The translations under genes and the position numbers were made by a program. Of a stretch of DNA of 64,000 nucleotides, positions 1 to 64,000 are shown piece by piece; the first letter of the stretch is position 1; each line of letters begins with the position of its first letter. The notes beneath the pieces were generated by a model. It made no database searches. It worked only from the letters and a program-made list of their open reading frames with translations, and had not been told where the DNA came from. Origin of the DNA: Cyanobium sp. Cruz CV13-4-11 (GTDB taxonomy: Bacteria; Cyanobacteriota; Cyanobacteriia; PCC-6307; Cyanobiaceae); NCBI RefSeq assembly GCF_024346055.1, contig NZ_JAGQCH010000008.1, positions 1-64,000 on the forward strand. Direction: 5' to 3'.

Positions 1-69
1 TGGATCATGATCTCGATACAGGATGGCTATCGCGATCCCAAGGAAGCGGCTGATAACTGGCATTTGTAA
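1..69 (+). CDS. C-terminal end of a protein truncated by the window edge
   Basis: The reading frame is open from base 1 and ends at a TAA at 67-69, giving 22 residues ending in KEAADNWHL. The tail (DPKEAADNW) loosely recalls the C-terminus of periplasmic substrate-binding proteins of betaine-type ABC transporters, but 22 residues cannot support an assignment. It is reported because the frame enters from the left edge; it could also be chance. Confidence 0.25.
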   Translation, partial: WIMISIQDGYRDPKEAADNWHL

Positions 70-629
70 ACTATAGCGTCAAACCGGCAAGTTGCCAAAG
101 AGTGCGAGACGGCGATCTCGTGTGCAAACCCTTGTCTTAGGCTCCGTATAACGCTGAATGGACGGATCCGCATAAGAAGTGCCTCGGCCCCGTTTTTGCC
201 GCCTATCACCACGGCTGAAGACTGGCAAGGTGGCAGATCCCTGTTGTGGCAATGGATTTCATAATACCCTGGCAAGACCCTGTCGCCATAGACGGATCCG
301 CCTATAACCGGTCGCCGTGATACAAAAGCCTGTTCCCGCGCCCCGAGCCCAGCCACTTGACATGGGCTAATAAGACCGGGATATCTTCATTTCGGGATTA
401 TACTCATTTGGCAGGCTAAGGCTATTGAAGTCTTTGCGCACCTTCCTAGTAAGTTTGGTCATTGAAAATGCAAGCTTGCGCACTTGCAACACATTAAACG
501 TGATTGCAGCTCATCACCAAGCGATTGGCTGTGATTTTGACTTGCTGATCCTTCGAACGCCCGCCTAAACCGACCTGGAACTCTTGCCCAAAGATGCATG
601 CGATTTTGCGGTCCGTGTTCAGTGCGTGT
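70..629. other. Intergenic stretch without a convincing gene
   Basis: About 560 bases of lower GC content than the rest of the window. A 109-codon minus-strand frame lies at 27-356, but it shows no recognisable motif or hydrophobic pattern and overlaps the CDS end at 1-69, so I do not call it. An 11-bp direct repeat (gacggatccgc) occurs at 161-171 and 291-301. No tRNA or CRISPR structure is visible. Confidence 0.5.
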
Positions 630-1082
630 TTACGGGATTCGTTTCGCATGCTTCAGGATCATCCTGCCCGTTCCCACGTGAAAACCAGCCCGAATGCGCA
701 CCGGACCCTGCACAGGTATTTCTGCGAGATAAAGCAGACCAGCTTCCTCTGCGCACGTCGGAAAAAACGGTGCCCCTGGTTCTGAATGCAGGAAGAAGTC
801 ACCGGACAACATTCTGCACTTGGCGCAGACATTCGCATAGTATTTGCCTTGAAATGTTTTCGAGTAGCTAAGCTGATAAGTTGGCACTCGTTTCTGCACG
901 TATCCAAGCAAGTCTTTAGGAAGAGCAACAACATCTGACAGGACACAAACCTGATCATCTGCGCCCTCTACCGACGGTGCCAAGAATGCCACCACCGGCA
1001 TTCTTTCCCCGCACCTCCAACATCCGATCTTCATTCCGACTATATAAATCGGCGGTGATATTGTCAGAGAGTCGTCATCCAT
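630..1082 (-). CDS. Hypothetical protein with two CxxC pairs
   Basis: A 150-residue protein. An N-terminal CWRCG (residues 22-26) and a second pair CAKC near residue 87 are followed by GDFFLHSEPGAPFFP. This spacing resembles a poorly described bacterial family carrying a split zinc ribbon, which is why I regard the frame as real. A second ATG at 1034 begins right before the first CxxC pair and may be the true start. There is no signal peptide or membrane segment. It stands alone, with no operon partner. Metal binding is inferred from the cysteines; the cellular role is unknown. Confidence 0.6.
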   Translation of the reverse strand: MDDDSLTISPPIYIVGMKIGCWRCGERMPVVAFLAPSVEGADDQVCVLSDVVALPKDLLGYVQKRVPTYQLSYSKTFQGKYYANVCAKCRMLSGDFFLHSEPGAPFFPTCAEEAGLLYLAEIPVQGPVRIRAGFHVGTGRMILKHAKRIP

Positions 1083-1413
1083 GGCGTTCTACTCATAACG
1101 CTGCCCCTGCGTGGCAGGCGGGGAGCCTGCGGTGGCGACGCAGAGACTCGATGGCGGCCTGTCCGCTCGAGGGGCTTGTTCGAAGTGTCACATCAGCGCA
1201 AGTATCTTCCGCAGACCGAGTTAGGCCTTGCCTGTTGCCTTGCGGCGCTCGATTGTATCGAAAGCTCACAAATAGACCTGCGGCTGGTCACTGCGTTTAT
1301 TCCTATGTAAAATCAGGTCCTTAATGGAGTGACTTTTTTAATTGATTCAGGATCAATTCGCTTGTGATTAATTTCTCGAATCAAATCATCTTACACTTCA
1401 AAAGCAAACTGCC
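1083..1413. promoter_or_regulatory. Intergenic region upstream of the 136-aa protein gene
   Basis: No gene is evident in these 331 bases. An A/T-rich element reading tatgtaaaat lies at 1304-1313 and could hold a -10 box for the gene at 1414. A short interrupted inverted repeat, attgat-5 nt-atcaat, lies at 1341-1357 between it and the start codon and could be an operator. Neither has further support. Confidence 0.25.
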
Positions 1414-1824
1414 ATGCCTGTTTACACCCAAAGCACCAGCCTAAATGACAAGGCTTATGACTTACCTAACCAGAACTGGACAGCAGTAGGCCCTGCATTC
1501 AAAGTCACGAAAAAGTTTAACAAAACACCGATTGAATTAGAGTATTCCGGGGAGGTGCTCGCAGCGTCTATTTCAGGCAACGGGGTATCGTTTCAGATCA
1601 GGCTCGATAACAAGGTCCCGTCATTTTTTTCTCAGGGTTCCCTGAAATCGACAGAGCTCCGAGATGAGGTTACAGCCAAGAGCATCTATGTAGGCTTGCC
1701 TGCTGGAAGCTATACCGGGCAGATATATGCGCAGGCACCTAATCCAGGCTCGTCCGCAAAGGGGATTGTGCTCGACCCCGGTGGCTGGGGAGAAAAAGTT
1801 CTTATAACTGAATTCGAAACCTAG
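1414..1824 (+). CDS. Hypothetical 136-aa protein, probably all-beta
   Basis: I do not recognise a family. The protein has no signal peptide and no membrane segment. It is rich in Thr, Ser, Val and Gly with alternating hydrophobic residues, which suggests a beta-sandwich. Its base composition is clearly more A/T-rich than the housekeeping genes and its codon use differs, consistent with acquisition. It starts with MPVYTQSTSL and ends in a TAG; no neighbour lies close enough for an operon. A phage or secreted structural protein is possible but not shown. Confidence 0.55.
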   Translation: MPVYTQSTSLNDKAYDLPNQNWTAVGPAFKVTKKFNKTPIELEYSGEVLAASISGNGVSFQIRLDNKVPSFFSQGSLKSTELRDEVTAKSIYVGLPAGSYTGQIYAQAPNPGSSAKGIVLDPGGWGEKVLITEFET

Positions 1825-2285
1825 GCTTACGTGACCTTTTTTTTCTGAGGCTTAAGCCGCATTGTCAATATGACCTAGTCTCTTAGTAAGTCAATCTTAA
1901 CTTCTGGGTGGGGCGTACACTGTGCGCTCCGCTTCCCATTAAGTAGAATTGAACGATATTATCCAGGTGTGATCATCAGCTGGCCCCGACAGCACTGGGC
2001 TAGCTAAAATCAAAGATCATGGGATGAAGTCGATCATCACCTGTTTGGTTAATCGGTCAATGATTTTTACGATTCTAATAACAGCCACTAAACTAATGGC
2101 CGACAATCTGTATTCATGCGGATGCTGGTCGCCTTCGTCTATCCTTCGAACTTGTACTTAGGTGGTTTCCGTGAACCACGCTCCCAGGCCAGTCCCTTTC
2201 CGTGAACCACCCAGCCGTTTGAGCTTCAAACGCTGAGAGCTCCTCCGGCACCAAGCTTGGGTCCTCGACTCGAGAAACCCTGGCT
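1825..2285. other. Intergenic stretch with repeated GTGAACCAC motifs
   Basis: About 460 bases without a gene. The first part is A/T-rich with an 8-T run near 1840. The last part holds two copies of tttccgtgaaccac, at 2166-2179 and 2197-2210, related to a third copy inside the hairpin at 2286-2309. The first copy is preceded by ggtggtt, so it can also form a short stem. Confidence 0.5.
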
Positions 2286-2309
2286 GTGGTTCACGGACCC
2301 GTGAACCAC
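2286..2309. repeat. Perfect 11-bp inverted repeat next to the subtilase stop codon
   Basis: gtggttcacgg (2286-2296), a 2-nt spacer, then ccgtgaaccac (2299-2309). The hairpin abuts the stop codon of the minus-strand gene at 2310. No T-run follows on the minus strand, so it is not a canonical intrinsic terminator, although it could protect or end the transcript. The 3' arm is a further copy of the gtgaaccac motif found at 2171 and 2202. Confidence 0.6.
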
Positions 2310-4661
2310 TCAGGTCTCCAGCAGCATCTTCGACAGATTCGGCAGGCCCGCCCCCTGGTGGTAGCGGTCCCGTTGCAGGTCGGTGCAGTGCTCCAGCAGG
2401 ATGCGTTTCACCCGGTCGGGATAGCCGATGAATTCGGTGCGCACCGAGAGGAAGGCGGCCAGCAGGCCGGAGATGTGGGGTGCCGCCATGCTGGTGCCGG
2501 AGAGCGCCACATAGAGCTCATCGAGGCTCTTGCCCTTGTCGCGGCTGGGGGTGCGTTTGGGGTCGCTGCTGCTCCTGCACGAAAGGATCCGCTCCCCGGG
2601 GCCCACCACGTCGGGCTTGAGGCGGCCATCGGCGGTGGGGCCCCGCGAGGAGAAGTAGGAGGTGCCATAGCGGTGCGGCAGGGTCGGGTGTACCGAGCCC
2701 ACGGCGATCGCCTCCTCCAGGTTGGCCGGATCGCCGATCGACAGATCGAACGAGCGGGTGGCGCTGAAGCCGTCAACCACGATGTCGCCGCTGCCTTCGT
2801 TGCCCGCCGCCAGCACCACCAGCACCCCCTGGCGCACCAGCCGCAGCAGGGAGGCGCACAGGGGGGAATCGCCGCAGCCGAAGCTGGCCGCATCGAACGG
2901 TCCCCCCAGGCTCAGGTTCACCCCCTGGATCGCCAGGCGCCGTCCCTCCTGGTTCTGCCTCCAGATGTGGTCGATCGCCTTGATGATCCAGGCGTCGTAG
3001 CCGCCGCCATTGTCGGCCAGCACCTTGTAGCTGACGATCCGGGCCCGGGGGGCCATCGCCAACAGGTCGGGGCCGCCCTCGCCGCCCACCGACAGCAGCC
3101 CGCCGGCGATGATCCCCGCCACGTGGGTGCCGTGGCCGTTGGCGTCGTTGCCGCTCCCCGGCTTCACCGGCCCCCGCTCCGTGCAGTCCCACTCGGCGGC
3201 GATCGTTCCGTCCGGGGCAAGGCTTGCGTTGTGGAAGTGGGGGTGCTGCCGGTCGATGCCGGTGTCGAGCACGGCCCAGGTGATGCCCTGGCCGCAGGCG
3301 TTGTAGCCCAGCTGGGCGGTGCGGGCCTGCACCGTGTGGATCGAATCGATCATCAGCGCCTTCTTGCGGCTGTTGCTGAACATCCGGTACACCGCCGGTG
3401 AACTGGCGCCGTACTGGCGGCTCATCGCCCCCGCCAGCGTCTCCACCTCGGCGCGGGTCAGGTTCACCGCCACGTAGCGATCCAGCTGGTCCTCCAGGTA
3501 CACCGTCTCGGCGGTGATCGGACCCTGCAGCACATGCGCCCGGATCCACTCCAGCACCGCCTGCCGCGCCTTCTGCAGCGAATCGCCCCCCTCGCCTGCC
3601 CCCGCGGCGCGATCCGCCAGCTCGATCAGCACCGGCACGCGGGCGGTGGCCTCCACATCCAGCGCATCGGCCAGGCTGCGGGCCACCGTCATCGGGCTCA
3701 CAGGCTGGAAGCGGGAGCGGTCCAGCGCCGCCATCACCGTCGCCTGGGTCGTCTGGCGCGACAGATAGCGGCTGGCGGAATGGGCCTTGCTGGGCGGCCA
3801 CACCACCCCCATCACCCGTTCATCGACGATCTTCGGCTTGCCGGCGGCGCTGTATTCATCGGCCAGGCTCTGGTCGAGGCAGACGATGTCGCCGTCCTGG
3901 GCGATGTTCACCCAGCGCTTCACACCGGCCGGGATCGGCAGCGTCTTGCCGTGCCATTGCTGCAGCACGTCGGTCACCTGGGGCAGCCCCAGCGGCGAGC
4001 CGATCGTCACGTACAGATCCACCTCCACGGCGGCGCCCAGCTCCATCAGCGCCTGGTAGGTCACCATGCTCCCCTGGCTGTGGCCGACCACCACGAAGGG
4101 GCCCCCGCCGGTGCTGACCCGGTCCTTCACCGTCTGCACCATCCGCTGCCGCTTCGTCTTGTTGAACAGGAAATCGTTCACATCCGCCATGAACGCCTGG
4201 GTGAACATCGCCGTCACCGGACTCCACAGCCCCTTCGCCTCCACTGAGCGCGCCGCCGGGCCCCCCATCGGTGCCCCCCGCTGGGCCGCCGTCCGGGCGG
4301 CCGCCTCCAGCTGCGCCGTCAGCGCGTCCACGAACGCCTGCGACGCTTCCGGCGCATCGCTGTCCTGGATCGAGGCGGCCAGCAGCGCCTCCGCGCCCGG
4401 CTGCAGCGTCGCCCGGTCCTCGCCGATCGCCCGGGTGGAGAACCCCGCCGTCTCCGGGTAGCGCTCCCGGTCGACCCAGTAGGCCATGCGGGTGCGCTCC
4501 CCCTGGTCGGCGCCGAACAGGGCCCGGTCCCACTCCGAGCGCAGCACCCCCTCGGGGGGCATGTTGGAGATCCCGTGGCAGTAGATCACCGTGCGGGCCT
4601 GCCCCCGCGCGATCGGGGCGCTGGCGCTGCCGGCGGCGGCGGCTTTTTTCGGGGCGGTCAT
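2310..4661 (-). CDS. Fusion of an alpha/beta-hydrolase-like domain with a subtilisin (S8) protease
   Basis: 783 residues from the ATG at 4661; an upstream ATG at 4721 would add 20 residues (MARRCPDW) but runs close to the divergent gene, so I prefer 4661. Counting from 4721, residues 40-280 look like an alpha/beta hydrolase: a strand ending VIYCHG and a GHSQG nucleophile elbow with Ser215. After a linker of about 180 residues comes a complete S8 domain: Asp486 in VLDTGID, His530 in NGHGTHVAG, oxyanion Asn641 in AAGNEG and Ser744 in SGTSMAAPH. No signal peptide or membrane segment is seen, so a cytoplasmic or non-classically exported enzyme is likely. It is monocistronic. The substrate and the purpose of joining an esterase-like fold to a protease are unknown. 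Confidence 0.85.
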   Translation of the reverse strand: MTAPKKAAAAGSASAPIARGQARTVIYCHGISNMPPEGVLRSEWDRALFGADQGERTRMAYWVDRERYPETAGFSTRAIGEDRATLQPGAEALLAASIQDSDAPEASQAFVDALTAQLEAAARTAAQRGAPMGGPAARSVEAKGLWSPVTAMFTQAFMADVNDFLFNKTKRQRMVQTVKDRVSTGGGPFVVVGHSQGSMVTYQALMELGAAVEVDLYVTIGSPLGLPQVTDVLQQWHGKTLPIPAGVKRWVNIAQDGDIVCLDQSLADEYSAAGKPKIVDERVMGVVWPPSKAHSASRYLSRQTTQATVMAALDRSRFQPVSPMTVARSLADALDVEATARVPVLIELADRAAGAGEGGDSLQKARQAVLEWIRAHVLQGPITAETVYLEDQLDRYVAVNLTRAEVETLAGAMSRQYGASSPAVYRMFSNSRKKALMIDSIHTVQARTAQLGYNACGQGITWAVLDTGIDRQHPHFHNASLAPDGTIAAEWDCTERGPVKPGSGNDANGHGTHVAGIIAGGLLSVGGEGGPDLLAMAPRARIVSYKVLADNGGGYDAWIIKAIDHIWRQNQEGRRLAIQGVNLSLGGPFDAASFGCGDSPLCASLLRLVRQGVLVVLAAGNEGSGDIVVDGFSATRSFDLSIGDPANLEEAIAVGSVHPTLPHRYGTSYFSSRGPTADGRLKPDVVGPGERILSCRSSSDPKRTPSRDKGKSLDELYVALSGTSMAAPHISGLLAAFLSVRTEFIGYPDRVKRILLEHCTDLQRDRYHQGAGLPNLSKMLLET

Positions 4662-4763
4662 GGTGGCGCACAAGAAGGGAACCCATCTCCGCCTTAGCCA
4701 GTCCGGACATCGCCGGGCCATGGCCCGCCGCCGGTGTCATCGTTCTTGAGCCCGCCCCCGCCC

Positions 4764-5489
4764 ATGGCCCTGCTCCTCACCGTTCTGGCCCTGGCGCTGG
4801 TGCTGGATCTCCTGGTGCTGGTGGTGCTGCTGCCTTCGCTGCTGATCCGCCTGTTGCTGGTGCCGCTGTATCCGGAGGTGGTGTGGTGCGGCCGGGGCCG
4901 GCAGAAGACGCTGGCCCTCACCATCGACGACGGACCCAGCGGCCCCGGTTCGGAGGCCCTGCTGGCCCTGCTGCGGGATCTGGAGGTGCCGGCAACCTTC
5001 TTCCTGATCGGCTCCCACCTCGAGCGCGACCACCGCTTCGCCCGCCGGGCCCTGCAGCAGGGTCACGACCTCGGCAACCACCTCTGGCGCGATCAGCGCT
5101 CCGCCGCCCTGCCGCCGCAGCCCTTCCAGCAGCAACTCGTTGAAACCGAACGGGCGATCGCCCGTGCCGCCGCCCCCGCCCGGCTGCACTGGCGCTGGTT
5201 CCGCCCCGGCGGCGGCTGGTTCCACCGGACCATGCTCGACGCCCTCGCGGCCCGCTCCTACCGCCTGGTGCTGGGGTCGATCTTTCCCTGGGATACCCTG
5301 CGGCCGCCCCTGTGGTTCGTGCGCCTGTTCGTGCGTCTCAATGCCCATCCCGGCGGCATCCTGGTGCTGCACGACACCCCGGACCTCAGCGGCCGCACTC
5401 TGGAAACGCTTCGCCTCATCGTTCCCGACCTGCGCCGCCGCGGCTACTGCTTTGTGCCCCTGCAGGAGCTGCTCGCTACGGCCCCCTGA
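4764..5489 (+). CDS. Membrane-anchored polysaccharide deacetylase (NodB domain)
   Basis: 241 residues from the ATG at 4764; an in-frame ATG at 4734 would add MSSFLSPPPP, which interrupts the hydrophobic N-terminus, so the later start is favoured. Residues 1-35 form a long Leu/Val-rich signal anchor. The carbohydrate esterase 4 core follows: TIDDGPS (catalytic base and metal Asp), GNHLW in place of the usual HSxxH metal motif, FRPGGGWF (RPPGG-like) and LVLHDTPD. It probably removes N- or O-acetyl groups from a cell-envelope polysaccharide or peptidoglycan at the outer face of the inner membrane. The weakened metal motif leaves activity uncertain. lpxD begins 37 bp downstream, so co-transcription is plausible. 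Confidence 0.8.
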
Positions 5490-5526
5490 GTGGGGCCTAC
5501 GATCCGGGCCGTCCGCCCCCTGGGGA

Positions 5527-6555
5527 ATGCGCTTCAGCAGCCTGCTCACCCGGATCGGCGCCGTGCAGGACGGCAGCCCCCGGCACCTGGCAGGGGATCC
5601 GGAGATTGCGGGTGCCGAAGCGCTCGATCGCGCCGGCCCCGCCCAGCTGGCCTTCCTTGAGCCCGGCAATGCCCTGGCCGCCGCCCTTTCCGCCAGCGGC
5701 GCCGCCGCCCTGCTGCTGCCCCTCGACGAAGAGCTGCAGCAGCTGGCCACCGAGCGGGGCCTGGCCTGGGTGGCCCTCGCCAATCCCCGGCTCGGCTTCG
5801 CCGAGGCCCTCGCCGCCCTGCATCCGCCCACCCCGAAACCCCCGGGGATCCACGCCAGCGCCGTGGTCGACCCCAGCTCCAGCGTCGCCGCCGAGGTGCA
5901 TGTGGGCGCCCACGTCGTGATCGGCGCCGGTTGCATCGTGGCCGCCGGCTGCGTGCTCCATCCCGGCGTTGTGCTCTATGACGACGTGCAGCTCGGCGAG
6001 GGCTGCGAGGTCCACGCCCAGGCGGTGCTCCACCCCGGCAGCCGCCTGGGGGCCGGGTGCGTCGTCCAGTCGCAGGCGGTGATCGGCGCCGAGGGTTTCG
6101 GCTTCGTGCCCACCGCTTCGGGGTGGGTGAAGATGCCCCAGACCGGCCGGGTGGTGCTGGAAGACGGCGTTGAGGTGGGCTGCGGCTCCACCATCGACCG
6201 CCCCAGCGTCGGCGAGACCCGCATCGGCGCCGGCACCAAGATCGACAACCTGGTGCACGTCGGCCATGGCGTGGTCACGGGGAAAGGCTGTGCCCTGGCC
6301 GCCCAGGTGGGCATCGCCGGTGGTGCCGTGCTCGGCAACGGTGTGATTCTCGCCGGCCAGGTGGGCGTGGCCAACCGGGCCGTGATCGGCGATCGGGCCA
6401 TCGCCTCCTCCAAGTCCGGCATCCATGGCGAGATCGCCGCCGGTGAGGTTGTCAGCGGCTACCCCGCCATCCCCAACCGGCTCTGGCTGCGCTGCTCCGC
6501 CGTCTTCAACAAGCTGCCCGAGATGGCCCGCACCCTGCGCCAGCTGCAGAAGTAG
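5527..6555 (+). CDS. lpxD: UDP-3-O-acyl-glucosamine N-acyltransferase LpxD
   Basis: 342 residues, the usual LpxD length, from the ATG at 5527 (MRFSSLL). The N-terminal uridine-binding domain is followed from about residue 105 by left-handed beta-helix hexapeptide repeats ([20 protein letters not shown] and many more). LpxD transfers a 3-hydroxyacyl chain from acyl carrier protein to UDP-acylglucosamine in lipid A synthesis. The segment AEGFGFVP followed by IPQTG-like MPQTG and NLVHVGHGV, carrying the catalytic His region, is typical. It sits between the deacetylase and leuB in a tight same-strand run (29 bp to leuB). Confidence 0.92.
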
Positions 6556-6584
6556 CCTCGCCTGCTGCCCGGCCCCCCTTCGCG

Positions 6585-7667
6585 ATGACCAGCTACAGGA
6601 TCACCCTGCTTGCGGGGGACGGCATCGGTCCGGAGATCACCGCGGTGGCCCGCACCCTGCTGGAGGCGGTGAGTGGCCGCCATGGCTTCAGCCTCCAGTT
6701 CGATCCCCAGCCCGTCGGCGGCGCCGCCATCGACGCCAGCGGTGAGCCCCTGCCCGCCACCACCCTGGAGGCCTGCCGGGCGGCCGATGCGGTGCTGCTC
6801 GCCGCCATCGGTGCCCCCCGCTTCGATGCCCTGCCCCGGGAGCTGCGCCCCGAGAGCGGCCTGCTGGCCCTGCGCTCCGGCCTGGGGCTGTTCGCCAACC
6901 TGCGGCCCGTGAAGATCATCCCGGCCCTGGCCGGTGCCAGCAGCCTGCGCCCCGAGGTGATCGAAGGGGTGGATCTGCTGGTGGTGCGCGAGCTCATCGG
7001 CGGCATCTACTTCGGCACCCCCAAGGGGCGCATCGCGGTGGATGGCGGCGTGCGGGCCTTCAACACGATGGTTTACACCGATCACGAGGTCGACCGCATC
7101 GCCCGGGTGGGCTTCCGCCTGGCGGCGGGCCGCCGCGGCCGCCTCTGCTCGGTCGACAAGGCCAACGTGCTCGATGTGAGCCAGCTGTGGCGCGACCGGG
7201 TGGAGGCGATCCATGCCGAGTTCCCCGCGGTCGAGCTCAGCCACATGTACGTCGATAACGCCGCCATGCAGCTGGTGCGCGAGCCGCGCCAGTTCGACGT
7301 GATCCTCACCAGCAATCTCTTCGGCGACATCCTCTCGGACGAGGCCGCCATGCTCACCGGCTCAATCGGCATGCTTCCCTCGGCCTCCCTCGGCTCAGGC
7401 GGCCCCGGCCTGTTCGAGCCGGTGCACGGCTCTGCCCCCGACATCGCCGGCCAGGACAAGGCCAACCCGATCGCCATGGTGCTGTCGGCCGCCATGCTGC
7501 TGCGGGTGGGCCTGCAGCAGGAGGCCGCCGCCGCCGACCTCGAGACCGCCGTCGACCGCGTTCTGGCCGCGGGCTACCGCACCGGCGACCTGCTCATGGG
7601 CGAAGGCTGCAGCCGGGTGGGCTGCCAGGCGATGGGCGAGCAGTTGCTGGCGGCCCTGCCGGGCTGA
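6585..7667 (+). CDS. leuB: 3-isopropylmalate dehydrogenase LeuB
   Basis: 360 residues, full length. The protein opens with ITLLAGDGIGPEI, the beta-decarboxylating dehydrogenase signature. It contains the substrate arginines (LRSGLGLFANLRPVK), a catalytic Lys in SVDKANVLD, and the metal Asp in LFGDILSDEAAML. The C-terminal GSAPDIAGQDKANP binds NAD. It oxidises and decarboxylates 3-isopropylmalate in leucine biosynthesis. Neighbouring lpxD and prk are unrelated pathways, so any co-transcription is probably incidental. Confidence 0.95.
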   Translation: MTSYRITLLAGDGIGPEITAVARTLLEAVSGRHGFSLQFDPQPVGGAAIDASGEPLPATTLEACRAADAVLLAAIGAPRFDALPRELRPESGLLALRSGLGLFANLRPVKIIPALAGASSLRPEVIEGVDLLVVRELIGGIYFGTPKGRIAVDGGVRAFNTMVYTDHEVDRIARVGFRLAAGRRGRLCSVDKANVLDVSQLWRDRVEAIHAEFPAVELSHMYVDNAAMQLVREPRQFDVILTSNLFGDILSDEAAMLTGSIGMLPSASLGSGGPGLFEPVHGSAPDIAGQDKANPIAMVLSAAMLLRVGLQQEAAAADLETAVDRVLAAGYRTGDLLMGEGCSRVGCQAMGEQLLAALPG

Positions 7668-7745
7668 ACGCCCCTCAGGTAACGGCTGCGGGGGGTGCCG
7701 ACCGGCGACCTGCCAAACTCACAGCCTCTCAATCCCCCTGCGTCG

Positions 7746-8648
7746 ATGTCGAAGCGTCACCCGGTCGTGGCAGTCACCGGTTCCTCCGGAGCGGGAACCA
7801 GCACCGTGAAACGGGCCTTCGAGCACATTTTTTCCCGCGAAGGCATCATCCCGGCGGTGGTGGAAGGCGACAGCTTCCACCGCTTCGAGCGCGGCCCGAT
7901 GAAGCAGGCGATGGTCGAGGCCCAGGCCCGCGGCGAAAACTTCTCCCACTTCGGCCCCGAGGCCAACATCTTCGACAAGCTCGAAGAGCTGTTCCGCACC
8001 TACAGCGAAACCGGCAGTGGCGAACGCCGCTACTACCTCCACTCGGTGGAGGAGGCCGCTGAGCACAACGCCCGCCTGGGCACCAGCCTGGAGCCCGGCC
8101 AGTTCACCCCCTGGGAACCCATCCCCTCCAGCACCCAGCTCCTCTTCTATGAAGGCCTGCACGGCGGTGTGGTGGGCGACGGCTATGACGTGGCCGCGAT
8201 GGTGGATCTGCTGATCGGCGTGGTGCCGATCGCCAACCTGGAATGGATCCAGAAGATCTCCCGCGACAACGCCGAGCGGGGCTACTCGGCCGAAGCGATC
8301 GTCGACACGATCCTGCGCCGCATGCCCGACTACATCAACCACATCTGCCCCCAGTTCAGCCTCACCGACATCAACTTCCAGCGGGTGCCCACGGTGGACA
8401 CCTCCAACCCGTTCATCTGCCGCAACATCCCCACCCCTGACGAGAGCTTCGTCATCATTCATTTCCGCAAGGGCGCCCGGGAGAAGTGGGGCATCGACTT
8501 CTCCTACCTGCTGCGCATGATCAACGACTCCTTCATGTCGAGCCCCACCAGCATCGTGGTGAACGGCGGCAAGATGGGCTTCGCGATGGAGATCATCCTC
8601 ACTCCGATCATCCACAAGATGATTGAGGAGCAGAAGAAACTCAGCTGA
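7746..8648 (+). CDS. prk: Phosphoribulokinase, class I (proteobacterial-type)
   Basis: 300 residues from the ATG at 7746 (MSKRHPVVAVTGSSGAGTS). The P-loop GSSGAGTST, the EGDSFHRF and NFSHFGPEAN segments, FYEGLHGG, and LEWIQKI match the short octameric PRK of purple bacteria rather than the roughly 330-residue class II enzyme of plants and most cyanobacteria, whose paired regulatory cysteines are absent from the N-terminus. It phosphorylates ribulose 5-phosphate to the Rubisco substrate. The upstream in-frame extension to 7695 looks untranslated. Two hairpins follow the stop codon. Regulation by CP12 or thioredoxin is not predictable from this sequence. Whether the genome also has a class II PRK is unknown. 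Confidence 0.92.
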   Translation: MSKRHPVVAVTGSSGAGTSTVKRAFEHIFSREGIIPAVVEGDSFHRFERGPMKQAMVEAQARGENFSHFGPEANIFDKLEELFRTYSETGSGERRYYLHSVEEAAEHNARLGTSLEPGQFTPWEPIPSSTQLLFYEGLHGGVVGDGYDVAAMVDLLIGVVPIANLEWIQKISRDNAERGYSAEAIVDTILRRMPDYINHICPQFSLTDINFQRVPTVDTSNPFICRNIPTPDESFVIIHFRKGAREKWGIDFSYLLRMINDSFMSSPTSIVVNGGKMGFAMEIILTPIIHKMIEEQKKLS

Positions 8649-8695
8649 AGATCAGTCTCTTGATCTTCCTTTCGGCCCTAAGATCGCCCGAAAGG
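8647..8695 (+). promoter_or_regulatory. Tandem hairpins between prk and the next gene
   Basis: The first stem pairs gaagatca (8647-8654) with tgatcttc (8661-8668), starting inside the prk stop codon. The second pairs cctttcgg (8668-8675) with ccgaaagg (8688-8695). The 3' arm of the second contains the AAAGGA-type ribosome binding site of the GTG at 8701, so pairing would hide it. No U-run follows either stem, which argues for transcript protection or translational control over termination. Confidence 0.5.
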
Positions 8696-8700
8696 AACCG

Positions 8701-9063
8701 GTGAATCCCATCACCGCCCAGCCCCCCACCATCACCCCGTCCGGATCCGCCAGCCCCTCCTTCCAGATCCGTGGCGGGGAGTCCTCGGCGACCCCGTCCC
8801 AGGGATTTCTGCGCCTTGATCGCATCAACAGCGCCGAACTGCTGCGCCACGGGCGCCGCGTCTATTTCCGTTTCCTGGAGTCCTGCCCCACCGCTCCTGA
8901 GCCGTTGGGGGTTGTGCTTCTCGGCGCCGGTCCCCAGGGCCGGGTGGTTTTCGAGGCGCCGATCCTCCTGCCGGATGAGCAGTTCGTGCCGATGGACCTG
9001 CTGCGTCCCCGCTCGCCCCGGGGCCGCAGCCCCCGGGGCGGAACCAGCCGACCGATCCCATGA
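8701..9063 (+). CDS. Hypothetical protein preceding prepilin peptidase
   Basis: 120 residues from a GTG at 8701 that has a good ribosome binding site (AAAGGA, 5 bp upstream). The frame stays open upstream into prk, but that part lacks a better start. Pro/Ser-rich N-terminal third, then a compact region (FLRLDRINSAELLRHGRRVYF) that may be a small beta-barrel, and a basic Arg/Gly tail. No family recognised and no membrane segment. Its TGA overlaps the ATG of the prepilin peptidase gene by ATGA, so the two are translationally coupled; a link to type IV pili is only positional. Confidence 0.6.
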   Translation: MNPITAQPPTITPSGSASPSFQIRGGESSATPSQGFLRLDRINSAELLRHGRRVYFRFLESCPTAPEPLGVVLLGAGPQGRVVFEAPILLPDEQFVPMDLLRPRSPRGRSPRGGTSRPIP

Positions 9064-9911
9064 CTCCAGCCCCTCTCCTCCCGTCCGCTCTGCCGCTGTC
9101 CCTGCTGGCCCCCTTCGTGGCCCTGGCTGGCGCCTGCATCGGCAGCTTCCTGAACGTGGTGGTCTGGCGGTTGCCGCGGGAGCAGTCGCTGGTCTTTCCC
9201 GGCAGCCATTGCCCCCGCTGTGGCGCCTCCCTGGCCTGGTTCGAGAACCTGCCCCTGCTCAGCTGGCTGCTGCTGCGTGGCCGCTGTCGCCACTGCCACG
9301 CCGCCATCGCCGTCCGTTACCCGCTGGTGGAGCTGCTCACCGCCGGTCTCTGGGTGGCGATGCTGTTCGCCCGTCCTGTTGCCATGGGCCCCGATCCCAG
9401 CCCCTGGCTGCTGCTGGCGGCCGGTTGGCTGCTGGCCAGCTGGCTGCTGCCCCTGTCCCTGATCGACCTCGACAGCCTGTGGCTGCCGGAGCCCCTCTGC
9501 CGCTGGGGCGTGCTGTTGGGTCTGGCGGTCACGGCCGCCGTCGGCTTCCCCCAGGGGGCCGAGGTCGGCCGCACCCTGCTGTTCTCCCATCTTCTGGCCG
9601 TGGCCGCCGGCCTGCTGGGCTTCGAGGCCCTCAGTGCCCTGGCTGAGAAGGCCATGGGCCGGCCGGCCCTGGGGCTGGGGGACGCCAAGTTGGCTGCCCT
9701 GATGGGGGCCTGGCTCGGACCGCTGGGCCTGGGCCTGGCCGTCAGCCTGTCTGTTCTCGCTGGCGCCCTGATCGGCGGGCTGGCCCGGCTCACCGGTCGG
9801 CTCGGCCGCCAGCAGCCCTTCCCCTTCGGCCCCTTTCTCGCCGCCGGTGCCATGGCCGTCTGGATCGGTGGCCACGCCCCCTGGCTGCGCCTGTGGGGCC
9901 TGGGTCTTTAA
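9060..9911 (+). CDS. pilD: Prepilin peptidase / N-methyltransferase (A24 family)
   Basis: 283 residues with about seven hydrophobic segments. The N-terminal part has GSFLNVVVWRLP and the zinc-type tetracysteine C51-C54 and C76-C79 of the methyltransferase domain. The protease aspartates are Asp136 or Asp138 in SLIDLDS and Asp208 in GLGDAK. It cleaves the leader of type IV prepilins at the inner membrane and methylates the new N-terminus, supporting motility or DNA uptake. The start codon overlaps the stop of the small upstream gene. Confidence 0.92.
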   Translation: MTPAPLLPSALPLSLLAPFVALAGACIGSFLNVVVWRLPREQSLVFPGSHCPRCGASLAWFENLPLLSWLLLRGRCRHCHAAIAVRYPLVELLTAGLWVAMLFARPVAMGPDPSPWLLLAAGWLLASWLLPLSLIDLDSLWLPEPLCRWGVLLGLAVTAAVGFPQGAEVGRTLLFSHLLAVAAGLLGFEALSALAEKAMGRPALGLGDAKLAALMGAWLGPLGLGLAVSLSVLAGALIGGLARLTGRLGRQQPFPFGPFLAAGAMAVWIGGHAPWLRLWGLGL

Positions 9912-9947
9912 TGGCTGGTCAGCCGTCACCCTTGCTTCCGTCGCCCC

Positions 9948-10838
9948 ATGTCCCTGTTCGACTGGTTCGCCGATCGCCGCAAGAACGCCCCGGCCGTGCG
10001 CGCCAGCAAGGGGCCTGAGGCCGACGAGGGCGATGGCCTCTGGAGCAAGTGCGCCGAATGCGGACTGGTGGTCTACCGCAAGGATCTGATCGCCAATGCC
10101 AGCGTCTGCAAGGGCTGCGGCCACCATCACCGCATCGACAGCAGCGAGCGCATTCGCCTGATCGCTGATGAGGGCAGCTTCGAGCCCATCGATGCCGATC
10201 TGGCCCCCACCGACCCCCTGGCCTTCAAGGACCGCCGCAGCTATGCCGACCGGCTGCGGGACACCCAGCGGGCCACGGGCCTGCGGGATGCGGTGATCAC
10301 CGGCCTCTGCCGTCTGGAGGGCATGCCCCTGGCCCTGGGGGTGATGGATTTCCGCTTCATGGGCGGTTCGATGGGCTCGGTGGTGGGCGAGAAGCTCACC
10401 CGGCTCGTCGAGCTGGCCACCGCCCGCCGCTACCCGCTGCTGATCGTCTGCGCCTCCGGCGGCGCCCGCATGCAGGAGGGGATGCTCAGCCTGATGCAGA
10501 TGGCCAAGGTGTCCGGTGCCCTGCACCGCCACCGCAGCGCCGAGCTGCTCTACCTGCCCCTGCTCACCCACCCCACCACCGGTGGGGTCACCGCCAGCTT
10601 CGCCATGCTGGGCGACCTGATCCTGGCGGAGCCCAAGGCCATGATCGCCTTCGCCGGCCGTCGGGTGATCGAGCAGACCCTGGGCGAAAAGCTGCCTGAA
10701 GGTTTCCAGACCGCCGAGTATCTCCAGGACCACGGTTTCGTGGACACGATCGTGCCCAGACCCGAGCTGCGCGGCACCCTGGCCACCCTGCTGCGCCTGC
10801 ACGGCAGCGTGCGCACGGCCCTTCCCGTCGCACCGTGA
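9948..10838 (+). CDS. accD: Acetyl-CoA carboxylase carboxyltransferase subunit beta
   Basis: 296 residues, the usual bacterial/plastid length. The N-terminal zinc ribbon has C35, C38, C54 and C57, followed by the carboxyltransferase core with [13 protein letters not shown] and [11 protein letters not shown]. It pairs with AccA to transfer a carboxyl group from biotin carboxyl carrier protein to acetyl-CoA, giving malonyl-CoA for fatty acid synthesis. The stop overlaps the GTG start of the next gene (GTGA), indicating coupling with the secreted protein at 10835. Confidence 0.95.
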
Positions 10839-11272
10839 GGGGGGCCTCGATCAGAAGTGTCGCAGGCCGGCTGCTGGCGGCCCTGCTCGTGCTCGGCCTC
10901 TGGCTGGCTGCGCCCGCTGGCGTCTGGGCCGGTCCGGTCGACTGGCAGGAGGTGGAGGCCGGCCCTGAGGGCCGCCAGTGGTGGGACTCCGGCAGCCTCC
11001 GCTTCGATCGCGAGGGTCGCCTCTCCGTGCTCAGCCGCTTCCAGCCCGCCGCTGCCGCCGATGCGGCCGACGATGCCCGCCCCCCCGTCGGCCAGCTGTA
11101 CGTGATGCAGCTCGATTGCGACGAGGAGCTTTACCGCGACACGGCGGTCAACGGCCTGCCCCGCTGGGGCGCCCCCTGGCAGGCCGCCGCCGGCGACAAC
11201 CTCACGATCCGGGTGTTGCACGCCGCCTGCGCGGCCGCCCGCCTGTCCCCGGAGAACGATGCGACGGCCTGA
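10835..11272 (+). CDS. Small secreted protein of unknown function
   Basis: 145 residues from a GTG that overlaps the accD stop. A typical signal peptide ([16 protein letters not shown], cleavage near VWA-GP) is followed by a domain of about 110 residues with two cysteines (in QLDCDEEL and HAACAAA) that could form a disulfide in the periplasm or lumen. The mature part begins DWQEVEAG, and repeated W/G/L pattern suggests a small beta fold. No family is recognised. The 3' end overlaps the start of the oxidoreductase gene by 14 bp. Confidence 0.7.
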
Positions 11273-12341
11273 CCCTCCCCTGCGCGTTGCCGTCGCCGGC
11301 CTCGGTTTCGGCGAAAAGGTGATCCTGCCGGCCCTGCGCGACTGCCCGATCACCGAACCGGTGGCCCTCTGGCATCCCCGCCCCGAGCGGGCCGCCGCCG
11401 CGGGCCAGGGGGCGGAGCTGCCCGCCTTCGACGACTTCGGCGCCCTGCTGGCCGATCCGGCCGTGGAGGCGGTGGTGATCGCCACCCCCCCCGAACCCCG
11501 CTTCGCCCTGGCCAGGGCGGCCCTCGAGGCCGGCAAGCACCTGCTCTTGGAGAAGCCAGTGGCGCTGAACGCCGAGCAGGTGGAAGAGCTGCAGCGCCTC
11601 GCCATCGAACGGGGCCTGGTGGTGGCGGTCGACTTCGAGTACCGGGCCGTGCCCCACGTCCAGCAGCTGGCGGCCCTGGTCGCCCAGGGGGTGCTGGGGG
11701 ATCCCTGGCTGGTGAAGTTCGACTGGCTGATGTCCAGCCGCGCCGATCCCAGCCGCCCCTGGAGCTGGTACTCCCAGGCGGCCGCCGGGGGCGGTGTGCT
11801 CGGCGCCCTCGGCACCCACGCCTTCGACACCCTCCACTGGCTGATCGGCCCCAGCCGCGGCCTCAGCGCCCGGCTGAGCACCGCCATCGGCGAGCGCCCT
11901 ATCCCCGGCTCCGGCTCCATGGGCGTGGTGGATGCGGAGGACAGCGCCCTGATCCAGCTCGACCTGGCAGACCACCGCGGCCGCGCCGTGCCCGCCCAGC
12001 TCACCCTTTGCTCGGTGGCCCGGGCGGGACGGGGCTTCTGGATCGAGCTCTACGGCAGCGAGGCCACCCTGGTGCTGGGCTCCAGCAACCAGGCCGACTA
12101 CGTCCACGGCATGCAGCTGTGGATGGCCCGGCCGGGCGAGGCCCTGCGCCCCCTGCCGGCCGACCCGGTCCTGGCCTATGGCCGCACCTGGGAGGACGGC
12201 CGCATCGCCCCGGTGCGGCGACTGCTGGGCTGGTGGTCGCAGGCGGTGCGGGAGCGCCGGCCGATGGTGCCTGGACTGGCCGAGGCCGTGACCAGCCAGC
12301 GCTGCTGCGACTGGGCCCGCCAGGGAACAGAAGGGACGTAG
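11259..12341 (+). CDS. Gfo/Idh/MocA family NAD(P)-dependent oxidoreductase
   Basis: 360 residues. The Rossmann fold opens with [12 protein letters not shown], and the family motif EKPVALN appears near residue 100. The C-terminal half is the alpha/beta domain that binds a sugar or inositol-like substrate, including [16 protein letters not shown] with the catalytic His. Family members oxidise or reduce sugars, inositols or biliverdin-type substrates; the precise substrate cannot be read here. It ends the accD-containing run, and a promoter for the aldolase gene lies in the 106 bp downstream. Confidence 0.88.
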
Positions 12342-12350
12342 GGCATCCCC

Positions 12351-12356
12351 TAGACT
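12351..12356 (+). promoter_or_regulatory. Putative -10 element of the class II aldolase gene
   Basis: TAGACT at 12351-12356 is close to the sigma-70 consensus and lies in the only intergenic gap upstream of fba, leaving a leader of roughly 85 nt. No good -35 box is seen. Assigned by position and resemblance alone. Confidence 0.35.
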
Positions 12357-12447
12357 CCCCGTCAGACCCGGTGGGACGATCCCGCCAGCCGTCCTCCGAC
12401 CACGGTTCTTACCAACCGTACCCACCCAAAAAACCGCGAGATTTCCC

Positions 12448-13521
12448 ATGGCGCTCGTACCGCTTCGTCTGCTGCTCGATCACGCCGCAGAAAACGGCTA
12501 CGGCATTCCTGCCTTCAACGTCAACAACCTGGAGCAGGTGCAGTCGATCATGGAGGCTGCCTACGAGACCGACAGCCCGGTGATCCTGCAGGCCTCCCGG
12601 GGTGCCCGTCAGTACGCCGGCGAGAGCTTCCTGCGCCACCTCATCTTGGCCGCGGTGGAAACCTATCCCGACATCCCGGTGGTGATGCACCAGGACCACG
12701 GCAACAGCCCTGCCACCTGCTACGGCGCCGCCGCCAACGGTTTCACTTCGGTGATGATGGACGGCTCCCTTGAGGCCGACGCCAAGACCCCCGCCAGCTA
12801 CGACTACAACGTGGCAGTCACCAAGGAAGTGGTGGACGTGGCCCACGCCATCGGCGTGAGTGTGGAAGGCGAATTGGGTTGCCTGGGTTCTTTGGAAACC
12901 GGCAAGGGTGAAGCCGAGGACGGCCATGGTTTCGAGGGCTCCCTCGACCATTCCCAGCTGCTCACCGACCCCGCCGAGGCGGCCGACTTCGTCGCCAAGA
13001 CCAAGGTGGATGCCCTGGCCATCGCCATCGGCACCAGCCACGGCGCCTACAAGTTCACCCGCAAGCCCACCGGCGAAGTGCTGGCCATCTCCCGGATCGC
13101 CGAGATCCACAAGGCCATCCCCAACACCCACCTGGTGATGCATGGCTCCAGCTCCGTTCCCCAGGAATGGCTGGACATGATCAACAAGTACGGCGGCGCC
13201 ATCCCGGAGACCTACGGCGTTCCCGTCGAGGAGATCCAGGAAGGCATCCGCAACGGCGTGCGCAAGGTCAACATCGACACCGACAACCGCCTCGCCTTCA
13301 CGGCCGCCGTGCGGGAAGCCGCCGCCAAGGATCCCGCCAACTTCGATCCCCGTCACTTCAACAAGCCCGCCCGGGCCTACATGAAGAAGGTCTGCCTCGA
13401 CCGTTACCAGCAGTTCTGGTGTGCCGGCAACGCCAGCAAGATCAAGCAGCGCGACATCAACTACTACGCCGCCCTCTACGCCAAGGGCGCCCTGGATCCC
13501 AAGACCGCCGTGGCCGCCTGA
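12448..13521 (+). CDS. fba: Class II fructose-bisphosphate aldolase (Calvin-cycle subtype)
   Basis: 357 residues. Zinc-binding histidines are visible in [18 protein letters not shown] and [11 protein letters not shown], and the phosphate-binding KVNIDTDNR is intact. The enzyme makes fructose 1,6-bisphosphate or sedoheptulose 1,7-bisphosphate from triose phosphates, serving both the Calvin cycle and glycolysis. The C-terminal [19 protein letters not shown] is typical of the cyanobacterial/proteobacterial CbbA-type enzyme. The gene is monocistronic, with its own promoter region and a strong terminator. Confidence 0.95.
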
Positions 13522-13556
13522 TCGGCGACCCGCCTGCGATCCAATAGCGATGCATC

Positions 13557-13579
13557 GGGGGCCCACGGGCCCCCTTTTT
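13557..13579 (+). terminator. Intrinsic terminator of the aldolase gene
   Basis: gggggccc (13557-13564), a 2-nt spacer and gggccccc (13567-13574) form an 8-bp G/C stem followed by five T residues. It sits 36 bp after the fba stop, between convergent genes. Confidence 0.85.
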
Positions 13580-13615
13580 CATGGCCGGCCATCCCGGGCG
13601 CTCAGGCTGGGGCGC

Positions 13616-16579
13616 TCAGGGCAGTGGCAGGGGCAGCGGTGTGCCGTCGGGGAGCGGCGGTTTGGCGGACGCGGCCTCCTCCTTGCCGCTGGGCTCCTTG
13701 TCCACCAGCCGCTCGAGGGCGCGGCGCAGGCTGCGCTCCATCACGAAGCGGCGTCCGTCGGTGACCACCACGCGCACCAGGGTGGGCAGGTCGTTGCTCT
13801 TCGACTGCAGATAGATCGGCTCCACGTAGAGCAGGCCCTCGCCCACCGGCAACACCAGCAAATTGCCGCGGAACAACCGCGAGCCGAGCCGGTTCCAGAG
13901 GCCGAACTGGAAGCTGATCGTTGGGTCCTGATCGATCAGGGCCGTGACCTGCTGGGGGCCGAGCAGCAGCCGCTGCTGGGGGAAGCGCACCAGCATCAGC
14001 TCCCCGTAATGGGGCGGATCGTTGCGGGCGGCCAGCCAACCCACCAGGTTGGAGCGCTTCAACGGGGTGAAGGGCAGCAGCAGCACGAATTCGGAGCGCT
14101 CTTTCCCGGGCAGTTGCAGGGTGAGGTGATACGGAGACACGGGCACGGTGCTCTCGCCGTAGATCTCGGTGGGCACCGCCCAGACGTCGTCACCGTTGTA
14201 GAAAGTGCGCACGTCGGTGACGTGATACCTCAGCAGCCGTTCCGCCTGGATGTCGAACTGGCTCTTGGGCACCCGGATGTGGGCCAGCAGCCCCGGGGGC
14301 ATGGCCGAGAGGGGCCGGAACAGTTCCGGAAAGGCGCGCACCCAGGTGCGCAGCACCGGATCCCTGGCGTCGTTCACGTAAAGCCAGAGCCGGCCGTCGT
14401 GGGCATCCACCACCGCCTTCACCGGGTTGCGGAAATAGCGCAGGCCCTGTGGATTGGGATCGCTGTAGGGGTACGAGCGGCTGGTGGTGAAGCCATCCAG
14501 GAGCCAGTACTGGTGTTGCTCCGGCCGGTAGCCCGCACTGCCGGCCACCCGGGCGGTGACCAGGTAGGGCTGGCTTTCGAAGCGCAGGAACGGCGCCAGG
14601 GCCGTCAGGCGCTTGTTCACTTGCCGCCGCAGCAACAGCAGCGATCGCTCGGTGAAGGAGCCGGTGAACAGCAGCCGTGGTTCCCGCAGATAGACCGCGG
14701 CGGCAAGCCGCTGCAGGGGATGGGCGAGGGAGATGCCAATCGTGCCGTTGTAGTGCGTGTAGACGTTGAGTTCCCCTTCCGGATAGGAGAATTCCTTCAC
14801 CTTGGTGGGTGCAATCGCGTAGGGGGAGGGGCCGGAGGCGAAGTAGAGGCTCGGGCTGCCTACCGGCAGCGCCGCCCGGGCCTCCTTGTCGGTGATGCCC
14901 AGCTCGGGGATGCCCTGCACCCGGCCGCTGCTGCCCAGGTCCTTGACGAAGAACAGGGGCAGGCCGTCGGAGCCGAAGGCGTTCACCGGCGAAACAGTGA
15001 AACCGTGGCCGTTGGTGAACACCAGATGGCGGTTCAGCCAGGTGCGCGAGCCGGGCGGCAGGGCGCTGCTGTCCAGCTCCCGGGCCGAGATCAGCACCTG
15101 CTGGGAACCGTCGCGGGCGGACTTGCCCTGCAGCGGATAGCGATCGACGTCCGCCGAAGGAAAATAATAGAAGAGGCGCAACTGCTGCAGCTGCCGGTTC
15201 GCGGCCAGCAGGGGCTGGCTGTCCCAGAGGCGGATGTTGTCGAGTGTGCCGGGGGCCTTGGCCAGATCCGCGGCCGTGAGCTCCTGGCGGGGTTCGAGTC
15301 GCAGGTTGCGCACGTGCTCCAGGCCGAAGGCGCGGCGGGTGGCTTTGATGCTGCGCTCCAGGAAGGGGGCTTCCACCGTCAGCTCCCGCGGCTGCACCCA
15401 GAAGCGCTGGGCCAGGGGCGAGAGGACCCACTCACTGATGGGCACCAACAGGGCCGTGCCGGCCAGGGGCAGCAGGGCGCCGCGCCGCAGCCAGCCCCGG
15501 GGCAGGGGAACCAGCAGCGCGAAGGCCGTGAGCAGCAGCAGCACGGCGAACAGCAGCCGCAGCGGCAGCCGCACATGCAGATCCACGAAGCCCGCCCCCG
15601 AGGCCACGCCGCTGCCCTGCACCATCAGATCAAAGGGGGCCAGGGCGTTGCTCAGGGCCATCACAACGGCCAGGGCCGCCACCTGGGGCTGAAGCACCCG
15701 CTGCTGGGCCTTGCTGAGGCCATCAAAGTGAAGATCCGACAGGCTGCGGCCCTTGCCGATGGTGAGCAGCAGGCAGGCCGCCAGCCCCACAAGCCCCTGG
15801 GCGAGCATCACGCTCAGCACGAGCCGCAGGGCCGGCAGGCGCAGCACGGTGAAGGACAGATCAAGACCGGTGAGGGGATCGCCTTCGCCGAAGGGCGTCG
15901 CCAGCAGGGCCGGCAGCCACAGGCTCCAGCCCCGCGCCACCGCCGTGGCCGAGCCCGCCAGGGCGGCCGCCAGGGTGATCCGCAGGGTGGTGAGGGGCCA
16001 CAGCAGCAGCGGCAGCAGCAGGCCCCCCGCCAGACCCGCCACCAGCAGGGGCGGCAGATCCCGGAGCACGGAGAAGCCGGTGATCACATCGCCGTTGAAG
16101 GGGTTGGCGATCAGTCCCCGGGCCTGCACCATCAGGTAGCTCAGGCCGCCGGCCAGCAGCAGCACCAGGCCGATCAGCACCAGCACCAGGGCGCCGTTGC
16201 CCAGCCGCAGCAGCGGCTCGCTCGGCCGGGGCGCCTCGGGCCCCTGCTCCCGCAGACGCCAGCAGCGCTGCAGCTGGGCCAGCTGCAGCACCGAGCCCAG
16301 ACCGAAGACCGCCGCGAAAGCGGAGATCTGCAGCATCCAGCGGCGCAGCAGAATCGGCTGGAAGTCGAACTGGCTGAACCAGAGCCATTCGATGGCCAGC
16401 CGGGCCCCCGCCCAGAGGGCCAGCAGCAGCCCGAAGGCGATGGCAAGGCCGACGGCGAGGCGTCGCCTCAGGCGGGCCGGCAGCGGGGATGGATCAGGCA
16501 CAAGCGGAGCGTAGGCAGAACCCTGCGGGCGACAAGGTGCCGACTCCAGGTCACCAACAGCCGTCGCCGCGTCTGACAT
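13616..16579 (-). CDS. UPF0182 family large membrane protein
   Basis: 987 residues. After a hydrophilic N-terminus, residues about 35-360 hold around seven transmembrane helices, followed by a soluble domain of about 600 residues. Family hallmarks include EWLWFSQFDFQPILLRRW, NPFNGDVITGF, the SYPYSDPNPQGLRYFRNPVK segment and YVNDARDPVLRTW. UPF0182 (COG1615) is found in cyanobacteria and actinobacteria; its biochemical role is not established. The start at 16579 overlaps the maximal thrC frame by 2 bp, so one or both starts probably lie further in. It is transcribed alone, convergent to fba. Confidence 0.9.
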   Translation of the reverse strand: MSDAATAVGDLESAPCRPQGSAYAPLVPDPSPLPARLRRRLAVGLAIAFGLLLALWAGARLAIEWLWFSQFDFQPILLRRWMLQISAFAAVFGLGSVLQLAQLQRCWRLREQGPEAPRPSEPLLRLGNGALVLVLIGLVLLLAGGLSYLMVQARGLIANPFNGDVITGFSVLRDLPPLLVAGLAGGLLLPLLLWPLTTLRITLAAALAGSATAVARGWSLWLPALLATPFGEGDPLTGLDLSFTVLRLPALRLVLSVMLAQGLVGLAACLLLTIGKGRSLSDLHFDGLSKAQQRVLQPQVAALAVVMALSNALAPFDLMVQGSGVASGAGFVDLHVRLPLRLLFAVLLLLTAFALLVPLPRGWLRRGALLPLAGTALLVPISEWVLSPLAQRFWVQPRELTVEAPFLERSIKATRRAFGLEHVRNLRLEPRQELTAADLAKAPGTLDNIRLWDSQPLLAANRQLQQLRLFYYFPSADVDRYPLQGKSARDGSQQVLISARELDSSALPPGSRTWLNRHLVFTNGHGFTVSPVNAFGSDGLPLFFVKDLGSSGRVQGIPELGITDKEARAALPVGSPSLYFASGPSPYAIAPTKVKEFSYPEGELNVYTHYNGTIGISLAHPLQRLAAAVYLREPRLLFTGSFTERSLLLLRRQVNKRLTALAPFLRFESQPYLVTARVAGSAGYRPEQHQYWLLDGFTTSRSYPYSDPNPQGLRYFRNPVKAVVDAHDGRLWLYVNDARDPVLRTWVRAFPELFRPLSAMPPGLLAHIRVPKSQFDIQAERLLRYHVTDVRTFYNGDDVWAVPTEIYGESTVPVSPYHLTLQLPGKERSEFVLLLPFTPLKRSNLVGWLAARNDPPHYGELMLVRFPQQRLLLGPQQVTALIDQDPTISFQFGLWNRLGSRLFRGNLLVLPVGEGLLYVEPIYLQSKSNDLPTLVRVVVTDGRRFVMERSLRRALERLVDKEPSGKEEAASAKPPLPDGTPLPLPLP

Positions 16580-16676
16580 GTCACCAAAGCCGAGGCATTA
16601 CCCGACTGCGGATATCGGCTTTAAAGACAGGCGCTGGCCACCGCTGTTAGCGTTTGCCCCAGTGTCCGGGCACGCT

Positions 16677-17957
16677 TTGACCGCCACCCTCTCCCGCTCC
16701 ACCTTCACGGGCCTGCGCTGCAAGGAATGCGGTCATCCCTACGAGGCTGGAGCGCGCCACGTCTGCGAAGACGTCTGCTTCGGCCCGCTTGAGGTGGTCT
16801 ACGACTACGACGCCATCCGCAGCCGCGTCAGTCGCGCCACCATCGAGGCCGGCCCCACCTCCATCTGGCGGTACCGGGAGTTCCTGCCCGTCGAAGGCGA
16901 CCCCATCGACGTCGGCACCGGCTTCACACCCCTGCTCAAGGCGGATCGTCTGGCTAAGCGCCTCGGCCTTTCCTCCCTTTACATCAAAAACGACGGCGTC
17001 AACATGCCGACGCTGTCCTTCAAGGACCGCGTCGTCTCGGTGGCCCTCACCCGGGCCCGTGAGCTGGGCTTCACCACGGTCAGCTGCGCCTCCACCGGCA
17101 ACCTGGCCAACTCCACCGCCGCCATCGCCGCCCACGCCGGCCTCGAGTGCTGCGTCTTCATCCCCAGTGATCTCGAACTGGGCAAGGTGCTGGGCACCCT
17201 CGTTTACAACCCCACCCTGATGGCGGTGAAGGGCAACTACGACCAGGTCAACAGGCTTTGCTCCGAGGTGGCCAACACCTACGGCTGGGGCTTCGTCAAC
17301 ATCAACCTGCGCCCCTACTACTCCGAAGGCTCCAAGACCCTCGGCTACGAGGTGATCGAGCAGCTCGGCTGGCAGCTTCCCGACCACATCGTCGCGCCCC
17401 TGGCCTCCGGCTCCCTGTTCACCAAGATCCGCAAGGGCTTCGACGAGTTCATCAAGGTGGGTCTCGTCGAGGAGAAGCCCGTCCGCTTCAGCGGTGCCCA
17501 GGCCGAAGGCTGCTCGCCCATCGCCCAGGCGTTTGCTGCCGGGCGCGACTTCATCACCCCGGTCAAGCCCAACACGATTGCCAAGTCGATCGCCATCGGC
17601 AATCCCGCCGACGGCCCCTACGCCATCGACATCGCCAACCGCACCGGCGGCACCATCGCGGCCGTCACCGATGAGGAGATCATCGACGGCATCAAGCTGC
17701 TGGCCGAGATGGAGGGGGTGTTCACCGAGACCGCCGGTGGCACCACCATCGCCGTGCTCAAGAAGCTGGTGGAACAGGGCAAGATCGATCCCTCGGAAAC
17801 CACCGTCGCCTACATCACCGGCAACGGTCTCAAGACCACCGAAGCGATCGCCTCCTGCATCGGTGCGCCTTACACCATCGAGCCGCAGCTCGCCAGTTTC
17901 AATGCCGCCTGGGAGCAGTCCCAGGCCTCCCATGGGAGCAAGGCCGCGCCGGCCTGA
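16677..17957 (+). CDS. thrC: Threonine synthase ThrC
   Basis: 426 residues from a TTG at 16677 (LTATLSR). The frame is open to an ATG at 16578, but that overlaps the divergent gene and leaves no promoter; a GTG at 16662 is another option. The N-terminal domain has CKECG and CEDVC, as in cyanobacterial/archaeal-type threonine synthases. The PLP lysine is K116 in SFKDR, and the pyridoxal phosphate cradle ASTGNLANS follows. It converts O-phosphohomoserine to threonine in the cytoplasm. The next gene, 42 bp downstream, encodes a ubiquitin-like sulfur carrier. Confidence 0.93.
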   Translation: MTATLSRSTFTGLRCKECGHPYEAGARHVCEDVCFGPLEVVYDYDAIRSRVSRATIEAGPTSIWRYREFLPVEGDPIDVGTGFTPLLKADRLAKRLGLSSLYIKNDGVNMPTLSFKDRVVSVALTRARELGFTTVSCASTGNLANSTAAIAAHAGLECCVFIPSDLELGKVLGTLVYNPTLMAVKGNYDQVNRLCSEVANTYGWGFVNINLRPYYSEGSKTLGYEVIEQLGWQLPDHIVAPLASGSLFTKIRKGFDEFIKVGLVEEKPVRFSGAQAEGCSPIAQAFAAGRDFITPVKPNTIAKSIAIGNPADGPYAIDIANRTGGTIAAVTDEEIIDGIKLLAEMEGVFTETAGGTTIAVLKKLVEQGKIDPSETTVAYITGNGLKTTEAIASCIGAPYTIEPQLASFNAAWEQSQASHGSKAAPA

Positions 17958-17999
17958 GTCGCCCGTTTCCCTTCCTTTCCTGCCCCACCGACGCTTTCC

Positions 18000-18275
18000 A
18001 TGGCCATCCAGGTTCTGATCCCCACGCCCCTGCAGAAGTTCACCAACGACGAGGCCAGCGTCAGCCTTGAGGCCACCAGCATCGACGGTCTGCTCCAGGC
18101 CCTCGAAGGCCGCTACCCCGGCATCCAGGCCCGTCTGTGTGATGAGAACGGCAAGCTGCGCCGCTTCCTCAACCTCTACGTGAACAGCGAGGACATCCGC
18201 TTCCTCGACAACCAGGCCACGCCGCTCAGCGACGGCGACGAGGTGAGCATTGTGCCGGCCGTCGCGGGCGGCTGA
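18000..18275 (+). CDS. MoaD/ThiS-family ubiquitin-like sulfur carrier
   Basis: 91 residues ending in a diglycine (PAVAGG), the site that becomes thiocarboxylated in this family. The fold signature [35 protein letters not shown]-like ending is compact, with DGDEVSIVP the classic last strand. It could serve molybdopterin, thiamin, cysteine or homocysteine synthesis. Its position directly after thrC, which is homologous in fold to cysteine synthase, parallels the actinobacterial CysO-CysM pair, but no cognate activating enzyme is visible in the window. Confidence 0.88.
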
Positions 18276-18281
18276 ACGCGC

Positions 18282-18318
18282 CCCCGCCGGGAGAGCGCCC
18301 CCCGCCGGGAGAGCGCCG
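18282..18318. repeat. Tandem duplication of about 17 bp after the sulfur-carrier gene
   Basis: The unit cccgccgggagagcgcc occurs twice back to back around 18284-18300 and 18301-18317. It lies in the short non-coding gap before the bicupin gene and has no visible function. Confidence 0.6.
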
Positions 18319-18367
18319 GCAATGGAAAGAAATCCATAGGATCTGTCAACGATTGCAACCTGATCCC

Positions 18368-19363
18368 ATGGGGCAGATCCAAGCGTCCAGGCCCCCCAGC
18401 CCCGGAGCCATCGCCGGGGCCCACGACTGGCAGTCTGAAACCCTGCTGTTCGACTACCGCCAGGCGGCCAACCCGATCCGTCCCGGTCTCACCGAGCCGA
18501 TTCCGGAGGGCCGCTGGGGCCCCGATCTGCATGCCACGGGTCCAACGGCGGTTCTTCCCCTCGACCTCAGCGCCCGTCTCGGCTGCCCCTCCCCCGCCAC
18601 AAGCCCGGCCCTGAGCGCCAATTTTGTGCGGATCCTCGGAGGCGAATCGATCGGGGTGGCCGCCAACGCCACCAGCTCCCTCTTCTACGTGTACCGGGGC
18701 TCTGGCCGCTGCCACTGCCTCTCCAGTGCCGGGGATGAACCCCTCGATCTGGGCTGGGGCCGTGGAGATCTGTTCGTCCTGCCGGCCGGACTGGAGCCTC
18801 GGCTGCAAGCCTCCGAGGAGAGCGTCCTCTACTGGATCCACGACGAGCCCCTGCTCACCTTCCTCGGGGTGCGGGCCGAATCCCCCCGTTTCGCCCCCAG
18901 CCATTACCCGGCCGCCTGGCTCGATGGGGAGCTGGCAGCGCTGGCAGCGGATCCCAGCAGCGCCCGCAGCAATCGCCTCAGCCTGCTGATGGCCAACAGT
19001 GCCCTGCCGGCGAGCCGCACCGTGACCCACACCCTCTGGGCCATGTACGGACTGGTGCCGGCCGGCGCGGTACAGCCCCCCCATCGGCACCAGTCCGTCG
19101 CCCTCGACCTGGTGATCGACTGCCAGCCCGGCTGCGCCACCCTCTCGGGTCCCGACCTCAATCCCGACGGCACGATCCGCAACCCTCTGCGGATGGAATG
19201 GGAGCCGGGCGCCGCCTTCGTGACGCCGCCGGGCCACTGGCATTCCCATGTCAATGAGAGCGCCCATCCGGCCCGGCTGCTGCCGATTCAGGACGCTGGG
19301 CTACACACCTACCTGCGCAGCCTCGACATCCGCTTTGCCTCCGGCCTGGGCGGCGAGGGCTGA
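18368..19363 (+). CDS. Bicupin, gentisate-dioxygenase-like protein
   Basis: 331 residues from the ATG at 18368; a TTG at 18353 would add five residues. Two cupin folds are present. The first (residues about 70-160) lacks clear metal histidines. The second has PPHRHQS and GHWHSH, giving a plausible His-rich mononuclear iron site, followed by [10 protein letters not shown]. The architecture is like gentisate or 1-hydroxy-2-naphthoate dioxygenases, but the substrate is unknown. The last 63 bp overlap the 3' end of ftsH on the other strand. Confidence 0.8.
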
Positions 19364-21172
19364 ACCGCCAGGCGCTTCGTGGGCCTCCACCAGGGCGCGG
19401 AAGCTGTCGCCGTCGATGGTTTCCAGCTCGATCAGCTGATTGACCAGCTCATCGATCAGCTCCCGGCGGGGGGTCAGCACCGCGATGGCCCTCTCCAGGG
19501 CCTCGCAGGCCAGCTGGCGCACCTGCGCGTCGATGCGGTTGCCGGTGCGCACCGAGGTGTGGGGGCTGGAGCGGATCCAGTCGCGGCCAAGGAACACCTC
19601 CTCCCCCTCCTCCTCAAGGGCGAAGCTGCCGAGGCTGGAGAAGCCGTAGCGCATCACCATGTCGCGGCAGATGCGCCGCACCAGCTGCAGGTCGCTGCTG
19701 GCCCCCTGGGTCACCTCGCTGGGGCCGAACACCACCAGTTCGGCGGCCCGCCCGCCGAGGGCCACAACGAGACGGGCCCGCAGGTAGGCCTTGCTGATCA
19801 GCCCGGAATCGAGGATGTCCTCATCGGGCATGGTGCGGGCGAAACCTCCGACGCCGCCGGCCCTGGGCAGCAGGGTCACCTTGTCGAGCTTGTCGGCGTG
19901 GGGCACCAGGGTGGTGAGCAGGGCGTGGCCGATCTCGTGATACGCGATCAGCCGCTTCTTGGCGCTGTCCTGCAGCGGGGCGGCGGTCAGCCCCATGGTG
20001 ATGCGTTCGAGGGCGTCACCGATGGCCTCGTCATCCACCTGGCTCTTCTGGCGCCGGGCCGTGAGGATGGCCGCCTCGTTGAGCAGGTTGGCCAGGTCGG
20101 CACCGGAGAAACCGGGGGTGCGGCGCGCCCAGTCGGCCATCGACACCGCTTCGGCCAGGGGCCTGGTGCGGGCGTGGACCGACAGGATCTCCTCGCGCCC
20201 GGAGCGGTCCGGCAGATCGACGCTGATGCGGCGGTCGAAGCGACCGGGTCGCAGCAAAGCGGTGTCCAGCACGTCAAGGCGGTTGGTGGCGGCCAGCAGG
20301 ATCACCCCCGAGTTGTCCTCGAAGCCATCCATCTCGGTCAGCAGCTGGTTGAGGGTCTGCTCCCGTTCGTCGTTGCCGCCGCCGATCCCCGCCCCCCGCT
20401 GGCGACCCACCGCATCGATCTCGTCGATGAAAATGATGCAAGGGGCCTTGGCCTTCGCCTGGCGGAACAGGTCGCGCACCCGGCTGGCACCCACGCCCAC
20501 GAACATCTCCACGAACTCGGTGGCGGCCATCGAGAAGAAGGGCACACCGGCTTCACCGGCGATGGCCCGGGCCAGCAGCGTCTTGCCGGTGCCGGGGGGG
20601 CCGACCAGCAGCACCCCCTTGGGGATGCGGGCGCCGATGGAGGTGAACCGTTCCGGGGTCTTGAGGAAGGTCACCACCTCCTGCAGTTCCTCCTTGGCCT
20701 CGGCGATGCCGGCCACGTCCTCGAAGCGCACCGTGATCGCCCCTTCCTCCTGCAGACGGGGCTGGCTGCGGCCGAATCCCATCGCCTTGTTGGCCACCTG
20801 GGCGGAGCGCCGCACCAGCAGCACCAGGCCGGCGATCAGCAGAGCCACCAGCAGGCCGTTGGTGACCAGCCCGGCCATGGCGTCGTCGCGCCGCTCATCC
20901 CGCACCGCCAGGGGCACCCTGGCCTGTTCGGCGGTGCGCAACAGCTGCTGGTTGTCGCTGAAGACCGCCACCTGGCGGCTGCGGCCGTCGGCGAAGGTGG
21001 CGGTCACCACCCGCTGGGCGGGGGAGAGCTCCAGGCTCTTCACCTTTCCGGCTGCGATGTCCCGCAGCAGCTGGCTGTAGGAGGGCGCGGCGGAGGACTG
21101 GCCCCCGAGGCTGAAGCCCGGTTGCACCGGTGGGGCTGGTTTGGCCGGCTCCGGAGGAGAACTGCTGCTCAC
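19301..21172 (-). CDS. ftsH: FtsH-type AAA protease with a single visible membrane helix
   Basis: 623 residues from a GTG at 21172; the frame is closed by an upstream TGA with no other start codon between. Walker A GPPGTGKT (191-198), Walker B IIFIDEID (246-252), the second region of homology RPGRFDRR and the zinc motif HEIGH (412-416) are all intact. Only one hydrophobic helix (about 102-120) precedes the AAA domain; canonical FtsH has another helix at the N-terminus, replaced here by a Pro/Ser-rich 30-residue leader. FtsH degrades damaged membrane proteins, including photosystem II D1 in thylakoids. It overlaps the convergent bicupin gene by 63 bp. Confidence 0.93.
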
Positions 21173-21264
21173 AGGCCTGGCATCCTTATCAGGAATGGAC
21201 TGTAGCCATTTGACGAAAGGCGAGTCGGCGGCGCAGGATCATCGTTTGGCAACGAGATAGCCGG

Positions 21265-21447
21265 ATGGCCGTACCCAAGAAGAAAACCTCCAAAGGCAAG
21301 CGCAACCAACGCCACGCCCACTGGAAGGCCAAGGCCGGTGTGGCGGCCCAGAAGGCCATGTCGCTGGGCAAGGCCGTCTTGAGCGGTCGCGCCCAGGGCT
21401 TCGTCTACCCGATCGCCGAAGACGCCGAAGCCAGCGAAGAGAGCTGA
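21265..21447 (+). CDS. rpmF: Ribosomal protein L32
   Basis: 60 residues beginning [20 protein letters not shown], the L32 signature. It is the plastid/cyanobacterial type without the C-terminal zinc cysteines. It belongs to the large ribosomal subunit. The final 43 bp overlap, in antisense, the 3' end of the glycerate kinase gene. It is divergent from ftsH with a 92-bp gap. Confidence 0.96.
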
Positions 21448-22343
21448 GCCCCCAGGGGGCGGCAACGCCTCCTGCCATCGAGGATCACACCGCCTTGCAG
21501 CTCCAGGGATGGCTGCCGCCTGAGCAACGGGTCCTGGTAGAGCGCCGGTGGGAGCGAACGGACCGTGGCCCGCACAAGGCCATCGAGCTTGTCGGCCGTG
21601 AGCCAGCCCCCACCCGCACGCCGTTGTATGGCTTCGGCCTGGAAGCGCCAGCGGCGCGGCAGGCTCCAGCGCTGCGGATGCAGCAGCCACAGCCCATCAC
21701 AGGCGCTCCAGAGGTCCCCGTAGCTCGCCAGATGGCGGTCCCAGATGGGCAGCCACTGGCGTTCCTCGGTGGTCAGTTCCTCCAGACCAGCCCCGCTCTG
21801 CAGCCATGCTTCCAGGGCCAGCGGACCAAGGGCCCGGCATCCCATCAGCCAGCCCTCGATCACCAGGGCGTCCGCGGGCTGTTCCCGCCACCCGGATCGT
21901 TCCCCTTCGCCTCCTGCCAGCGTCTTGTCGAAACGGGGCAGCCGCAGCGGGCCCCCGGCGCGCCAGCCGTTCAGCGCCGCCAGCAGCAGCGGCAGGTCAT
22001 GGCTGCCGGGCGGCACCCGGCTGACGCCGAAGGGATTGCCCGCCAGCACCCGGCGCCGTTCGTCGGCCGGGAGATAGAGATCGTCGATCGAGACCACCAC
22101 GAGCCGCAGGCCGCCCAGGGCGGCCAGGTGTTCGAGGGCGCCGCCCAGGCTGGTCTTGCCGGCTCCCACCGGTCCATTCAGGGCCAGGACCGGTTTCCTT
22201 TGGCCCGTTTCGCTTCCCAGGCCGTCCTCGAGCCGCCGCAGCAGCGGCAGGGCCAGGTACCGCAGAAGGCTGGGGTGCACCGGCCCGAGGTCGCCGGCCC
22301 GTTCCAGCCGCCGTTCCCAGGCCGCCGCCGGGTCAGGTCCCAA
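21405..22343 (-). CDS. glxK: D-glycerate 3-kinase (GLYK family)
   Basis: 312 residues from a TTG at 22343. The P-loop [10 protein letters not shown], the SIDDLYLP segment, [29 protein letters not shown] and the ALVIEGW motif define the plant/cyanobacterial glycerate kinase family, which differs from enterobacterial GarK/GlxK. It phosphorylates D-glycerate to 3-phosphoglycerate, the last step of photorespiratory carbon recovery. The start lies 11 bp inside the Ycf20 gene and the stop lies inside rpmF on the opposite strand. The symbol is used loosely for the family. Confidence 0.88.
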
Positions 22344-22680
22344 GCTTGAACGCCTCCAGCACGATCGAGTACGTGACGCCGATGCGCAGGTTGTCGACGA
22401 TCACCCAGCCCAGGGGGGGCTCGTCCCGCACCAGGCGGCTTCGCAACCGCACCAGTGTTTCGATCACCAGCAGCAGGCCCAGCACCACGGCCGGCCTCCC
22501 CCCCGGAGAGGCGATGAGCAGAAAGCTGGTGAGGTTCTGACCGGAGAAGAATCCCAGCAGCAGGGCCAGGGCGGCCAGGCTGCCGGTCCGCCAGCTGCGC
22601 CGCACCTGGCCGGCCACCCTTGTCCCCAGTCGGCTGATCAGGCCCTGGAAACGGGTGCGCTGCAGGGGGAGGCGGGTCAT
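22333..22680 (-). CDS. ycf20: DUF565 / Ycf20 family membrane protein
   Basis: 115 residues from the ATG at 22680, which overlaps the upstream CbbY stop (ATGA). It has two or three hydrophobic segments (SLAALALLLGFFSGQNL; AVVLGLLLVIETLVR) and ends in [23 protein letters not shown], characteristic of Ycf20. The family occurs in cyanobacteria and plastids; an Arabidopsis member has been connected with non-photochemical quenching, but the molecular role is unclear. It is translationally coupled on both sides. Confidence 0.85.
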   Translation of the reverse strand: MTRLPLQRTRFQGLISRLGTRVAGQVRRSWRTGSLAALALLLGFFSGQNLTSFLLIASPGGRPAVVLGLLLVIETLVRLRSRLVRDEPPLGWVIVDNLRIGVTYSIVLEAFKLGT

Positions 22681-23450
22681 GGCGGATCGAGCAGGCGCTG
22701 CAACCACGACAGCGTCACCTGGTGGCCGGGGCAAGCCGGACCCTGGCGCACCGCCACCGCCCTCTCACTTTCCTCCAGGTTCTCGACCACGGCCCGGGCG
22801 GCGCTGAAGGCTCTGGCCGGTTGCACCCGGGTCGCCTCACTCAGGCAGACCAGGCAGGGCAGGCCGGCGCCGCTGGCGGCCGCCAGGCCGGCCGGGGAGT
22901 CCTCCAGCACCAGCACCCCCTGATCACCGGCCTCCAGGCGTTGCAGGGCCAGCCGGTAGGCCTCCGGATCGGGCTTCTTGCGTTCCACGTCCTCGCCGCA
23001 GATCCAGAACTCGAAGGCTTCGGCCACCCCGGGCGGCGCACCTTCGAGCAGGGAGGCCACGGCAGGGCGCCCACTGGTGGTGACGATCGCCTGCCGCAGG
23101 CCCGCTGCGGCGGCCGCCTGCACCAAGCGGGCCACCCCCGGCCTGAGGGCCAGCCCGCCCTGACGCACCAGAGCCGTGTAGAGGGTCTGCTTGTGGCGCT
23201 GCAGATCCGCCACCCGCTCCGGCTCGGGGGCGCGGCCTTCTGCCTGCTCCAGAAAATGGGTGATCCTCTCGTGGCCGCCACTCACCGCCAGCAGCCGGGC
23301 GTAGGTGGGGCGATCCCATCGCCAGGGCAGACCAGCGGCCGCGAAGCTGTGGTTGAACGCCACCCTGTGGCCCTCGAACTCCGTTTCGGCCAGGGTGCCA
23401 TCCACGTCCCAGAGCAGGGCCGTCAGGGCCGGGGCCATCGGATGCCACAT
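22677..23450 (-). CDS. cbbY: CbbY-type HAD phosphatase
   Basis: 257 residues from the ATG at 23450; an ATG at 23438 is also possible. The HAD nucleophile is in LLWDVDGTLAETE, followed by a cap domain (FNHSFAAAGLPWRWDRP) and motif III KKPDPEAYRLAL with LEDSPAGL as motif IV. The sequence closely follows CbbY, which removes the Rubisco inhibitor xylulose 1,5-bisphosphate. It heads an overlapping operon with ycf20 and glycerate kinase and is divergent from recJ, about 76 bp apart. Specificity is inferred from family resemblance. Confidence 0.82.
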   Translation of the reverse strand: MWHPMAPALTALLWDVDGTLAETEFEGHRVAFNHSFAAAGLPWRWDRPTYARLLAVSGGHERITHFLEQAEGRAPEPERVADLQRHKQTLYTALVRQGGLALRPGVARLVQAAAAAGLRQAIVTTSGRPAVASLLEGAPPGVAEAFEFWICGEDVERKKPDPEAYRLALQRLEAGDQGVLVLEDSPAGLAAASGAGLPCLVCLSEATRVQPARAFSAARAVVENLEESERAVAVRQGPACPGHQVTLSWLQRLLDPP

Positions 23451-23526
23451 CTGTTGCCATTGCCAGGCTAAGGGGTGCGTCGCGCTGCCCCGCCTCCCAC
23501 AATGCAAAGGCCCCGCCCGTCGATCG

Positions 23527-25443
23527 TTGCTCCCTGCCGTCGACGAGCGACGCTGGCTGCTGCCCACTCCGCTGGGCGGCGATGAGCCGGCGTCGGCCAG
23601 CCGGGATCCCGGCGGCGCGTTGCCCGAGGAACTGCTGGCGCTCCTGCGGCGTCGCGGCCTGCTGACGGAGTCGGCGGTGCGTGAGCTGCTCGAACCCGAG
23701 GCTGCCCCTGATCCCGCCGCCCATTTCCCCAGCCTGGAGCTGGCGGTCGAGCGGCTGGTGCGTTGCTGCCAGGCGGCCGAGTCGGTGGCCATCTGCGGCG
23801 ACTACGACGCCGATGGCATGACCAGCACCGCCCTGCTGGTGGGGGTGTTGCAGCGCCTCGGCGCCCGGCCCCGGGCCGCCATCCCGAGCCGCATGGAGGA
23901 CGGTTACGGCCTCAATGCGGCCATGGTGGAACGGCTGGCGGCCGAGGGGGTACGGCTGCTGATCACCGTGGATAACGGAGTGGCCGCCACCGAGGCCCTC
24001 GAGCGGGCCGCCGCCCTTGATGTGGAGGTGATCCTCACCGACCACCACACCCTGCCTCCCCAGCTACCGCGGCACCTGGCCCTGCTGCACCCGGCCGTCA
24101 CCCCGGAAGGCTCCCCCTACCGGGGCCTGGCGGGCGTCGGGCTGGCCCACGTGCTGGCCACTGCCCTCTGCCGGCGGCTGAAGAATCCCCAGGGGCTGGA
24201 GATCGCCCTCAACCTGTTCTGCATCGGCACCATTGCCGACATGGCGCCGCTGCAGGGGGTGAACCGCCGCTGGTTGCTGGATGGCCTGCCCCTGCTGGGC
24301 CGCAGCCCCCTGCCGGGCCTGCAGGCCCTGCGGCAACTGGCGGGCCTGGAGAAGCACCGGGTCGATGCGGAGGCGGTGGGCTTCCAGCTGGCCCCCCGCA
24401 TCAATGCCGTGGGCCGGCTGGGCGATCCCCAGCTGGTGGTTGACCTGCTCACCACGGAGGACCCGGAGCAGGCTTTGGAGCTGGCCCGCTCCTGTGAAGC
24501 CCTCAACCGCCAGCGCCGGGAACTCTGCGGCGCGATCGAGGCGGAGGCCCTGGCCCTGCTGGAGGCCGACGGCCCACGCCGGCCCGCCTTCCTTCTGCTG
24601 GCCCAGGGCCACTGGCACCACGGCGTCATCGGCATCGTCGCCTCCAGGCTGGTGGAGCGTTTCGGCCGACCGGTGGCCCTGCTGGCGGCGGAGGGGGGCG
24701 GTCGCCTGCGGGCTTCGGTGCGGGCGCCGAAGGGCTTCGCCGTGGATGCGGCCCTGACCGCCTGCGCCGAGCTGCTGGAGCGCCACGGCGGCCATCCGGC
24801 CGCCGGTGGCTTCACGGTGCGGGCGGAGAACGTGGCCGCCCTGCAGGAACGCCTCGAGGCTCTGGCCGGCACCTGGCTGGAGGCGGCGGGGGATGGGCGC
24901 GCCGTCGAACCCGAGGCCCTGCTGCGGCTGGAGCGCATCGATCGGGAGTTCTGGCACCACCTGCAACGGCTGGCCCCCTTCGGCATCGGCAACCCCACAC
25001 CCCTGTTCTGGACCAGTCGCTGCCAGGTGCTGGAGCAGAAGCTGCTGCGTGGCGGCCACCTGCAACTGCAGCTGGCCCAGGGGGACGTGCGGCTGCGGGC
25101 GATCGGCTGGCGCTGGCAGGGACCCAGCCAGTGGGCCGGGCCGGTGGATGTGGCCTTCCGGCTGCGCCGCGATGACTGGCAGGGGGTGGAACGGTTCCAG
25201 CTGGAACTTGAGGCGATCCGCTGCAGCGGCGGCGACGGGGTGGTCCTGCAGCGGCGGGATCGCACCTACTGGTGCCGGCGCCAGGGCGACACCCTGGTGA
25301 TCACCAACGCCGCCGGCGAGGAGCTGCGCTCAGCCATCCAGCCGGATTCCGGCGCACTCGCTGATGCAGCGGATTCGCCCCATCCCTACGTGCAGGGACT
25401 GCTGCGGGAGGCGGCCATGGCCCTGGGGATGGCCGCAGGATGA
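23527..25443 (+). CDS. recJ: Single-stranded-DNA exonuclease RecJ
   Basis: 638 residues if the TTG at 23527 (LLPAVDERRW) is used; the frame stays open to 23305 but that part lies over the divergent cbbY start. DHH-family motifs are clear: GDYDADGMTS, VDNG, LTDHHTLP, NALGRL-like INAVGRLGDP and the DHHA1 HGGHPAAGGF, followed by an OB-like C-terminal domain. RecJ is a 5'-3' exonuclease for recombination and mismatch repair. The stop overlaps the clc start (ATGA). Confidence 0.93.
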   Translation: MLPAVDERRWLLPTPLGGDEPASASRDPGGALPEELLALLRRRGLLTESAVRELLEPEAAPDPAAHFPSLELAVERLVRCCQAAESVAICGDYDADGMTSTALLVGVLQRLGARPRAAIPSRMEDGYGLNAAMVERLAAEGVRLLITVDNGVAATEALERAAALDVEVILTDHHTLPPQLPRHLALLHPAVTPEGSPYRGLAGVGLAHVLATALCRRLKNPQGLEIALNLFCIGTIADMAPLQGVNRRWLLDGLPLLGRSPLPGLQALRQLAGLEKHRVDAEAVGFQLAPRINAVGRLGDPQLVVDLLTTEDPEQALELARSCEALNRQRRELCGAIEAEALALLEADGPRRPAFLLLAQGHWHHGVIGIVASRLVERFGRPVALLAAEGGGRLRASVRAPKGFAVDAALTACAELLERHGGHPAAGGFTVRAENVAALQERLEALAGTWLEAAGDGRAVEPEALLRLERIDREFWHHLQRLAPFGIGNPTPLFWTSRCQVLEQKLLRGGHLQLQLAQGDVRLRAIGWRWQGPSQWAGPVDVAFRLRRDDWQGVERFQLELEAIRCSGGDGVVLQRRDRTYWCRRQGDTLVITNAAGEELRSAIQPDSGALADAADSPHPYVQGLLREAAMALGMAAG

Positions 25444-26873
25444 GCCGCCATCGCTTCGGCCTGCTGCGTTCCCTCGCCCAGTTGGCGCTGCTGGGGGCCC
25501 TGGTGGGGCTGGCCTGCTGGCCCCTCAACCGCATCGACCTGCTCCAGGACCGTTTGCTCTCGGTCCTGCCGGCGTTCAGCGGCGGCCCCTGGAGCGGCCC
25601 TGGCTGGCTGCTGGCCCTGGCGCCGATCCCCCTGGTGCCCCTTCTTTTTTGGCTCCAGCGGGGCCCCTGGCGCCGCGGCGCCGGCTCGGGCATCCCCCAG
25701 GTGATGCTCTGCCTGGAGGATCCCCATCGGGGCGCCCAGCTGCTGGGCGCCGCCCCCACGGGAGAACGGCTGGGGCTCTGGACCGTGGCCAGCCTGGCCC
25801 TGCTGCCGCTGGGTCGGGAGGGTCCCGTGGTCGAGGTGGGTGCCTCGGTGGGCCAGGCCCTGCTGCGGCGCTGGCCGGGCCTGCTGCACCGGACCAGCCG
25901 GGGCCATCTGCTGGCCGGTGCCGCCGGTGCCGGTCTGGCCGGCGGCTTCAACACCCCCCTGATGGGGGTGATCTTCGTTGTGGAGGAGCTCACCGGCAGC
26001 TTCCAGCAGCGGTTGGTTTGGCCGGCCCTGGTGCTGGCCAGTGCGGCGGCGCTGGTGAGCAACCTGGGTGGTCAGCCGATGTTCGCCCTGGGGATCAACG
26101 CCAGCCCCGTGACGGAACTCGACCAGCTGTTGTGGGCGATCCCCATTGGCTTCGGCGGCGGCCTGCTCGGTGGTGGCTTCGCCTGGCTGCTGGTGCGGGC
26201 AACGGCCCTGATCACCCCCATCGCCCGCCGGTGGCCCCTGCGTCTCGGCCTGGCCGCAGGGGTGGTGCTGGCCCTGCTGGCCCTGCTCACCGGCGGCGCC
26301 AGTGGCGGTGATGGGGAAGCGCTGATGCGCCTGGTCCTCGACCAGGACGCCGACACGACGCTCGACTGGCCCTGGGTGGCCCTGCTGGCCGCACGGCTGC
26401 TCGGGCCCGTGCTGGCCCTGTCGGCGGGAATACCCGGCGGCCTGATCGACCCGGCCTTTGCCCTGGGGGGCGTGTTCGGAGCGGGGGTGGTGCGGGCCCT
26501 GGCCGGGGACCCCCACTTGGGCCTGGCCCTGGGCATGGCGGCCGGACTGGCGGGGGCCACCCAGCTGCCGGTGATGACGGTGGCGTTCGCCATCCGCATG
26601 GCAGGCGACCAGCAACTCCTGCCGGGCCTGGTGGCCGCCGCCGCCATCGCCACCTACACCGGTCAGGCGATTCAGGGACGGCCGGTGTATCACGCCCTGG
26701 CCGACCTGCTGATGCCCGTGGGCTCAGAGGGCGCCGCGGCGGTAGTAGAGGATGAAGATCACGGCCGGACCGGCCAGGGTGATCAGGGCCAGGGCGCCGA
26801 AGTTGGAGATGAGATGGAAGTCGATACCCATGGGACGACAGCTGGCGAAGGGGACAATCGCCAAGGAGTGTAA
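25440..26873 (+). CDS. CLC-family chloride channel or antiporter
   Basis: 477 residues with ten or more hydrophobic segments. Family motifs GSGIPQ, GREGP (gating Glu) and [12 protein letters not shown] line the anion pathway; the EE pair in FVVEELTG matches the internal proton glutamate of bacterial Cl-/H+ antiporters, so exchange is more likely than a simple channel. The conserved part ends near HALADLLMP. The last 50 codons are a hydrophilic tail that lies exactly opposite psb30. The start is coupled to recJ. Confidence 0.9.
26724..26831 (-). CDS. psb30: Photosystem II protein Psb30/Ycf12
   Basis: 35 residues: a short lumenal/stromal start ([10 protein letters not shown]), one helix ([18 protein letters not shown]) and a basic end RRGAL. 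The LAGPAVI core and the R-x-G-x-L terminus match Psb30/Ycf12, a peripheral photosystem II helix. It is wholly inside the 3' end of the CLC reading frame, on the other strand. The maximal frame reaches 26978, but the preceding part has no conserved feature. No clear Shine-Dalgarno sequence precedes the ATG. Confidence 0.8.
26867..26872 (-). promoter_or_regulatory. Putative -10 element of psb30
   Basis: Read on the minus strand the bases are TACACT, 36 bp upstream of the psb30 ATG. They overlap the stop codon of the CLC gene. Called by position and similarity only. Confidence 0.35.
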
Positions 26874-26965
26874 GTCTCCTGCCGACCTCTTCCGGACACG
26901 GGACTCGCAGCCGTGATCGGGTTGTGATGGCTGGCGCCGGCCGTGGGGGTGGTCGTGGGGTGTGA

Positions 26966-27352
26966 GTGAATGGAACAAACCGTTGCGCTCCGTTGCCCCG
27001 ATCCGAGCACTGGCACTGCATCAGCGGCTGCGGCTCCTGCTGCCGTCTCGATCCGGCCCTCAGGGGCGACGCGATCGAGGCCCTCGACCCCGAGCAGCAA
27101 CAGCTGTACCTCTCGATGGTGGGTGAGGACGGCTGGTGCCGCCACTTCGACACCGGCTCCCGTCGTTGCCGCATCTATGCGGAGCGGCCCGATTTCTGCC
27201 GGGTGGATCAGCTGGTAGCCCTGTTCGGCCAGCCCGGGGACGATCCCGAGGCCCTGGCCATCGCCTCCTGCAAGCAACAGATCCGTGCCGAGCTGGGCGG
27301 CCGCCACACCGTGATGCACCGTTTCCTGCGGACGATCCGTCAGCCGTCATGA
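26966..27352 (+). CDS. YkgJ-family cysteine-cluster protein
   Basis: 128 residues from a GTG at 26966. The cysteine pattern CISGCGSCC followed by [20 protein letters not shown] is that of the YkgJ/UPF0153 family, thought to bind zinc or an Fe-S cluster. The biochemical role is not established. The stop overlaps the start of the first GDT1 gene (ATGA), giving a three-gene unit with the two transporter halves. Confidence 0.85.
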
Positions 27353-27726
27353 CCAGCGCCCCCGACGCCCCCGATCAGCCCACGCCGCCGCCGGTAGCGA
27401 CCGACTCCCCGGCCCCCTCCAGCTGGATCACCGTTTTCTTCAGTACGGCCACCACCGTGTTTCTGGCGGAACTGGGCGACAAGACCCAGCTGGCCGCCCT
27501 GCTGCTGTCGGCCCAGTCGGGCCGCCCGTTCATCGTGTTCGTGGGGGCCTCGCTGGCCCTGATCTGCTCCAGCCTGGTGGGGGTGCTGCTGGGACGCTGG
27601 CTCTCCACCGTCATGCCCGCCCACCAGCTCGAGCGGGCGGCGGGGGTGCTGATGGTGGCCCTGGGCCTGTGGCTCGGCCGTCAGGCGGTGCTGCACCTGG
27701 CGCCCCTGCACCTGCTCACGTCCTGA
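27349..27726 (+). CDS. Half-size GDT1/TMEM165 family transporter, first half
   Basis: 125 residues from the ATG at 27349. After a Pro/Thr-rich N-terminus come three hydrophobic segments and one copy of the family signature ELGDKTQLA. GDT1 proteins (UPF0016) normally carry two such motifs in one chain and exchange Mn2+ or Ca2+ for protons; in Synechocystis the single-chain Mnx exports manganese. Here the two halves are separate genes 7 bp apart, presumably forming a heterodimer. Which membrane it serves is not shown. Confidence 0.87.
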   Translation: MTSAPDAPDQPTPPPVATDSPAPSSWITVFFSTATTVFLAELGDKTQLAALLLSAQSGRPFIVFVGASLALICSSLVGVLLGRWLSTVMPAHQLERAAGVLMVALGLWLGRQAVLHLAPLHLLTS

Positions 27727-27733
27727 GATCCCC

Positions 27734-28042
27734 ATGCCGTTCGCCCTGCTCGCCTCCACCTTCGCCACCGTCTTTCTGGCCGAGCTCGGCGACAAGACGC
27801 AACTGGCCATCGTCAGCATCAGTGGCACCTCCAACCGGCCCGGGGCCGTCTTCGCCGGCAGTGCCACCGCCCTGGTGCTGGCCAGCCTGGTGGGGGCGGC
27901 GGCGGGTGGCTCCCTCTCCAGCGTCATCCCCACCGATGGCCTGCAGCTGGCCGCCGCCGCCGGCTTCCTGATCATCGGCAGCCGCCTGATCCTGCGCTCC
28001 GGTGCGGGGAGCGGCGAGGACGCCGACACCCCCGCTCCTTAG
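27734..28042 (+). CDS. Half-size GDT1/TMEM165 family transporter, second half
   Basis: 102 residues with three hydrophobic segments and a second ELGDKTQLA motif near residue 17. It pairs with the gene at 27349. The C-terminus after LRSGAGS is short and acidic. The two halves are only moderately alike outside the signature, so they are an old split or an unfused ancestral pair rather than a fresh duplication. The likely role is manganese or calcium handling, important for photosystem II, by analogy with Mnx. Confidence 0.87.
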   Translation: MPFALLASTFATVFLAELGDKTQLAIVSISGTSNRPGAVFAGSATALVLASLVGAAAGGSLSSVIPTDGLQLAAAAGFLIIGSRLILRSGAGSGEDADTPAP

Positions 28043-28185
28043 AGTCGTCCGATGACGTCCGCCGCGATGGCGAGCGCCTCGGGCCATCCAGCCACCAGCG
28101 GGGCCGCCGAACCCCCGTCGGGCTCCGGACCAGCCTGGCCACCGTGCTGCTCCACCAGCGCCATCCCCTGCGTACCCCCCATCCG

Positions 28186-30474
28186 ATGAAGTTCACGGTC
28201 GCCGACCTGCTCGACCATCTCTCCACGACCGATGCGGTGGCCCTCGCCAAGCTGGAGAAGTCTCTGGGGCTCACCACCAAGTCCTGCAAGCAGCAGTTGC
28301 GCATCGGGCTGGTGGCCTTGCAGCGGCTGGGGCTGGTGGAGGAGGACGCCGAAGGCCTGCGCTCACGCGACACCCCCGAGTTGATCCCGGCACGCCTGCG
28401 TTGTTCCAGCAAGGGGTTCTGTTTCGCCCTGCGGGACGACGGCGGTGAAGACATCTACATCCGTGACCACCAGCTCAACCACGCCTGGAACGGAGACCGG
28501 GTGCTGGTCCGGATCACCCGTGAGGGGGGCCGGCGCCGCTCCCCGGAAGGGGGGGTCCAGTGCATCCTCGAGCGCCATACCCCCAGCCTGCTGGCCCAGG
28601 TGGAACGCCAGGACGGGCAGCTGGTCGCCGTTCCTCTCGACGACAGGCTGCTGACCTCCGTGGCCCTCACCGAGGACGATGCGGTTCACCTCGACCCGCC
28701 CGAGGAGGCGGTGGTGGAGGTGAAGATCGACCGTTTCCCGGTGGCCCAGTTCGGTCCTGCCGGCCATGTTGCCCGCAGCCTGCCGGTGCATGGCGGTGAG
28801 GCCGCCGACACCGACCTGCTGCTGGCCAAGCACCGCCTGCAGGAACGGCCGGCCTGCCCCCGTACGACCCTGAAGCAGCCCGTCGCCAAGGGCCGTGCCG
28901 ATCTGACCGCCTTGCCGACCTTGCTGCTGGAGGCCTGGGAGGGTGCTGAAGCCCCCGGTCTTCCGGCGGTGTCCCTGGAGGAGCGGGAAGGGGGCTGGCG
29001 GCTGTGGGTGCACAGCCCCGCCATCGCCGAGCGCATCGGCATGGGCAACAGCCTCGATACCTGGTTGCGGGACCAGGGTGAGGCGATCTGTGTGGGACGC
29101 CGCTGGCTTCCCCTGCTCCCCCCGGCCCTGGCCAAGGCCAGCGGTTTCCGTCCTGGTGAAAGCCAGGCGGCCCTCTCGGTGGCCCTGGAGCTGGACGGGG
29201 AGGGGAACCTCGAACACTTCCGCTTCAGCCTGAGCCAGGTCAGCCCCGATGCCCGGGTCGACCGGGCCGCCATGCAGGCCCTGGCCGAGCGCAAGCCCAA
29301 GGCCCGCACCACCCCCGCGCCCCTCAAGGCCCTCAAGGACCACCTGCCCCTGCTGGAGCAGCTGGTGCAGCTGAGTGGCCTGCTGCGCCAGCGGCGGCTG
29401 GCGGCGGGCTCGATCGACCTGGATCTGCCGATGCCCGCGATCGACAGCCTGGGCGACCTCCAGGTGCCCGCGCCGGATGCGGCCCAGCAGGGCTGGCTGG
29501 TGGAACTGCCCGCCGAGGATCCGGTGGCGATCCTGCGGGAAGCCGTCCTGGTCGCCCACCGGGCGCTGGGTCGCCACCTGCTGGCCCTGGAGCTGCCCGC
29601 CCTGTTTGCCCTCAATCCGGCCCCGGAGGCCACCGAGATCAACGACGTGGCCAAGGCGGCCCTGGCCCTGGACATCCCTATGGAGCTCAGCGCCGATGGC
29701 AATGCCAGCGCCGCTGAACTGGCCGCCGTCTTCGCCGCCACCGACCGGGGCCGTCCCCTGCAGCAGCAGCTGCGTGATGCCCTGAGGCCGGTGCAGCTGG
29801 CGCCCGATTCCGGCCCCCACGCCGTGGCCGGTGAGGCGATCGCCCTGGCGCCTTGGTGCTGCCCTGGGCTGCACTACGCCGACCTCTGGAACCAGCAGCT
29901 GCTGGTGACCCTGCTGGTGGATGGCAAGGACCGGCCCAGCGTGCGCCACAAGATCAGCACCGACCTGTCCAGTGACACCTGCCATGGCAGCACCGACTGG
30001 CCCCTGCTCACCCCTGGCCAGCTGGCCCCCTACCAGCAGGGCCTGGAGCATGGTCTGGCCCAGCGCCTCAATGGCCGCAGCCGCTTCCTGCAGGAACTGC
30101 AGTCCGATGCCCTGGCCCTGGCCCAGGCCCGCCACACCGAGCCCCTGGTGGGTCAGACCCTGCCTGGGGTGATCAGTGGCGTCCAGAGCTACGGCTTCTT
30201 CGTCGAGGTCCCCCCATCCCAGGTGGAGGGTCTGGTGCACGTCAGCTCCCTCAAGGACGACTGGTACGAGTACCGCTCCCGCCAGAACCGCCTGGTGGGC
30301 CGCAAGTTCCGTCGCACCTACATGGTGGGGGACGGGGTGGACGTGGAGATCCAGAAGGTCGACGCCCTGCGCCATCAGATTGACCTGGCCGTGCTCCAGC
30401 CCGAAACCTTCGAGCAGGACGGTGACGACGGCGCCACGGACAGCGACCCCTCCCTGCCCGAGAGCGAGGGCTGA
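28186..30474 (+). CDS. zam: RNase II/R-like (Zam-type) protein with a degenerate active site
   Basis: 762 residues from the ATG at 28186. An N-terminal cold-shock-like region (GFCFALRDDGGEDIYIRDHQLNHAWNGD, read in parts) precedes an RNB-like core of about 370 residues and a C-terminal S1 domain (GVISGVQSYGFFVEVP; EGLVHVSSL). The RNB core begins with RADLTALPTLLLE where active enzymes have a run of catalytic aspartates (xARDxDDAV); those residues are not present. The downstream RRYxDL motif is replaced by GLHYADL. Length and layout match the cyanobacterial Zam protein linked to acetazolamide resistance. RNA binding is likely, hydrolysis unlikely. The gene name is by resemblance. Confidence 0.8.
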   Translation: MKFTVADLLDHLSTTDAVALAKLEKSLGLTTKSCKQQLRIGLVALQRLGLVEEDAEGLRSRDTPELIPARLRCSSKGFCFALRDDGGEDIYIRDHQLNHAWNGDRVLVRITREGGRRRSPEGGVQCILERHTPSLLAQVERQDGQLVAVPLDDRLLTSVALTEDDAVHLDPPEEAVVEVKIDRFPVAQFGPAGHVARSLPVHGGEAADTDLLLAKHRLQERPACPRTTLKQPVAKGRADLTALPTLLLEAWEGAEAPGLPAVSLEEREGGWRLWVHSPAIAERIGMGNSLDTWLRDQGEAICVGRRWLPLLPPALAKASGFRPGESQAALSVALELDGEGNLEHFRFSLSQVSPDARVDRAAMQALAERKPKARTTPAPLKALKDHLPLLEQLVQLSGLLRQRRLAAGSIDLDLPMPAIDSLGDLQVPAPDAAQQGWLVELPAEDPVAILREAVLVAHRALGRHLLALELPALFALNPAPEATEINDVAKAALALDIPMELSADGNASAAELAAVFAATDRGRPLQQQLRDALRPVQLAPDSGPHAVAGEAIALAPWCCPGLHYADLWNQQLLVTLLVDGKDRPSVRHKISTDLSSDTCHGSTDWPLLTPGQLAPYQQGLEHGLAQRLNGRSRFLQELQSDALALAQARHTEPLVGQTLPGVISGVQSYGFFVEVPPSQVEGLVHVSSLKDDWYEYRSRQNRLVGRKFRRTYMVGDGVDVEIQKVDALRHQIDLAVLQPETFEQDGDDGATDSDPSLPESEG

Positions 30475-30481
30475 GCCGCCC

Positions 30482-31132
30482 ATGGCGCCTGCCTCGCTTC
30501 CCGTGGTTCTGGCGGTGTCCGGCGCCTCCGCCCAGCCCCTGGCCGAGCGGGCCCTGCAGTTGCTGCTCGAGGACGACCAGTCGGTCGAAATGGTGACCAG
30601 TCGCGGCGCCATTGGCGTCTGGCAGGCGGAGATGGGCCTGCGGGTGCCGTCGGAGCCAGATGCCCAGGAGCGGTTCTGGCGCGATCGCACGGGCTGTACG
30701 ACCGGCCGCCTCCACTGCCATCGCTGGAACGACCAGGCTGCCGCCATCGCCAGCGGCAGCTTCCTCACCCGTGGCATGGTCATCCTGCCGGCCAGCATGG
30801 GCACGGTGGGGAGGATCGCCTCCGGGGTGGCCCTGGATCTGATCGAACGGGCGGCCGATGTCCATCTCAAGGAGGCCCGCCCCCTGGTGATCGCGCCGCG
30901 GGAACTGCCCTGGAACCTGGTGCATCTGCGCAACCTCACCCGCCTGGCTGAGGCCGGTGCCCGCATCGCCCCCCCGGTGCCGGCCTGGTATCACCAACCC
31001 ACCTCGATCGGTGAGATGGTGGACTTCCTGGTGATCCGCGTCTTCGACACCCTGGGCCTCCAGCTGGGTTCCCTGCAGCGCTGGCAGGGGCCCGTGGCCC
31101 GCTCTGCTGCGGACGAAGCCTCCACCATCTGA
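30482..31132 (+). CDS. ubiX: UbiX-type flavin prenyltransferase
   Basis: 216 residues from the ATG at 30482, 7 bp after the RNB gene. The FMN-binding SGASAQPLAERALQLL, the MVILPASMGTVGRIASG segment and REPLNxxHLxNM-type RELPWNLVHLRNLTRL are characteristic. UbiX makes prenylated FMN for UbiD-type decarboxylases, needed in cyanobacteria for quinone synthesis. It lies in a same-strand run with the RNB gene and the small membrane protein that follows. Confidence 0.92.
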   Translation: MAPASLPVVLAVSGASAQPLAERALQLLLEDDQSVEMVTSRGAIGVWQAEMGLRVPSEPDAQERFWRDRTGCTTGRLHCHRWNDQAAAIASGSFLTRGMVILPASMGTVGRIASGVALDLIERAADVHLKEARPLVIAPRELPWNLVHLRNLTRLAEAGARIAPPVPAWYHQPTSIGEMVDFLVIRVFDTLGLQLGSLQRWQGPVARSAADEASTI

Positions 31133-31143
31133 CGCTCCGGACC

Positions 31144-31674
31144 GTGTTGCACCGCCTGTTGCTGCTGCCCCTGCTGTCGCCCTTGCTGGTGACCCTGCTG
31201 GTGGCGGCCCTCAACCCCAGGCCCACCCTGCCCCTGCGGTTGCTCACCTGGCAGTCCCCCGCGTTGCCGATTGGCCTGTGGATGGCCATCGCCGCCGGAG
31301 GAGGTGCGGCCCTGAGCGCCAGCGCCACGGCCCTGGCCCTGCGCCAGGGCGAGCGGCCGTCCCTGCGCCGCACCATCCACCGCCGCCAGGAGCAGGAACC
31401 CTGGACAGCCCCCTGGGGCGGCAGCACCGAGCCGCGATCCACGACGTCCAGGTCGCCCAACGCCGGCGACGCCCCTGCCACCGCGGCTCCAGCCGGCCCC
31501 AGCCGTGCCCCCGGCGAGCCGGCGCCCACGGTTTCGGTGCCCTACCGCGTGCTGCACCGCCCCGAGGGCGGCGCCCCCAGGCCCTTCCGTGCCGAGCCGG
31601 CCGCGGTGCCGCGTTCTGCGGCCGTGGCCAGCGTTGATGACGACTGGGGCGATCGGGATGGTGAGGAGTGGTGA
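31144..31674 (+). CDS. Conserved small membrane protein of unknown function
   Basis: 176 residues from a GTG at 31144, 11 bp after ubiX. Two hydrophobic helices (LLLLPLLSPLLVTLLVAAL and IGLWMAIAAGGGAALSASA) are followed by a long Pro/Ala/Arg-rich hydrophilic tail ending in an acidic WGDRDGEEW. The layout occurs in unnamed picocyanobacterial proteins. The tail probably faces the cytoplasm. No function can be assigned. Confidence 0.7.
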   Translation: MLHRLLLLPLLSPLLVTLLVAALNPRPTLPLRLLTWQSPALPIGLWMAIAAGGGAALSASATALALRQGERPSLRRTIHRRQEQEPWTAPWGGSTEPRSTTSRSPNAGDAPATAAPAGPSRAPGEPAPTVSVPYRVLHRPEGGAPRPFRAEPAAVPRSAAVASVDDDWGDRDGEEW

Positions 31675-31714
31675 GTCCCGTCTCCGCGCACACCTGAGGC
31701 TGGAGGACGCTGCC

Positions 31715-31720
31715 TAAAGT
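31715..31720 (+). promoter_or_regulatory. Putative -10 element before the DUF2996 gene
   Basis: TAAAGT at 31715-31720, 31 bp before the GTG start at 31752, is similar to the sigma-70 -10 consensus. No matching -35 element is obvious. Confidence 0.3.
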
Positions 31721-31751
31721 TCTCGCACCATCGCGCCCAGGGATCGCTCCG

Positions 31752-32216
31752 GTGACCGAGACCCCCAGCAACACGCCCGATCCCGTCGCCACCTCGCCCG
31801 AGGCGAAGACCGCCCCGCCGGAGGCGAAGGCAGCTGCGCCGAAGGCGAAGCCCCCCGCCCCTGAGGACAAGCCATTCGACGCGTTCGTGCCGGAGCTGCT
31901 GCTGCCGGCCCTGATCAAGGAGATCCAGGCCTACGGCGGTCCCTCCCCGGAGCTGGTCTTCGAGCAGGGCGCCATGCCCGTGGTCGGGGCCGACTGCTGG
32001 ATGGTCCGCGGCAAGCTTCCCGGCGAGCGACGCTTCTGGCTCTGCTTCACCCGGCCGGACATCAGCTCCGCCAAGACCATCGCCCTGACGGAAGGGGGGG
32101 GCAGCCCCAGCCTGCTGGAGTCGTTCCTGATCGATGAGAAGAAGATGACCCTCCAGCTGCTGGTGTCACGGGTCGTGCAGCGCCTCAACGGCCAGAAGTG
32201 GCTCGGCCCCAACTGA
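31752..32216 (+). CDS. DUF2996 family protein
   Basis: 154 residues from a GTG. An N-terminal region of about 40 residues is built of Ala/Pro/Lys repeats (EAKTAPPEAKAAAPKAK). The conserved domain follows with FDAFVPELLLPALIKEI, a GERRFWLCF strand and LTLQLL-type MTLQLLVSRVV. DUF2996 is restricted to cyanobacteria and chloroplasts; the plant relative (LPA3) assists photosystem II assembly. A similar role here is inference. It stands alone just upstream of acsF. Confidence 0.82.
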   Translation: MTETPSNTPDPVATSPEAKTAPPEAKAAAPKAKPPAPEDKPFDAFVPELLLPALIKEIQAYGGPSPELVFEQGAMPVVGADCWMVRGKLPGERRFWLCFTRPDISSAKTIALTEGGGSPSLLESFLIDEKKMTLQLLVSRVVQRLNGQKWLGPN

Positions 32217-32284
32217 GCTCCCGAACCCTTCGCTGTCTTCACATCCGCGGCTTCACATCCGGACCGATCGCGGGGATCGATGCC

Positions 32285-32290
32285 TACGAT
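32285..32290 (+). promoter_or_regulatory. Putative -10 element of acsF
   Basis: TACGAT at 32285-32290 is 31 bp before the acsF ATG in a 104-bp intergenic gap. Called by consensus similarity and position. Confidence 0.35.
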
Positions 32291-32320
32291 GGCGACCGAG
32301 CTCTCTGAACGTCCAGCGCG

Positions 32321-33412
32321 ATGGTGCCTCCCACCACCCAAGCCCCCACCGCCCCCCGGGTGGGCACCCCGGATGCCCCGGCCATCAAGGACCCGGTGAA
32401 GGACACGATCCTCACCCCGCGCTTCTACACCACGGATTTCGACGCCATGGCGGCGATGGATCTGCGGCCCAACGAGGTGGAACTGGAGGCGATCTGCGAG
32501 GAGTTCCGCAAGGACTACAACCGCCACCACTTCGTCCGCGACGGCCAGTTCGAAGGCGCCGCCGACAAACTCGACCCCGAAACCCGCCGGGTGTTCGTCG
32601 AGTTCCTCGAGCAGAGCTGCACCTCGGAGTTCTCGGGCTTCCTGCTTTACAAGGAGCTCAGCCGCCGCATCAAGGAGCGCAACCCCCTGCTGGCGGAATG
32701 CTTCGCCCACATGGCCCGCGATGAGGCCCGCCATGCCGGCTTCCTGAACAAGTCGATGGCTGACTTCGGCCTGCAGCTCGACCTGGGCTTCCTGACGGCC
32801 ACCAAGGCCTACACCCACTTCCAGCCCAAGTTCATCTTCTACGCCACCTATCTCTCCGAGAAGATCGGCTACTGGCGCTACATCGCCATTTACCGCCATC
32901 TGGAGCAACATCCTGAAAGCAAGATCTTCCCGATCTTCAACTTCTTCGAGAACTGGTGCCAGGACGAAAACCGCCACGGCGACTTCTTCGACGCCCTGAT
33001 GAAGGCCCAGCCGGACACGGTGCGTGGCTTCACGGCCCGCCTCTGGTGCCGTTTCTTCCTGCTGGCCGTGTTCGCCACCATGTACGTGCGTGACGTGGCC
33101 CGCAAGGAGTTCTATGAGGCCCTCGGGCTCGATGCCCGCACCTACGACAAGTACGTGATCGCCAAGACCAACGAAACCTCCGCCCGGGTGTTCCCCGTGG
33201 TGCTCAATGTCGAGCATCCCGAGTTCTACGAGCGGCTCGAGAAACTGGTGCAGAACAATGCCGCCCTCGATCGGGCCGACCGTTCCGGCGCCCCGGCACC
33301 GGTGCGTGCCCTGCGCAAACTGCCCCACTGGCTCGGCAACGGTGTCCAGATGGCGCGCCTGTTCCTGATGGCACCGATCCGCAGCGAGCGCTTCCAGCCC
33401 GCCGTGCGCTGA
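32321..33412 (+). CDS. acsF: Mg-protoporphyrin IX monomethyl ester oxidative cyclase AcsF
   Basis: 363 residues, full length. It is a ferritin-like di-iron enzyme: carboxylate/histidine ligands appear in [27 protein letters not shown] and [14 protein letters not shown]. It forms the isocyclic ring of chlorophyll using oxygen, acting at the thylakoid or plasma membrane with Ycf54. [18 protein letters not shown] near the C-terminus is typical. The oxygen-dependent form confirms an oxygenic phototroph. It has its own promoter region. Confidence 0.96.
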
Positions 33413-33451
33413 GCTGACCCGCCAGAATCGGCCCAGTTCTTCCTTCGCCGC

Positions 33452-34912
33452 TTGGTCGTCTCCCCTCCCACCGGCACCCTTGCCACCACCGAGCGGTCCG
33501 CCTCTCCGGCAGCTCTCGGTGATCCGGCCTGGCGGTCTGTCCTGGAACCCCTTCTGGCCGGTGGCCGGTCGGCCGGGGCCGACCTAGTGGAGGTGTTCCT
33601 AGAGCGTTCCGACCACCTCGGCCTGCTCGCCGAGCAGGACAGCATCACCAGCGTCAGCCCCGCCTTCGGTGCCGGCGCCGGACTGCGGGTGTTCCTGGGA
33701 GATCGCGACGGCTTCGTTTCCACCAACGATCTGAGCGCCGTCGGCCTGCGGGCCGCCCTGGAGCAGGCCCTCGGCATGCTGGGGCTGGTGCTGCCGGTGC
33801 AGGCCGGTGGCGGCTTCGATGGCCTGCCGGAGCTGCGGGATTTCGCCGCCACCAAGGAGGGCTGGCTGCAGGCCTGTCCGTCCCTGGCCGAGGCCACCAG
33901 TCGTCTGCTGGAGGGCACCGACCGGCTCCAGGCCCATGGCCAGCACCTGCAGGTGCGCCGGGGCAGCTACGCCCGCGACTGGCAGGAGGTCTTGGTGGCC
34001 GCCAGTGACGGCACCTTCGCCCGCGATGTGCGCCTGCACCAGTCGGTGGGTCTGAACGTGCTGGCCGCCGACGGCGACCACCGGGCCAGCCTGGGACGCC
34101 GCTACGGCACCTCCGACAGCCCTGACGACCTGCGCCGCTGGGATGCGGAAGCCGCCGCCGTCGATGTCTGCAGCAGCGCCGGCACGATGCTATATGCCGA
34201 TTACGTCGAGGCCGGCCAGTTCCCCGTCGTGCTGGCCAACCGCTTCGGTGGTGTGATCTTCCACGAGGCCTGCGGCCACCTGCTGGAAACCACCCAGGTG
34301 GAGCGGGCCACCACCCCCTTCGCCGAGATGGTCGGCCAGCCCATTGCCCATCCCTCCCTCACCGCCATCGACGAGGGTCTCACCGCCGCTGCCTTCGGCT
34401 CCATGTCCATGGACGACGAGGGCATGGAGCCCCAGCGCACGGTGTTGATCGAAAACGGCATCCTGCAGCGCTTCCTCAGCGACCGGGCCGGCGAACGCCG
34501 CACCGGCCATCCCCGCACCGGCAGCGGCCGCCGCCAGAGCCACGCCTTCGCCGCCGCCAGCCGCATGCGCAACACCTTCATCGCCGCTGGCCCCCACACG
34601 CCTGAGGAGTTGATCGCCTCCGTCGACCGGGGCCTCTATTGCAAGTCGATGGGTGGTGGCAGTGTCGGTCCCACCGGGCAGTTCAACTTCGCCGTTGAGG
34701 AGGGCTACCTGATCGAGAACGGAACCCTCACCAAGCCGGTGAAGGGGGCCACCCTGATCGGGGATGCCAAGGAGGTGATGCCCAGAATTTCGATGTGCGC
34801 CAACGATCTGGAACTGGCTGCCGGCTTCTGCGGTTCGGTCAGCGGCAGCATCTTTGTCACGGTGGGTCAGCCCCACATCAAGGTTGACACCATCACCGTG
34901 GGAGGACGCTGA
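33452..34912 (+). CDS. tldD: Metalloprotease TldD
   Basis: 486 residues from a TTG at 33452; the conserved part begins around residue 25. The zinc site [11 protein letters not shown] (HExxxH) is intact, with GSMSMDDEG downstream and the C-terminal GNGRG-like [14 protein letters not shown]. TldD and TldE form a heterodimeric protease that unwinds and trims unfolded peptides and in other bacteria matures microcins and processes CcdA. tldE begins 2 bp after the stop. Confidence 0.94.
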
Positions 34913-34914
34913 CC

Positions 34915-36312
34915 ATGGAAAGCACCGAATCGCTCACAGCCAGCCTCGACGCCGAGGTGCTGCGCCAACGGCTCGCCAGCCTGGCCCAGGCCGAGGGCGT
35001 CAGGCGCTGGGACCTGGGCGCCTCCTGCAGCTCCGACACCTCCGTGCAGGTCGACCGGGGTGAGGCCAAGCAGATGAAGGGTGCCCAGCGCAGTGCCATC
35101 ACCTTGCGGGTCTGGAACGACGACGGTCTGGTGGGCATCACCAGCACCTCCGACCTCTCCGATGCCGGCCTGGCCCGGGCCCTGGCCGGCGCCCGCGACG
35201 CCAGTGCCTACGGCAACGTCGATGAGATCCCCGATTTCTCTCCCCTGGCAACCGCCCCGCTGCCGGAGCTGGAGCAGCCCCTCAGCACACCGCTCAGCAT
35301 CCTCACCCTGCTCGACACCCTGCGGGACGCGGAACGCGACCTGCTCGGCCGCCATCCGGCCATCGGCACGGTCCCCTACAACGGCCTGGCCCAGCGCAGC
35401 AGCGACCGGCTCTACATCAACAGCGATGGCGCCTGCCGCCAGCAGCGGCTGAGCACGGCCTCCCTCTACCTCTACGCCCGAGCCGAGGAGGCGGGCCGCA
35501 AACCCCGCAGCAGCGGTGCGGTGCGGCTGGCCTACGGCGCCGCCGACCTGGATGTGGCCGGCTGCGTGCAGGAGGCGGCGGAGCGCACCATCGCCCACCT
35601 CGATTACGCCCCCATCGCCACCGGCCGCTACACCTGCGTCTTCAGTCCGGAGGCTTTCCTCGATCTGATCGGCGCCTTCAGCAGTCTGTTCAATGCCCGT
35701 GCCGTGCTGGATGGTGTCAGCCTCAGCCGGCGCGAGTCCCTCGGCGAGCAGCTGGCCGTCCCTTTCCTCTCCCTGCACGACAACGGCCTGCACCCGGCCA
35801 ACGTGGGCGCGGCCGCCTTCGACGGGGAGGGCACCCCCACCTGTCGTCTGTCGCTGCTGGAGGGCGGCGTGCTGCGTCATTTCCTCCACTCGGAGGCCAC
35901 GGCCCGGGCCTTCGGGGTGTCCCCCACCGGCCATGCGGGCCTCGGGGCCAAGGTCTCGGTGGGCCCCGACTGGTTCGAGATCGGCCCCACCCCCGGCAGT
36001 GGCGGTGGTGCGCCCGGTCTGGACCGCTTCGCGGCCGGTGCCAGCGGCGACGACCGTGGCCTGGTGGTGATCGATTCCCTCTCGGCCCTCCATGCCGGTG
36101 TCAAGGCCAGCCAGGGCTCCTTCTCCCTCCCCTTCGATGGCTGGTTGGTACAGGACGGTGTCCCCCGCTCCATAGAGGCCGCCACCGTCGCCGGTGACAT
36201 CCGCACCCTGCTCAAGGCCATCCTCGGTTTCGAGGGTCCGGCCAAGGTAACCCCCGATGGCCTCTGCCCCCACGTCTGGGTGGAGGGTCTCTCGATCACC
36301 GGCGACGCTTGA
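34915..36312 (+). CDS. tldE: TldE/PmbA, partner of TldD
   Basis: 465 residues. It has the TldD/PmbA fold but lacks the HExxxH zinc site, as expected of the non-catalytic partner; VQVDRGEAKQM, YNGLAQRSSDR and the C-terminal HVWVEGLSITGD are family-like. It is immediately downstream of tldD, so the pair is an operon. The TTG of fmt overlaps its stop. Confidence 0.93.
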   Translation: MESTESLTASLDAEVLRQRLASLAQAEGVRRWDLGASCSSDTSVQVDRGEAKQMKGAQRSAITLRVWNDDGLVGITSTSDLSDAGLARALAGARDASAYGNVDEIPDFSPLATAPLPELEQPLSTPLSILTLLDTLRDAERDLLGRHPAIGTVPYNGLAQRSSDRLYINSDGACRQQRLSTASLYLYARAEEAGRKPRSSGAVRLAYGAADLDVAGCVQEAAERTIAHLDYAPIATGRYTCVFSPEAFLDLIGAFSSLFNARAVLDGVSLSRRESLGEQLAVPFLSLHDNGLHPANVGAAAFDGEGTPTCRLSLLEGGVLRHFLHSEATARAFGVSPTGHAGLGAKVSVGPDWFEIGPTPGSGGGAPGLDRFAAGASGDDRGLVVIDSLSALHAGVKASQGSFSLPFDGWLVQDGVPRSIEAATVAGDIRTLLKAILGFEGPAKVTPDGLCPHVWVEGLSITGDA

Positions 36313-37340
36313 AGATCCTGTTCTGGGGCACCCCGGCCTACGCCGTGGCCAGCCTCGATGCCCTTCTGCAGGCCGGCCATGGGCTGGTGGGCGTGGTCAG
36401 CCAGCCCGATCGCCGACGCGGCCGGGGCAAGTCCCTGGTGGCCTCGGCCGTCAAGCAGCGGGCCCTGGAGCTGGCTCTGCCGGTGTTCACCCCCGAGCGC
36501 ATTCGCCGGGATCTGGCCTGCCAGCAGGAGCTGGCGGCCCTGGGGGCCGACGTCTCGGTGGTGGTGGCCTTCGGCCAGATCCTGCCGCCGGCCGTGCTGA
36601 CCCAGCCCCCCCTGGGCTGCTGGAACGGCCATGGCTCCCTGCTGCCCCGCTGGCGGGGTGCGGCCCCGATCCAATGGGCCCTGCTGGAGGGGGACACCGA
36701 AACCGGTGTCGGCATCATGGCGATGGAAGAGGGCCTCGACACCGGCCCGGTGCTGCTGGAGCGGCGCCTACCCATCCCCCTGCTGCAGAACGCCGGCCAG
36801 CTGGGGGAGCGGCTGGCCCGGCTCACCGCCGAGCTGCTGGTGGAGGCCCTGCCGCGGATCGAGGCGGCGGGCCCCGGAGCGGAGGCGGAGCGCCTTGTCC
36901 GTCTCGGGGTGCGGCGCCAGGCCGGCGACCCCAGCCATGCCCGTCAGCTCACCAAGGAGGACACCCTGGTGCACTGGGACGCCTCCGCCCTGGCCATTCA
37001 CCGCCGGGTGATGGGGCTCCATCCCCAGGCGTCCTGCTCCTGGGGGGCCGAGCGGCTGAAGCTTCTGGCCACCGAACCCCTGGTGAGCCGCCTTGCCGAC
37101 CAGCTCACACCGGTCGGCGCCGCCCTGGCGGCCCGCCTGGGCGGGAAGGCCACACCAGCGGTGGCCCCAGGCACCGTGCTCGAGCTGGTGGAGGGGGAGG
37201 GGCTGGTGCTGGCCAGCGGCGGCTGCCCCGTGCTGCTGCGCCAGGCCCAGCTGCCGGGACGCCGGGCCAGCGAGGGTCAGGCCCTGATCCAGCAACTGGG
37301 ACTGGTTCCTGGTCAACGCATCGGTGTAAATACCCCCTGA
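36309..37340 (+). CDS. fmt: Methionyl-tRNA formyltransferase
   Basis: 343 residues, slightly longer than the usual 310-330, from a TTG overlapping the tldE stop. The formyltetrahydrofolate domain shows LFWGTPAYAVASL and HGSLLPRWRGAAPIQWALLEGD with the catalytic His and the downstream Asp in EEGLDTGP. The C-terminal OB-like tRNA-binding domain follows. It formylates initiator Met-tRNA. In this arrangement it is translationally coupled to tldE. Confidence 0.94.
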   Translation: MKILFWGTPAYAVASLDALLQAGHGLVGVVSQPDRRRGRGKSLVASAVKQRALELALPVFTPERIRRDLACQQELAALGADVSVVVAFGQILPPAVLTQPPLGCWNGHGSLLPRWRGAAPIQWALLEGDTETGVGIMAMEEGLDTGPVLLERRLPIPLLQNAGQLGERLARLTAELLVEALPRIEAAGPGAEAERLVRLGVRRQAGDPSHARQLTKEDTLVHWDASALAIHRRVMGLHPQASCSWGAERLKLLATEPLVSRLADQLTPVGAALAARLGGKATPAVAPGTVLELVEGEGLVLASGGCPVLLRQAQLPGRRASEGQALIQQLGLVPGQRIGVNTP

Positions 37341-37448
37341 AGTCCCCTTTCGGCAACAACGGTTGACGTTTTGTTCCCTTCGGGTCGTCTCAGCTTTGGA
37401 CAGGAGCTGGAGGGGTTAGACCAAATCCAGTGACCGGATGGGGATGCC

Positions 37449-37646
37449 ATGGCCAACGACCTTTCCTTCGTTAACAGCACCGGCTCGGGATGCCAGATCT
37501 TCCGGGATCGGCAGGGGTGCTACGTGGTGAGTCACGCGCTCAGGCCTGGCCAGCGGGCGATCCGCCCGACCCTGGCCGGCGCCTACGCGGCCTGCCAGGG
37601 ATGGGAGCCCCGCCTCCAGGAGGAAACAGCCACTGGGGGTGGATGA
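37449..37646 (+). CDS. Small hypothetical protein
   Basis: 65 residues starting MANDLSFVNS, with FRDRQGCYVVSHALRPGQRAI in the middle. A possible -10 (TTAGAC at 37416-37421) lies 28 bp upstream. It has no membrane segment. The sequence looks protein-like rather than a random G/C-rich frame, but I do not recognise a family. Confidence 0.5.
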   Translation: MANDLSFVNSTGSGCQIFRDRQGCYVVSHALRPGQRAIRPTLAGAYAACQGWEPRLQEETATGGG

Positions 37647-37683
37647 GACGGCCGGGGCCGCTCCAGTGGTAAGCAGGGCAGGC

Positions 37684-37893
37684 TCAGCCTGCGGTGCCGC
37701 TGCTGGACGCGAGCTCCTCGGGCTGGCGACGGTGTAGCTCGTGCAGCCCTTCCAGCTGGTTGTGCACCGCCACCAGCTGATCACGGATGTGGCGGCTGTT
37801 GTCGATGCGCTCCAGGGCAAGGAGCATGCCTTCGATCTGCGCCTTGCAGTCGATCAGCACGCGGCACTGGGTGGATCCGGGTTCGTAGGGCAT
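37684..37893 (-). CDS. Small helical hypothetical protein
   Basis: 69 residues, MPYEPGSTQCRVL then a helix-rich stretch (AQIEGMLLALERIDN; RDQLVAVHNQLEGLHEL) with heptad-like leucines suggesting a short coiled coil. The pattern is protein-like on this strand and the antisense frame is not. No function is known. It is 90 bp downstream of the DEAD-box gene, on the same strand, so co-transcription is possible. Confidence 0.6.
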   Translation of the reverse strand: MPYEPGSTQCRVLIDCKAQIEGMLLALERIDNSRHIRDQLVAVHNQLEGLHELHRRQPEELASSSGTAG

Positions 37894-37982
37894 GTCGGAA
37901 GGAGGCAGATCCTCAGTTCAACGTAGGGCGGCAGCGGAGGTTGTCACAACCATTGCCGTTCCCCCGCTGGGCGCTTGCTGGA

Positions 37983-39239
37983 TCAGCGGGAGCCGGTGCG
38001 GCGCCGGCCCCGCTCATGGCCCTGGCCCTGGCGGGGGCCCTGGCTTCGGCGGCCCCGGCCGCCGCTCAGATCCAGCGGTGGGGCGGACAGCACGGTGGGC
38101 TCGAAGCCCGACACCTCCTGGCGGGGCAGGGGGGAGCCGACCAGGCGCTCGATGGCCCGCAGCAGCTCATGCTCTTCGGCCGCCACCAGGGAAATGGCAT
38201 GGCCGTTCTGGCCCGCCCGGCCGGTGCGGCCGATGCGGTGCACATAGTCCTCAGCCACGTTGGGCAGGTCGAGGTTGACCACGTGGGGCAGCTGGTGGAT
38301 GTCGATGCCGCGGGCGGCGATGTCGGTGGCCACCAGCACCCGCACCTCGCCGCTCTTGAATTCCGCCAGGGCCCGGGTGCGGGCCCCCTGGCTCTTGTTG
38401 CCGTGGATCGCCGCCGCCCCCAGCCCCTCTTTCTCAAGCCGCTCCGCCAACCGGTTGGCGCCGTGCTTCGTGCGCGAGAACACCAGCACCTGACGCCAGT
38501 CGTTGCTGCGGATCAGATGGCTGAGCAGATCCCCCTTGCGGTCCATGTCGCAGGGATGGATCACCTGGTCGACCAGGGGGGTGGCCTGGTTTTCCGGGCT
38601 GGCCTGGAGCTGCACGGGGTTGTGCAGCAGGCCGGTCGCCAGACGGCGGATGTCGCTGGAGAAGGTGGCGGAGAACAGCAGGTTCTGGCGCTTCGCCGGC
38701 AGCAGCGACAGGATCCGGCGGATGTCGCGGATGAAGCCCATGTCGAGCATCCGGTCGGCCTCATCGAGCACCAGGATCTCGACCCGGTCGAGTCGCAGGG
38801 CGTTCTGCTGGTGCAGGTCCATCAGCCGGCCGGGGGTGGCCACCAGCACATCGGCGCCCTTGCGCAGCCGCTGCATCTGGGGATTGGCACTCACCCCACC
38901 GAAAACGACATCGGAGCGCAGATCCAGGTAGCGGCCGTAGGCGGTGACGCTTTCGGCCACCTGGGCCGCCAGTTCCCGGGTGGGGGTCAGCACCAGGGCC
39001 CGTACCACGCCGGCACGGGCGTGGGGGCCGTGGCGCAGCCGCTCCAGCATCGGCAGGGTGAAACCGGCCGTCTTGCCGGTGCCTGTCTGGGCGGCGGCCA
39101 TCACGTCGTGGCCCGCCAGCACCGCCGGGATGCATTGCAACTGGATCGGCGAGGGGCTGCTGTAGCCCTTGGCTGCCACGGCCTTGAGGATCGGCTCCGA
39201 CAACCCCAGGACGGCAAAGTCGGTCGCCAGGCCGGCCAC
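37983..39239 (-). CDS. DEAD-box RNA helicase (RhlE-like)
   Basis: 418 residues. All motifs are intact: Q-motif (SPIQLQCIP), [39 protein letters not shown] and [10 protein letters not shown]. The C-terminal tail (after [10 protein letters not shown]) is short and Arg/Gly-rich, typical of RNA contacts. Such helicases unwind structured RNA in ribosome biogenesis or cold adaptation; in cyanobacteria, crhR is redox- and cold-regulated, but this protein is nearer RhlE in length. An intergenic gap of 179 bp separates it from the DUF6464 gene. Confidence 0.93.
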
Positions 39240-39418
39240 GGGCGGATTCAGGCCCGTGGCGGTAGGGCTGGGGGAGAGCAGTTCAGGGGTGGGGACGGAC
39301 CCGTTGCCGCTGGGCCGGCTGCGGATGACCTTGGCCAGGGGCCTGGAGGAAGGGGCGGTGATCGGGCGCGAAAACGGAGTTGGGCCCCAGCCTAAGACCG
39401 GCTGGTGGCGCGATCGCT

Positions 39419-39766
39419 TCAGCGGGGGCTGCGGTGGCTGCAGCGCTCGCAGGGTCCCTCGGGCAGCACGGCACAGCGCAGCAGGGGGCTGCGGGCGTTG
39501 AAACGGCAGTCGGGGTCACCGATCACCCAGCGCCCGTTCCACCAGAGGGCATCGGCCGGTTGCTGCTGGGATTTCACCTGCAGCGCCACGGACGCCAGTT
39601 CGTAGCGGCCCTGCCGCAGCCGGTAACGGTGGCGCCGTTGCAGCACCAGAAAGCTGCGATCGCCCGTGGTCAGCCAGCGGCCGGGATGGGGGACATCGCT
39701 GAGGTTCTCGACCTCGATGCTGGTGATCAGCCGGTCCGAGTCGATCTGGCGCAGTTCGATCCGCAT
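39419..39766 (-). CDS. DUF6464 family protein
   Basis: 115 residues from the ATG at 39766 ([10 protein letters not shown]). The C-terminal [21 protein letters not shown] is the hallmark of this cyanobacterial family; its cysteines may bind metal. The upstream part of the frame overlaps terC and lacks conservation. It follows terC by 14 bp on the same strand, so the two are probably co-transcribed. Function unknown. Confidence 0.78.
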
Positions 39767-39780
39767 CGTTCCGGCCGGCC

Positions 39781-40566
39781 TCAGGCGTCGCCGCTGCCCT
39801 GCTCGGGCAGGGGCGAGGGGGCCGTGCGCAGGGAGAAGCCCCAGGCGAACAGGGCGGCCACCAGCAGCAGCAGGGCCCATTCCGGCACCTCCACCGCCGG
39901 CAGCAGCAGGCGAAGCAGCAGCCGCAGGCCCACCAGCCCCACCGCCAGGTAGCCGGCGGTTTCCAGATGGGGGAAGATTTCCAGCCAGCGCAGGAACAGC
40001 TCGGCCGTGAGCCGCAGGGCGATGATGCCGATCACCCCACCAGCCATCACCAGGGGAAGCCGGTCGGTGACGGCCACCGCCGCAGAGACGCTGTCGAGGG
40101 AGAAGGCCAGATCGGTGAGGGCCAGGGTCGCCACGATCGAGCCCAGTGAAGCGCCGTGGTGGGGATGGCCGGAATCGTGGGAGCCTGGGCCCTGGGTGGA
40201 GAAGCCCGTCTGCAGCCCATCAGTGAGGTCGTCCTCGCCATCGTCCCGACCCAGCAGATGGCGGCCGCAGAGCCAGAGCAGATAGGCCGAAGCCAGCAGC
40301 TGCAGGGGCCAGAAATTGAGCACGAAGCTGGCCAGGGCGATCAGGCCCAGCCGGAAGACCAGGGCCAGCACCAGGCCGAGGTTCAAGGCCTGGCGTTGCC
40401 GCGCCGGATCATGCAGCCGCCGGGAGATGGCGGCCAGGGCGATGGCGTTGTCGGCGGAGAGAACCGCCTCGAGCCCCACCAGCAGCGGCAACAGCAGCAG
40501 CATCTCGCCCCATTGGTCCGCCTGTTGCAGCAGGGGTGTGAGGCTCTCCACCGTTTCCACTTCCAT
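39781..40566 (-). CDS. terC: TerC-family membrane protein
   Basis: 261 residues from the ATG at 40566 (MEVETVES); the frame stays open far upstream but only antisense to the next gene. Seven or more hydrophobic helices, with acidic residues in helices (GLEAVLSADNAIALA and TDLAFSLDSVSAA) that mark the TerC superfamily. Members move Mn2+ or other divalent cations, or assist insertion of thylakoid membrane proteins in plants. A His/Gly-rich loop (HDSGHPHHG) between helices may bind metal. Divergent from the gene at 40642. Confidence 0.88.
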   Translation of the reverse strand: MEVETVESLTPLLQQADQWGEMLLLLPLLVGLEAVLSADNAIALAAISRRLHDPARQRQALNLGLVLALVFRLGLIALASFVLNFWPLQLLASAYLLWLCGRHLLGRDDGEDDLTDGLQTGFSTQGPGSHDSGHPHHGASLGSIVATLALTDLAFSLDSVSAAVAVTDRLPLVMAGGVIGIIALRLTAELFLRWLEIFPHLETAGYLAVGLVGLRLLLRLLLPAVEVPEWALLLLVAALFAWGFSLRTAPSPLPEQGSGDA

Positions 40567-40641
40567 TCCTGGCGTTCGTTCGGCCCTGGCGCCTTCAAAG
40601 AAGCACTCTAGAAAGACTGTCGGCCCCGCCTGACCCTTCCC

Positions 40642-41442
40642 ATGCAACTTCAGGTCCGATTGCTGCACTGCGACGGCGGGCGCCGCGTCGTGCTGGTCTC
40701 GGCCCGCGAAGGGGAGCACGTCCTGGGCAGTGCCCTGGGGGAGGCGGACAACGCCGAGGACGCGGAGGATCGGGCCAGGGCCCGCTTGCTGGCCAGCCTC
40801 CAGACCACGGCCACCCCGCCCCCGCCGCGGCAGGCTCCAGCTCCAGCTCCAGCACCCATGCCGCCGTCGCCACCGGTCGCCGAGGCCCCGAAGCCAGCAC
40901 CAACGCCAACGCCAACGCCCACACCGGAGCCGCCGCCATCGCCTGACCCGCCGCCCACGCCGGTGGGCCAGGAGGAGGACCCCCAGGACTGGAGTGCCGA
41001 ACTGACCCACCTGGATCTGCAGATGCGAAGGCTGGGATGGGACAGGGACAGGGAAGCCATCTACCTGCAGCGCTCCTTCGGCCACCCCAGCCGCGACCGC
41101 ATCACCGTCTACGCCGACCTGATCGCCTATCTGCAGGCGATCGAAGCCCTTGAGCCTGGCTGCGATCCCGCGGCAGCGGCGGTGCCCCTGCGCCGGGCCG
41201 AGCTGCTCGACCAGTGCAACCTGTTGCTGCAGCAGCTCGGCTGGGACGGCGCCATGGGCCGCGGTTTTCTCGAGAAGCATCTCGGCGTCAGCAGCCGGCA
41301 ACAGCTCAAGGACGCCGACCTGCTGCGCTTCAACATGCTCCTCGAGGAGGAAACCCTGCTGCGTGCCACGGACAGCCTGGGGTCCCCGGCCGAGCCCGTT
41401 TCAGCTGACGACAAAGGCCTGTTGGGCTCCACCGGCGGCTGA
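40642..41442 (+). CDS. Hypothetical protein with a Pro/Thr linker and a duplicated helical motif
   Basis: 266 residues. Residues about 1-50 form one domain; residues 55-110 are a low-complexity Pro/Ala/Thr linker built on short DNA repeats. The C-terminal half holds two related units of about 50 residues: one around RRLGWDRDREAIYLQRSFG and one around QQLGWDGAMGRGFLEKHLG, each with an SR pair and a leucine-rich helix after it. Such units occur in unnamed cyanobacterial proteins. No enzymatic motif. gap starts 49 bp downstream. Confidence 0.75.
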   Translation: MQLQVRLLHCDGGRRVVLVSAREGEHVLGSALGEADNAEDAEDRARARLLASLQTTATPPPPRQAPAPAPAPMPPSPPVAEAPKPAPTPTPTPTPEPPPSPDPPPTPVGQEEDPQDWSAELTHLDLQMRRLGWDRDREAIYLQRSFGHPSRDRITVYADLIAYLQAIEALEPGCDPAAAAVPLRRAELLDQCNLLLQQLGWDGAMGRGFLEKHLGVSSRQQLKDADLLRFNMLLEEETLLRATDSLGSPAEPVSADDKGLLGSTGG

Positions 41443-41461
41443 CGGCTCCGTGCGACGCTGA

Positions 41462-42487
<1,026 letters not shown>

Positions 42488-42509
42488 GGGCCCCAGCTCC
42501 GCCCGGTCC

Positions 42510-43391
42510 TCAGCCCGTGGCGCGGGTCCGGCAGTGGGTGCGAACCAGGGTGGTGCCGAGCTCCAGCTGTCGCTGGTTGGCGTAGGCCTCCCGCTCCAGG
42601 GCCTTCTCCCAGTCGGAGGCCCCGGCGTAGAGGGGATCATCGAGATGCAGCCGCAGTTCCGGCGGCACCGCCTGGCCCAGCCCGAGGGTTCTGGGGACGG
42701 CACGCAGGCCGCCCGCCGCGCAGCTCTGGGCCACGTGGATCGCCTCATGGTTCAGCACCTGGGCGAAGTCCACGGTTCCCTTGTCCACCATGGCGGGCTT
42801 GATCCGCAGGGTGCGGACGGCGTGATCCCACTCGCCGGCGGCCCCTGTCTTCCTGGGCTCCACCAGTTCCACCTGTACCCCCACCTGATCCAGCACGCTG
42901 AGCAGTTCAGCGATCGCCCGGTGCTTCTCGCCGTGGTCCGGCGGGGAGTTGATCAGGGCCTTCAGCTCGGGCACCGACAGCTCGGGCTCGCCGGCCCGCC
43001 GGCGGTAAAGGAAGCGGGTGCCACCGCCTGCGAGGGGCTCGGCGGTGGGGATCCATTGCCTGTCGGCCTCCTGGAGGTTGGCCAGCAGCCCACCCTTGAG
43101 CAGGGCCTTCGGACGCAGGCGTTGATCGGGGGCCGGTTCGAAACGCTCCAGCAGGCGGGTGGTCACCTCAGGGGCCTGCTCGGGCAGACTCCCCACCTGC
43201 TCCAGCATGCCGGGGAAGGCAGCGCCCCCCAGCACCAGGGCGGCCACCGCCAGGGCAAGGGTCCAGGCGCGCCCGTGGCGGGGCTTCGGTTCCAGCAGTT
43301 CGCCGCAGCGACCGCAGCGGGGCACACCCGTGAACGGTTGCTGCAGCCTCAGGGGCCTTTGGCGGCAGGTGGGACAGCGGAAGCGGGCCAT
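42510..43391 (-). CDS. Zinc-ribbon membrane protein with an HExxH motif
   Basis: 293 residues from the ATG at 43391 (MARFRCPTC). The N-terminus has a zinc ribbon (CPTC and CGRCG), then one helix ([16 protein letters not shown]). A C-terminal domain of about 200 residues contains [10 protein letters not shown], an HExxH motif with a downstream E-rich region ([12 protein letters not shown]), which together resemble a metallopeptidase. No known peptidase family is recognised. The conserved layout suggests a membrane-bound zinc protein. Divergent from mfd, 74 bp apart. Confidence 0.78.
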
Positions 43392-43465
43392 CGCGGGGTA
43401 GACCGACCCCCAGCATGACCGCAAACGGGTTGCGAGGATCGCCAACGGTTCTCCCCCGCCTTGCG

Positions 43466-46400
43466 ATGCCCCTCCACGCCCTCGTGCGCCAGCTGCAGGC
43501 CGCCCCCCTCACCGCCGAGGTGAGGGCGCGCTGCGAGCGGCCCGAGCGGCTGCGGCTGAGCGGGGCTGGGCGGGCGGCCCGGGCCCTGGTGGCCAGCGCC
43601 CTGGCGGGCTCCAGAGAGGCCCCGCTGCTGGTGATCGTGCCCACCCTGGAGGAGGCGGGCCGCTGGGCCTCCCTGCTGGAGCTGATGGGCTGGCCCCTCT
43701 GCCAGCTGTACCCCACCAGCGAGGGCTCCCCCTACGAGCCCTTCGACCCCACCAGTGAGATCACCTGGGGCCAGCTGCAGGTGCTCGCCGAGCTGGTGGG
43801 CGACGGGGACGGGACCCCGGGTGCCAACGGCGGCCGTTTCGCCGTGGTGGCCACCGAGCGGGCCCTTCAGCCCCACCTGCCGCCGCCGCCGCTGCTGGCG
43901 GCCCGCTGCCTCACCCTGCGCCGCGGCGATCGGCTGGATCTGGAGCAGCTGGCCCTCAGCCTGGCCGCCCTGGGCTACGAGAGGGTGCCGACGATTGAGC
44001 AGGAGGGCACCTGGAGCCGCCGGGGCGACATTGTTGATCTGTTTCCGGTCAGCGCCGAGCTGCCGGTGCGGCTGGAGCTCTTCGGCGAAGACCTCGAGAA
44101 GCTGCGGGAGTTCGATCCGGCCACCCAGCGCTCCCTCGATGTGATCGAGCGGGTGCGCCTCACCCCCACCAGCTACGCCCCCCTGATCGCCGAAGCCCTG
44201 CGGGAGCGGATGCCGGATGGACTGGAGCGGCTGTTGGAGCCCGCGGCCCTTGACCAGCTGCTGGAGGGGGGCACGCCGGAGGGCATGCGGCGGCTGATGG
44301 GCCTGGCCTGGCAGCAGCCGGCCTCGCTGCTCGACTACCTGCCCGCCGGCACCCTGGTGGCAATCGATGAGCGGCGCCAGTGCCTGGCCCACGGCCAGCA
44401 GTGGTATGACCATGCCGCCGACCACCACGGCGAGGTGGTGAAGGCCACAGGCGGCGAGCCGCCCCTGCCCTTGCCGGGACTGCTGCACCGGCCGATCGCG
44501 GCGGCCCTGGCGGACGTGGAGACCTTCACGGGCTTTGACCTGGCGGAGCTGCACGAGAGCGACCGCCACCCGAACAACCTGGACCTGGCCAGCCGGCCGG
44601 TGCCGGCCCACCCCAACCAGTTCGGCCGCCTGGCGGAGCAGATCAAGGGGCACCTGCGCGACAAGGCCCGGCCCTGGATCGTCTCCGCCCAGCCGTCGCG
44701 GGCCGTGGCCTTGTTGGAGGAGCACGACTGCGTCACCCGGTTTGTGCCCAACGCCCGCGACTTCCCGGCCATCGAGCGGCTGGTGGAGCAGGGCACCCCG
44801 ATGGCGCTCAAGCTGCGCGGCACGGCCGAACTGGAGGGGTTCCAGCTGCCGGCCTGGAAGCTGGTGCTGTTCACCGACCGGGAGATCTTCGGCCAGCACA
44901 GCCTGGCGGCCGGCGGCTACGTGCGACGGCGCCGCAAGGCGGCCAGCCGCACGGTGGATCCGGGCAAGATGCTCCCCGGCGACTTCGTGGTGCACCGCAA
45001 CCACGGCATCGGCCGCTTCCTGAAGCTGGAGAAGCTGGCCATCGGCGGTGAGGCCCGTGACTACCTGGTGGTCCAGTACGCCGATGGGCTGCTGCGGGTG
45101 GCGGCCGACCAGCTGGGCAGCCTGGGCCGCTACCGGGCCAGCAGCGACAGCCCGCCCGAGCTCAACCGCATGGGCGGCACGGCCTGGACCAAGGCCAAGG
45201 AGCGGGCCCGCAAGGCGGTGGCCAAGGTGGCGATGGACCTGGTCAAGCTCTACGCCGAGCGCCACCAGGCACCGGGCTTCGCTTTCCCCGCCGATGGCCC
45301 CTGGCAGGGCGAACTGGAGGATTCCTTCCCCTACGACCCCACCCCCGACCAGCTCAAGGCGATCGTGGACGTCAAACGCGACATGGAGCGGGACCAGCCG
45401 ATGGACCGCCTCGTCTGCGGCGATGTGGGCTTCGGCAAGACCGAGGTGGCGATCCGGGCGATCTTCAAGGCGGTCACCGCCGGCAAGCAGTGCGCCCTGC
45501 TGGCCCCCACCACCGTTCTGGCCCAGCAGCACTGGCGCACCCTGAGCGAGCGCTTCGCCCCCTACCCGCTCAAGGTGGCCCTGCTCAACCGCTTCCGCAC
45601 CGCCGCCGAGCGCAAGACGATCCTCGACGACCTGGCCAAGGGCAACACCGACGTGGTGGTGGGCACCCACCAGCTGCTGGGCAAGGGCACGGCCTTCCGC
45701 CAGCTGGGCCTGCTGGTGGTGGACGAGGAGCAGCGCTTCGGTGTGAACCAGAAGGAGAAGATCAAGGCGCTCAGAAAGGATGTGGACGTGCTCACGCTGA
45801 GCGCCACGCCGATCCCGCGCACCCTCTACATGAGCCTCTCGGGCGTGCGGGAGATGAGCCTGATCACCACGCCGCCGCCGCTGCGGCGCCCGATCAAGAC
45901 CCACCTGGCCAGCCTGGATGAGGAGGCGGTGCGCAGCGCCATCCGCCAGGAACTCGACCGCGGCGGCCAGGTGTTCTACGTGGTGCCGCGGGTGGAGGGC
46001 ATCGAGGAGGTGGCCGGCCAGCTGCGGGCGATGCTGCCGGGGCTGCGGCTGCAGGTGGCCCACGGCCAGATGCCGGAGGGGGAGCTGGAGAGCGCCATGG
46101 TGGCCTTCAACGCCGGCGAGGCCGACGTGATGCTCTGCACCACGATTATCGAGAGCGGCCTTGATATCCCCCGGGTGAACACGATCCTGGTGGAGGACGC
46201 CCACAGGTTCGGCCTGGCCCAGCTGTACCAGCTGCGGGGCCGGGTGGGTCGCAGCGGCATCCAGGCCCACGCCTGGCTGTTCTATCCGGGCGATGCCTCC
46301 CTGAGTGAGGCGGCCCGCCAGCGGCTGCGGGCGATCCAGGAGTTCGCCCAGCTGGGCTCGGGCTACCAGCTGGCCATGCGCGACATGGAGATCCGCGGCG

Positions 46401-47053
46401 TGGGCAACCTGCTGGGGGTGGAGCAGAGCGGCCAGATGGAGGCGATCGGCTTCGACCTTTACATGGAGATGCTGCAGGACTGCCTGGCCGAGATCCAGGG
46501 CCAGGACATCCCGGCGGTGGACGAGACCCAGATCGACCTGCCGGTGACGGCCTTCATCCCGGCCGACTGGATCACCGAGGCCGACGAGAAAATGGCGGCC
46601 TATCGCGCCGCCGCCGAGTGCGGCGGCAAGGCGGCCCTAGTGGAGCTGGCCGCCGGCTGGGCCGACCGCTACGGCCCGATTCCGGCGCCGGTGCAGAGCC
46701 TGCTGCAGCTGATGGAACTGAAGCTGCTGGCGCGTCGCTGTGGCTTCTCGCGGATCAAGCCGGAGAAGCCCAACATCGCCCTGGAAACGCCGATGGAGGA
46801 ACCCGCTTTCCGCCGCCTGCGCCAGGCCCTGCCCCAGCACCTGCACGGCCGGATGGTGTATCAGGGCGGCGCCGGCAGCACCGCCAAGGTGCTGGCCCGG
46901 GGCCTGAGCGTGCTCCCTGCCGACAAGCAACTCGACACCCTGAAGGAATGGCTGGGGGCGATGGCGGCGCAGATCCCAGGGGCCGACGGGCTCAGCGAGC
47001 AGCAGCGGCTGGAGCAGCAGAAGGCGAAGAACGAGGCGGTGCTGGTGGTGTGA
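43466..47053 (+). CDS. mfd: Transcription-repair coupling factor Mfd
   Basis: 1195 residues from the ATG at 43466 ([10 protein letters not shown]); a further in-frame ATG at 43415 is less likely. The UvrB-like N-terminal domain is followed by the RNA polymerase-interaction domain ([14 protein letters not shown]) and the RecG-like motor: [28 protein letters not shown] and [15 protein letters not shown]-terminal domain completes it. Mfd removes RNA polymerase stalled at lesions and recruits UvrA. Full length and intact. Confidence 0.96.
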
Positions 47054-47071
47054 CGGGAGGTCTGTGAGGGG

Positions 47072-47488
47072 TCAACCCCAGGGATCAATCAAGGCAAGAC
47101 CACAGGAGCGGAAGTCACGCGTGTTGCGTGTGGCAAGGTCCATGGCCTGGGAGCGCGCAATCGCGGCAATCTGTCCATCTGGAGCCGCCATCGGCGAGCC
47201 AGCGCGTCGTCTCGCAGCCATGATCGGCCCGTAATGCCGGGCAGCTGCTTGATCGAAGACCAGCACGCGATGGTCAAAAGCTGCCGAAAGGAAGGACTCA
47301 AAGCGTTCTTCAAACCCCTGCCGGCGTTGTCCAGGAGGAAGTAGTTCCAGCCCAAAAATGATCTCGGCGATGCTGATTGTGGAGATGTACAGCTCTCCGG
47401 CATCGACAGCATTGAGCCATGCAATTATCCCTGGATGGGGGGAAAGTCGCATCACTTCCGAGACCACGTTGGTGTCAAGAAGGATCAA
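47072..47488 (-). CDS. PIN-domain toxin (FitB/VapC-like)
   Basis: 138 residues. The PIN acidic residues appear in LLDTNVVSE, ISIAEIIFGLE, and DGQIAAIARSQAMDLATRNTRDF. PIN toxins cut RNA, often tRNA or mRNA; neutralisation is by the partner antitoxin. The start overlaps the upstream antitoxin stop (ATGA). The frame is complete, so this module may be active. It is the last of a minus-strand TA array and lies convergent to mfd. Confidence 0.87.
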   Translation of the reverse strand: MILLDTNVVSEVMRLSPHPGIIAWLNAVDAGELYISTISIAEIIFGLELLPPGQRRQGFEERFESFLSAAFDHRVLVFDQAAARHYGPIMAARRRAGSPMAAPDGQIAAIARSQAMDLATRNTRDFRSCGLALIDPWG

Positions 47489-47718
47489 GGTGCCAGGTCG
47501 ATCGCTGGGTGTGAGGAATGGGAGGGAAGCTCCAATTCGATGCCATGGACCTCACCAAAGCTGCTCAAGGCCAGGTCACCCAGGCGGGTGGGTTCAGCCA
47601 GTGCGGTATGAAGAATGCGCCGGACTTCTTCCTCCATGGAGATGCCACGGTCAGCAGCTCTCTTGCGTAGCCGTTGAAGCATGGCGTCGTCCAGGCGGCG
47701 CACACTGATGTTTCCCAT
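47485..47718 (-). CDS. FitA-like ribbon-helix-helix antitoxin
   Basis: 77 residues. It begins GNISVRRLDDAMLQRLRKRAA, the FitA/Arc type ribbon-helix-helix DNA-binding domain; the C-terminal segment (about 45-77) would bind the toxin. It overlaps the toxin gene by 4 bp. An inverted repeat at 47740-47765 is a likely operator for autorepression. Confidence 0.85.
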   Translation of the reverse strand: MGNISVRRLDDAMLQRLRKRAADRGISMEEEVRRILHTALAEPTRLGDLALSSFGEVHGIELELPSHSSHPAIDLAP

Positions 47719-47739
47719 CGGCTTAGGCCTTCCAAGAAT

Positions 47740-47765
47740 GGAATGCTAGCAACTGCTGGCATTCC
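47740..47765. promoter_or_regulatory. Inverted repeat upstream of the FitA-like antitoxin
   Basis: ggaatgc (47740-47746) and gcattcc (47759-47765) are perfect 7-bp inverted arms with 12 nt between, 22 bp upstream of the antitoxin ATG. FitAB systems autoregulate at such repeats. Confidence 0.5.
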
Positions 47766-47784
47766 CTGGCCTTACCCTCGGCGC

Positions 47785-48090
47785 CTACACCAGCAACGTC
47801 CCCTGCAGCTCGCCTATGCGCTGGAACGCGCTTCCTCCACCACCTCCCTGCTCAGCTCCACCCACCAGATCAGGCTGGCAAAAGAAGCTGTCATGGCGGG
47901 CCAGGGTTTCCTGGTCGTTGCGTTCGAGGGGCCCAACGCGACACCCAAGCCAGGACAGGCGGCGAAGCGCCAACGTGAGCTGGGGATGTTCGGCAGCAAG
48001 GGTGGTCAACTCATCGCGCACATTGTTGGCCAAGGGCTGTGCTGCTTCGATGGGGTAGATCACCGCGTTGGAATCGAGAAACACGATCAC
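47785..48090 (-). pseudogene. Frameshifted PIN-domain toxin
   Basis: The N-terminal reading MIVFLDSNAVIYPIEA and RNDQETLARHDSFF is a PIN domain, but it then runs into Gly-rich nonsense (GGAEQGGGGG). Another minus-strand frame at the same place reads WWVELSREVVEEARSSA and stops at 47814. Joining them gives normal PIN sequence, so one frameshift plus loss of the C-terminal third has inactivated the gene. Its antitoxin gene overlaps the start by 4 bp. Confidence 0.7.
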
Positions 48091-48386
48091 CAGTCGCGGT
48101 TGGCCTGAAGCTCAGCGTCGAGGTCGGCTTTGGAGCGGATGCCGGTAATGGGCTCCTGCAGCAGCCAGCGCAGGGCAGTGCCGGAAGCAATCGGGGGCCG
48201 CTGGGCGGAGAGGATGGTTTCGTAATCCGCCTCGCTGAGGATCACGGCGGATGGGCGATTGCGCTTGAGGATGTGGACCGGGCCACGAAGCAGGGCCTCC
48301 TGGATGGCTGCCATGCCACGGCGCTTGATTTCAGCGACCGTGAGGGTGTTTGGAGGCGTCAACTGGAGAGGTGCGCGACGGACCAT
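48087..48386 (-). CDS. Phd/YefM-like antitoxin of the broken PIN module
   Basis: 99 residues. TVAEIKRRGMAAIQEAL and VHILKRNRPSAVILSEADYE are the Phd/YefM DNA-binding fold signature; the C-terminal helix region follows. The partner toxin is a pseudogene, so this antitoxin may be an orphan, still able to bind DNA or to counter related toxins. Confidence 0.8.
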   Translation of the reverse strand: MVRRAPLQLTPPNTLTVAEIKRRGMAAIQEALLRGPVHILKRNRPSAVILSEADYETILSAQRPPIASGTALRWLLQEPITGIRSKADLDAELQANRDW

Positions 48387-48435
48387 TCATCCTGTCAGCA
48401 CCAAATTCCGTACTGAAGATTGATTGTGATTGCCC

Positions 48436-48703
48436 TCAGCGGTAGGCCTCCCCTCAATGGCTGACCTTCACCACCAGCACCAGCAGGCGGGCCGTTTCGA
48501 TCTGACAAATCACGCGATCGTCGCCAACCCAGAAACGCCAGAGGCCAGCCCTGTTGGCGGTCAGCCCTTTTGCCGCGTTGGCGAGGATCCCTGCCGTTGG
48601 CGACCGTTTCCTGCAGATTGCGAGTGATGCGGCCGGCGGCTGTGCGATCGAGCTTGCGGAGCTGTTGCGCCGCTTCGGGGATGAACTCAACCGTCCAGGC
48701 CAA
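48436..48703 (-). pseudogene. RelE-family toxin with a frameshift and a nonsense codon
   Basis: The first part reads MAWTVEFIPEAAQQLRKLD, then shifts frame. The normal RelE ending FWVGDDRVICQI and LLVLVVKVSH is in another frame and meets a TGA at 48454-48456; GEAYR and a natural stop follow at 48436. So there are two disabling changes. The start overlaps the upstream antitoxin gene by 17 bp. Confidence 0.75.
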
Positions 48704-48914
48704 GGTCGTTCACGAGTTGATCCAGAGGAATGGCAGGCTGGCCGGCCCGGCGGTGGGATTCCAAGGCGGCGGCGCCGAGGTAGGCATCTTCCAAGTCATC
48801 GATGCCTTGCTCGATTAGCTCCCGCAGATAAAAGGCTTTGGTCCGTCCCGTCTCTTGGGCTAAGCGGTCAAGGCGTGCCTCCGGGGCGGGATCCAGCCGA
48901 ACGGAGGTGGCCAT
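48687..48914 (-). CDS. RelB/CopG-type antitoxin
   Basis: 75 residues. MATSVRLDPAPEARLDRLA is a ribbon-helix-helix N-terminus, and YLRELIEQGIDDLEDAYLG is the usual RelB-type helix. It overlaps the RelE pseudogene start. Upstream, gaatgca occurs twice, on the minus strand between 48915 and 48940, as a possible operator. The toxin it would bind is broken. Confidence 0.82.
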   Translation of the reverse strand: MATSVRLDPAPEARLDRLAQETGRTKAFYLRELIEQGIDDLEDAYLGAAALESHRRAGQPAIPLDQLVNDLGLDG

Positions 48915-48941
48915 GCATTCATCTGAATCGTTGCATTCACT

Positions 48942-49080
48942 TTAGCCAGCTTGGCTGATGGCCCCATTCCGGCAGTTCAGGGCCGGTCGGGAGGGGGCCA
49001 GCTCCTTCAGCCAGCCGATCCCGTTCACATTGGCCAAGGCGATCAGCGGCCTGGCGTCGCTGATGACGCGTGCAACCACC
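48942..49080 (-). pseudogene. Fragment of a DUF3368-type PIN protein
   Basis: On the minus strand the sequence reads VISDARPLIALANVNGIGWL, like the N-terminus of DUF3368 PIN toxins, and stops at a TAA at 48942-48944 after about 45 residues. There is no start codon in a suitable place and the remaining two-thirds are missing. Just upstream a second short frame (IPMILRTEAE, DTLERWLHA) may be the tail of another deleted gene. Confidence 0.5.
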
Positions 49081-49302
49081 GCTCCAGGGTGTCGATGTCG
49101 GCGTTGGTTTCAGCTTCCGTACGCAGGATCATCGGAATCGCCAGCCGTGGGAGGTGCCTGCCGAAAGCCGCAGCTTCTGTACTGCCGGCTACATATCTTT
49201 GCTGGATGGGTGGAACTGGTGAGGAGTACCTGAGCTTTATCTGAGCAATTTGCCCAGTATGAGAATTGAGGCATTAGACCTAGTCAACTGGATAGATGCG
49301 TT
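49081..49302. other. Intergenic stretch between TA debris and the surface-protein remnant
   Basis: No intact gene. The first part carries the short minus-strand frame mentioned with the DUF3368 fragment; the rest is lower in G/C and featureless. Confidence 0.4.
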
Positions 49303-49575
49303 GTGGCCACTAGCTTTCTCCTGTCAGCACTGATCCAGGCCTGGCGGCTGAGGCTCAAGGCATGGTCGCTCGATGGTTCCTTGTCCGCCGCAGCCCAGAA
49401 GGCCTTGCACCTGCCGGAGGAACCCCAGAACTCACGTCACTCATTAGCCAGTGGGCCGCAGGGGATTTTTCGGCCCTGCCCCCGATCGAGGTGCTGGAGG
49501 GCTTTGAGCTGCCCGGGGCGGAAGGAGGAGTATGCGATCAACAGGAGCACAATTTATCTAAATGGAGGCTGTCAA
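49303..49575 (+). pseudogene. Frameshifted remnant of a large secreted protein N-terminus
   Basis: Reading in one frame gives LDGSLSAAAQKALHLPEE; switching to another gives TPELTSLISQWAAGDFSALP and IEVLEG; switching back gives YAINRSTIYLNGG. The composite is like the N-terminal module of long cyanobacterial extracellular proteins. At least two frameshifts interrupt it. It may once have belonged to the surface-protein gene that follows. Confidence 0.5.
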
Positions 49576-49922
49576 CTCCGAATAACAAGATTAAGACTTT
49601 GGGATGCAAGGTCAATCCAAGCTCCATTCCAGTGAGCAATTGTAAGCTGACATACTTGCAACTCCAGGCTTGCCATGTGTTGGTTTGTGATTAGCTTCTT
49701 TGTTCTCTACGTCAAAATAACTCCGTATCTTTGGCATGGTTCTCACGCCTTTTCGCGCAGGCACTCGGATCGAAGTTACGCAAGGCGACGAGGATCCTAA
49801 TAACGAGAGGGGACATTCTAATATCCCGGGAATGATCGCTTATGAATTTGACATTTTAAGTGGTGATCCAACAATTGTAAGTGTAACTAATGGGACCATC
49901 GTCAGGGTCGATCGCACGGAAT

Positions 49923-49934
49923 GGGGGGGGGGGG
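49923..49934 (+). repeat. 12-G homopolymer inside the M23 peptidase coding region
   Basis: A run of twelve G lies between the two frames of the M23 domain. A run of 10 or 13 would join them in frame. Such tracts are prone to slippage in replication and to sequencing error. Confidence 0.9.
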
Positions 49935-50289
49935 TGGATATCGGGGCTATGGCTCGCATGTTGTAATAAGAAATGATGATAATACCTATGATTTGTATTC
50001 TCACCTCCACCTAGGGAGCATACCCAGCAATATTCAAGTCAATGCTCGGGTGGGCATTGGTCAGTCTCTCGGAATAATGGGAAATACGGGCGAAAGTACA
50101 TCAGATCATTTGCACTTCGAGCGCAGGACTCAACCGTCAACATATTCAAGTAGCATAAAGGTTGATTTTTTCGACGATCTCTCTGCTGGAACGTTTGATG
50201 GCGAAAGATGGACGTCATCTACTCCTTATCAAGGCGCACCCCCGCCGCCAGGTGATGATCCCCCACCGCCGCCACCTTCCACCGACCCG

Positions 50290-50985
50290 CGTCTGGTTTT
50301 ACCAATCTTTGATCCACAGTTTTACCTTGCCACATATTAAGATGTTAGAAATGCCTTTGGTACTTCTAACTTTGAGGGGGCCAAATCCCACTGGCTTCAA
50401 TTCGGAATCACCGATGGTCGCCGCGGTTCGCTTGTCTTTGATCCCAAGGATTACCTGCAAAGGTTCCCGGATGTTGCCAATGCCTATGGTGCCACTAACT
50501 ATGCCGGCGCCATCAGCCACTGGCTGGAATGGGGCCTGAGATTCGGCCGTCGCGGATCGGTTGAGTTTGATCCGATCTACTACATGGCCGCGCATCCGGA
50601 CGTAGAGGCCGCCTATGGCGTGATGAACTTCAGCGGCGCCATCAGCCACTTCTACGAGTGGGGAAAACCAGGGGGCTGGTATGGATCAGAGTGGATCACC
50701 GATTCCTCGGCGTTTCAGCTTGGATATTACCTAGCTAACAATGCCGATGTGAGGGCGGTCACCAACAATCCCAATCAGGAGGTAGAAGCAACCAGGCATT
50801 GGTATTTTGTTGGGATCTATGAGGGCCGCAGGGGGTCGCCTGAGTTTGATGCCAAATTCTATCTTGCTAAGTACGAAGATGTCCGCGCAGCTTTCGGCGC
50901 CAACAACTATAGAGGTGCGTTGGACCATTATCTATTGTTCGGCAAGGCGGGAGGAAGAATCGGTGCGGATGATACGCCTCGCAGC
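50290..50985 (+). repeat. Five tandem repeats of about 43 codons
   Basis: Units begin near FDPQFYL, FDPKDYL, FDPIYYM, QLGYYL and FDAKFYL and share D-V-x-x-A, a G-A-x-x-H-W helix and a closing GRRGS or similar. They are diverged at DNA level, so this is an old repeat family in the surface-protein pseudogene. Confidence 0.75.
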
Positions 50986-51861
50986 CTCTCAATCAACGAT
51001 GTCAGCGTCATAGAAGGTAACTCAGGGTCCCAGTACCTTGTCTTCACGGTTTCGCTCAACATCGTCACAGGCGAAACGGTCACCGTCAGCTACAGCACGG
51101 CAGATGGAACGGCAACGAGCGGCAGCGCTAGCACCGACTACAGGGGGATCAGTGGCAGCTTGAGTTTTGCTCCATGTGAAACGTCGAAAACGATCAGAAT
51201 TGAGATTTTTGGCGATACCACTTTCGAGAGTGACGAAACATTTGTTGTTAGTTTAAGCAACTCAACTTATGCCTCCATTGACAAAGGACAGGGCACTGGA
51301 ACGATCCTAAACGATGATCCACAAATCATTAACGACGGTAAATCCTCCTTCTCCATTGCTGGCAATCCAGTTGTTGGCAAGACTCTCACAGCCACCAAAA
51401 TAGCTGATGACCCCGATGGAAATGGCACCTTCACCTGCGTCTGGCAATCCAGTTCTGATGGTAATTCGTGGTCCACTATTGGCAGCAATGCAGCCTCACT
51501 GCTGCTTGGTTTTTCAGAAGCTGGCAAGCAAGTTCGGGCCACGATTTCCCACACGGATTCTGAGGGCTTCGCTGAATCCGTTTCAGTGGTGCCTCTCGCA
51601 ATCGGCCGTGGAGTTGTAACCGCAGCGATCACAGGCATCAGTGACAACGTTGGATTGATCCAAGGCACGGTCACCCCAGGTGGCGCGACCGATGATCCCA
51701 CCCCCACGATCACGGGCAGGTTTTCAGCGCCTCTGGTCAGTGGGGAATCAATTCGGATTTTCAACGGCACCGTCCTTCTCGGCAATGCGGTGGTGAACAA
51801 CACCACCGGTACCTGGAGTTTCACCCCCACCATCACCGGCACCATCACAGCAGCCCTGGCG

Positions 51862-52336
51862 GCTGGTGAAACCCTGCGGATCTTCAATGGCGCCACCCTG
51901 CTGGGTACGGCCGCGGTCAACAACCTCGCCAAAACCTGGAGCTTTACCCCCACCTTGCCGGCAACTCCAGGCACCACCTATTCGATCACCGCCCGCGTCG
52001 CCGATCCTGCCGGCAATCTCGGTACGTCCTCTGCTCCTCCGCGCAGGTTCTTCCTCGATTCCATTGCACCGGCGACGACCGCTGCGATCACGGGCGTCAC
52101 CGACAACGCCGGCCTGATCCGGGGCCCCGTTGCTCCAGGTGCCCGTACCGACGACACCACTCCCACGATCACCGGCACAATCAGCTCCGCCCTGGTAGCT
52201 GGTGAAACCCTGCGGATCTTCAATGGCGCCACCCTGCTGGGTACGGCCGCGGTCAACAACCTTGCCAAAACCTGGAGCTTTACTCCCACCTTGCCGGCCA
52301 CAGCCGGCACCACCTATTCGATCACCGCACGTGTGG
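51862..52336 (+). repeat. Near-identical 336-bp-period duplication of an Ig-like module
   Basis: About 140 bases starting at 51862 (gctggtgaaaccctgcggatc region) recur at 52198 with very few changes, coding for GETLRIFNGATLLGT and AKTWSFTPTLPAT in both copies. The period is 336 bp, or 112 codons. The similarity implies recent duplication or gene conversion. Confidence 0.8.
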
Positions 52337-53238
52337 CTGATGCCACCGGCAATCTGGGTCCGGCGTCTGTGGCGCGCAGCTTCGTTCCCGATACCACCGC
52401 TCCATCGGTGGCGTCCTTCTCGCCCCTCGACGGTGCCATCGGTGTCGACCCTGCTGCCAACATCCTGCTCACGTTCTCGGAAACCATCCAGCGGGGCACG
52501 GGCACGATTCAGTTACGGGTTGGATTGGCCGCTGGACCCATCACCGAAAGCTTTGACGCCGCCACCAGCACCAGGCTCTCAGCCTCAGCAGCGGCCGCCT
52601 CACGATCAACCCCACCAGCAACCTGGCGCCCAACACCCGCTACTTCCTCAGCCTGCCGGCCGGGTCCATCATCGATCAGGCGGGCAACCCGTTCGCTGGC
52701 AGCAGCACCTGCGACTTCCTCAGCACCAATGTCGTTTCCGGCGGCACCGCCAACGACATCCTTTCCTTCTCCTCCACCGTTGACCGCCTCACGGGCCTGG
52801 CCGGTGGCGATACATTTCGCCTCACCTCCCTCAGCCATTCCCTACTCCCCGCCAGTCCGACAACCCCCATCGATTGGATCACGGATCTGGTCACAGGCCT
52901 CGATGCCATCGATGCGCCGTTGGTGCGCAACCTGGCCCAGGCGGTGAACCCCGTGGCACTGGGTTCGGTGGCCGAACTCAGTGCCAGCGCGATCACGGCC
53001 CTGCTCACCCCCGCCAACTTCTCCGCTCTCACCACCACCTCCACCGGCGGCGTCGCCAGCTTCAGCTTCAACGATCCGGCGAGTGGTGTGCGCACCTTCC
53101 TGGCGATCAACGATGGCGTTGCCGGCTTCTCGGCCACCACCGATGCCATCGTTGAGATCACAGGCGTGAGCGGCAACCTCAGCCAGCTGCAGGTGTTCTG
53201 ATCCCACCACCACCTCAGCAGGCCAGCCCCACCAGCCG

Positions 53239-54480
53239 ATGTTCGATCTCGTCAGCTACCGGCCCAAGGGCGACAAGCGCAACACCGCCTTTTTTGAGGA
53301 GTTTCTGCCCCGCGTCTATGCCCGGCGGGCCAGCTCGGGGCTGGAGCAGGTGGTGGGGCCGATGGCGGCGATCGTGATCCAGGTCGACCACGGCAACGGC
53401 CTGACCTACCTGGCGGAACTGGCGCTCACCGGCCCCTACCGCTATCAGGAGTGCTGGATCAACGCCACCCACCGCCTCTACCTGCTCAAGGGGGGTGAGG
53501 CGTTTCCGCGCCTGATCGTGCTGGAGCCGCTCTTCGATGACTTCGAGGATGAGGTGACGCGCTGGAACGCCATGTATCCCCTCTCGATCGACAAGCCCAA
53601 CGCCCGCTACATCGGCGAGATCTTCCAGGTGTCCTCCTGCCACGACCTGCGGGCCATCCTTGAGCCCCAGAACATCCGTTTCGCCTATCCGGGCGAAACC
53701 GCCAATCCCTTCTATGCCTCCAAGCACCTCTGTTTCACCTTCCTCTCCGATTACACCTACAACCGGGTCGGCTATGTGGACCGGCCGCTCGATGGTCTGG
53801 CGGCCCTGGATCTGGGCGATTGGGTGCTGCTGGACGAGGAGGCGCTCAAGCCCCTGACGGACGCCGCCCGACGCCACCGGGAGCACGGGCTGGAGGGCAA
53901 GATTCTGGGCATCGATCACCTGGCCACGCGAGTGCTGGCCGGTGAGCGGGAGGATGCCATTCTCGAGTACCTGACGATGGTTCCCTACTACTACTGGGGC
54001 TCCTATGACATTGCCGAGATGAACTCCTCCACCAACGTCACCCACCACCCCTCGGTGGGCGACGACAAGCTCTCCCCCGCCCGCGTCTTCACGGCCAATA
54101 ACACCCCCTCCTATCTCAATTCCCTGTCCAACCTGCCGATGCCCACTGAAGACTTCGTGCGCAATTTCGGGCGACGCATGCATCACATCGCCTATGAGGT
54201 GGTCGATGGCGACACCGACGGCGAAAAGAACGTCGATGTGGTGGTGCACACCCTGCGCGAGCTGGGCATCCCCTTTCTCGCCGACATGGTGGGGGAATGC
54301 GGCGACGAGCCGAACCTGCGCCAGATCTTCTCGCGCAGCTCCGCCTACTCCCTGCTGATTACCGAGTATGTGGAGCGCTGCCTGGGCTACGACGGTTTCT
54401 TCACCCGCGAGAACGTGGCGGCCCTCACCGAGGCCGCGGGCCACGCCGAGCGCTACGAGCACGGCCACGTCTTTGACTGA
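53239..54480 (+). CDS. VOC-superfamily protein related to 4-hydroxyphenylpyruvate dioxygenase
   Basis: 413 residues. The C-terminal half carries a vicinal-oxygen-chelate pattern: GIDHLATRV, RRMHHIAYEV and LLITEYVERC supply His, His and Glu for a mononuclear iron. The tail DGFFTRENVAAL is like the end of HPPD. The N-terminal half has its own strand pattern (AIVIQVDHGNGLTYLAEL). Length is near HPPD but the identity to it looks low, so I leave the substrate open. It is 37 bp after the pseudogene stop, with its own likely promoter. Confidence 0.72.
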   Translation: MFDLVSYRPKGDKRNTAFFEEFLPRVYARRASSGLEQVVGPMAAIVIQVDHGNGLTYLAELALTGPYRYQECWINATHRLYLLKGGEAFPRLIVLEPLFDDFEDEVTRWNAMYPLSIDKPNARYIGEIFQVSSCHDLRAILEPQNIRFAYPGETANPFYASKHLCFTFLSDYTYNRVGYVDRPLDGLAALDLGDWVLLDEEALKPLTDAARRHREHGLEGKILGIDHLATRVLAGEREDAILEYLTMVPYYYWGSYDIAEMNSSTNVTHHPSVGDDKLSPARVFTANNTPSYLNSLSNLPMPTEDFVRNFGRRMHHIAYEVVDGDTDGEKNVDVVVHTLRELGIPFLADMVGECGDEPNLRQIFSRSSAYSLLITEYVERCLGYDGFFTRENVAALTEAAGHAERYEHGHVFD

Positions 54481-54539
54481 ACCGGCCACGGGAATGAGAA
54501 GGAACGTTAAGATGGCGACATCTTTCGTTACGTGGCGCC

Positions 54540-54707
54540 ATGGGTGAACTGATCGAGGTCGCGGGTGCCACCCAGAATCCCCTGCTGCTGCCGGCCTTCC
54601 TGGGGGCCCTCGGCCTTGGTTTTTTCGCCCTCTTCCAGGCCGACGCCGGCAACAACGACGACGATGACTCCTCCCCCGGTGGCGGGCTGATGCAGCCCGT
54701 CGCCTGA
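54540..54707 (+). CDS. 55-residue single-helix membrane protein
   Basis: ATG at 54540, TGA at 54705-54707. The sequence has a hydrophilic start (MGELIEVAGATQ), one helix (NPLLLPAFLGALGLGFFALF) and an Asp-rich tail (NNDDDDSSPGG). The composition and helix look genuine and small proteins of this type are common in picocyanobacteria. It sits between the VOC gene and a convergent small membrane gene. A possible -10 (TAAGAT) lies at 54508-54513. Confidence 0.55.
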   Translation: MGELIEVAGATQNPLLLPAFLGALGLGFFALFQADAGNNDDDDSSPGGGLMQPVA

Positions 54708-54717
54708 GCCCGGGGGC

Positions 54718-54933
54718 TCAGCTACCGCCGTCGCTGCCCTGCGACCGTTTCCAGGCTGCCGGCATCAGCACCAGGAACAACAGCCACCAGGCGCCGATCA
54801 CCACCGAGACCCCGGTGGTGAGCCACCAGAGGTGCAGCACAAGCCAGCTGCCGGCCACGATGGCCAGCCCCGTTAGCAGGATGCTCCAGGGCTGACACCA
54901 CCAAGGCTTGAGGTCCCAGACAGAGTCCGGCAT
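54718..54933 (-). CDS. Small two-helix membrane protein (DUF6737-like)
   Basis: 71 residues from the ATG at 54933 (MPDSVWDLKPWWCQPWSIL). The WDLKPWWCQPWSI start followed by two helices matches a small cyanobacterial family that I recall as DUF6737. It is 19 bp downstream of ctpA on the same strand and may share its transcript. Function unknown. Confidence 0.72.
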   Translation of the reverse strand: MPDSVWDLKPWWCQPWSILLTGLAIVAGSWLVLHLWWLTTGVSVVIGAWWLLFLVLMPAAWKRSQGSDGGS

Positions 54934-54952
54934 GGCGCCCGGCCCGTTCAGA

Positions 54953-56284
54953 TCAGGGTTTGGCAAGGGCCGCCGGCAAATTGGCACTGCCGGGCTGGAA
55001 GGCCTTCTCCACCGCCGTGCTGGCCTGCAACTGTTTACGCAGGGTGGATTCGGCCGCCCGGTACTGGCTGTCCCGGTTGGTGCCGATGTCTTCCAGCTGG
55101 AGTCGCTGCACCTCCTGCTCGGTCATCTTCACCGGCACGTCCGGGTTGATGCCGTGCTTGTGGATGTCCCGGTTGCGGGGCGTCAGGTACTTGGCGATGG
55201 TCACGGTCATGCCGGAGCCATCGGAAAGGCCGCGCACCGATTGCACCAGCCCCTTGCCGAAGGTCTTCTGACCCACCAGCACGGCCCGGTTGTTGTCCTG
55301 CAGGGCACCGGAGAGGATCTCGCTGGCGCTCGCCGAACCCTCGTTGACCAGTACCACCATCGGTTTGGTGGTCAGGGCCTGGCCGGTGGCCCGTTTGACG
55401 TCCTGGATGCCGTCGCGGGTCTTGGTGGAGACAATGATGCCTTCGTTGATCCACTGGCGGGCGATCTCGACGCTCGCCACCAGCAGTCCGCCTGGGTTGC
55501 TGCGCAGGTCGAGCACGTAGCCCTGCACCCCCTTGGCCTCCAGGTCCCGCACCGCCGCCCGCATGTCCTTGGTGGCCGTGGCGCTGAACTGCTTCAGGCG
55601 GATGTAGCCGACCTTGGTGCCGTCGGGCGCCGTGTTCACCTGGTGGGTGACCGCGTGGATCTCGATCAGTTCCCGGGTGAGGGGGGTGTCGAGGTTCTGG
55701 CCCTTGCGGCGCAACACCAGATTGACTGTCGTGCCGGCCTTGCCCCGGATCAGCTTCACCGCGTCCTCGGTGCTCATCCCCTTGGTGCTCTTGCCGTCGA
55801 TCGAGACGATCACGTCCTTGGGCTGCACGCCGGCCCTGGAGGCCGGCGAGCCCTCGATCGGCGAGATCACCACCAGTTCCTTGGTCTCCTTGTCGACGCT
55901 CAGCTGGATCCCCACCCCGGAGAGCTCCCCGGAGGTGTCGATCTGCATTTCCTTGAATTCCCGCGGATCCAGGAAGTGGGTGTAGGGATCGTCGAGGGTG
56001 CCGAGCATGCCGCGGATGCCCTCGTAGGCATCCTTGGGGGTGCTGTAGCTCTTGGACAGCACGCTGCGGCGCAGCTTGCGCCACTGTTCCGGTGTGTATT
56101 TCCCGGTGGTGTCCAGGTAGTCGCGGAAGACGATCTGCCAGGCCTGATCCATCACCTCCTTGGGGCTGTCGCTGATCGACACGGTTCCGGTGGGGGTCAG
56201 CACCATATCCCTGGCCATCACCGCCGTGGCGGCACAGGCACCGAGACCAACCAGCACCACGACAGTGGCGCGAGCTCTTCCCAT
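54953..56284 (-). CDS. ctpA: Carboxyl-terminal processing protease CtpA
   Basis: 443 residues from the ATG at 56284 (MGRARATV); a TTG five codons upstream is less likely. A signal peptide (VVVLVGLGACAATAV) sends it to the lumen. The PDZ domain (SGVGIQLSVDK; IEGSPASRAGVQPKDVIVSI, in parts) precedes the S41 core with catalytic Ser in NEGSASASE and Lys in TFGKGLVQ. CtpA removes the C-terminal extension of the D1 precursor, needed for the water-oxidising cluster. It may share a transcript with the small gene at 54718. Confidence 0.92.
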   Translation of the reverse strand: MGRARATVVVLVGLGACAATAVMARDMVLTPTGTVSISDSPKEVMDQAWQIVFRDYLDTTGKYTPEQWRKLRRSVLSKSYSTPKDAYEGIRGMLGTLDDPYTHFLDPREFKEMQIDTSGELSGVGIQLSVDKETKELVVISPIEGSPASRAGVQPKDVIVSIDGKSTKGMSTEDAVKLIRGKAGTTVNLVLRRKGQNLDTPLTRELIEIHAVTHQVNTAPDGTKVGYIRLKQFSATATKDMRAAVRDLEAKGVQGYVLDLRSNPGGLLVASVEIARQWINEGIIVSTKTRDGIQDVKRATGQALTTKPMVVLVNEGSASASEILSGALQDNNRAVLVGQKTFGKGLVQSVRGLSDGSGMTVTIAKYLTPRNRDIHKHGINPDVPVKMTEQEVQRLQLEDIGTNRDSQYRAAESTLRKQLQASTAVEKAFQPGSANLPAALAKP

Positions 56285-56354
56285 GGTGGCGATCCTCAAG
56301 GGAGTCTGAAACGTGATTCCAAGGTAGCGCCGCTGCCAGGGGTGGGCTCCCCGG

Positions 56355-57620
56355 TCAGGGGTCGACCCAGCGACCGTCCTCCTTGATCAGGGCGATCAGC
56401 GCCTCCACCCCCTCGGCTTCCGGCACCCGGCGGATCTCCTCCCGCCCGCGGTAAAGGGAGATGGTGCCGGGCGTCTTGCCCACGTAGCCGTAGTCGGCAT
56501 CCGCCATCTCGCCGGGTCCGTTGACGATGCAACCCATCACGGCGATGTCGAGCCCTGTCAGGTGGGCGGTGGCTTCGCGCACCTGATGCAGCACCTCCTC
56601 GAGGTTGAACAGGGTGCGGCCGCAGCTGGGGCAAGCCACGTACTCCACCATGGTTTTGCGGAGCCCCAGGGCCTGCAGAATCGAGTAGCAGACAGGGATC
56701 TCCTTCTCCGGCGCCTCGGTGAGGGAAACGCGAATGGTGTCGCCCAGGCCTTCGGAGAGCAGGGTGGCGATGCCGGCGGTGCTCTTGATGCGGCCGTAGT
56801 CGCCGTCGCCGGCTTCGGTGACGCCCAGATGCAGCGGGTACGGGAAGCCCTCGGCATCCATGCGGTCGGCCATCATCCGGTAGGCGGCCAGCATCACCGG
56901 CGCGCGCGACGCTTTCATCGAGACAACGATGTTGTGGAAGTCGAGCCGGTCGCAGATGCGGATGAACTCCAGGGCCGACTGCACCATGCCCAGGGGCGTG
57001 TCGCCAAAGGTAAACAGCATGCGCTCCGCCAGCGAACCGTGGTTGACCCCGATGCGCAGGGCCTTGTCCTGCTCCTTGAGCAGGCTCACCAAAGGCTCGA
57101 AGGTGGCGGCGATGCGCTCGCCGATGGCGGCGAACTCCTCCGGCGTGAACTCGCTGCGGCCCGGGTCAGGTTTATCGAAGACGAACAGGCCCGGATTGAT
57201 GCGCACCTTGTCGACATGCTGGGCCACCTCCAGGGCGATCTTCATGCCGTTGTGGTGCACGTCCGCCACCAGCGGCACCGGGCCGTAGCTGTCCTGCAGG
57301 CGCTGGCGGATCTCCTTGACGGCTTTGGCGTGGGCCAGCGAGGGCACGGTGAGCCGCACGATCTCGCAGCCGGCCTCATGCAGGCGACGGATGCCGGCAG
57401 TGGCCCCTTCGATGTCGAGGGTGTCCTCGTTGATCATCGACTGCACCACCACCGGGTGCTCGCTGCCGATCCAGATGTCGCCGACGCGCACGCTGCGGGT
57501 TTTGCGGCGGCGGATGGTGGTTTCGTAGCGGGGGTCGCTCGCCCATGCCGGCAGATCTGCAGCGGCGGCCGAGGCTGAGTCGGCCGGGGCCGTGTCGGGG
57601 CGGGACGGGGCGACGGTCAT
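56355..57620 (-). CDS. ispG: IspG (GcpE), HMBPP synthase
   Basis: 421 residues, a length typical of the cyanobacterial/plant type. The TIM-barrel part shows VQSMINEDT and LVADVHHNG; the Fe-S cysteines lie in CPSCGR and GCIVNGPGE. It converts methylerythritol cyclodiphosphate to HMBPP in the non-mevalonate isoprenoid pathway, using ferredoxin in phototrophs. It is 70 bp upstream of ctpA on the same strand. Confidence 0.95.
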
Positions 57621-57816
57621 CGCGGGGGGCGGGGCGCGTGGCCAAAGCCTGTCACAACGGCCGGGAAACTGGCGAGGGCAGGCGGGGCAGGGTCAGGCAA
57701 CAGGAGCCAGGTCAGTTCGGGATCAACTCCGCACCGCTTTGGCCGATGGAAGCCAACCTGAGCCAGAAACAACAAACCTATGATTCATAGGTCTGGACGT
57801 TCAGGCTTCTTCCGCC
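57621..57816. other. Intergenic region between ispG and the Uma2 gene
   Basis: 196 bases with no gene or riboswitch I can recognise. It must hold divergent promoters for ispG and the Uma2 gene; the notable element is the palindrome at 57776. Confidence 0.4.
57776..57792. promoter_or_regulatory. 17-bp palindrome over a -10 box before the Uma2 gene
   Basis: acctatga-t-tcataggt is a perfect 8+1+8 palindrome. TATGAT within it (57779-57784) is a good -10 element for the gene at 57817, so a repressor bound here would block initiation. Confidence 0.55.
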
Positions 57817-58410
57817 ATGGGCCCGATCGCCGCCATCCCTCCGGCCCAGCCAGCCAGGCGCGACGGAGGACGCCGCCATGCCCGTTTCAGCGTGGCTGAG
57901 TTCCATCGCCTATGCGAGCAGGTGCCGGAGCGAAGGCTGGAACTGATCGATGGTGAGGTGCTGGAGGTGATCGCCAAGGGGAGCCGCCACACGGCGGTGG
58001 TCCATCGGCTGGCGCGGGCCCTGACCCCGCTGCTGGAGAGCCACCAGGATGGGGAGCGTCCGTTGTCCGGCCATGAACTTCGCATCGAGGCTCCCCTGGA
58101 TCTGGGGGAACATCAGGAGCCGGAGCCCGACCTGGCCGTGGTGACGGCTCGCTCCGATGCCTGGCTGGAGGCCCACCCCACCGCCGCCGACACGCTGCTG
58201 GTGATCGAGGTGGCCGATGCCAGCCTGGCCTACGACCTCGATACGAAACTGAGGCTGTATCAGCAGGCAGGGATCGCCAACTACTGGGTGGTGGATGTTC
58301 GTCAACCCACGGCCTTCTTCCTGCTTCAGGGCAAAAGCAACTCCTCCCTACTGGCGGTGTTGCGCGAGCAGGTCGAGCTCCTGGTGGCTGAGCTGCGAGC
58401 CCTGGGATAG
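57817..58410 (+). CDS. Uma2-family PD-(D/E)XK endonuclease-like protein
   Basis: 197 residues. The Uma2/DUF820 core shows FSVAEFHRL, ELIDGEVLEV, EPEPDLAVVTAR with the metal Asp, LLVIEVADASLAYD with the E-x-x pattern and YWVVDVRQ. The family is expanded in cyanobacteria; catalytic roles are predicted from fold and the biological function is unclear. A palindromic operator candidate lies just upstream. No partner gene overlaps it. Confidence 0.87.
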   Translation: MGPIAAIPPAQPARRDGGRRHARFSVAEFHRLCEQVPERRLELIDGEVLEVIAKGSRHTAVVHRLARALTPLLESHQDGERPLSGHELRIEAPLDLGEHQEPEPDLAVVTARSDAWLEAHPTAADTLLVIEVADASLAYDLDTKLRLYQQAGIANYWVVDVRQPTAFFLLQGKSNSSLLAVLREQVELLVAELRALG

Positions 58411-58457
58411 CCGGATGCCAATGGCGCCAAGGCCGTGGCCAGCACCCATCCCGATTC

Positions 58458-58850
58458 TCACCCCACCCAGCGCACCCCTTCGTCGTAGCCCAGCAGGGTG
58501 CGATCGGCCGTGAGCAGGCTCAGCCGTTCCTGGGCGGCCTGGGCCACCAGAAGCCGGTCAAAGGGATCACGGTGGATTCTGGGAAGGTGCTGCACCGCCA
58601 GCACATGATTGACCTGGATCGGTAGTTCCCGGAATCCCTGCTCCAGCAGCCCCAGGCGCAGGGCCGGTGGATTCAGCTGGAAATCTTCTCGACCCAGGGA
58701 GGCCTTGATCGCCATCTCCCAGATGCTGACAACGCTGAAGCAGATCACGCATCGCCGATCCACCAGTTCGGCCGCCAGGGAACTGCCAAGCCGTTGCGGC
58801 GCGTAACCGACCCAGACCAGAAGCTGGGTGTCCAACAACAGGCCGTTCAT
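58458..58850 (-). CDS. vapC: VapC-like PIN toxin
   Basis: 130 residues. PIN acidic residues occur in GLLLDTQLLVW, VSIWEMAIK, DPFDRLLVAQA and LLTADRTL. This is the type II toxin whose gene overlaps the Phd-like antitoxin start-stop by 4 bp. The frame is complete. It would cut RNA in the cytoplasm unless bound by the antitoxin. Confidence 0.88.
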   Translation of the reverse strand: MNGLLLDTQLLVWVGYAPQRLGSSLAAELVDRRCVICFSVVSIWEMAIKASLGREDFQLNPPALRLGLLEQGFRELPIQVNHVLAVQHLPRIHRDPFDRLLVAQAAQERLSLLTADRTLLGYDEGVRWVG

Positions 58851-59104
58851 CCCGGCTCGATGGCTGGTTCAGGCCCCAGGTCGAACATGGCGTTGATCTC
58901 GTCTTCAAAATCGCGCTTGAGATCGGCATCAATCCGGGCTGTCCCCGCCAGAAACCCCAGACGGCGGGGAGGCTGCTGATCCATCACAGGGATCAGCCGC
59001 ACCAGCGGCTTGCCGGCGCGGGCGATCACCACCTCCTCGCCGGCCAGGGCCTGGTCGACGTAGCGGGAGAGGTGGGTCTTGGCGTCGTGGAGGTTGACCT
59101 GCAT
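58847..59104 (-). CDS. Phd/YefM-family antitoxin of the VapC module
   Basis: 85 residues beginning MQVNLHDAKTHLSRYVDQAL, with EEVVIARAGKPLVRLIP, the Phd/YefM DNA-binding fold. The C-terminal region (LKRDFEDEINAMFDL) would wrap the toxin. An 8-bp inverted repeat lies 19 bp upstream. Confidence 0.88.
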   Translation of the reverse strand: MQVNLHDAKTHLSRYVDQALAGEEVVIARAGKPLVRLIPVMDQQPPRRLGFLAGTARIDADLKRDFEDEINAMFDLGPEPAIEPG

Positions 59105-59122
59105 GAACGCACGCCATCAATG

Positions 59123-59151
59123 GACTTAGTTCAGGTTAGCGGCTAAGTCCG
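59123..59151. promoter_or_regulatory. Inverted repeat between the Phd/VapC and MNT genes
   Basis: ggacttag (59123-59130) and ctaagtcc (59144-59151) are perfect 8-bp arms with centres 21 bp apart, two helical turns. It sits 19 bp from the antitoxin start and 45 bp from the divergent MNT start, and could control either. Confidence 0.55.
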
Positions 59152-59195
59152 GCTGTCTGCCGCCTGCAGCCGTTGTCGGCACCTAACTTGAGTGC

Positions 59196-59549
59196 ATGGG
59201 AAGCGACGAACTGAGCCCCCTTGAACGGTTGCGCCGCCGGCGACACGAACGTTGGCTGGAGGCGCTGCAGCAGCAGCTGGCCGAGACCCTGGCTGAGGTG
59301 CCATGCCGCGTCTGGCTGTTCGGCTCCCGGGGCCGGGGAGATTGGGATGGCTACTCGGACACCGATCTGCTGGTGGAAGCCGAGTCCGCCGAACTGGCGG
59401 AGCGGGCCGCCGATCAGTTGCGCAGCGCCCTGGTGGGCGATGACGTGCTGGCCCTGGATCGGTGCCGGTGGCAGGCCATGGCAGCTTCGCCCTCTCCCCA
59501 CTGGCGCGCCGTGCATGCGCAGGCCCGTTGTGTGCACCCGCGGCCATGA
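59196..59549 (+). CDS. MNT-type nucleotidyltransferase (antitoxin of an MNT-HEPN pair)
   Basis: 117 residues. The minimal nucleotidyltransferase signature GSRGRGDWDGYSDTDLLV gives G-S and D-x-D metal residues. In MNT-HEPN systems this enzyme adds AMP to the HEPN toxin or blocks it. The stop codon overlaps the ATG of the HEPN frame by ATGA, but that toxin is frameshifted. The gene itself is complete. Confidence 0.87.
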   Translation: MGSDELSPLERLRRRRHERWLEALQQQLAETLAEVPCRVWLFGSRGRGDWDGYSDTDLLVEAESAELAERAADQLRSALVGDDVLALDRCRWQAMAASPSPHWRAVHAQARCVHPRP

Positions 59550-59948
59550 GTCAGGCCCGGCACCGGTGCTTGGTGGCGCCAGGCCCACAACGATCTGGAG
59601 CTCGCAGAACTGGCACGCCGCAACGGCTTTCATGCCCAGGCCTGCTTCTTTGCCACGCAGGCGGCCGAGAAAGCGCTCAAGGGCGCGATCCTGGAACTCG
59701 GCGGCGAACCGCCCCACACCCATGTGCTGGGCCCGTTGGTCAAGCTGCTTGCGGCCGAGGGGCTTGATGTGACGGCCCTGGCTCCGCTGCCGCTGCCGGC
59801 CCTGAGCCGCATGAGCGTGACCAGCCGCTACCCCCTCGACGACACCCCACCGAGCGAGTTGTTCGATCCCCGCGACTCCGATCAGGCCCTGACCACGGCG
59901 AAGGCTCTGCTGGTCTGGGTGGAGCAGCTCGATCAGCCGCACGGCTGA
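59546..59948 (+). pseudogene. HEPN-domain protein with a frameshift near its start
   Basis: The ATG at 59546 reads MSQARHR, then the rest of the HEPN protein (WWRQAHNDLELAELARR; FFATQAAEKALKGAILELGG; LLVWVEQLDQPHG) continues in another frame from about 59571 to 59948. No start codon serves this second frame near its beginning. One extra base between 59565 and 59571 explains it. Read together, the product is a full HEPN toxin. Confidence 0.72.
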
Positions 59949-60065
59949 AACCTCGAGTCAGGGTCGATCACCAACCTGATTCTTGATGCCCTGATCGCCG
60001 AGGCCGCGATCCGCAGCCGCTGCACCGTTCTGCTCTCCGAACACTTCGGCCACGGGCGCAACTGA
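59949..60065 (+). pseudogene. C-terminal fragment of a PIN-domain toxin
   Basis: The frame reads LILDALIAEAAIRSRCTVLLSE and EHFGHGRN before a TGA at 60063-60065, similar to the last 30 residues of VapC proteins (WDALI, LLSED, hG). There is no start codon or upstream domain. Confidence 0.5.
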
Positions 60066-60315
60066 CCAACGGATCTGAGCGAACCCAAGGGTGTGAGCCA
60101 GCAGCCGCTGGAGACACCCTTCCTCCCGCGACGGCGCACCGACCGCTGTTGACAAGCCGGTACAAACCCAGGGGACCATCGACCCGTAGCTAGTGGGCCA
60201 TTTGTTCAACTGGCACGGCATCACAAGCGCTTTCGGGGGGGGCAGCAGATTTGCTGCAAACGTGTTACTTCCAGTGGCCCCTGTTCAATCTTCGATCAAG
60301 GAGCTGCAGACCTCC

Positions 60316-60915
60316 GTGGTTCCCAAATCAAGCCAGTTAGCAGAAATACATTCACGGCCACACCACCTCAAGAAGTTCGTCGGCCATGCCGCCTTCGGTG
60401 CTGCCCTGCTGGTGACCGGCCTCCAAGCCGGAGCCGCCTCAGCGCTTAGCTTCAATTTTAGCTTCACTGGGACAGGTAATCCAACCTCCCCGGCAACGGT
60501 TACGGGCATCGTCGATGGCCTAGTTGACAATCAGGCCAACCAAAAAACCGGGCTTACTTTTACCATTACTTCGGCAACAAACACTCCCACTCTTGGTTGG
60601 TCTGTATTTAGCACTTATGATGGCGAAACAGGTATTGATGTGTCCGGAGGCCAGGTGACTGGCGCAGACGTGATTTACGTTAACACTTCTGATGGCACCC
60701 AAACTTTATATTTAGGGGCGTTTGGCTTCCTTGCAGAGATTAATACTTTTAGTTCCAATGATAAAAAATATTTTTCCATTTCAGATTCTTCTTCATCGCT
60801 TGTCTTCACTCCCGCCTCTCCTGCTTCGGTCCCAGGCCCTTTGCCCCTCTTCGGCGCCGGTGCTGCTTTCGGTTGGAGTCGTCGGCTGAGGCGCAGGATC
60901 AAGTCTCCGGCTTGA
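60316..60915 (+). CDS. PEP-CTERM-type secreted protein
   Basis: 199 residues from a GTG at 60316, preceded by AAGGAG at 60298-60303; the frame reaches a GTG at 60193 but with no better start. Signal peptide: FGAALLVTGLQAGAASA. The mature part is Thr/Ser/Asn-rich and beta-like. It ends with the sorting signal VPGPLPLFGAGAAFGWSRR plus an Arg/Lys cluster, the cyanobacterial PEP-CTERM form, which an exosortase would recognise. Base composition is more A/T-rich than its surroundings, suggesting transfer. Function unknown. Confidence 0.75.
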   Translation: MVPKSSQLAEIHSRPHHLKKFVGHAAFGAALLVTGLQAGAASALSFNFSFTGTGNPTSPATVTGIVDGLVDNQANQKTGLTFTITSATNTPTLGWSVFSTYDGETGIDVSGGQVTGADVIYVNTSDGTQTLYLGAFGFLAEINTFSSNDKKYFSISDSSSSLVFTPASPASVPGPLPLFGAGAAFGWSRRLRRRIKSPA

Positions 60916-60937
60916 ATCGAGGCTCGTTGAAACACCC

Positions 60938-60968
60938 AGCCCTTCTCTCCCGGAGAGGGGCTTTTTTT
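60938..60968 (+). terminator. Intrinsic terminator of the PEP-CTERM gene
   Basis: agccc..ctctcc and ggagag..gggct form an imperfect hairpin of about 11 bp, followed by a T-run at 60962-60968, 23 bp after the stop. Confidence 0.8.
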
Positions 60969-61027
60969 ATCAGCGTTGTTGTCAGCTGAACTCTTCTGTG
61001 ATGTCTCACCTGTCCTGATCCTGCCCG

Positions 61028-61878
61028 ATGCCTGCCAGCTCAGAATCATCGCGATCGCTGCCCTCCCTCATTGCCCGCGGCGTTGGCCTGGCGGGGGTGG
61101 TGTTGATCGTGTTGTTTCTCACGATCCTCTCCACCTCGCTACTGCCGCTGCGCCTGCTTGATGCCGCCTGGCAGCTGCGGGTGGGCGGCGCCTTGATCAA
61201 TGCCTCCCCCTTTCCCTTGATCGGCTTGGTGCTGCTCCATGTCGCCGCCAACCTTGATCCCCAGGATCCGCTGCTGCTGCAACGTCGTCGCCTCGCCGCC
61301 CAGCTGGCGGCGGCCGTGGCGATCGGTTATTTGCTCCTGGCCCCGCTGCTGGCCGCCGCCAACCTGCAACGCCAGCAGGGCCTGGCCCTGGCCACGAGCG
61401 GCGGGCTGCGTCGTGACTCGGAGCGGCTGCAGCAGATGCGCCAGGTGGTGAGCAGCACCAGCAGCATCCCGGAGCTGGAGCAACGCCTGGCAGCCGTGCA
61501 GGGACCCCGCCTCGATGCGGCTGATCGCAGTCTGCCCTGCCGGTGCTGCGCAGTCGGATCATGTCCGTTCTTGATCAGGCCGCCGCCCGGCTCGAGCGCG
61601 CCCGCAGCAGCGTCCCGCCCGCCAGTCCCTTCTCCCAGCTCGGCGACATCGTCCGCACCAGTGTGGCCTGCCTCGCCCTGGCCGCCGGCTTCGCCGGCCT
61701 GGCACGGCGCCCGGGAAGCAACCTTTCGTTGCTGGCGGAGTTGCAGCTGGGCTGGCAGCGTCTGTGTTATAGCAAGGCGAGCCTGCGCCGGGGTTCTGGC
61801 CCGGGTGGTGCCGATCCTGATTACTTTCGGCGTCTCAGTGAACAGGCGGAAGCGGAGGAGGCCGAGCAGCGCCGGTAG
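61028..61878 (+). pseudogene. hpsJ: HpsJ-family protein with a frameshift
   Basis: The first frame gives two helices (GVVLIVLFLTILS; FPLIGLVLLHVAANL) and LPLRLLDAAWQLRVGGALIN, the HpsJ signature. It loses frame after DAADRSLP around 61534. The next frame resumes with LPVLRSRIMSVLDQAAARLE and a final helix (SVACLALAAGFAGLA) to 61878. A one-base loss explains it. HpsJ relates to polysaccharide secretion and motility in filamentous cyanobacteria. The first frame continues out of frame to 61936. Confidence 0.7.
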
Positions 61879-62117
61879 AGCCCTTGGGGTGGCTTGGCGG
61901 ATGGCGAGGACAATTGAAGGGGGGTGCGGAGTCTGAGAGGGGTTGGCAGCAGAGCTGATGTTTCAGGGGTTGTTGGAGGGGATCGGTGGGGGACTGAGCA
62001 GCAAGGCTTCAGTCGCCGTTCCAACCGGCGTGCCCGGCTGGATTCGCGGCCCTTCCACAGCCCCCACCGGAGTCAGCCAACCCCGATAAGCTGTTGTACA
62101 TGTAGCTGGACACCTCG
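61879..62117. other. Intergenic region between hpsJ and YefM genes
   Basis: About 240 bases with no supported gene. A TGTACA hexamer at 62095-62100, followed by TGTA, precedes the antitoxin start by 17 bp. Confidence 0.4.
62095..62104 (+). promoter_or_regulatory. TGTACA operator-like motif before the YefM antitoxin
   Basis: TGTACATGTA at 62095-62104 contains the TGTACA core known from the Escherichia coli yefM-yoeB operator. It lies 13 bp before the antitoxin ATG. Confidence 0.5.
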
Positions 62118-62411
62118 ATGCAGGTGGTGAGCTTTACGGAGGCACGGGAGGGCTTTCGAGCGCTGCTCGACCGGGTCGAGGCGGATGCGGACGTGACGGT
62201 GATCTCGCGGCGCAATGCCCGCAGCGCGGTGGTGATGTCGCTCGACACCTACAACAGCCTGATGGAGACGATCCATCTGCTGCACTCTCCCGCCAATGCC
62301 GCCCGTCTGCAGCTCTCCCTGGCGCAGGCTGAACGCGGCGATCTTGTGAGCCAGGAGCTGATCACCGCGGAGTCGGAACAAGAGCGTTCGGTATGTAAGG
62401 GAGAAGCGTGA
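62118..62411 (+). CDS. yefM: YefM-type antitoxin
   Basis: 97 residues. MQVVSFTEAREGFRALLDRV and VTVISRRNARSAVVMSLDTYNSL are classic YefM; the C-terminal region after HSPANAARL would fold on the toxin. It is 26 bp upstream of the YoeB toxin gene. The pair probably autoregulates through the TGTACA element. Confidence 0.9.
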   Translation: MQVVSFTEAREGFRALLDRVEADADVTVISRRNARSAVVMSLDTYNSLMETIHLLHSPANAARLQLSLAQAERGDLVSQELITAESEQERSVCKGEA

Positions 62412-62437
62412 TCAAGAGCGAAGCGTGAACAAGACCG

Positions 62438-62701
62438 ATGCCTGAGCGCTTGGCCTGGACTGCCACGGCCTGGGAGGACTACCTCGATTGGCAAGGGCAG
62501 GACCGCCGGCAATTGCGACGCATCAACCAGCTGGTTCAAGCCTGCCTGCGGGATCCATTCATCGGCATCGGCAAGCCGGAACCCCTACGCGCCAACCTGG
62601 CGGGCTGCTGGTCACGCCGGATCGATGACAGTCATCGTCTCGTCTATCGATTGGAGGGTGAGCTGCTGGTGATCATCGCCTGCCGTTATCACGACAGTTG
62701 A
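62438..62701 (+). CDS. yoeB: YoeB-type mRNA interferase toxin
   Basis: 87 residues, full length. LAWTATAWEDYLDWQ, LRDPFIGIGKPEPLR, LAGCWSRRIDDSHRLVY and the C-terminal RYHDS (catalytic His region, usually HYxx) are diagnostic. It cleaves mRNA in the ribosome. Complete frame with an intact antitoxin upstream, so this module may be functional. Confidence 0.9.
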   Translation: MPERLAWTATAWEDYLDWQGQDRRQLRRINQLVQACLRDPFIGIGKPEPLRANLAGCWSRRIDDSHRLVYRLEGELLVIIACRYHDS

Positions 62702-62841
62702 GCTCCTCGCTGAGCCATGCGAGAAGCCGGATCCTCCTCAACAGAGCGCGTCTCGGTCGGGCCCCATCAACGCCCCCATGATCACTTCTTTCATGGACAA
62801 GACTGTTAAGGACAAGATCGTCATGGGCAGGATCACCAAAG

Positions 62842-63672
62842 TCACCCCTGCCCAGCCGCCAGTTCATCCAGCCGGCGGCGCAGCAGCCTGAGATCCTGCA
62901 GGGTGTGCCATTTCGGGCTTCCTTCCAGGCCAGAAGGATTGCGCAGCAGATAGGAAGGATGGAGCAGGGGCATCAGGGCGATGGGCTTCAGGTTGCTGGG
63001 CTGAATAGCGATCGTCTGCCGGTTGATCGCCTCAGGATTGTTCGCTGGCTGGTTCGGCAGATGGTTCGGCAGATCCCCGATCTGATGGGGGGACCGGGGC
63101 TGGTCTTGTTGTCGTGGGACCTCGGCGAAATTGTGAGTCTCCGTCGTGGACAGGAACGAACCCTCCAGCGGCTCCAGCCACTGGCCCCGCAGCTTGGTGA
63201 TGCCGCCCTTGAGGCCCAACAGCGCCTCGAGTGCCGTGGCGCCCAGGAGGCCGATCAGCTGGGGCCGCTGCAGGGCGATCTGGCGCTGCAACCAGGGCAG
63301 GCAGGCGGCGATCTCGGCGCGGCTCGGCTTGCGATTGCCCGGCGGCCGGCACTTGATCACGTTGGCGATGGACAGATCCCGTTCGCTGTCGAGGCCGGCT
63401 TCAGCCAGCAGCTGCTCCAGCAGCTTTCCCGCCCGGCCGACGAAGGGCATGCCGCTGGCGTCCTCCTCGGCGCCAGGGGCCTCGCCGATCAGCAGCAGCC
63501 GGGCATGGGGGTTGCCGCGGCCCACCACCACCTGCTGTCTGGAATCGGCCAGCCCGCAGCGGTGGCACTGGCCGCAGGCCGCCGCCAGCTGTGGCAGCGG
63601 CGCAGGGATGCCCTCGGGCAGCTGCGGAGGGGCCCCAGGGCCATCAGCGCCGGTAGTGGGATCTGGGGACAT
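62842..63672 (-). CDS. Type 4-like uracil-DNA glycosylase with an Asn/Gln/Pro-rich insertion
   Basis: 276 residues from the ATG at 63672 (MSPDPTTG). Cluster cysteines in CGQCHRCGLA and KCRPPGN, the GEAPGAEEDASGMPFVGRAG active loop and the HPSYLLRNP motif match the Fe-S uracil-DNA glycosylases. Between GQWLEPLEGS and the HPSYLL motif lies an insertion of about 55 residues (NHLPNQPANN and similar), partly built from a 12-bp tandem repeat at 63051-63074. The enzyme removes uracil from DNA. Whether the insertion affects it is unclear. Confidence 0.88.
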   Translation of the reverse strand: MSPDPTTGADGPGAPPQLPEGIPAPLPQLAAACGQCHRCGLADSRQQVVVGRGNPHARLLLIGEAPGAEEDASGMPFVGRAGKLLEQLLAEAGLDSERDLSIANVIKCRPPGNRKPSRAEIAACLPWLQRQIALQRPQLIGLLGATALEALLGLKGGITKLRGQWLEPLEGSFLSTTETHNFAEVPRQQDQPRSPHQIGDLPNHLPNQPANNPEAINRQTIAIQPSNLKPIALMPLLHPSYLLRNPSGLEGSPKWHTLQDLRLLRRRLDELAAGQG

Positions 63673-63904
63673 GGCAGACAGAGAAGGCAAGGCGCGTAGG
63701 CAGGGAGACGGGGCGATCGCCTTGGACAGCCTGGAGGATCTGGATCGGCAGTCGCCGAGGCCATGGGGGCGCCTGGATGGGGCCGGCTGGATGGCCGCAA
63801 CCAATCAAGGCCGGCACCCTGACCGATTTGTTGCGCCTTTGAACCAATGGCGGTTGCACCGTGCGTCAGGATGAAAATGTGATCCACGCGACGAGTCCGC
63901 CACG
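63673..63904. other. Intergenic region before the edge gene
   Basis: 230 bases, no supported gene. A HIP1 octamer (GCGATCGC) is at 63713-63720. Divergent promoters for the UDG gene and the gene at 63905 are expected. Confidence 0.4.
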
Positions 63905-64000
63905 ATGCCGGCCCCGCTGACACCGGTGACGACGGCAGCTCCGTCCTCCCCCAGCACCCCAACCGAACCCCTCAGCCTGGCCGCCAGGGCTCAGCAGTTG
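63905..64000 (+). CDS. Start of a CDS truncated by the right edge
   Basis: An ATG at 63905 opens a frame that continues beyond base 64000 for at least 32 codons (MPAPLTPVTTAAPSSPS then LSLAARAQQL). The Thr/Ser/Pro-rich N-terminus is not diagnostic of any family. Confidence 0.5.
   Translation, partial: MPAPLTPVTTAAPSSPSTPTEPLSLAARAQQL

Follow-up and report, generated by a model that had tools for sequence, protein, structure and literature searches.

The minus strand of a 64,000-nucleotide stretch of Cyanobium sp. Cruz CV13-4-11 (contig NZ_JAGQCH010000008.1, positions 1 to 64,000; hereafter "the window") carries a gene for a protein in which a subtilisin propeptide connects an α/β-hydrolase to an S8 protease in one chain. 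What do two hydrolytic enzymes do for, or to, each other within one chain? The initial annotation of this locus suggested that the hydrolase could be a substrate of the protease, a targeting module or a second activity on the same target. Here, we describe the architecture of the protein, follow its two enzymatic halves through other genomes, and discuss a mechanism by which the protease would control the hydrolase.

Architecture of the fused protein

The minus-strand open reading frame 2310-4721 translates into 803 amino acids without a stop, and residues are numbered throughout from its ATG at 4721. The initial annotation used the same numbering along with a span of 2310-4661. Position 4661 is that of Met21, where translation more likely begins, since the tail ahead of the first strand of the hydrolase is poorly conserved, the orthologue of genome G361 begins right at that strand, and an ATG at 4721 would sit 12 bp from the divergent neighbour gene. 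The features discussed below are as follows.

2310..4661, minus strand: coding sequence of the fused hydrolase-propeptide-subtilase, likely start Met21, further in-frame ATG at 4721
3702..4595, minus strand: α/β-hydrolase domain, residues 43-340 (from ATG 4721), based on a sub-threshold Abhydrolase_6 match, an orthologue above the PF00975 cut-off and the family alignment
4077..4079, minus strand: Ser215, nucleophile in GHSQG, without exception in 22 orthologues and in 24 relatives
3888..3890, minus strand: Asp278, predicted triad acid, invariant in orthologues and relatives
3780..3782, minus strand: His314, predicted triad base, invariant in orthologues and relatives
3327..3644, minus strand: subtilisin propeptide, residues ~360-465, based on aligned pro-subtilisin structures and dN/dS
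2313..3326, minus strand: S8 catalytic domain, residues 466-803, based on PF00082 (E 1e-45) and phmmer matches to PDB subtilisins
3264..3266, minus strand: Asp486 of the S8 triad, from alignment
3132..3134, minus strand: His530 of the S8 triad, from alignment
2490..2492, minus strand: Ser744 of the S8 triad, in GTSMAAPH, from alignment
4734..5489, plus strand: divergent neighbour, polysaccharide deacetylase (PF01522, E 4e-21)

Translation and alignment place the GHSQG serine and the Asp486/His530/Ser744 triad in one chain, exactly at the residues first reported, and inspection by eye agrees with the earlier reading in revealing no signal peptide or other export signal. Two features had been overlooked: the hydrolase possesses a full predicted triad of its own (S215, D278, H314), and residues ~360-465 form a subtilisin propeptide.

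The hydrolase fold proposed for the N-terminus finds support in an orthologue, but the window domain itself stays below threshold: its best Pfam score is 23.2 bits for Abhydrolase_6 against a threshold of 26.3, while the G361 orthologue (P0006) reaches 37.8 bits for PF00975, above the curated cut-off of 26.4. PF00975 is a family of the α/β-hydrolase fold. In the family alignment all 24 relatives keep, in order, the oxyanion HG (HGI in the window), the xHSxG elbow, the Asp and the His; Asp278 and His314 follow Ser215 in the canonical α/β-hydrolase order, and the predicted triad S215-D278-H314 is complete. The hydrolase weakly resembles PGAP1-, LCAT- and lipase-like profiles, which suggests a lipid substrate. 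A structure search with the predicted model (mean pLDDT 63) returned a list filled by subtilisins, with no α/β-hydrolase structure among the matches. Two hydrolase segments of low model confidence, residues 89-122 and 148-169 (model residues 69-102 and 128-149), are candidate gating loops.

The protease half matches Peptidase_S8 at residues 477-791 (Pfam PF00082, E 1e-45), and D486, H530, S744 and the oxyanion Asn641, together with S215 of the hydrolase, are invariant across 22 aligned orthologues. Unprocessed pro-subtilisin E and ProN-Tk-SP align with the model at a Z of about 31 (VIA-align to 3whi and 3afg), over a span of model residues 316/340-783, where model residues 340-783 correspond to residues 360-803. 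Triad, oxyanion Asn and a pro-subtilisin-type N-terminal propeptide are all present, and the protein is accordingly a member of family S8. In comparison with nine orthologues, dN/dS amounts to 0.18-0.33 for the hydrolase, 0.07-0.25 for the S8 domain and 0.28-0.84 for the propeptide. Hence, both enzymes are under purifying selection, the S8 domain is more conserved than the hydrolase, and the propeptide is the fastest-evolving of the three domains.

Distribution and genomic setting

Photosystem II genes in the window genome confirm it as cyanobacterial. Of 300 genomes examined in its bacterial family, 23 carry a full-length fused orthologue, counting G194, where the gene is split in two by a frameshift. 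Further orthologues were found in a second cyanobacterial family (48%), an acidobacterial MAG, Microvirga vignae and at the edges of two prophage contigs. The concern that the fusion might be an accident of one genome is thereby settled: the same domain order exists in two cyanobacterial families, Acidobacteriota, Alphaproteobacteria and prophage-edge contigs. In the S8-domain tree all fused forms constitute one group (99/99) within a long-stemmed clade (100/99), in which several branches are poorly resolved and the other members are unfused. On the two IMG/VR prophage contigs (L142:2963-4860 and L143:2975-4860), a phage-type integrase is the neighbour of the fused gene, which may be either a host gene or cargo.

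Within the window's genus the fused gene is patchy, with a remnant in G005 besides the frameshifted copy in G194. The closest relatives of the window gene are 93-95% identical. Among the 21 other orthologous loci, 14 have the polysaccharide deacetylase within flanks of about 1.5 kb, the fused gene being divergent to it in many strains, and strains without the fused gene mostly yield no deacetylase match either. The window gene is mostly syntenic in its lineage and occupies a chromosomal site shared by many strains, with apparent vertical inheritance. Its direct neighbours include no STAND, NTPase or sensor gene. A 136-aa open reading frame (1414-1824, plus strand) lies downstream and convergent, without a Pfam match and without a relative in the other orthologous flanks.

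Proteases of several folds accompany the hydrolase

Members of the hydrolase family nearly always have a protease as fusion partner or neighbour, a well supported observation that extends to at least four protease folds. Within the window's bacterial family, 28 hydrolase matches divide into 23 fused to S8, four fused to a metacaspase and one beside a caspase gene. The metacaspase-hydrolase fusions stem from four genomes, three of them of the window's genus, and none in the sample carries both types of fusion, although the numbers are too small to establish exclusion. These C14-α/β-hydrolase proteins (L228:3272-5278 in G268, L260, L261 and L262) are about 640-670 aa long, and no subtilisin fusion was found there. 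A large cyanobacterial genome (G624) encodes an 878-aa fusion of the hydrolase with a thermolysin-type M4 metalloprotease (L232:2724-5360).

Unfused hydrolases keep similar company. Three further genomes encode S8 and hydrolase separately within one locus; the two genes are neighbours in two of these genomes and about 7 kb apart in the other. In ten loci (L204, L206, L220, L223, L225, L266, L271, L275, L276, L277) the hydrolase directly adjoins a caspase gene, in several cases of the caspase-STAND-WD40 or caspase-TPR type, and in three (L224, L264, L270) a trypsin gene. The partner in L276 is a C14-VMAP-M14-VMAP-C protein, i.e., a caspase-VMAP, and its hydrolase (P0008) aligns with the window domain. 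In L222 the hydrolase clusters with CHAT and S8 genes. A recognisable peptidase neighbour is absent from five loci: none was seen in L205 and L207, and the only partner in L265, L269 and L272 is a STAND, VMAP or WD40 protein (VMAP in L269); L221 is left out of this tally. Relatives in other phyla reside beside caspase-STAND-WD40, VMAP, CHAT or TIR genes, on plasmids or at prophage edges.

Two hydrolases on Streptomyces plasmids (L220:4647-5498 and L221:4635-5483) are publicly annotated as serine peptidase, a label that looks wrong and hides the pairing. In another cyanobacterial family, an island of G341 (L278:2867-12564) comprises S8, CHAT-SIR2, an apparent STAND-type ATPase (by eye), radical SAM and hydrolase genes, which suggests a larger conflict system.

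Since proteases of at least four folds turn up as partners of its relatives, comparative genomics argues, with regard to the three roles put forward initially, for a dedicated pair in which the hydrolase is either the target of the protease or its effector; nothing supports the lipoprotein or stored polyester named there as a common target.

A subtilase clade with hydrolase partners

The coupling is also apparent from the protease side. Among the retrieved S8 loci, a wide score gap (492 to 221 bits) separates the clade from all other S8 proteins. On Rhizobium and Rhodococcus plasmids the clade S8 gene is followed after 9-12 bp by a gene of 435-442 aa, which itself is of the α/β-hydrolase type and bears a GHSFG elbow. 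The same pair exists in Mycobacterium colombiense, a Gemmatimonadota MAG, a Bryobacterales MAG and G111, a genome of the window's bacterial family; where unfused, clade subtilases mostly neighbour a hydrolase other than that of the window protein. Of the 12 clade loci, 10 carry a member of one of two hydrolase families (four fused, six as a neighbouring gene), versus none of 131 other S8 loci, which were scored for these two families only; the corresponding p-value of 9e-14 is only descriptive, given that the loci depend on one another and that some of them went into the profiles. The two remaining clade members (L064, L067) also lie beside an α/β-hydrolase-type gene.

Profile comparison aligns the two hydrolase families in the first strand region only, and they are treated as separate. 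The second family is partnered by S8, a C25 peptidase or CHAT-STAND. A structure model of a second-family hydrolase was discarded (three sequences in the alignment, pLDDT 44).

Two clade loci are unusual in composition. In L064 a GMC oxidoreductase-α/β-hydrolase fusion of 1136 aa (L064:1368-4778) lies 6 bp upstream of the subtilase, with a metallophosphatase-like gene (by eye) downstream, and in a Pseudomonadota MAG (L067:3007-8621) a divergently oriented gene for a Tle1-like phospholipase, together with genes for an MBL-fold protein and DUF4062, flanks the subtilase in an unusual conflict-type cluster. Databases label clade subtilases only as S8 family peptidases, and the fused form provides an entry to them, as well as to the hydrolases sometimes mislabelled serine peptidase.

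A protease-gated hydrolase?

The reading we favour, which in our estimate has an even chance of being right, is a single-chain protease-hydrolase module: a cytosolic zymogen, in which the subtilisin frees or un-gates a lipid or ester hydrolase that arrests or damages the cell. It is favoured because the hydrolase and the VMAP caspase have been proposed to operate jointly (Kaur et al. 2020, PMC7159879). In this reading, a hydrolase of the family accompanying STAND/VMAP caspases is joined via a subtilisin propeptide to an active subtilisin, and the chain would be made as a cytosolic zymogen. Upon some trigger the subtilisin would mature by cutting at the junction of propeptide and catalytic domain, around residue 459-466, and this cut by itself would part hydrolase and protease. 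The subtilisin might also cut flexible hydrolase segments, in cis or in trans. Cutting would release or un-gate the hydrolase, which then would attack an ester substrate, probably a membrane lipid, such that the cell is arrested or damaged. That the protease acts on the hydrolase, and not vice versa, is the direction of activation we infer.

The purpose may be defence or programmed death, as judged from the gene company of the relatives; this argument is weakest in the window's own lineage, where the gene is mostly syntenic. Indeed, its mostly syntenic position beside the deacetylase, and not in a mobile island, and the 93-95% identity of its closest relatives count against the favoured mechanism, as they would suit a stably kept physiological function no less than one in defence. 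The lack of an adjoining STAND, NTPase or sensor gene and the few hydrolase relatives with no recognisable peptidase next to them also count against it. More tentatively, and with rather less than even confidence, the protein may represent a class of one-gene cell-death or immune effectors gated by proteases, for which subtilisin, caspase, trypsin, M4, C25 and CHAT are interchangeable activators.

Alternatively, the protein might be a physiological cytosolic enzyme with two activities, serving for example the turnover of acylated proteins or storage material, without any role in defence. Apparent vertical inheritance, the chromosomal site shared by many strains and purifying selection speak for such an enzyme, yet a substrate-linked neighbour is absent, the gene is patchy in the genus and decayed in G005 and G194, and in other phyla relatives keep the company of caspase-STAND-WD40, VMAP, CHAT and TIR genes, or are found on plasmids and at prophage edges. 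We consider this explanation unlikely, at roughly one chance in five or slightly above.

Slightly less probable still is an inverted hierarchy, in which the subtilisin is the effector and degrades proteins of the cell or of a phage, and the hydrolase is a regulator that responds to a lipid or acyl product or strips off an acyl group. Proteases are able to act alone as executioners, and of the two enzymes S8 is the better conserved (dN/dS 0.07-0.25 versus 0.18-0.33). However, in the one analysed precedent the protease is the activator (PMC12799240). Moreover, throughout the loci compared here the hydrolase is constant and the protease fold changes, which is more easily read as the hydrolase being the effector.

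It is improbable that the subtilisin is a maturation factor only, removing its propeptide during folding, and that the fusion merely ensures that a housekeeping hydrolase is expressed with it. The chain does have a propeptide, and subtilisins normally process themselves, but caspase, trypsin and M4 folds, which do not use this propeptide, in the same place would be left unexplained. Finally, a chance fusion or annotation artefact is practically ruled out by the orthologues and the single supported S8 clade of fused forms.

If several unrelated protease folds indeed control one lipase-like enzyme, bacterial immunity would in general make use of hydrolases gated by proteolysis, and protease-gated hydrolases would stand alongside the gasdermins and the pro-nucleases reported in 2025. 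In the favoured reading, activator and effector are contained in one chain of 783 residues (from Met21), and therefore, the mechanism is testable with two point mutants.

Comparison with known systems

Some similarities to annotated defence genes do not hold up. The window subtilase partly resembles IetS models (E 1.9e-11, S8 part only), but there is no AAA ATPase partner IetA (the neighbours are the deacetylase and the 136-aa open reading frame without a Pfam match), and a generic PADLOC subtilase model scores far better. The match to that model (6e-61) is largely generic and does not define a defence gene: L096, an S8 protein outside the clade, reaches 2e-40, and the second S8 protein of the window genome 1e-10. 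Phage records match the S8 part only, at 29-32% identity.

Compared with peptidase family S8 (pro-subtilisin E, Tk-SP), the window protein has in common the catalytic domain, the Asp/His/Ser triad and the propeptide, and differs by the whole α/β-hydrolase ahead of them and by the lack of a visible export signal.

Proteases are reported to switch on pro-nucleases, and more classes of proteolytically activated enzymes are deemed possible (PMC12799240). The HamM-HamAB, Avs and Canu systems described there combine a hydrolytic enzyme with a protease of interchangeable fold (trypsin, caspase), like the window family; their hydrolytic enzyme is an MBL-fold nuclease with demonstrated proteolytic activation, in contrast to an α/β-hydrolase whose activation we infer.

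The closest precedent is the MoxR-vWA-VMAP hydrolase-caspase pair. VMAP proteins with a caspase are reported never to lack an accompanying α/β-hydrolase gene (Kaur et al. 2020, PMC7159879), and the hydrolase family is homologous, with the same obligate coupling of hydrolase and protease, as the setting of P0008 in L276 illustrates. The partner is a caspase there and an S8 subtilisin with propeptide, in a single chain, in the window; MoxR, vWA or VMAP genes were not recognised among the immediate neighbours of the window gene. A literature search of incomplete coverage retrieved no description of a subtilisin or M4 protease fused to or paired with this hydrolase, of the hydrolase-linked subtilase clade, or of the single-chain metacaspase-hydrolases of these cyanobacteria. 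The initial remark that no described enzyme with this domain order was known agrees with this search as far as the subtilisin fusion is concerned, but the pairing of hydrolase and protease as such is on record (PMC7159879). Both domains are known ones, and a partnership of the hydrolase family with caspases has already been published; the window gene is its single-chain, subtilisin-powered variant.
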